IMG/VR virus record: IMGVR_UViG_3300022074_000363
Location: 1-24,470 of that record
Length of the DNA stretch: 24,470 nt
Strand: one strand, 5' to 3'
From: a virus
A model generated the notes under the pieces. The model made no database searches. It had not been told where the DNA came from and worked only from the letters and a program-made list of their open reading frames with translations. Of the stretch, positions 1 to 24,470 are shown piece by piece (position 1 is the stretch's first letter; each line of letters opens with the position of its first letter). The translations under genes were made by a program, and so were the position numbers.

Positions 1-1226
1 CCATCTGAGAAAAAGAACGGTTCTCTCGTTTCTGCTGCATTTGTGGCAGTTTCATAATTGATGAAAGTAGTTTCATCATCTACCCCTCTTCTTGCATCAT
101 AAACTTCATCTTGAGCAAGTGTGTGGATATTTCTTGTGCTTAAGTCAAGAGTCATTTTTACCTCTTCGTTTTCGTTTGCGGTCATTGTTAAAGTATTGAC
201 TCGGCAACCTCTTGCGATTTTAACGAAGTTTAAATCTTCTGCCGCCGCATCACTATCAGTTCTATATTGTGTTGCTGTTCCAGTTAATTTAGAAAGATTC
301 TGTTCTAGCGCAAAAGAAGGAAGTAAATCACCATCTTGTTCGCCAAAAGTATATGTGATTGGCTTCGTTAAAGTAGTGCTTCCCGTTGGACGGTCTAATT
401 TATGATAGAAATCTAATTGAGCATCACTAGCCTCAAAGGGAGTAATAGGTGGACAAATTTTATTGCCAATTGTTCTTCTAAAAATTGGGCCAGTTTCAAC
501 AATTCCTCCAATGTTAGCATCATCCCCCGCCGCTACTTCTGCGGTTGATTCATTCATAGAACGAATCAAAAATGCGTTATTATCTCCTGAATCTGGCATA
601 GTCTGTCTATGTGCATCAGTAGATAATGCAGTAGATAAAGCATCTGTGCTACAAATTAAAGATGTGCATTTACCTAAGAAATAATAAAGCCATGTTCCTT
701 GATTGGAAATAAATCCGAGATTTCCGCCAGTAAAGGTAGTAATTCCTTTGTATTGATAAGTAAAGTTTCTTGAACCGCCGAGAGAAGTATTCAATTGTTT
801 CATTTCTACTTCGCTGGTTGGAAAGGTGGCACTTTCAAGGATTCCTAACCATTGGTCGGAAAGAAGTCTTTTTGCAGTATCAACAGGTGCGGGGACGGGT
901 GCGCCGTATGATTTTACAATGAAATAATCTGTTGAAGCCGCAGAAGCAGAAGGAGTAATAGTAAAAGAATTAGCGTCATTTGCAGTGATTCTGTGAGTAG
1001 AAGCCAAAGTATCTCCGGTAAGATACCTTTCAAGAATACAACCTTTGTAAAGATTTGTAATTAATTCAAAATCTGCATCAAAGGTAGAATTTACCTGAAT
1101 AACGGATTGTGCTGAACCGTCTAATGCTGAACCACCATCTTTTAATCCGACCCCAATGAATAAATCATTCTCTGGGATAAATGTAATACTTGCGCCGCTT
1201 CCTAAAAATATGTCTGTATTTGTCAT
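1..1226 (-). CDS. Tail tube-like (major tail) protein, partial, C-terminus off the left edge
   Basis: An open frame runs from ATG 1226 to the left edge without a stop, giving about 408 residues. It begins MTNTDIFLGSGASITFIPEN, and a GGGGGAG Shine-Dalgarno lies just upstream. The sequence is rich in Thr, Ser, Gly, Ala and Asp, with alternating hydrophobic residues that suggest beta strands. No membrane segment or coiled coil is visible. It follows tail-completion candidates, which is where the tail tube or major tail protein usually sits, and its composition fits a tube subunit that stacks in rings to form the DNA channel. I see no diagnostic motif, so the assignment rests mainly on position, length and beta-rich character. 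A different tail structural protein is possible. The right boundary is well supported; the true C-terminus is unknown. Confidence 0.6.
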   Translation of the reverse strand, partial: MTNTDIFLGSGASITFIPENDLFIGVGLKDGGSALDGSAQSVIQVNSTFDADFELITNLYKGCILERYLTGDTLASTHRITANDANSFTITPSASAASTDYFIVKSYGAPVPAPVDTAKRLLSDQWLGILESATFPTSEVEMKQLNTSLGGSRNFTYQYKGITTFTGGNLGFISNQGTWLYYFLGKCTSLICSTDALSTALSTDAHRQTMPDSGDNNAFLIRSMNESTAEVAAGDDANIGGIVETGPIFRRTIGNKICPPITPFEASDAQLDFYHKLDRPTGSTTLTKPITYTFGEQDGDLLPSFALEQNLSKLTGTATQYRTDSDAAAEDLNFVKIARGCRVNTLTMTANENEEVKMTLDLSTRNIHTLAQDEVYDARRGVDDETTFINYETATNAAETREPFFFSD

Positions 1227-1255
1227 GCCAAACTCCCCCTTTCCTAACTAACTTA

Positions 1256-1774
1256 CTAGGGAATACTAATTGCAAATCTTTTCGCTTCTAATGTAATTTT
1301 GTAGCCAAACAGTCTTTTGCTTCTATCGTTACTTTCGGTTCTTGAACCTACAAATAGTTGATTAAATCTTGTTCCATCGGAAGCAGTATAACCTCGTCGG
1401 CTTGTCTCAAGTGCGTGAACCGTTATCAGGTATAAATCCCTTAGCCTGTCTCGGCCAAAATCGGGGTCTGTTGAACCTACCCCAACGGCTCTTTCGTCGT
1501 GAATTGTCCTTAGATGCAAAGTAAAAGTATATGTTTCGTTTCTAAGGTCATAGTGGATTGTTGGGTATTCAATATTTTGCGAGTCCTCAAAAACCACAAT
1601 AACATCACCTGCGGATAAATCGTATCTTACGCCACGATTTTTCTGTAAAGTGCGAACATCAACAAGATTAGGCAAATCTGGTGTGCTTCCCAATTTGCCA
1701 GCAGAATTCAATGCTGTTCTGGAAGCATTCCAGTTAGTTTGAATAATATCAAGAATAAGGCTAACTTCATCCAA
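1256..1774 (-). CDS. Probable tail-completion / tail terminator-type protein
   Basis: This 172-residue protein starts MDEVSLILDIIQTNWN. I chose TTG 1774 because AAGGCGGTG lies just upstream; an earlier TTG at 1795 would add seven residues and overlap the preceding gene more. The N-terminal helix, then a mixed alpha/beta body with many charged residues (VIVVFEDSQNIEYPTIHYDL, then ETYTFTLHLRTIH), resembles the general plan of tail terminator or neck proteins that cap the tail tube. Its place directly before the tail-tube-like gene supports this. No conserved catalytic motif is seen. The family call is by context and secondary-structure pattern only. Confidence 0.5.
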   Translation of the reverse strand: MDEVSLILDIIQTNWNASRTALNSAGKLGSTPDLPNLVDVRTLQKNRGVRYDLSAGDVIVVFEDSQNIEYPTIHYDLRNETYTFTLHLRTIHDERAVGVGSTDPDFGRDRLRDLYLITVHALETSRRGYTASDGTRFNQLFVGSRTESNDRSKRLFGYKITLEAKRFAISIP

Positions 1775-1949
1775 GATTAGACACCGCCTTATCAATTTCT
1801 TTTTTGATTGCTTTGCCGTATTCTTCTAAAGCATTTTTCATTATTTCATCTTCGCTAAACGTAAAGTCCATTCCTAAGATTTCCGATAGTTCTTTCATAG
1901 CCTTTGCCCTTTCTTTTTGGGTTTCGATGAAAAGGGTAATATTTAACAT
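1767..1949 (-). CDS. Small helical protein of unknown function
   Basis: This 60-residue protein starts at ATG 1949, four bases after the stop of the previous gene, with AGGTTTGAT upstream. It overlaps the next gene by a few bases, which suggests translational coupling. The sequence is charged and almost wholly helical (QKERAKAMKELSEIL, then EEYGKAIKKEIDKAV). Such small helical proteins are common in the neck-to-tail interval, but I do not recognise a family. It could be a small neck protein or an assembly chaperone; neither can be shown from the sequence. Confidence 0.55.
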   Translation of the reverse strand: MLNITLFIETQKERAKAMKELSEILGMDFTFSEDEIMKNALEEYGKAIKKEIDKAVSNLG

Positions 1950-1953
1950 AGTA

Positions 1954-2583
1954 TCAAACCTGAATTGCTCGAATCTCTTTCAATTTATTCTGTAAAGCCT
2001 GAATATTTTTTTGCTTGTCCTGTCTTTGTTGTTGAATTTCAGACGGGTTTCCTTGTGGAACCATTTGTTGCTCTTGCTGTATTTTTGCATTCAATTGGCG
2101 AATTGCATCCTGTTTTTTCTTTCGAGCAGTATTTTGTTTCATTTGAGTCGCCATTTTTGCTCCTTCGGCAATATTCTGTTGGAGTTGCGATTCTTGTGCT
2201 TGTTTTGCTTCTTTGGTTTGTTGTTGCTTTTTCCGCCTTTCTTCCATTCTAAGTCTTCCTATTTCCTCGCTTTCTTTACCAACATCTGCAAGAATTCTTT
2301 CATTAGGTTGATTGGGGATATTAAAATTAGAGGGTAAATTAGGGGCCGAATTTGGAACTTTTGGCAAATTTAATTGTCGTTTGCCCTCTTCATTTAGATT
2401 AACCATACTTGGAACCTCTGCTACTTTTCTTTGTTTTTGGGCCGCTTGAGTCTCCTTCATCTGTTCCGTTCTTCTTTCTCTTTCCTTTTTTGCGGCCTTG
2501 CTTTCTCGGCTGAGAAATTTAATTTTGATAATATCATCTTCGTTTAATTCTCGTTTAGCAATAATATCCATCCATTCGTTCAT
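1954..2583 (-). CDS. Gln/Lys-rich coiled-coil protein, unknown function
   Basis: The protein has 209 residues. I chose ATG 2583 (MNEWMDIIAKREL) because AAGGAGTGA precedes it at good spacing; GTG 2592 lies inside that Shine-Dalgarno. A short helical N-terminus leads into a basic stretch (ESKAAKKERERRTEQM), then a Pro/Asn-rich linker around residues 70-95 (LPKVPNSAPNLPSNFNIPNQ), then a Gln/Lys-rich coiled coil to the end. It lies between the connector and the tail-completion genes, so it may be a neck-associated or internal virion protein. The biased composition makes homology calls unreliable, and I do not assign a role. Confidence 0.6.
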   Translation of the reverse strand: MNEWMDIIAKRELNEDDIIKIKFLSRESKAAKKERERRTEQMKETQAAQKQRKVAEVPSMVNLNEEGKRQLNLPKVPNSAPNLPSNFNIPNQPNERILADVGKESEEIGRLRMEERRKKQQQTKEAKQAQESQLQQNIAEGAKMATQMKQNTARKKKQDAIRQLNAKIQQEQQMVPQGNPSEIQQQRQDKQKNIQALQNKLKEIRAIQV

Positions 2584-2595
2584 AAATGTCACTCC

Positions 2596-3909
2596 TTAAT
2601 TTTCTATCAGGAAAACAATGTCTCCCTTTCCTGTAAGAATATCCATTCCTTCTTTTCTAAGAATATCATATTTTTCTTTGACTGAAATATTTCCGCCTGT
2701 TTCTGCGATAAGAATTGTTTGGTCGTCATGTCTTAAAATTTCAGCCGCAACTAATTTTGTAGCGGCTTCATGAATAGGTGCAGGAACTCTTGAATCTCCA
2801 GCAATATAGGAAATAATAATAGAATTTTGTGTATGGTAAGGATAGTCCCGTAAGAAAAATATTCTTCCTTCGTCCTTAATAGTCCAAAAAGAACCAAGTC
2901 TTTTCAGGTCTTGCTTATCCGTAAATTTAGTAATTGTTGCTAAAGTGGGAACAGAAGTGTTGGTAGCAATAAATATAACATCGCCGCTAACAGTGCCAGT
3001 TGTCGTCAAACTTAAGGTAATTAAAGTTGAAGAATCTATGCTTGAAATGGTTGCGGCGGTGGGAATATTGGTTCCCGATACAGCCATGCCAACAACTAAT
3101 TTACTTGAATCTGCAACAGTAAGAGCAGTAGAAGAGGAAGAGGCTGAACATGACTGTTTAGTCTTAATTTTGACCTTGCATTCCGACCCATCCTCTCCCG
3201 CCAACAGGGATGAAATGAGCAAAGTGGTGCTGTCTTCCGAGTCCTTTTGGGCAAAGAAAAGGTCAGAAATGGAAAGAGTATCAGAAATGAGGCTTTTTGC
3301 CGCAGTAGCCTTCGTAAAGGTAGAGGTCTTGGATGGAAATTGTTCGTTGATTAAAGCAACAATTTCATCATTCGTTGTCTTGATACCATAAGCATTATTA
3401 AATTCGCTGCTACTTAAAGAACCACCAATTGCGGATTCTGATAGCATTTCAAATTCAGTTCCGCTATTTGGCAATTGCAAAACAATAGAATGTATGTCTC
3501 TATAATTTTCAAGAAGTCCGATTTTTGCTTGAGCCGAAGCCAATTCTATGTATCTGTTTCCTTGCCAAACTCTCAAGGAGACGACTTTTCTTAACTTAAG
3601 AGTAGTCAATTTGATAAACCCAACATATCCACCGTAATACGTTTGCATTGGGTGATTTACAAATTCAAAATTATAATGTTCATCTTTGTGTAAAAGAGGA
3701 CGATAGGAACGCTTTACCTTTTCGTCAATCATTCCCTCTACTCTTTTAATAATTTCTCCTACTTGAGATTCGCTCGGAAATGTAGAAGAAGTAAAAGCAG
3801 GAACTTGTAGCATATTTGCGACAGCAGACTTATCAGTATAAAATCCAGAACCTGTGGCATAGTCTACATTAATTGCAGTATAGTCGCTTGGTGAATTTGT
3901 AATGCCCAT
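2596..3909 (-). CDS. Head-tail connector (adaptor) protein with an inserted beta domain
   Basis: This 437-residue protein starts at ATG 3909 in a TGATG overlap with the preceding stop, with GGGAGATGGT upstream. The N-terminal part (about residues 30-75, including IIKRVEGMIDEKVKRSYRP) and the C-terminal part (about 345-410, including SIIISYIAGDSRVPAPIHEA followed by a helix ending EILRHDD) match the helical plan of gp6/gp15-type connectors that dock under the portal. Those proteins are usually 100-200 residues; this one is far longer because of a middle region. Residues about 253-316 form a Ser/Thr-rich beta module (LTVADSSKLVVGMAVSGTNI) resembling a module common in phage virion proteins. It probably builds the neck between portal and tail. 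Connector assignment is by pattern and position. Confidence 0.6.
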   Translation of the reverse strand: MGITNSPSDYTAINVDYATGSGFYTDKSAVANMLQVPAFTSSTFPSESQVGEIIKRVEGMIDEKVKRSYRPLLHKDEHYNFEFVNHPMQTYYGGYVGFIKLTTLKLRKVVSLRVWQGNRYIELASAQAKIGLLENYRDIHSIVLQLPNSGTEFEMLSESAIGGSLSSSEFNNAYGIKTTNDEIVALINEQFPSKTSTFTKATAAKSLISDTLSISDLFFAQKDSEDSTTLLISSLLAGEDGSECKVKIKTKQSCSASSSSTALTVADSSKLVVGMAVSGTNIPTAATISSIDSSTLITLSLTTTGTVSGDVIFIATNTSVPTLATITKFTDKQDLKRLGSFWTIKDEGRIFFLRDYPYHTQNSIIISYIAGDSRVPAPIHEAATKLVAAEILRHDDQTILIAETGGNISVKEKYDILRKEGMDILTGKGDIVFLIEN

Positions 3910-6377
3910 CAAACCATCTCCCTTAACTCATCTTCTATTTCTTTAATTCCTGCTCGGATAGAGTCCATAAAAATAGCAAACTCTCCCTTTTGAACTCTTT
4001 TGAATTTAGATACGCCAATTTTAGGTTGTCTCTCAGGTCTAAATCCGTACATCGTTGTTGACCCTCTTGGAAGAAGTCTGGTTTCTGCTTCAACCAAAGA
4101 AAGTTGTTTATATTCTATAAATGAATATTTAGGATTTCCTTCCCTATCTTTGCCCAACTTGACCTTAATCATATACTTTGATAGATTTTTTAGAACCTTT
4201 AATGAATTTTTAAATGGAGATTTGCTTCCGCTTAGAAGAGAAATGATTTTTTTCTTGTCGTTTGCTTTAGCAGCATCAAAGAATTTTTTAGCGTTCTTAT
4301 CTCCTGTGATTTCTTTATATTCTTCAAAGCCTTTAATTTGTTTTACATTTCCCTTTCCAAAATCTAAACCAGATTTGAATTCTTTTTCTATCTTTTTGTG
4401 AGTTTTTCTAAGAGACTCATATGTTTCCTTATATGTAGAATACATCTCATCAACAATTTTCTTAAAATCTTTATATGAAAAAGACTTCTTGCTTGCGTCA
4501 AACTGTAAGCCTGCTATAATGGCTTTGACTCTTTCTTCGCTTTTAGCAAATTCTTTGAATGCGTATGATTTGTTCAGCATTTCTTCTAAATCATCTACCA
4601 TATCGTCAATATCAATCATCAATGACTTTTGGACATCATCAATAAATTGTTCTGTAAAATGCCCTTCTTTGTCTGTGATTCCTGCTTTAGCAAATATGCT
4701 ACGCCATTCAGGGCCTTTTTCTTTTATTTTTTCTAATTCTTTAATTTGCTTTGCTTTTTTATTTTTATCCATTTTTTCATCGGCTTGTAATGTTTGAATA
4801 GACTCATCAATTGATTCATCTAACGCTTCTTGCAGTCTTAGAATAGGATTAGAAAGAATATCACCGATAGAAAACTTATCATTTATTGGTCTGACTATAT
4901 CCATTCTTACATTTAGCCCCTTCAATTTTACTCTAACATTTCTTTTGTATTTTTCGGGAACTGCTAAATCTAACGCTGTCAAATCGCTACTTAAAACGAT
5001 TTTATCTAAATCTCTGGCTATTTCTCTACCAAGCGCAATAACTGCACTATTTGCTTCGTCTTTCTCTTTTTCAGACTTGTTAAAAACTCTGCTTAATTCT
5101 GTAGAGATGCTTTTTAAATCGCTAGAAATATTCTTAAGTCTGTTTTCTTTTCTTCCTGCATCCCCTAAGAAAGAGTAGGATTCAACGAGGCTATCAACCT
5201 TTTCAGAAATTTTACCTAAAAATTCTTGTTTTAGTTCAAGTGTTGATTTTTCGTTGCCCTCTTCTGCTTCAATCAACTTCATGGCATCGAAACCTGTATT
5301 TTTCAATTGCGATACAAATTGATTAAATTCTTTTTTATCACCGCTAAACAATTTTCCGGCCGCTTCTCCAACCTGTTTATCAATGCTAATATTTTTACCT
5401 CTCATGTTTTGAATAATATTTGCATAGACGTCAGTATAAGACGCAATTGCGGAACCCAATGTTTTAATAGATGTAGCGACGGCTAAATCCTTTTCAGCCA
5501 AAATTAATTTAGAAAGAGATTCTGCAACTTTTTCACTTTTTCTCAATTGATTTTTAGTAAATTGAGTTATTTCTTTTCCGCTATAAGAAGCCTTATTTTC
5601 AAGGTAATTTAAAGTTTCTGGTGAGGTGGTGATAGATTTTGTTGCTCTATCTTGGACTTTAACAATTCTGTTTAATTTAATATTGTTAAAACCTAAAGCA
5701 AATAATTTTAAAAGTTTGGTATCTACTTCTCTTTCTCTAATAGAATCAAATGCTTGACTAGTATCAAAATCAATTTCATCTCCTTCTATATCTAAGCCTT
5801 CAAAATTCAATTCTGTCTCATCTAACGAAATAGAATATGTATTTTTATCCAATCCCGTTCTTTGTTTAAGACGGCCTCCCTCACCCACAGTCTCTCCACT
5901 TTTAATATCAACATAATCTTCTAGTTTATTCTTGTAGGCGGAAAACTCTTGTTGATTTAAACCTTTGTTAGAATATGAAACTGACTGTTCTAAGTCTTCT
6001 GGCTCTTCTAAAATCCTTTGTCTAATTGACCCCCTTAATTCCTTTAGAGCGATATTAGGAAACATTGATTGTAAAGTTTCGACAATTTCTTTTCCTTTGG
6101 GATTCAAATTATCAATATCCAGATTCTCTAATTTTGTGTCTTTGATTTTGTTAACTGATGTCCTAATCAAATCTTTGAATGCCTTAGGCTTATTATTTTT
6201 AATAAATGTTTCTGTTAAATATTCTGGGATTTCTTCATAGTCTTTATTATTATCTTTTTGAACCAAGTCTTCGAAAATAAACTTGTATAGTTCTTGCGTG
6301 GCATATCGCTCATCAAATTCGACAGACGGGGGTTCTCCCCCACCTGCTGATTTAATGCGATAATAGAAGACTTTCAC
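3909..6377 (-). CDS. Large helical Lys/Glu-rich protein (822 aa), unknown function
   Basis: The start is GTG 6377, preceded by GAGGAATATAG that overlaps the upstream stop. The protein of 822 residues begins MKVFYYRIKSAGGGEPPSVE. It is almost entirely helical and rich in Lys, Glu, Asp, Ser and Ile. It has no membrane segment, no signal peptide and no recognisable enzyme motif. Several parts look like coiled coil (DKNKKAKQIKELEKIKEKG near residue 540; SLRKTHKKIEKEFKSG near 655). The last 90 residues are more mixed, with a short basic beta stretch (RPERQPKIGVSKFKRV). It sits between small structural genes and the connector, so a virion protein is likely, for instance an internal or ejected protein. 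It resembles the 782-residue protein in size and composition, but I saw no clear sequence match between them. Confidence 0.65.
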   Translation of the reverse strand: MKVFYYRIKSAGGGEPPSVEFDERYATQELYKFIFEDLVQKDNNKDYEEIPEYLTETFIKNNKPKAFKDLIRTSVNKIKDTKLENLDIDNLNPKGKEIVETLQSMFPNIALKELRGSIRQRILEEPEDLEQSVSYSNKGLNQQEFSAYKNKLEDYVDIKSGETVGEGGRLKQRTGLDKNTYSISLDETELNFEGLDIEGDEIDFDTSQAFDSIREREVDTKLLKLFALGFNNIKLNRIVKVQDRATKSITTSPETLNYLENKASYSGKEITQFTKNQLRKSEKVAESLSKLILAEKDLAVATSIKTLGSAIASYTDVYANIIQNMRGKNISIDKQVGEAAGKLFSGDKKEFNQFVSQLKNTGFDAMKLIEAEEGNEKSTLELKQEFLGKISEKVDSLVESYSFLGDAGRKENRLKNISSDLKSISTELSRVFNKSEKEKDEANSAVIALGREIARDLDKIVLSSDLTALDLAVPEKYKRNVRVKLKGLNVRMDIVRPINDKFSIGDILSNPILRLQEALDESIDESIQTLQADEKMDKNKKAKQIKELEKIKEKGPEWRSIFAKAGITDKEGHFTEQFIDDVQKSLMIDIDDMVDDLEEMLNKSYAFKEFAKSEERVKAIIAGLQFDASKKSFSYKDFKKIVDEMYSTYKETYESLRKTHKKIEKEFKSGLDFGKGNVKQIKGFEEYKEITGDKNAKKFFDAAKANDKKKIISLLSGSKSPFKNSLKVLKNLSKYMIKVKLGKDREGNPKYSFIEYKQLSLVEAETRLLPRGSTTMYGFRPERQPKIGVSKFKRVQKGEFAIFMDSIRAGIKEIEDELREMV

Positions 6378-6386
6378 CTATATTCC

Positions 6387-7037
6387 TCACATTAACCATT
6401 TTGCCCAAGCCGCACCCTTTTGGATTGCAGAGCCAAGATGTAGGCCACTTGAAGGAGGTTCATACGACATTTGACCATTATTTGGGTCAATCCAATATGG
6501 ACGCCCATAGCCGTCTGTTCCCGAAGGAGGGATAGGATAGCCGGAGCCGTTATTCATGGCCCCCTGCATCTGCTGGTATTGTTGCGTTTGTCCGGTGATT
6601 CCAGCGATAGCCATGCCAGCCGAAGGACCGCCTGCGCCACCAAAACCTTGAGATTCAAGGTATTGTTGTTTCGCAAGTTTTCGCTGGTTTATAACCTCTG
6701 TATTTAGGGCCACTGCTAGAATTTGTTGAATATCGAGTTCAATGTTTTCTTGCGTTATTTTCTCAAATTCTCTCATAGCATCAGGATGAATTTTTAGGCC
6801 TCCTGTGGTAGAATCTGTAGTAAAGGCTAAACTTGATAGCATCTGCGAAACTACTCTTTGAACGACATCCTCCATCATTTTCTCAAACGCCTGCAAAAAC
6901 TTTTCTCCGTGATATTGGAAAAATTCTTCTACGTGGTTATCCTGTAAAGAAAGAAGGTTATTCACATTCTTAAATTGTTGGTCATTCTGTGCTTGAACAG
7001 CATTTAATACTGTTTTGTTGCTTGTTCCGAGTGGCAT
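6387..7037 (-). CDS. Structural-type protein, helical N-terminus and Gly/Gln-rich tail
   Basis: This 216-residue protein starts at ATG 7037 in a TAATG overlap with the upstream stop, with AGGTGA just before. Residues 1-125 are helical (VEEFFQYHGEKFLQAFEKMM; LDIQQILAVALNTEVINQRK). The rest is low-complexity and rich in Gly, Gln, Pro, Asn and Tyr (GITGQTQQYQQMQGAMNNGS; GYPIPPSGTDGYGRPYWIDP), ending in a short amphipathic stretch. No family is recognised. The flexible tail could bind other virion parts. Its tight coupling to the zinc-cluster gene upstream suggests joint expression. Confidence 0.6.
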   Translation of the reverse strand: MPLGTSNKTVLNAVQAQNDQQFKNVNNLLSLQDNHVEEFFQYHGEKFLQAFEKMMEDVVQRVVSQMLSSLAFTTDSTTGGLKIHPDAMREFEKITQENIELDIQQILAVALNTEVINQRKLAKQQYLESQGFGGAGGPSAGMAIAGITGQTQQYQQMQGAMNNGSGYPIPPSGTDGYGRPYWIDPNNGQMSYEPPSSGLHLGSAIQKGAAWAKWLM

Positions 7038-7666
7038 TACTTTTCACCTGTCTTTTTGTTTAATAGTTCCTGAATACGCATATTAGCGTTTTGAATCTCA
7101 TTTGTTAGACGCTTGACTTCATCAATTGGCGTTTCCGTTTCTCTCATGTCGGGCGAGGTTATAAGATAACCGACTGATGAGAGCGAAGCAATATCCGTTT
7201 GCGAGAGGGAAGTTAATGGCCCCTTTTTTACCATTTGAGGCATTTTAGGTCTTGGAATAAATGCCTTGAAATCTAATCCGTGTTGTTCTGCAAGAATCTG
7301 CTGTTGTAGCATTTCCATTTGCTTGTGAACAGAAGCGTGTTTAGGGCAGTACGTCCCTCTTAACGGCCTTCCCTTTTCTACTCGGTCTAAAGGAATCGGA
7401 GGACGAAGAAAATCGCCCGGCTCCCAAACATGATGCATACCACAAACAACACACCTATCTTTTAGATTAAATTTGTAGCCGTATTTTACAAATAGAATAT
7501 TTTTCTTTTCAGGCATGAGAACCTTTGTGATTTCTTTTAGTTTTTTCTTAGGCTTAATTGAATCATATTTATATTCTTCAATCTGCCCCGAGGCTCTAAA
7601 TTGTTGCAATTTTGGCAAAAATGCCAACGCTGTTTGGTTGCTAATTAAATTCGGTTGCTGATACAT
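7037..7666 (-). CDS. Zinc-cluster protein, unknown function
   Basis: I start this gene at ATG 7666 (MYQQPNLISNQTALAF), giving 209 residues. A TTG at 7675, in a TATTGA overlap with the GTPase stop and three bases after AAAGGA, would add three residues and is a real alternative. Counting from the ATG, Cys72, Cys75, His78/His79, Cys107 and His110 form a CxxCxxHH...CxxH pattern (CVVCGMHH and TYCPKH) that looks like one zinc-binding site. A basic stretch (DSIKPKKKLKEITKVLMPEK) precedes it. The C-terminus is a coiled coil (LTNEIQNANMRIQELLNKKT). Its role is unknown; nucleic-acid binding or a structural zinc in a virion protein are both possible. It directly follows the GTPase gene. Confidence 0.6.
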   Translation of the reverse strand: MYQQPNLISNQTALAFLPKLQQFRASGQIEEYKYDSIKPKKKLKEITKVLMPEKKNILFVKYGYKFNLKDRCVVCGMHHVWEPGDFLRPPIPLDRVEKGRPLRGTYCPKHASVHKQMEMLQQQILAEQHGLDFKAFIPRPKMPQMVKKGPLTSLSQTDIASLSSVGYLITSPDMRETETPIDEVKRLTNEIQNANMRIQELLNKKTGEK

Positions 7667-7671
7667 AGTAA

Positions 7672-8334
7672 TCAATAGTCCTTTATCATTGTGATAATTC
7701 CTCTATAAACCATTTCGGGTTGTGATTTTGCTGATACAATATATTTGAAGCACGGTATTCCTTTATCATTTAATTTTCTCATGCCATATGTAAAGGGTTC
7801 AAAAATTTCATGTTTGTCTATTTCTTTTTCGGACTTATGTTTTTCTCCCCAAATGTCATATTTATTTGCCCAAATACCAACTGCGATAGGAAAATCTGAG
7901 TCTCTTTTCTTTTTGCCGTTTGACCATGTGTTTGAAATAATTGTATCTACTAAAAACTTCCATGCTAACTGATGGTCTAAATTTGAATTACTATCTAAAT
8001 GTCGGTGGTCAATCATAAAAACAACGTATTTTACTCGACGCTCTTTCATATCTTTTTCCCATTCTTTCCAGTAAATTGCTTCTCCTCCAATATCCGCACT
8101 CCTTACTGTATGGGAATCTCCATCCATTTTGATTGTTTTTCTTGAGGCTCTATGCTTTCCAATGGTTCTTTCTTGTATTGTAGGCACTTCTCCCCTTGTT
8201 CTTAATTGATGGCTAAGTGTTGTTTTGCCGACCATTGTTGCCCCATACACTCCAAAGTTAATTGCGTGAACTTTTTTGTAAAAACCTATGATTGCTTCGC
8301 CAACTAAAATGGCAAAGCCTGTCATTAACGACAT
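7672..8334 (-). CDS. Arf-like small GTPase with N-terminal membrane segment
   Basis: I chose ATG 8334 in a TAATG overlap with the preceding stop (220 residues); a GTG at 8346 would add four. Motifs of the Ras/Arf superfamily appear in order: P-loop GATMVGKT at residues 31-38, DIGGE at 81-85 (G3), NKYD at 157-160 (G4) and SAK at 201-203 (G5). DIGGE followed by a Trp-containing helix (EAIYWKEWEKDM) is the Arf-type form, but the usual catalytic Gln after GG is Glu. Residues 2-19 (SLMTGFAILVGEAIIGFY) are hydrophobic and likely anchor it in a membrane. These proteins switch between GTP and GDP states to recruit partners to membranes. Two small membrane-protein genes lie just upstream in the same operon. 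A role in virus exit or virion membrane contact is inference. GTPase identity is strong; the Arf subtype is good. Confidence 0.85.
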   Translation of the reverse strand: MSLMTGFAILVGEAIIGFYKKVHAINFGVYGATMVGKTTLSHQLRTRGEVPTIQERTIGKHRASRKTIKMDGDSHTVRSADIGGEAIYWKEWEKDMKERRVKYVVFMIDHRHLDSNSNLDHQLAWKFLVDTIISNTWSNGKKKRDSDFPIAVGIWANKYDIWGEKHKSEKEIDKHEIFEPFTYGMRKLNDKGIPCFKYIVSAKSQPEMVYRGIITMIKDY

Positions 8335-8549
8335 TAATGCCCCCACCCGTTCAACAAATTGTCAAACAGAAAACCCATGATATTTAAATCAAAAACACCC
8401 ATGATATTTCCAAACAAAAAACCAGCAACGGTACAAGTAATACCGTAGAACCAAGCCTTTGCTTTAAGAAAGAAAATATCGGCAGAATGCGCCCTAGTTT
8501 GATTATAGGCGTAGTCGGATTCAGAGAATCCCAGAAAGTCGCCAATCAT
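8334..8549 (-). CDS. Small membrane protein (71 aa)
   Basis: It starts at ATG 8549 with AGGTGATTAA directly upstream. After a short hydrophilic N-terminus with acidic and aromatic residues (SESDYAYNQTR), residues about 33-53 form a hydrophobic segment (WFYGITCTVAGFLFGNIMG), and a second, weaker one follows at about 57-67 (NIMGFLFDNLL). This predicts one membrane pass and possibly a re-entrant second segment. Its stop overlaps the GTPase start, so the two are probably translated together. A holin-like or GTPase-docking role is possible, but nothing in the sequence proves it. Confidence 0.65.
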   Translation of the reverse strand: MIGDFLGFSESDYAYNQTRAHSADIFFLKAKAWFYGITCTVAGFLFGNIMGVFDLNIMGFLFDNLLNGWGH

Positions 8550-8557
8550 TTAATCAC

Positions 8558-8938
8558 CTACTGCAAAGCCGCTAAAAATTCGTTTCCAATAGAATTTTCA
8601 GCCGTTTCGTAAGTAGGTTGTTGGGCAACGACAGAAGTTTTATACGTTTCACGTATTTTACTTTTCTGTGCCTCTTCCTTTGATTTTCTTTCCCAGTATG
8701 CCTTAATTCTTTGGTCAAGCAAATACATTTCAATTCTATCATTGAGGGCAATATCAAAAAGTGCTTTTAAAACCATAATAGCACCAACTGTAATCAACCC
8801 AAAGAGAATCGCATGGGCTAAAGTGCCATGTGGGAAACCTGTCCCATAATTTGCGTAAAAGAAAACATTTGCTCCGCTAACGGTCCCGACAAAGAGAATC
8901 GTCATAACTAGACGAGTTTCTGTATTTAATGCTGGCAT
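8558..8938 (-). CDS. Two-pass membrane protein (126 aa)
   Basis: The start is ATG 8938 with a near-ideal Shine-Dalgarno (GAGGTGATATTATG). Two membrane segments are visible, about residues 9-29 (RLVMTILFVGTVSGANVFFY) and 40-62 (LAHAILFGLITVGAIMVLKA). A charged C-terminal half with a short coiled coil follows (LLDQRIKAYWERKSKEEAQK). Two hydrophobic helices plus a charged tail resemble a holin or an anchor for cytosolic partners. It heads a three-gene membrane cassette with the 71-residue protein and the Arf-like GTPase. No family is recognised by sequence. Confidence 0.65.
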   Translation of the reverse strand: MPALNTETRLVMTILFVGTVSGANVFFYANYGTGFPHGTLAHAILFGLITVGAIMVLKALFDIALNDRIEMYLLDQRIKAYWERKSKEEAQKSKIRETYKTSVVAQQPTYETAENSIGNEFLAALQ

Positions 8939-8947
8939 AATATCACC

Positions 8948-9229
8948 TCAAGCGAATTCAACTGAACATGCCACGCTTCCAGATTGTTTCTTAAAGAACA
9001 ATCCATTTCTTGCTAAAACACCGTGCATATCAAATTCAACTGTTTGATTTGCCGTCAAAACAATTCTGGCGATTTCTGTTCCTGCGGCACTTGTTCCATC
9101 AAATACCCTAATTTCAGCCGTGCTTGAGCCTGTTTCACAAGCATGAATTGAAACCAATAAACACTGTTCGCTTGAAACGATTTTATCTGCCGCTAAAACA
9201 CCGCTTGACCTGCAAGTCTGACCCGCCAT
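8948..9229 (-). CDS. Probable capsid decoration / head fibre-type protein
   Basis: This 93-residue protein starts at ATG 9229 with AGGTGA at good spacing. It has no charged coils and alternates hydrophobic and polar residues, suggesting a beta sandwich. The segment STAEIRVFDGTSAAGTEIAR and the ending SGSVACSVEF follow a pattern common in small tailed-phage proteins that sit on the capsid surface. Four cysteines (6, 23, 31, 87) might form disulfides or bind metal. It lies after the capsid gene among similar small beta proteins. A candidate promoter lies directly upstream, so it may be expressed separately from them. Confidence 0.55.
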   Translation of the reverse strand: MAGQTCRSSGVLAADKIVSSEQCLLVSIHACETGSSTAEIRVFDGTSAAGTEIARIVLTANQTVEFDMHGVLARNGLFFKKQSGSVACSVEFA

Positions 9230-9279
9230 ATTTTCACCTATCCGTTGATAACATCAACCCCTATTTAAGAGGTGCGATG
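9230..9279 (-). promoter_or_regulatory. Candidate promoter with palindromic operator or RNA hairpins
   Basis: This 50-base gap is one of the few in the window. On the minus strand it holds CTTAAATA (9262-9269), a TATA-like box, and then a perfect inverted repeat GTTGAT-gtt-ATCAAC (9244-9258). A start about 25 bases past the TATA would fall near 9241, just before the AGGTGA of the 93-residue gene, so the palindrome would lie between TATA and start, where a repressor would block. As RNA, ACCUCU-UAAAU-AGGGGU (9257-9273) and the palindrome form two hairpins that share two bases, so an RNA signal is an alternative. Confidence 0.4.
9244..9258. repeat. Perfect inverted repeat, 6-base arms with 3-base spacer
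   Basis: The sequence GTTGATAACATCAAC has exact complementary arms (GTTGAT and ATCAAC). It lies in the gap before the 93-residue decoration-type gene, between the TATA candidate and the predicted start of transcription. Confidence 0.8.
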
Positions 9280-9615
9280 TCATTCTGCCTTCAAAGCAGA
9301 CTTTTTGGTGGTTTTCTTCTTTGGTAAAGCCTTTGGCTTAGGGAGAAGCAAATCACACAATTCTTGAGCAGTAAGGCTTTCCTTCTTTAACTCCTTGGCC
9401 GCAACCTTGAGGAGTTTTTCGGGTAAAGCCATCAATTCTTCTCTATCTTCTTCATCAAACAAAAACATAAGGTTTGAATCAGAAAGGCCAATAATAGCCC
9501 TTCGGAGAGGGACAGAAGTGGTGTCATTCCGAGTAATCTCGGTCCACCCTTCTAATCCCTCAATTAAGAATCGGCTACCCAATTGACTTTTTTCTGTCAA
9601 TTTTACCGAAACCAT
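9280..9615 (-). CDS. Small protein with basic C-terminus, unknown function
   Basis: This 111-residue protein starts at ATG 9615 with GAGGCGAT upstream. The N-terminal 45 residues are likely beta (SRFLIEGLEGWTEITRNDTT). The middle is helical and acidic, then amphipathic (DEEDREELMALPEKLLKVAA). The last 20 residues are strongly basic (PKALPKKKTTKKSALKAE). The basic tail could bind packaged DNA or the acidic capsid surface. Position between two decoration-type genes suggests a virion role. I recognise no family. Confidence 0.55.
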   Translation of the reverse strand: MVSVKLTEKSQLGSRFLIEGLEGWTEITRNDTTSVPLRRAIIGLSDSNLMFLFDEEDREELMALPEKLLKVAAKELKKESLTAQELCDLLLPKPKALPKKKTTKKSALKAE

Positions 9616-9624
9616 TTTATCGCC

Positions 9625-9981
9625 TCAAATAAGACCGTTCACTCTAATCGTAATTGGATTTCCATCCAATGACGTATCGGAGCCTGCTAATTGAGCCTCA
9701 ACCCCAGTAGTGTTGTCTTCCAGATTAACTTCCAAATAAAGGTTGTTTTTTGTATCTGCGCCACCAACAAGATTAATGCTGTGTCTAATCAATCCCCCGC
9801 CGATTCTAACAATGTGAGCAGATGTAATTCTGCTTAAACCCAATTCCGAAGCAGGAATAACTTCTCCGCCCGTAGTGTAGGAAGTAATGTTAATATCTGC
9901 ATCAATTGTGTATTCATCGCCTTGAACCCTTGGGCGAGTAAAACCCTTATGGTCTGCTAGGCGAGTCGTCGTGTGTGCCAA
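9625..9981 (-). CDS. Small beta-rich virion protein (decoration type)
   Basis: The start is TTG 9981, six bases after GAGGTG; no ATG lies near, so the TTG is well supported. The 118 residues include INITSYTTGGEVIPASELGL, which follows the pattern (YxTGGExI...GLSxI) seen in small beta-sandwich proteins next to capsid genes of many marine tailed phages. The rest is beta strand-like with short turns. It lies two genes after the major capsid protein. A decoration or minor head role is likely; homology is judged from memory of the pattern, not from a search. Confidence 0.6.
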   Translation of the reverse strand: MAHTTTRLADHKGFTRPRVQGDEYTIDADINITSYTTGGEVIPASELGLSRITSAHIVRIGGGLIRHSINLVGGADTKNNLYLEVNLEDNTTGVEAQLAGSDTSLDGNPITIRVNGLI

Positions 9982-9991
9982 TTAAAACACC

Positions 9992-10255
9992 TCACTGTCC
10001 AATTGCTTGGAAATAAACAACATCGCCACTGACACAGTGAATAGCCACATTTCCGCTTGCTAGAGGCAAATCCGCATTAACTACTGCGGCGGTGGCTTCT
10101 TCTGCGCTTCCCTTATGTGTAAAAACAAGACTTTCAACGAGAGAAAGTCCAGTTTCAATGTTTCCGTCTGTCGCATCGGTTGTGGTTTGTCCACACACCA
10201 ATCTTCTGTTTCCTTCTAATTTCATATCCAAATGGATTACTGTTGCAAATGCCAT
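9992..10255 (-). CDS. Small beta-rich virion protein next to the capsid gene (decoration type)
   Basis: This 87-residue protein starts at ATG 10255 with GGAGATGATTAAAT upstream, and follows the major capsid gene after a 27-base gap. The order GNRRLVCGQTTTDATDGNIETGLSLVE is characteristic in style of small phage head proteins that carry a GNxxxTGLxxV block, followed by further strands ending GDVVYFQAIGQ. It probably covers the capsid surface as a decoration or cement protein. A minor structural protein of another kind is possible. Confidence 0.6.
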   Translation of the reverse strand: MAFATVIHLDMKLEGNRRLVCGQTTTDATDGNIETGLSLVESLVFTHKGSAEEATAAVVNADLPLASGNVAIHCVSGDVVYFQAIGQ

Positions 10256-10282
10256 ATTTAATCATCTCCTTCTTTTTTGTCC

Positions 10283-11614
10283 TCATTGAATGTTGGTGAT
10301 TTTACCCTGTCCTCTGAAGAAAGAACAGCCAACTTCACCAATTGTTCGGTATAAGGCTCTGTTTCCGAGAGTCCCGACACCAAATGGATTTCCGTTTGCG
10401 ATACCATCCTCGAAATATTGGGTTGGTTTCATAACAGACAGCCAAAGGTGGTCAGTATCAAGGAATAATAGGTCCGATAACTTCGTGGATGCGCCACCCG
10501 TTTGTGGCATATCCTTAACAGGAATCAAAGGAATATCGTAATAGGTTGCCACACGGAAACCGACTTCTTGACCCTTTGTTCCACGAACACCGTTCACGGT
10601 TGGAACAATTTCTTTTCGGTCCATAAATCGCTCTTGGCTCTGCAAAAGGTCAGCAAGGGCTTGAATGGTATCATATCCTGTAAGAATGACCTTGGGGGAA
10701 CCACCAGCAAGACGAAGGTTGCGAATCATGTCATTTAGACGAGTAAGCGTCAAAGAACGAACATCTCCCGAAGCATAGCCGGAACCAAAGTCCACTTCTG
10801 CATCAAGGAAAGAAGCGGCAGTAAATCGCTCATTACCGTAAATTTTAGCATCAACAGTAGAAGCAGAAGCCCCAGTATCGCCTAAAACAGTATCGCTGGC
10901 TAAAATTTCAGCACGGTTTGAAATAACCTTCATCAAAGAGGTATAGTTGTTTCCGATGTTGGTCAAAGCAGCCGTTTGATAGTTTTCAAGCGGCATAACC
11001 AGCATTTTGTTTTGAACCTCAGCATGGTGCTTACCCATATCTTCACGCATTTGCGCTCTAATATCGCCAATTCCATCGTCAATTTGAGCCATTTCCATAG
11101 CCAATTCGCTGAAATCGAATTGGTGTGCAACAACCTTTGGACTCATGTTTAATTGAGCATAGGTTGGAGCAATTGGGCCTAATCCATCTTGAGCCGTAGA
11201 AAGGGCGGCATTTTCGGGAACACCACCGATTAAATCGGCTCTTGGGGAATCTGCACCCAAAATGTCTAAAGTCTCTGAACCCGAGGTAGCAACAGAAAAC
11301 AAATTTCCTGAACCACCAGCAGGGCGGGACTTCAAAACTCGCCAACCGCTTGAGGTATATGGTCGCTTTGAAATCATTGAAAGTGCGTTCACTTCACGGT
11401 TGAGCATAGACCAAACCTTCTGCCCATAAACGATGTTGTAAAGGGCGGAAACATCGGAAATTCCGCTTCCCGAAAAGGAAGGAGAACCGTCGTGTCCGGT
11501 AAAAATACCGCCAACAGCACCGGCTTGCTTTAAAAGAGCATTACCGGCGGGTAAGTTGTTAATTCCATAAGTCTGTGCTTCTAAGTCTGCAATTGTATTA
11601 ATATATCCAGTCAT
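10283..11614 (-). CDS. Major capsid protein, probably HK97-fold
   Basis: This 443-residue protein starts at ATG 11614 with GAGGTGATT just upstream, the strongest form of Shine-Dalgarno in the window. It directly follows the protease-scaffold gene, the normal place of the major capsid protein. The N-terminal 50 residues are Gly/Ser-rich and flexible. The middle contains a long helix with acidic and Met residues (HQFDFSELAMEMAQIDDGIG, then RAQMREDMGKHHAEVQNKML), consistent with the spine helix, and a later part (DMIRNLRLAGGSPKVILTGY, then YYDIPLIPVKDMP) typical of the A-domain of encapsulin/HK97-like shells. Several hundred copies form the icosahedral head. I see no separate delta domain. The call is strong by context and good by sequence. 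Confidence 0.85.
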   Translation of the reverse strand: MTGYINTIADLEAQTYGINNLPAGNALLKQAGAVGGIFTGHDGSPSFSGSGISDVSALYNIVYGQKVWSMLNREVNALSMISKRPYTSSGWRVLKSRPAGGSGNLFSVATSGSETLDILGADSPRADLIGGVPENAALSTAQDGLGPIAPTYAQLNMSPKVVAHQFDFSELAMEMAQIDDGIGDIRAQMREDMGKHHAEVQNKMLVMPLENYQTAALTNIGNNYTSLMKVISNRAEILASDTVLGDTGASASTVDAKIYGNERFTAASFLDAEVDFGSGYASGDVRSLTLTRLNDMIRNLRLAGGSPKVILTGYDTIQALADLLQSQERFMDRKEIVPTVNGVRGTKGQEVGFRVATYYDIPLIPVKDMPQTGGASTKLSDLLFLDTDHLWLSVMKPTQYFEDGIANGNPFGVGTLGNRALYRTIGEVGCSFFRGQGKITNIQ

Positions 11615-11625
11615 GTTTAATCACC

Positions 11626-12357
11626 TCAAAAATTTCCTCTAACCATTTTGTGAATATCGCTCCAATCCATAGAAGCGATTTCATCAACAGTGGGAACATT
11701 AGCGACACTTTCTTCTTGTGCCTTACGAATTTCATCCTTTTGCGTAGTCAAAGACTTTCGCAATTCGCTAAATTCGTTCTTAAGAGAAGCGATTTCCGAA
11801 GCGGCATCATAATTTTGCTTGGCAATCACATTCTCTCGACTCTTAACTTCCTTTTCAAATCTGTTTTCAAAGGACTTTTTGAGGTTGTCGTAGGCTAAAG
11901 CCTCCAATTGTTCTTGGCGGAAAGCCTCGTAAGCCTTCTCAATATTGCCAACGCTCAAATCAAGCGTTGCCAATTCATTGTTGTTAAAGGCCTTAACAAC
12001 GGGTAAATCGGAAGGCTTTGGTCGGCCACCTTCAATAATGATTCTATCGGCAGGTTCGCCAATATCATTTCCTGAGCCGTCAAGGGTGGGAAGAATGGCT
12101 TTCCTTCCTTCCATATCTTTGTCGTAAGAACCGTTCTCCATTTCCGTGTCAGCCATTTCAAGGGCTTCCTTATCCATATCTGCTCTTTCCATGTCAGCCA
12201 TTTCGGTGTTCATGTATTCGCCGTTTTCCATGTATTCGCCGTTTTCCATGTTCTCCATTTCCGTGTCCTTCTTTTCTTCTTCCTTTCTCAACGAATTGAC
12301 TTCCTTCAAAAGTTCGTCTAATTCGCCTAATGCTTTTTCTAGTTTTTCTTGGGTCAT
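11626..12357 (-). CDS. Nested in-frame scaffold protein from internal start
   Basis: Inside the protease gene, ATG 12357 (Met178 of the fusion, MTQEKLEKALGELDELL) is preceded by AGGTGAT three bases away. The 13 bases AGGTGATATTATG at this start are identical to those at the start of the separate 126-residue membrane-protein gene (8936-8948). The product would be 243 residues: coiled coil, acidic Met-rich region, a Pro-containing linker, a long helix and the C-terminal capsid-binding-type motif, with no protease domain. Some tailed phages, such as lambda (Nu3 within C), make scaffold in this way from within the protease gene. Position, frame and ribosome site all agree, but expression is not shown. 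Confidence 0.65.
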   Translation of the reverse strand: MTQEKLEKALGELDELLKEVNSLRKEEEKKDTEMENMENGEYMENGEYMNTEMADMERADMDKEALEMADTEMENGSYDKDMEGRKAILPTLDGSGNDIGEPADRIIIEGGRPKPSDLPVVKAFNNNELATLDLSVGNIEKAYEAFRQEQLEALAYDNLKKSFENRFEKEVKSRENVIAKQNYDAASEIASLKNEFSELRKSLTTQKDEIRKAQEESVANVPTVDEIASMDWSDIHKMVRGNF

Positions 12358-12888
12358 AATATCACCTGTTTTTTCTTGCTTTAATATGTCAAATCTCGCT
12401 TCGGGGTTAATTCCTTTTTCACAGATGGTAATTTCATGCAACTCTAATTTGCTAATTTCGTTGTATTCTCCCATCCTTTCGTGGCTTTTCTTTACTTTTC
12501 GTAATGCTTGTCCACCTATGCTAAAACTTCTTAACGAACCTTTGCGAATGCCTCTTCCTACTTCTTTTGCTTTTTCTATGTCATCTCTTAATTTAATAAC
12601 AACATAAAATCCGACATCATCTACTTCCGATTTCCATAATCTTCCGGTCTTATCTCGGTATGAATCTACTACTTCTCCCACTTGAACATTTGAATGGTTT
12701 GTCATTACGTTTCTGAACCTTGGTTCTTCCATGAATTTTTTAACTGCGTCGTTTAAAGCATCTAATGTGATTAAATCATTTTGTTTATCCACGATTTCAA
12801 TGCTCGCATATCCTCCAATCATCAGGTCGTCTGCGCTTTTGAGAATGCTGAAATCGTCATTCCTTACCGCTAAGACACCTCCGTTCAT
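11626..12888 (-). CDS. Prohead protease fused to scaffold
   Basis: I chose ATG 12888 (MNGGVLAVRNDDFSIL) because GGAGG lies ten bases upstream; TTG 12897 is too close to that site. The protein is 420 residues. Residues 1-170 match the HK97-type (U35) prohead protease: a YASIEIVDKQNDLI strand, His65 in TNHS, Ser123 in SFSIGG, and the closing block LELHEITICEKGINPEA. His65 and Ser123 are the likely catalytic pair. From residue 178 the protein becomes an acidic, coiled-coil scaffold with tandem ENGEYM repeats and many Met residues. It ends in a motif (IASMDWSDIHKMV) that probably contacts the capsid protein. The protease cuts scaffold and capsid during maturation. An internal start probably yields the scaffold alone. 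Confidence 0.85.
   Translation of the reverse strand: MNGGVLAVRNDDFSILKSADDLMIGGYASIEIVDKQNDLITLDALNDAVKKFMEEPRFRNVMTNHSNVQVGEVVDSYRDKTGRLWKSEVDDVGFYVVIKLRDDIEKAKEVGRGIRKGSLRSFSIGGQALRKVKKSHERMGEYNEISKLELHEITICEKGINPEARFDILKQEKTGDIMTQEKLEKALGELDELLKEVNSLRKEEEKKDTEMENMENGEYMENGEYMNTEMADMERADMDKEALEMADTEMENGSYDKDMEGRKAILPTLDGSGNDIGEPADRIIIEGGRPKPSDLPVVKAFNNNELATLDLSVGNIEKAYEAFRQEQLEALAYDNLKKSFENRFEKEVKSRENVIAKQNYDAASEIASLKNEFSELRKSLTTQKDEIRKAQEESVANVPTVDEIASMDWSDIHKMVRGNF
12211..12250 (-). repeat. Tandem 18-base repeat in the scaffold part
   Basis: Two exact copies of an 18-base unit (plus strand catgtattcgccgttttc at 12211-12228 and 12229-12246), plus four bases of a third, encode ENGEYM twice. 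Slippage at this site would add or remove six residues without changing frame. It lies in a Met- and Glu-rich, probably flexible part of the scaffold. Confidence 0.85.
12361..12367 (-). promoter_or_regulatory. Internal ribosome binding site for the scaffold start
   Basis: The minus strand reads AGGTGAT three bases before ATG 12357, within the protease-scaffold gene. It complements the archaeal 16S 3' end and matches real gene starts in this window. It decides the nested scaffold start. Confidence 0.6.
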
Positions 12889-12897
12889 GTGTTTCAA

Positions 12898-12934
12898 ACC
12901 TCCGTTATCTTTTCAAGTATATAATGGACTCGTA
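12898..12934 (-). promoter_or_regulatory. Candidate archaeal promoter before the protease gene
   Basis: The 37-base gap between ligase and protease genes contains ATTATATACTT on the minus strand (12915-12925), a good match to an archaeal TATA box. A transcript starting about 25 bases downstream would begin near 12896, giving a very short leader that would begin after the GGAGG at 12899-12903. This mismatch makes the call uncertain; the site may be chance in AT-rich DNA. It would give extra transcript for protease, scaffold and capsid genes. Confidence 0.3.
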
Positions 12935-15439
12935 TTATTTCTTGGGAAGGGGCAACTCATTGTACCCATCATCATAAATGTTCCACAATCCTTTATCCTT
13001 ATCCTTATCTGCCGGACTTTGTTTATATCCGGTGAAAGCAATCCACATTTTACCTTCTTCGGCAGGGATTACTCTAAAGTGAATCTTTGTTTCAAATTTA
13101 TTTCCTTCTAAGAAGTATTCGTGGTAGCCTGTTCTTTGAACGCCTAACTTGACTTCTCCTTCATCAATGGTTTTTTCTTTGTCTAAGTCTTTGCCAACAA
13201 TAGCGGGATATTTCCCTGCTTTACCAAAGAGGTCAAAAATATCTTCGTCTTTATCTAAGTCAATGAACCAATTAAGAGTTTCATCTTTTAGTTTAATAAT
13301 CATATTTAAATTCCCATCCTTTCTTAGATAAATCTTAAATTGGCCCTCTCTATACTCTTCGGGAGTTTCATATTTCTTTATTTCTGCCATGATTTTATTT
13401 GAGTCATGAACAAACTTATTATTTCTAAACAAAACACCGTGGTCTTTTCCTCTATCTTCTAACCAATCTTTAAGCCTTGCTGATTTAGACTCTAATAAAT
13501 CTTCATACAAATCTTTAGTGAATTTATTGCCTGCTAAAAACTTATGAAGTTCTTGCGGAGTCTTATCTCCTGCTTTCTTAAGATAATTAAAAATAGCAAC
13601 AATAATTTTACTTTGCTTTGTCTTCATTATTTCTTCTGCCTGAGCCTTCCACATATCTAAATCAATTAAAGCATTCTTAGACATTAAATTATCTTCCTCG
13701 AACCCATAGACTGTGAACCCGTCAAAGTCTCCTTTGATGATAACAGAAGCCTCACCGTGAATATGGTCGGTAATTTTTATTCCTTTCGTTAATGCTTCAA
13801 CAGAGTATTTTAAAGATTTCTTATTATCTTTTGAAAGCATTTCTAAAGTCACTAATTTTTCAGGAGTATCTACTTCTGGAACTTCAATAACTTTTGCCGA
13901 GAATACAGTATATTTACCATTAGATTCTTTGACTTCATCTACCTTTACACGAACAATATCACCAACGCTAACAGAAATCTTAGTGTTTAGTGCTTTACCT
14001 ACATCCATATACTTTTTACCGTTTAGTTCTTGGCCTTCGGCCTCTTCCTCTAATGGACCGGCCCCTAAAGTATATGAGTATAGGTTGCTTTTAGTTTTCT
14101 TTTTGTCAAGAACAATCAAGTCTAAATCAACAAACTTCTTCCACTTTATCCATTTAGGATTCTTCTTTGTTCCCTCAAAATAAGTTGATGTAGCGTCTTT
14201 AATGACAACACCTTCTGCTGTCGGCATTTCCATAATAGCCTTTGCATATTCTTCAATATCTTTTATGCTATCAGCCATCCTCGTATCTTTCTTTGACGGA
14301 AAATTAAGAACATCACTTGAATGAATAGAATAATTGTTGAACATAATGTTTAATCTTTGTTGTAATGTATCGTCAACTATTTTTTTATCATTATGACGCA
14401 TAATATCGAACATGTGTGCCTTTAAAGTCGCATCCTTATACTTGTCTTTAAAAACATGAGCGATTGTATCAGCACGATGGAGGGCTTCTTTATCATCAAA
14501 GAGAATCAATTCACCATCAAGAATACAATCCCCAAAGTGTTTCTTCTCCATCTCTTTAACAATATCTTTACACTTGGAAGTAATGTCCTTCTCATTATAT
14601 GAATAAACAGTCACCTTATTATCAATCTTATGGATTTGTATTCTCATGCCGTCATATTTTTCTTGAACAACATACTCTCCACTAAAGCCTTTTAATTCAT
14701 CCATATCACCAATATCAAAAATGCGATACATTGGTTTGTTAGGTAAAATGAAATCCGATTGCGATTTTTCTTCTTCGGACTTTGTTAAGTCCATGTCCTT
14801 AATATCTTTTAAGTCTTCCCAATCTTCTTTTTGATGTTTAGAGAAAAATAGTAATTCTAAAAAGTCAAGAGCCGCCTTAACTTTCTTTTCTACCTTCTTT
14901 GAGTCTTTTCCATCCCCGTACTGCTCGATAATATAGAGGGCGATGTCGTCCGATTGTAGGTCAAGCCCCTTAAGGCCGTCTGTGATTTCGTCAGGCTCCA
15001 TGTCTTTAATGCTATAAATGTCTGGAGATAGGGCTTTATCGTCTTCTCTCATAGCATAGTGAACAAATTTGACCATTAACTCTGGAGATTCTAATAATGC
15101 TTCAAGAACGTCCCCTTTGAACTTTTTAGCAAAAGGGTCAGAAACGAACTCAGAAGACATGCGTAAGGCTTTGATACCTTCATATACCTTTTCAGCAAAA
15201 TTAGAAGTAGGGTCGGAGGATTCGTTGTTTTCCAAATCTTCTTCTTGAATGTAATCTTTTAATTCTTCGCCTAACTCACTTGAATTATCGTAGAGGCTTT
15301 GAATCTCTTCAATTGATTTACGCCAACGACCGCCGTATTCTTTGGGGTCTGTTCTTGCAGAAAGATATGCGACTCTTGTTTTTTCAAAGAGTCGTAAGAT
15401 TTCTTCCGAAGGGCTATCCTTCTCAATGAGATAAGCCAT
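12935..15439 (-). CDS. ATP-dependent DNA ligase with long N- and C-terminal extensions
   Basis: The 834-residue protein starts at ATG 15439, shortly after the upstream stop, with only a weak GTGATT ribosome site. The nucleotidyltransferase core lies at about residues 255-440: motif I EKYDG at 260-264 (Lys261 takes the AMP), DGEL at 308-311, MFDIM at 343-347, EGVVIKD at 409-415 and WIKWKK at 430-435. An OB-fold follows (to about 520; VGDIVRVKVDEV). This core seals DNA nicks using ATP. Residues 1-230 are helical and acidic and unlike usual ligase DNA-binding domains. Residues 608-685 may form a winged helix, and 698-803 resemble the LigD phosphoesterase fold but lack its His-rich active site. 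It lies inside the head gene cluster, which is unusual. The ligase core is certain in kind; the extensions are inferred. Confidence 0.85.
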   Translation of the reverse strand: MAYLIEKDSPSEEILRLFEKTRVAYLSARTDPKEYGGRWRKSIEEIQSLYDNSSELGEELKDYIQEEDLENNESSDPTSNFAEKVYEGIKALRMSSEFVSDPFAKKFKGDVLEALLESPELMVKFVHYAMREDDKALSPDIYSIKDMEPDEITDGLKGLDLQSDDIALYIIEQYGDGKDSKKVEKKVKAALDFLELLFFSKHQKEDWEDLKDIKDMDLTKSEEEKSQSDFILPNKPMYRIFDIGDMDELKGFSGEYVVQEKYDGMRIQIHKIDNKVTVYSYNEKDITSKCKDIVKEMEKKHFGDCILDGELILFDDKEALHRADTIAHVFKDKYKDATLKAHMFDIMRHNDKKIVDDTLQQRLNIMFNNYSIHSSDVLNFPSKKDTRMADSIKDIEEYAKAIMEMPTAEGVVIKDATSTYFEGTKKNPKWIKWKKFVDLDLIVLDKKKTKSNLYSYTLGAGPLEEEAEGQELNGKKYMDVGKALNTKISVSVGDIVRVKVDEVKESNGKYTVFSAKVIEVPEVDTPEKLVTLEMLSKDNKKSLKYSVEALTKGIKITDHIHGEASVIIKGDFDGFTVYGFEEDNLMSKNALIDLDMWKAQAEEIMKTKQSKIIVAIFNYLKKAGDKTPQELHKFLAGNKFTKDLYEDLLESKSARLKDWLEDRGKDHGVLFRNNKFVHDSNKIMAEIKKYETPEEYREGQFKIYLRKDGNLNMIIKLKDETLNWFIDLDKDEDIFDLFGKAGKYPAIVGKDLDKEKTIDEGEVKLGVQRTGYHEYFLEGNKFETKIHFRVIPAEEGKMWIAFTGYKQSPADKDKDKGLWNIYDDGYNELPLPKK

Positions 15440-15443
15440 TCAA

Positions 15444-15830
15444 TCACAAACCAAATGAAGAATCTACTAATTTTTTAACTTCGCTAACAATTTCTTTGAG
15501 AGGTTCGACATCTGGCAAGGTTTTTCTTTTCTCTGCCAAATTAATTGTAAGTTGGATTTCCATCTCAATTTTCCTCAAAAGGTCTCTTGGAACAGAAACC
15601 ATTCTATCTTCTTTTTTTAAAGTCTCACCAGCCAAACCATATCCTTCTTTCTTCTGGGTCTGGTTCTTAATTTTTACATTTTGTGCTTTAGGTCGCTTAA
15701 TCTTAACCACTTCTACTTCGTGGTCGTAAGGCATAATTTGAGTAGATTCGTGAAGCATACTCTTTGCGTGTCTTGCCTTCTTAATTGCCATAGCAATAAT
15801 CGCTTCTTCCTTCGTCATCTTTTCTGGCAT
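15444..15830 (-). CDS. Small basic helical protein, unknown function
   Basis: I chose ATG 15830 (MPEKMTKEEAIIAMAIKKAR), since AGGAGG lies eight bases upstream; ATG 15848 lies before that site. The 128 residues are basic in the first half (VVKIKRPKAQNVKIKNQTQK) and end in an amphipathic helix (LKEIVSEVKKLVDSS). It overlaps the ribosome site with the end of the previous gene, so the two are coupled. It lies between the scaffold-like 80-residue gene and the ligase. No family is recognised. Confidence 0.6.
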   Translation of the reverse strand: MPEKMTKEEAIIAMAIKKARHAKSMLHESTQIMPYDHEVEVVKIKRPKAQNVKIKNQTQKKEGYGLAGETLKKEDRMVSVPRDLLRKIEMEIQLTINLAEKRKTLPDVEPLKEIVSEVKKLVDSSFGL

Positions 15831-15831
15831 A

Positions 15832-16074
15832 TTATTGTCCTCCTGCATTTTTCACTAATTCGTGAATGTCTTCCCATTCCATTTTGGCAATATCACCTGC
15901 TGGCGACATTGGAGCAGAATTGCTGATGTGTGGTGTTGGAGTATTCGCTACGATGAACCCGGACTTCATTAATAGGTTATCGTCATTATATACTGCTTTT
16001 TCTAATCTTTCAATTTTATCTGTTAGAGCCTTAATAATCTCCAACAAGTCTTTATTAATGTCCGTATCTGTCAT
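15832..16074 (-). CDS. Small scaffold-like protein sharing the scaffold C-terminal motif
   Basis: I chose ATG 16074 (MTDTDINKDLLEIIKAL) in a TGATATG junction with the upstream stop, with AAGGATGAT just before; ATG 16083 is possible. The 80-residue protein has an N-terminal helix or coiled coil (LLEIIKALTDKIERLEKAV), a linker with VANTPTPHIS, and a C-terminus IAKMEWEDIHELV. The scaffold ends in VANVPT followed by IASMDWSDIHKMV. The shared pattern IAxM[DE]WxDIHx[ML]V[RK] at the same C-terminal place suggests that both bind the same partner, probably the capsid protein. It could be a second scaffold, an assembly regulator, or a portal-to-capsid linker. Motif similarity is seen; function is inferred. 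Confidence 0.65.
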   Translation of the reverse strand: MTDTDINKDLLEIIKALTDKIERLEKAVYNDDNLLMKSGFIVANTPTPHISNSAPMSPAGDIAKMEWEDIHELVKNAGGQ

Positions 16075-16075
16075 A

Positions 16076-16438
16076 TCAATCATCCTTCTTTCTTTTTGGC
16101 TTTGGATAAACTAAATCCCTAATTTGGCGATAGAGCAATTCATACTCCTTACGAAGTTTGGTAGCAGTGGCGACAATATCAAGGTTGCGTTCATCCATGC
16201 TCTTGACTTTTTTGGTCAATGCTTTATCTGACTTTGTAAATTCTAAAGTCTCAAGCATGTTCAGTAATTCACCTAATTTGGTAAAGTCCTGTCCAAAAAA
16301 TTCTGTTGGTTCTGCTGCTTGCAGCGTCTTTTTCAAAGCCTTTCTTTGTTTGGGGTCAAGGGAATTTAAAATAGTCTCAGACTTCTTTGCTTTCTCTAAT
16401 TTAATTTCTCGCCCATCATCATAAAAATCCCATGTCAT
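16076..16438 (-). CDS. Small helical protein, unknown function
   Basis: This 120-residue protein starts at ATG 16438 with AGGAGGGCT upstream, right after the 782-residue gene. It is helical and charged, with a likely coiled coil (MLETLEFTKSDKALTKKVKS; DIVATATKLRKEYELLYRQI) and a basic end (YPKPKRKKDD). It might be a head-assembly helper, given its neighbours, but nothing specific is visible. Confidence 0.6.
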   Translation of the reverse strand: MTWDFYDDGREIKLEKAKKSETILNSLDPKQRKALKKTLQAAEPTEFFGQDFTKLGELLNMLETLEFTKSDKALTKKVKSMDERNLDIVATATKLRKEYELLYRQIRDLVYPKPKRKKDD

Positions 16439-16440
16439 GC

Positions 16441-18789
16441 TTATAGCCCTCCTAATCCTAATTGTCTCAAATTATCTTGTGTTCTTTTGTTATTATAGAT
16501 TCTTAAGAGTTTTTTTCCTTCTGCAGTGTTTTCAGGAATATTGCGAATAATAGACATAAAACCAGTAGAGGGACGCTTAATGACAGACTGTTTCAATTTA
16601 TCTATCAATTTTTCAGTCTCACCTTCCTTCCCTTCTTCAAATGGTTTTTCCTGTAGATTTTTTACCTTCTCGGCAATTTCTATGTTTTTGTCGAGAGTTT
16701 CTAAATATTTGTCAAACTGCTTCAATTTAGATGACATTCCACCTTCACCAGATATGCTGCCCTCTTCTTCCGGCTTATTCTTTTCTTCCTCAACCAATTT
16801 TTTCAATTCATCATACACATATTTACGAACATACTTTGATGCACTTTTTTGGTCTTTAGGGTTCTCCAGTAAATTATTTAATCTTCTCTCTTTTACTGTT
16901 TTTCTTGAGAGTTTTTTCGTTCCAGTTCCTTCGAGAATATCATTAATTCTATCATTGTAATACACCACTCTACCAAAATCCTCTGAAAAATTAATAGTTT
17001 GATTTAGTTCAAGAAACAATTCCATCCCAACATCTAATAATTTTTCTTTGTTTTCAGGGGTAATTTTGTCTCTATGTATTTCAGGGATATACATTGAGCC
17101 TTTATTTTTATCAAATAGAGTTTCAGAAATAAAATCCTTTGCAGAAGATTCACTATAGAAGTTTTCTAAAATAAGTGAAACTGACTCACGAAAATCTTCA
17201 TTACGAGCAACCTTATTTGCAAAATCTTTCATTTTATCTTTAATTTCACCCTCATTGGATTTATCAGCATCTCTTCTTTTAGTGTCTTTTCTGAATTTTA
17301 CTGCATCTGCTTGTTGCTTAGTTAAATCAATATCCTCCAACATTTGTGAATAAAATTCAATAGTAGACTTTACGAATCCATTCCAGTATTCAGCATCTCT
17401 TGATTTTAAATCAAATTGTTCTTTACCTCTTGCTCTTTCCGCTTCATCAGTCTCTTTTGCAAATTTATCCTTAAATCCAGAGGTTCCTGTTTTTAAATCT
17501 ACCTTAAACTCTTTTCGTTCCTCTACTAAGGTTTCAAGGCGAGACATAAGTTTTCTAGCCGCCTTTTTCTTAGTTTCCGAAAAATTAGAACTAGTGTATA
17601 TTTTCTTTAATAATTCGTAAATTCTATAAACTGCTCCCCTATGAGCATCGTGAATAAGTCTAATTGGAGACAAGCGTTTTTTTCTTGGGTTGGCATCCAC
17701 TTTAGTGTTTAAAACAGCGTTAAAATATTCACTAAATTCACTACCTTTAGGATAGGGCAGTTCAATCTTAGTTTTTAAGTTTCTTTCCTGAGCATCAGCA
17801 TCTAAAATTTCTTTACTATCAGCAATCAGTCTCTTAAGTTCTTTCATATCTTTATCGTCAAAAAGAGTAGAAACTAACTCTATTTGATTAAGTGGTTTAT
17901 TGACAGTCTCGACTTCTTTTCTCGACTTAATACGATTTAATACTTCTTCGGGCTTTAAAGTGCCTAAACCCAAACCTCTTAACTGAGCGTCAAACGCTTC
18001 TTTAAGTCCTTCTGAGTATTTTACTGCTCTATAACCAGCATCTTGTTGGTCTATTTTTTTCCGACCTATTGAAAACGTCTCTCCTTTATCAAAAGAAATA
18101 ACATATCTAAAAATAGCATTAGCATCTTGAATAACATCAAGATATTTTTCCAAATTTGCCTTTGTGGGCTTCTTGATATAATTTAAAATTGCACTATCGA
18201 ATTTTTCTTGAGATGCAACTTTCTTATTTTCTTTGATTTTTTCGTCAATTTCTTTCAATGTATTTCTATTGTCTTCCAACTTATCTGCAATCTTTTTTGA
18301 AGCCTCTGTAATTTTTTGACTATAATCAGAAATTGTTTTAGACTGCACTTTATTATATTCTTTACTTTTTTTTGCAGATTTTTCTCTAAGAGTTTTAATT
18401 TGATTTAAGATTTGTTTTGCCTCTTCACCTTCTACAACTTTTCTTTTTTCCTGTAAAGACCTAATTTGTGAGGATATTTTATCTATTTCTTTTTTCTTTT
18501 CAGACAACATTTTTTTATCCTCATCAGATAAATCCCCCGTTGATTTTTGAGCATCGGATAATTTTTTTATTAGTTTTTTATTATCTTCTAAGATTTGTTT
18601 TCGCATATTTTTAAATTCTTCAGGAATATCCTTTTCCCTCACTTCTCTATTTTTTCTTCCCATAGCCGCCAATAATAAATCGGCATTAGAGGTTTCTCTC
18701 TTTAAAATATTATCATCTAACGATTCAGCAAAAAACTTCAAAAGATAATATAAATTATCCTCTTGCTTCGCAATAATCGCTTGCCACAT
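16441..18789 (-). CDS. Large Lys/Glu-rich coiled-coil protein (782 aa), unknown function
   Basis: The start is ATG 18789, with only a modest GAGGCTG site upstream. The protein begins MWQAIIAKQEDNLYYLLKFF. Residues about 55-205 are an extended coiled coil with many Lys/Glu pairs (KKMLSEKKKEIDKISSQIRS; KIADKLEDNRNTLKEIDEKI). Middle parts are mixed helical (SPIRLIHDAHRGAVYRIYEL), and a second coiled coil lies near 660-730, around an acidic Gly-rich linker (EEEGSISGEGG). No enzyme motif, signal or membrane segment is seen. It follows the portal and a small gene, where many viruses place head-morphogenesis or internal proteins. It may be an internal virion protein released with the DNA; this is inference. 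Confidence 0.65.
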   Translation of the reverse strand: MWQAIIAKQEDNLYYLLKFFAESLDDNILKRETSNADLLLAAMGRKNREVREKDIPEEFKNMRKQILEDNKKLIKKLSDAQKSTGDLSDEDKKMLSEKKKEIDKISSQIRSLQEKRKVVEGEEAKQILNQIKTLREKSAKKSKEYNKVQSKTISDYSQKITEASKKIADKLEDNRNTLKEIDEKIKENKKVASQEKFDSAILNYIKKPTKANLEKYLDVIQDANAIFRYVISFDKGETFSIGRKKIDQQDAGYRAVKYSEGLKEAFDAQLRGLGLGTLKPEEVLNRIKSRKEVETVNKPLNQIELVSTLFDDKDMKELKRLIADSKEILDADAQERNLKTKIELPYPKGSEFSEYFNAVLNTKVDANPRKKRLSPIRLIHDAHRGAVYRIYELLKKIYTSSNFSETKKKAARKLMSRLETLVEERKEFKVDLKTGTSGFKDKFAKETDEAERARGKEQFDLKSRDAEYWNGFVKSTIEFYSQMLEDIDLTKQQADAVKFRKDTKRRDADKSNEGEIKDKMKDFANKVARNEDFRESVSLILENFYSESSAKDFISETLFDKNKGSMYIPEIHRDKITPENKEKLLDVGMELFLELNQTINFSEDFGRVVYYNDRINDILEGTGTKKLSRKTVKERRLNNLLENPKDQKSASKYVRKYVYDELKKLVEEEKNKPEEEGSISGEGGMSSKLKQFDKYLETLDKNIEIAEKVKNLQEKPFEEGKEGETEKLIDKLKQSVIKRPSTGFMSIIRNIPENTAEGKKLLRIYNNKRTQDNLRQLGLGGL

Positions 18790-18798
18790 AAGACAGCC

Positions 18799-19026
18799 TC
18801 AGAAGGGAATATTTTCTTTCTTGCCTCTTCTTCGCTGTGGAGGAAGAATAACATCGGGAACATCATTTGATGCAAGGGTCGCCTTATGCGTGGTATCGGG
18901 AGGCAGACCCCCAACCGAGAAGTCTCGGTTCTTCGTAGTCTTCCTCATATCGTCTGCATTCTGCGCTCTAACCTTTGCTAATTCTTTCTTTAAGCGGATT
19001 TCTTTTTGTTTCGTATCTTCTGTCAT
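18799..19026 (-). CDS. Small basic protein downstream of the portal, unknown function
   Basis: I chose ATG 19026 (MTEDTKQKEIRLKKELAKVR), in a TAATATG junction with the portal stop; GGAG lies eleven bases before. A GTG at 19047 would add seven residues. The 75 residues comprise a charged N-terminal helix, then an unstructured part with Gly/Pro (FSVGGLPPDTTHK) and a basic end (PPQRRRGKKENIPF). It may be a disordered linker or a DNA-binding peptide. No family is recognised. Confidence 0.55.
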   Translation of the reverse strand: MTEDTKQKEIRLKKELAKVRAQNADDMRKTTKNRDFSVGGLPPDTTHKATLASNDVPDVILPPQRRRGKKENIPF

Positions 19027-19027
19027 A

Positions 19028-20671
19028 TTAACCGACTCTCCTTTCACTTCTTCTATCTACATTTTGATTTCCAGCATCTTCAGGTAATCCCGTCATTCGC
19101 TTGTCCGGCCCTACGCTCATTGAGGGTTTATTCCTTGTGGCGGGTGGGTTCTCTTGGGGCTTAGATTGTTGTCCCATTAACGATTGTTCCTGTAATTGTC
19201 CCAATTGTGAAGCATCAATATTTGTTCCAGCATAGGGGTCTTTTTCAACCTGTCCCTCTTCTTTTGGTTGCCCTTCTTCGGGTTGAGGTTCAGGCTTTGA
19301 ATAAGTAAATTGGCCGTCTTCATCCATGTCAATTTCAAATCCTAAATTCTTAATTGATGCCGCAATATTGACTTCAATCTCACGCTTCCGAAGAACAGCG
19401 ATTTCATCCTCTTCTTCACTTGGAGGTAGTTTTAAGTCCCAATCTGTAATACCAAATTGCTTTGTTAAGAATGGAAATACATAGTTGTTATAAACATTTT
19501 GTGCCATTTGAACGGCTCTATTCGTTACGAGGATTTGCATACCTTCGTTGTTTAATCCACCACTAGTAGTATTATCTGCCATGAATACCTTACTAACTCC
19601 ATAGAAAGCAGAAATCCTATCTCTTAAATCATCTTTGACGGAGACATAATCCATTTCCTTGAGGCTGTCCATGAATTTAATCCACTCAACTGAACCCTTA
19701 CCGCCTTCTGCTTCGATTCCCATAACAGGAATAAAGTGCGGGTCTTTTTCCATCTTCTCTTTAACAGAACGCCAAAAGGCTCTCATTGAATCCATATTTC
19801 TTGTTTGAACAGCAAGTAATCCTCTTGGCATACGACTCTTAGTGTAAGAAGAATTAACATAGTTTTCCATAGCAATAAGAGTCATAATGTGATTGTATAA
19901 TGTAATAACAGGAGAAAAACCATACAAGCGCGAGGGGCTATATTTGCTAAAGTGAAGAACTTCTCCTTCAATAAAATATTGTTCTTCCCCATTAGCCCGA
20001 TTTACATAATGCACGGGAAAGGTTCTACTGCCACATATTTCACAATTTTCATGCGGTTCTGTTGAAATAAAATCACGATGATTTACGCACGTAAATCCCT
20101 TTGTTCCCTTAACTCCATTTTCATCTGCATAAATAAACATTGTTACAGGGTCGCCACGATAAATTTCTTTGATGCGGTGCATTCTAATTTTACCGTTTCC
20201 ATCCAAAAAATATTCTTTAACAAAGACAATGTAGGCATCATCCATAGTATTGAGGTCGTCTTCCAACTCTTTCATCACATCAATAAATAACTGTTCAGAT
20301 GGATTCACATATCCCTCTAAGAATTTTTCTGCATATTGTAATTGTTTTTCATCTGGGACTTTCAAATCTTCTGAGCCACATCTTGTGCATTTTAAAACTG
20401 CCATTTTATGTTTTTTTCCACAGTTATTACAATGTGCCTCAAATGCCTTTTCCCATTCATAGCCTCTTCGGAAAATTTCCTGTTTTAATTGGGTAATACA
20501 AGTGCGAACAATGACTGATTGTTGCACCATAGAATAAATGATTGGCGCTGTCATCATGTAGTTATTCTGTCGTTCTTGAATACCCATGTTGTAAATCTGC
20601 CTATCAGCAGGTTTTGGGGTAGAACGACGAAATAGGTTAGTAAAGGAAAAGCGTCTTTTTTGTTCAACCAT
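19028..20671 (-). CDS. Portal protein with two zinc-knuckle insertions
   Basis: I chose ATG 20671 (MVEQKRRFSFTNLFRRS): GGGAGGCG sits at good spacing, while ATG 20686 lacks a usable site. The 547-residue protein has the plan of an HK97-type portal: N-terminal arm, a mixed wing, FSKYSPSRLYGFSPVITLYN, a long stem helix with MENYVNSSYTKSRMPRGLL, then ISAFYGVSKVFMADNTTSGG and a Pro/Gln-rich C-terminal tail. Twelve copies form the vertex through which terminase drives DNA. Cys81, Cys84, Cys95, Cys98 (CNNCG, CTRCG) form a zinc ribbon, and Cys195, His198, Cys210, Cys213 (CVNH, CEIC) a second likely site. These are not usual in portals. Portal identity is strong. Confidence 0.85.
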   Translation of the reverse strand: MVEQKRRFSFTNLFRRSTPKPADRQIYNMGIQERQNNYMMTAPIIYSMVQQSVIVRTCITQLKQEIFRRGYEWEKAFEAHCNNCGKKHKMAVLKCTRCGSEDLKVPDEKQLQYAEKFLEGYVNPSEQLFIDVMKELEDDLNTMDDAYIVFVKEYFLDGNGKIRMHRIKEIYRGDPVTMFIYADENGVKGTKGFTCVNHRDFISTEPHENCEICGSRTFPVHYVNRANGEEQYFIEGEVLHFSKYSPSRLYGFSPVITLYNHIMTLIAMENYVNSSYTKSRMPRGLLAVQTRNMDSMRAFWRSVKEKMEKDPHFIPVMGIEAEGGKGSVEWIKFMDSLKEMDYVSVKDDLRDRISAFYGVSKVFMADNTTSGGLNNEGMQILVTNRAVQMAQNVYNNYVFPFLTKQFGITDWDLKLPPSEEEDEIAVLRKREIEVNIAASIKNLGFEIDMDEDGQFTYSKPEPQPEEGQPKEEGQVEKDPYAGTNIDASQLGQLQEQSLMGQQSKPQENPPATRNKPSMSVGPDKRMTGLPEDAGNQNVDRRSERRVG

Positions 20672-20733
20672 GCTTACGCCTCCCATTCCTTTGAGGTATT
20701 ATCTCTCTTATCAATGTGCCTATTCGTGTAGCA
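20672..20733 (-). other. Short gap before the portal gene
   Basis: These 62 bases separate the 54-residue gene from the portal. I see only the portal ribosome site (GGGAGGCG near the right-to-left end). No clear promoter, hairpin or terminator is visible. Confidence 0.5.
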
Positions 20734-20898
20734 TCAGTAAGGCTTCGTCCAAAGCATCGCTTCATCAATTTGACAAGTAAAACACCTATTGGTGATTGTT
20801 TCTTTTTTACATTTTCTACAAACAGTAGCATATCTAATTTTCTTAGGTAGTTTTGTTCTCACTTTATGTTTGAAAATATCGTAGTGTTGCCGAGGCAT
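20734..20898 (-). CDS. 54-residue zinc-ribbon protein
   Basis: A short frame starts at ATG 20898 in a TAATG overlap with the stop of the preceding gene and ends with TGA at 20734. AGGAGAGG lies upstream. It begins MPRQHYDIFKHKVRTKLPKK and contains CRKC and CFTC (Cys27, 30, 39, 42), a compact CxxC-x8-CxxC zinc ribbon. The N-terminus is basic. Such tiny ribbons bind nucleic acid or protein; its place just before the portal suggests a packaging or regulatory role. Start overlap, ribosome site and motif all support a real gene. Confidence 0.7.
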   Translation of the reverse strand: MPRQHYDIFKHKVRTKLPKKIRYATVCRKCKKETITNRCFTCQIDEAMLWTKPY

Positions 20899-21581
20899 TA
20901 ACGACCTCTCCTAATTCTTCTTTGTTCGTCTTCTCTACGCTCTCTGTCTTTTAGTTCTTGCTCTCTTCGCTTTCTTTGTGAAGCGGTTTGTCTTTGACTA
21001 CGAGTTTTCTTTTGAGAAGTTTGCCTATTTTGTTTTCTTTGGCCCTTTCTTCCTGTATATTTATCAGACGTTCTTGCCCTTTGTTGAGCCATCATTCGCT
21101 CTTGATTTTTTCTCTGTCTTTCCTGTTCAAGTTTTCGCATTCGTTCATTCTCTTCTTCTTCTTTTATTCTTTTACGGTAATTATTAAAATTGTCCCTTGC
21201 TTCTAAAAATTCAGGGTTTTCAAACAATTTGTCATAAAATTCAGTTTCTTTGTGGATAGGCACTTTTAATCGTAAAACACGGTCTTTTTCATTATCATAT
21301 TCCTTTTCATCGCTGTTGAGTGCATCTACGTATATTCCTGTATACTCTTTAATAAATTCTTCTAATGACAACTGTTCAAAATTTTCTTTACTTACAGCCT
21401 CAACTAATTCGTCATACATCCTTTGCTTAAACATAGGCTGAATGACTTCCATACTCATTTTCTCATCAATATCTTCACTTAATTTATAGTCATTTGATTC
21501 GTAAAGTTTCCCATATATATCAATATATGAATTTACAAGTTCTCCTATTGATTTTTCTTTTTTGATAATATTAAACCACAT
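20898..21581 (-). CDS. Basic coiled-coil protein (227 aa), unknown function
   Basis: It starts at ATG 21581, overlapping the end of the LAGLIDADG gene by eleven bases, with GGAGGGATG upstream. Residues 1-120 are mixed helical and acidic (MWFNIIKKEKSIGELVNSYI; EEFIKEYTGIYVDALNSDEK). From about 125 the chain becomes a highly charged helix (YRKRIKEEEENERMRKLEQE), then a basic Arg/Gln/Lys-rich tail (TSQKKTRSQRQTASQRKRRE) ending RRIRRGR. The tail could bind DNA. It lies between terminase and portal, so a packaging accessory is plausible. No family is recognised. Confidence 0.6.
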   Translation of the reverse strand: MWFNIIKKEKSIGELVNSYIDIYGKLYESNDYKLSEDIDEKMSMEVIQPMFKQRMYDELVEAVSKENFEQLSLEEFIKEYTGIYVDALNSDEKEYDNEKDRVLRLKVPIHKETEFYDKLFENPEFLEARDNFNNYRKRIKEEEENERMRKLEQERQRKNQERMMAQQRARTSDKYTGRKGQRKQNRQTSQKKTRSQRQTASQRKRREQELKDRERREDEQRRIRRGR

Positions 21582-22914
21582 TTTGCATCCCTCCGATTTG
21601 TTCCATAGAATCCATCACCGACATTTTGCAATTGTCTTTGTATTTTTGAATATTATCCAAGTAAATTCCCTCTTTAGCGAAATCAAAACCAACATGGTCT
21701 TTATGGTTCTCCCACTTCATCAGTTTGAAGATTTCATCACAGCGTTCTTTATACCACGCTTCTTTTTTGAAACCCTTCTTCATTCTCACTAACTCAAGAA
21801 GCAATTCTGCATTTCCCTTTTTCATTCTAAGATGTGGTAAGCATTTAGTTAAGAGGCTATGCACATCGTCTTGAGAATAAAAGTTTAAACGATTGACGGG
21901 GCGAGTATCTTGCGGAGACTTTTGATTTAGATGTAATTTTCCGAAACCAATATCCTTATGGATTTCTTCCATGAATACTCTACCTCTATCGCCCGTAGCG
22001 ACTAATCCTACTCTTGGGTTATGGCTTCTATCCATTGTAATATATCCGTCAGAATCAATAAATGCCGCAGTGTAGGCCCAAATGTTTTTCTTGAGCATAT
22101 CTGGCAATTTGTAATGGCTACCTTCCACTTCACCAACATCCATTTTTTTAATCATTCCTTTAATAATTCTGGTAGAAGTATTTTTGTGCAAAGTTGTCGG
22201 CATTCTGTCATAAATCTGCCCTACGCCAATTCCCGGATTTTCACAGATAGTTTCAAAAATAAAGTCATATGTTCTTTCTTTCTTTGACTTGATAAGTGAT
22301 TGGTCTGTTATTGATTTAATGACTTGCCTAAAATGTTTTCTGGCAGAACGAATATCCTTTTCTAATTTAGCAAAATCTGATGAGAAAGCCATCCCATCTT
22401 GATTTAATGTCGCCTCCCACATCTTACAAAGAGAATCAACAACCTGCCTTCTTGTTGGCACATCATCAATCTTGTTTAACTTTTGTAGGTCTTTCTCATT
22501 AAATCGCATTTTAAGTAGAGGAACTTCATACGGAGCAATCCAGTAAATAGACTTAATGCATTTAGAAATGTGGTCAGAATAACCATCAATGACTGTATCA
22601 ATTGCCTTTGCCATCTTAGTCCTATGTTCTCCTTTCAATTGCCTTCGGGCTTTTCTCATCTTTTTGATAAGGTCAGGAATAGTCTGCCCATCAACGGTAT
22701 ATTCAGATGGAAAGACTTGAAGTTGCTTTCTTGCTTCGGTGGCATTGATATTAAGGTTCTTGGAAAGGTTAGTGATTGCTTCATAATCGGACATAACATG
22801 CGTAAAACTCTTACTGGTCATTTCTTGTAATTCTCTTTCTTTTTCCGCTAATTCCTTGAGTCTTGCGGCGGCTTCGTCCTTTTCTTCAGGACTTAATTTA
22901 TTAGAAATCACCAT
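21571..22914 (-). CDS. Winged-helix protein with C-terminal LAGLIDADG domain
   Basis: The start is ATG 22914, with GAGGTGAATATAAC just before. The 447-residue protein has three parts. Residues 1-210 are helical, with coiled coil near the start. Residues about 215-270 look like a winged helix (DFIFETICENPGIGVGQIYD, then STRIIKGMIKKMDVGEVEGS). Residues about 279-385 form a single LAGLIDADG-type domain: AAFIDSDGYI at 283-292, where Asp289 is the likely metal ligand, followed by strand and helix blocks and KGNAELLLELVRMKKG. It lies between terminase and portal. There are no intein splice motifs, so this is a free-standing protein. It may be a homing nuclease or a domesticated DNA-binding packaging factor. 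The LAGLIDADG call is good; the role is open. Confidence 0.75.
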   Translation of the reverse strand: MVISNKLSPEEKDEAAARLKELAEKERELQEMTSKSFTHVMSDYEAITNLSKNLNINATEARKQLQVFPSEYTVDGQTIPDLIKKMRKARRQLKGEHRTKMAKAIDTVIDGYSDHISKCIKSIYWIAPYEVPLLKMRFNEKDLQKLNKIDDVPTRRQVVDSLCKMWEATLNQDGMAFSSDFAKLEKDIRSARKHFRQVIKSITDQSLIKSKKERTYDFIFETICENPGIGVGQIYDRMPTTLHKNTSTRIIKGMIKKMDVGEVEGSHYKLPDMLKKNIWAYTAAFIDSDGYITMDRSHNPRVGLVATGDRGRVFMEEIHKDIGFGKLHLNQKSPQDTRPVNRLNFYSQDDVHSLLTKCLPHLRMKKGNAELLLELVRMKKGFKKEAWYKERCDEIFKLMKWENHKDHVGFDFAKEGIYLDNIQKYKDNCKMSVMDSMEQIGGMQNVV

Positions 22915-22926
22915 GTTATATTCACC

Positions 22927-24357
22927 TCAAAAGTTAAGACCTATGAAGCCATTTGACCGCCCATATTTCGGCTGGCTTACCGGCTCAAATATTCCCATAT
23001 CGTCTAAGAGTATGAAGGTTTCACTAAGCGTATGAGTGGCCGCATTCGCTAAAGCAAGACTCATCACCATATCGTCATGCGCTCCAATCCCTTCAAATTT
23101 GCCACGGTCGGTAATCGCAAACATGGACAATTCTTCAATTAGCGAACCGGAGACTCTACGGCTTTCCTCGTTGCCGTAGGGCAAGTTAATTTTCTCGTTC
23201 TCAAAATTCATTTGAAGGCTTAAAATAATCTCTTCTTTGCGCTTTCTTGTAGTATTAAAGTCATGCACATTTAAATCAGTAACATTTCTAAGTTCTTGCG
23301 TAAAAGATTTAGCAAATGTATTTGTTTCAAATAATACGGCTTCAGGGTGGAAAATCTTACCAATCAATCTAACCTTTTGAATATTTTCTCTAAATTCTAC
23401 ATTCTTTGAACGGTCAACATATACGATAGATTTATTGTCATTTTCATCTACTTCAAGAACAGTAATGACGTTGTAATCTCCATCTGTTGAAATTGCAGGG
23501 TCAACCCCGACATAATATTTATATCCTTCTCTTCTTTGTGGGCGGAGAACAAAGTTTTTATTCTTGGCCTTTTCTAAATACTCAGGATTGAATAAAGATG
23601 TTCCCGTTGAAATGGGAACGCACATGTATTCCCGTGTGAACATCAGTGAACCCACTTCGGCCTTTCTTGCCATAAGTGCATCATAAGCCCAACGCTCAGG
23701 CCAAAGAGGCTCATTTAAAGAATTAAGGCATGGGTATGTCCTAACAGTGTAGGCTTCATTTTCACCTAATTGCTGATAAATATCTGTATAACTAAAAGGA
23801 GTTCCAATGACTCGCAAAGAAGCAGTATGGTGAAGTGTGGGAATCATATCACCGTAAAACCAATCAGTGACTTTCTGAATCCCAGAAATACTAAATTCTT
23901 TTAAGGGGTCGTCAATAATAATTTCTTGTGGGTGTAATCCACGAATCTGTGAACCAACAGACCTTTCGAGAATTTGATTGCCGTTTGTCAATGTGATATT
24001 TCCAATAGCCCAACCTCTTGCGGGTTTGAATTTCTTGAGCATTGGGTGGGTGAACATTTTATCAATATCTCTCATGTGAACCAAAGTCTGCTTTTGGTTA
24101 GAAGAAATGTAAAGCATTTGATATGGGGGTTCGGAAAAAATTAGTTTCCATACTACCCAACTGTGCATAAATACAGATTTACCGTGGTCTCTTGCACAAA
24201 TAATAACTGTTCTTTGGGTGTCGTTCATTAACTCATGCCATTCTTGAATGTAAGAGGGAAAGTCAAAACCAAGAACATTTTGAAAGAAATAGGGAAAGGA
24301 ATTTTTGGATAACTTCATATCCATTTCATGCTCAAAATTAAAAGTATCTAATTCCAT
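22927..24357 (-). CDS. terL: Large terminase subunit (packaging ATPase and nuclease)
   Basis: I chose ATG 24357 (MELDTFNFEHEMDMKLSKNS), since GGAGG sits just upstream; ATG 24375 precedes that site. The 476-residue protein has the ATPase motifs in order: Walker A CARDHGKS at 54-61 (a variant without the usual second Gly), Walker B IIIDDP at about 146-151, and GTP at 185-187 as motif III. The RNase H-like nuclease follows with VGVDPAISTDGD (Asp286), FETNTF (Glu344) and HDD (Asp428/429). It powers DNA packaging through the portal and cuts the concatemer. Length is normal. No intein or split is seen. The stop of the preceding gene lies just inside it. Confidence 0.92.
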   Translation of the reverse strand: MELDTFNFEHEMDMKLSKNSFPYFFQNVLGFDFPSYIQEWHELMNDTQRTVIICARDHGKSVFMHSWVVWKLIFSEPPYQMLYISSNQKQTLVHMRDIDKMFTHPMLKKFKPARGWAIGNITLTNGNQILERSVGSQIRGLHPQEIIIDDPLKEFSISGIQKVTDWFYGDMIPTLHHTASLRVIGTPFSYTDIYQQLGENEAYTVRTYPCLNSLNEPLWPERWAYDALMARKAEVGSLMFTREYMCVPISTGTSLFNPEYLEKAKNKNFVLRPQRREGYKYYVGVDPAISTDGDYNVITVLEVDENDNKSIVYVDRSKNVEFRENIQKVRLIGKIFHPEAVLFETNTFAKSFTQELRNVTDLNVHDFNTTRKRKEEIILSLQMNFENEKINLPYGNEESRRVSGSLIEELSMFAITDRGKFEGIGAHDDMVMSLALANAATHTLSETFILLDDMGIFEPVSQPKYGRSNGFIGLNF

Positions 24358-24470
24358 TTTAGAACCTCCATCCATCTTGGGGAATCTAATTTAATCCATT
24401 TTTGTATTTGGTCAGGATATTCAATACCCTCTAATTCTTCTTGTATTTCATTAGGAAGTTCATCTTTATT
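24348..24470 (-). CDS. C-terminal end of an unknown gene upstream of terminase (partial)
   Basis: A frame enters from the right edge and ends with TAG at 24348, overlapping the terminase start by ten bases. The 40 visible residues (NKDELPNEIQEELEGIEYPD, then QIQKWIKLDSPRWMEVLKWN) are acidic and helical. The overlap and the GGAGG used by terminase inside it support a real coupled gene. Its place before the large terminase fits a small terminase, but too little is visible to say so. Confidence 0.6.
   Translation of the reverse strand, partial: NKDELPNEIQEELEGIEYPDQIQKWIKLDSPRWMEVLKWN

Follow-up and report, generated by a model that had tools for sequence, protein, structure and literature searches.

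A putative Arf-like GTPase in a fixed five-gene cassette within the head operon of magrovirus-like tailed viruses

The locus and the partner genes

The window, by which we mean the whole stretch of DNA that was analysed, is a virus record of 24,470 bases (IMG/VR IMGVR_UViG_3300022074_000363) and forms one long minus-strand operon. Its genes encode, in this order, the large terminase subunit, the portal, an ATP-dependent DNA ligase, an HK97-type protease, the major capsid protein and small head-region proteins, followed by the cassette described here and by adaptor-like and further genes. The cassette lies between the head-region and adaptor genes, and these flanks are kept even in viruses that lack it. 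An earlier note, made from the sequence alone, had described three ORFs in the setting of a tailed-virus structural operon, and both descriptions hold: all three ORFs are present, all on the minus strand (Table 1), and the operon is of the head/neck type.

Table 1. Positions of the cassette genes, their flanks, the GTPase motifs and the N-terminal tags in the window
Feature	Position	Strand	Remarks
HK97-fold major capsid protein	10283..11614	-	Basis of the tree; also served to find relatives that lack the cassette
Left flank, small head-region protein	8948..9229	-	Common to cassette-lacking viruses
TMa, 126 aa	8558..8938	-	Two membrane segments; C-terminal tail charged, with NEFLAALQ at its end
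TMb, 71 aa, small membrane protein	8334..8549	-	Invariant RAHSAD motif
Putative Arf-like GTPase, 220 aa	7672..8334	-	Conserved ATG at 8334; based on G motifs, alignment and predicted fold
Hydrophobic helix at the N-terminus of the GTPase (residues 3-22)	8269..8328	-	AlphaFold2 helix H3-22; invariant Glu13
G1 / P-loop GATMVGKT	8221..8244	-	GxxxxGKTT in 116/116 distinct sequences
G3 DIGGE (ADIGGE)	8080..8094	-	Some of the deepest-branching relatives have DxGGQ
G4 NKYD, guanine specificity	7855..7866	-	NKxD in 116/116
G5 SAK	7726..7734	-	116/116
Zinc-finger-like protein, fourth cassette gene	7037..7666	-	Conserved ATG 7666; ORF listed from TTG 7675
6387 protein, 216 aa, fifth cassette gene (coiled/glycine-rich)	6387..7037	-	Conserved N-terminal half, Gly/Pro-rich C-terminal half
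Right flank, adaptor-like protein	2596..3912	-	Common to cassette-lacking viruses and HVTV-1 gp125
Tag	20898-21581		N-terminal MWFNIIKK of the ORF at these positions
Tag variant	16441-18789		N-terminal MWQAIIAK of the ORF at these positions
Tag variant	1954-2583		N-terminal MNEWMDIIAK of the ORF at these positions

Hydropathy supports the two small membrane proteins that the earlier note had seen next to the GTPase, here called TMa and TMb. Two segments stand out in TMa (mean 2.35 and 1.75); of those in TMb, one is clear (1.62) and the other weak (1.11). The same note had the GTPase gene overlap both membrane genes. This is correct for TMb, whose stop codon shares one base with the ATG of the GTPase gene (TAATG), but TMa and TMb are 8 bases apart in the window, and the overlap of TMb and GTPase is the only one among these three genes. 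Some relatives carry about 290-940 bases at the TMb/TMa/GTPase junction region. In the zinc-finger-like protein, CxxC and CxxH are invariant (116 of 116 relatives). Profile searches matched none of the cassette partners to known GAPs, GEFs, coats, holins, exclusion proteins or to ArvB or ArvC.

Two further ORFs of the operon deserve mention. An 834-aa protein inside the head operon (window positions 12935-15439) contains the ATP-dependent DNA ligase domain (DNA_ligase_A_M, E 8e-29); at the comparable place, the interval before the protease, the haloarchaeal virus HVTV-1 encodes a protein of 1,313 aa that carries the annotation zeta toxin. The ORF at 21571-22914, between terminase and portal, contains AAFIDSDGYITM, which resembles a LAGLIDADG-type endonuclease motif, while a Pfam search gave no match of this ORF to that family.

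Sequence and predicted fold of the GTPase

The start codon of the GTPase gene is most likely the conserved ATG; a GTG at 8346, 12 bases upstream, is not conserved. Met1 and the following Ser are invariant in a 59-row alignment (A7), and so are G6, F7 and E13 further along the N-terminus. The G1, G3, G4 and G5 motifs, from which the earlier note had recognised a P-loop GTPase, are upheld by the relatives: G1, G4 and G5 without exception (Table 1), G3 by its DxGG core, with D81, G83 and G84 invariant in A7. Since NKxD is found in every member, guanine specificity is indicated rather than an AAA-type ATPase. The position of the catalytic Gln is occupied by Glu in most members and by Gln in a deep-branching group; at least 6 of the 116 have Gln. 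The Q61E exchange in Ras is not known to abolish hydrolysis, and thus a Glu at this position alone does not mean a dead enzyme.

Profile searches with the window GTPase alone gave weak matches (MMR_HSR1, E 0.0037; Ras, E 0.018), and its relatives reached E 1.2e-5 to 9e-4 (MMR_HSR1, Roc, Arf, SRPRB, Ras). The Pfam Arf profile (PF00025) did not match the window protein, and its best match to a relative (E 2.1e-4) was no better than those of MMR_HSR1 or Roc. An earlier AlphaFold model, built from a narrow alignment of 87% mean column identity, had reached a pLDDT of 51 and was replaced by an AlphaFold2 model from a diverse alignment (mean pLDDT 74.9, pTM 0.76), which displays a complete Ras fold, that is, a six-stranded alpha/beta G domain with a continuous helix (H3-22) directly ahead of beta-1 (E25-31). 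The N-terminal hydrophobic segment noticed earlier is thereby recovered as a predicted helix, with a hydropathy of 1.89 and a moderate helical moment of 0.30.

A Foldseek search of the PDB retrieved about 1,500 chains at E < 0.001 (E 1.6e-9 to Rab33), and among the matches listed all were small GTPases, G-alpha-type proteins or fusions thereof; the fold check that the earlier note had proposed thus yielded a small GTPase and not another fold. Among the 50 BFVD fold matches listed, all came from giant or related large eukaryotic viruses. With VIA-align, the first 31 rows were Arf/Arl proteins or Arf fusions (Z 15.2-16.0), followed by an Asgard Arf, Rab and Rag structures at Z 14.3-14.9, a gap near the tie limit, so that the ranking speaks for an Arf-like type without proving it. 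In the structural alignments with Arf/Arl proteins, identity was about 12-20%. Several of these alignments run through the N-terminal helix (1ksg, model residues 6-220; 4zi2, 9-220; 9c59, 8-220), which was aligned with the N-termini of Arl2, Arl3 and Arf1. Motifs and predicted fold together support the Arf-like type named in the earlier note, and by the same evidence ORF 7672-8334 is a small GTPase that is predicted to bind and hydrolyse GTP.

One could imagine such a protein as a GTP-dependent chaperone or checkpoint of head assembly, in which the hydrophobic helix would be incidental and without a membrane role. Its position among head genes would suit this, as would partners that include a zinc-finger-like and a second soluble-looking protein. 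However, two conserved membrane proteins always accompany the GTPase and several residues within the helix are invariant, and we consider this explanation very unlikely.

Distribution and evolution of the cassette

In 80 relatives the order TMa-TMb-GTPase was kept wherever the contig spans it, and two further genes follow. The conservation of the three-gene order in viral relatives, which the earlier note had put forward as a check, was therefore found in every relative with enough flank. Yet the three genes, although in fixed linkage as that note had it, are not the whole unit: iterated profiles over all fetched loci detected all five genes, including those at 7037-7666 and 6387-7037, in all of the 205 loci with sufficient flanking sequence. 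Overlapping stretches of the same contigs are among these loci, which thus represent fewer independent viruses. A three-gene unit was accordingly rejected. In some relatives (L009, L025, L031 and L042) extra ORFs separate TMb from the GTPase gene, or the GTPase gene from that of the zinc-finger-like protein, most of them bearing an N-terminal tag of the MSWxDILK type (see below); the five-gene set is unbroken there.

To avoid picking only GTPase carriers, loci were also fetched through the capsid protein, with that of HVTV-1 as anchor, and counted if at least 4.3 kb lay downstream. All five genes were present in 21 of these loci and none in 30; partial sets did not occur (0 loci). The cassette-lacking loci have the flanking genes in the same order, and the two cassette flanks surround a large variable protein. 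The idea that these sister viruses have diverged GTPase copies was rejected, since ten cassette-lacking records gave no GTPase-profile match anywhere and eight inspected loci had no small P-loop protein in the interval. In a capsid-protein tree rooted with HVTV-1, the 27 representatives of the carriers group together as one clade with support 0.978. One change is enough to account for where the cassette occurs, with absence as the ancestral state. Because of this single clade, one acquisition fits best, i.e. the cassette would have been gained once, by the ancestor of one large magrovirus clade.

The GTPase is under strong constraint. Between the window and locus L003, pN was 0.065 for the GTPase, 0.253 for the capsid protein, 0.266 for TMa and 0.284 for the zinc-finger-like protein, and against L034 and L226 the capsid protein was about as conserved as the GTPase. 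Thus, over these comparisons, conservation of the GTPase equals or exceeds that of the capsid protein.

Such constraint resembles that of structural proteins and, with the strict position between head and adaptor genes, might indicate that the five proteins are virion components. They would then form a membrane-active head/neck complex that docks on or opens the host membrane at entry for DNA delivery, with the GTPase as conformational lock. A GTP switch would, however, be costly in a particle without nucleotide supply, we know of no precedent, and in 30 sister loci the head operon is the same but lacks the cassette. We regard a role within the virion as unlikely. The sister viruses bear on lysis or exit timing as well, for which two small late membrane proteins side by side would be a natural starting point: TMa and TMb could be a holin-like or pore-like pair whose opening the GTPase triggers. 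Against this, the cassette is situated inside the head genes and not in a separate lysis unit, profile searches of the window gave no holin or endolysin match, and viruses without the cassette must exit, too. A lysis timer appears quite unlikely to us.

The carrier viruses

Magroviruses (Magrovirales) were recognised as tailed dsDNA viruses of about 90-110 kb with PolB, an ATP-dependent DNA ligase and a chaperonin, PolB being split as in the Aoguangviridae, for which this has been described (PMC10768690). The cassette carriers include contigs of 92-98 kb. All 14 viral contigs tested have PolB, which is split into two pieces in nearly all carriers of the cassette, and Cpn60 was present in 13 of 14 marine contigs; the major capsid protein of the window is related to that of HVTV-1 (27%). 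PolB, Cpn60, the ATP-dependent ligase and the HVTV-1-related capsid protein together fit an assignment of the carriers to the magroviruses, viruses of Poseidoniales, and their hosts are probably abundant uncultured marine archaea. As the cassette-lacking sister group has PolB and Cpn60 as well, it is probably magrovirus-like, too. MCM was discarded as a magrovirus marker, as it gave only sub-cut-off matches on ORFs of about 310-325 aa.

Two contigs stood out. IMGVR_UViG_3300021958_000021 (184,733 bases; loci L025 and L087) is about double the length of the usual genome. It carries the cassette region in two different copies, together with two sets each of PolB and Cpn60, and probably represents two viral genomes joined in assembly. 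The other, NZMJ01000024.1 (L101), is binned as Maricaulis, encodes a GTPase of 80% identity and is probably a misbinned virus contig. It was the only contig found when 84,980 species were scanned with strict peptide patterns, and a cellular origin through close relatives was dismissed on these grounds.

A further feature of these viruses is a tag of roughly M(x)W-x-[DN]-I-L-K ("MSWxDILK") at the N-terminus of many otherwise unrelated proteins. It was found on 171 of 2,209 predicted genes in 160 loci (L001-L080, L175-L254), whereas the rate at which it occurs inside proteins would predict about 0.1%, and the tagged genes span 76 sequence families if the first 15 residues are ignored. On three near full-length contigs (G012, G015, G016) all 47 tagged genes lie on the strand of the GTPase, the late strand, and none on the other. 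Internal proteins of phage T4 bear a capsid targeting sequence, and by analogy the tag could be a targeting signal for proteins packaged into the head.

Comparison with known systems

The closest working parallel is the ArvA/ArvB/ArvC (OapABC) system of Haloferax volcanii, in which an Arf-like small GTPase with an N-terminal membrane-active helix is encoded in an operon with a Zn-ribbon protein (PMC10927574). It drives the formation of membrane vesicles, and its loss changes vesicle output (PMC10927574). The likeness is one of architecture: putative Arf-like GTPase, predicted N-terminal helix and zinc-finger-like partner. In contrast to ArvABC, the viral unit is virus-encoded, is located in a head operon and has other partners, namely the pair TMa and TMb, a CxxC/CxxH protein and the 6387 protein. 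Neither ArvB (PF09846) nor the ArvC Zn-ribbon (PF09845) was found in any of 11 viral records, while both profiles matched the H. volcanii control; the place after the viral GTPase is taken by a different protein, the one with CxxC/CxxH.

This parallel might also be read the other way, namely that the viral GTPase is a dominant decoy of a host Arf/ArvA-type GTPase and serves host takeover or superinfection exclusion by altering the host membrane or surface. ArvA-type GTPases are indeed widespread in archaea and shape membranes (PMC10927574). In addition, the change from Gln to Glu might alter cycling. Genes for takeover tend to be early, variable and mobile, whereas the cassette lies on the late strand, always keeps its place, never occurs in part and shows high conservation. 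A decoy is, in our view, decidedly unlikely.

With Arf, Arl and Sar1 of eukaryotes and Asgard archaea the viral GTPase shares the fold, the N-terminal helix directly before strand 1, DxGG and GKTT. It differs from them in the Glu that most viral members have in place of the catalytic Gln, in a Ser rather than Gly at position 2 and in its G5, which is of the SAK type as in Ras/Rab. Small GTPases in dsDNA viruses have a counterpart in the Ras/Rab-like proteins of giant eukaryotic viruses (e.g. the mimivirus Rab, 5xc5). Those viruses, however, belong to an unrelated realm. Their GTPases are mostly of the Rab/Ras/Ran type, and to our knowledge no conserved membrane module within a morphogenesis operon includes them. 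HVTV-1, a haloarchaeal tailed virus of the Druskaviridae, has a related capsid protein and the same order of capsid and adaptor genes. Its interval holds one small protein, gp124, whose N-terminal segment is hydrophobic; the cassette is absent and no GTPase-profile match was obtained anywhere in HVTV-1.

A possible role in assembly or exit

Since the viral unit has ArvABC-like parts but other partner families, we propose, tentatively and at somewhat less than an even chance, that the five genes are a late morphogenesis module that acts as a membrane-recruitment switch when virions are assembled or leave the cell. What we infer here is that the GTPase cycles, that its helix inserts into the membrane, that the proteins form a complex, and which step they serve. 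The GTPase would work like Arf, Sar1 or ArvA, so that its GTP state releases the N-terminal helix, which would insert into the host membrane at its inner face. TMa and TMb would be docking partners for the GTPase, the Zn-binding protein its regulator or effector and the 6387 protein an adaptor to capsids. The outcome could be a membrane site that recruits capsids for assembly or a membrane deformed for exit. For magroviruses, head-tail virions that lack an envelope have been predicted (PMC10768690), so that one would not expect budding of the usual kind.

In favour of the switch we count the Ras fold with its N-terminal helix, the complete G motifs, the all-or-none linkage, the place in the head operon, the monophyly of the carriers and the constraint; ArvABC adds a precedent for a GTPase with a Zn-ribbon partner in archaeal vesicle formation (PMC10927574). 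Against it we count the invariant Glu and the moderate moment of the N-terminal segment, the Glu at the catalytic Gln position in most members, the failure of the partners to match profiles of GAPs, GEFs, coats or ArvB/ArvC, and the predicted lack of an envelope. It is possible, though rather doubtful, that these viruses evolved or captured a whole GTPase-driven membrane-recruitment machine, with switch, receptors, Zn regulator and capsid adaptor, which assembles or releases non-enveloped virions at the archaeal membrane. By analogy, and as doubtful, such a machine might be the viral equivalent of Arf/COP or of vesiculation by ArvABC.

Small GTPases as such are familiar proteins, and giant viruses are known to encode some. 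We know, however, of no tailed virus whose head operon holds a fixed five-gene membrane module of the Arf-like type, and of no GTPase-driven membrane-recruitment machine in any of the Caudoviricetes. The earlier remark that the GTPase is not a standard head-tail virus gene agrees with the lack of any match to it in 50,697 phage records. The magrovirus literature that was covered yielded no mention of a GTPase; Philosof 2017 and Prabhu 2025 lie outside this coverage, and an earlier annotation is possible.

Taken together, the fixed linkage of an Arf-like switch with four partners, two of them membrane proteins, suggests a switch-controlled membrane step in the making or release of particles. 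The five-gene module is a concrete and testable candidate for how archaeal tailed viruses assemble and leave their cells, and it is of relevance because its carriers probably infect very abundant uncultured marine archaea. An Arf-type switch in viruses of prokaryotes would furthermore bear on the spread of such switches and on the shaping of archaeal membranes.
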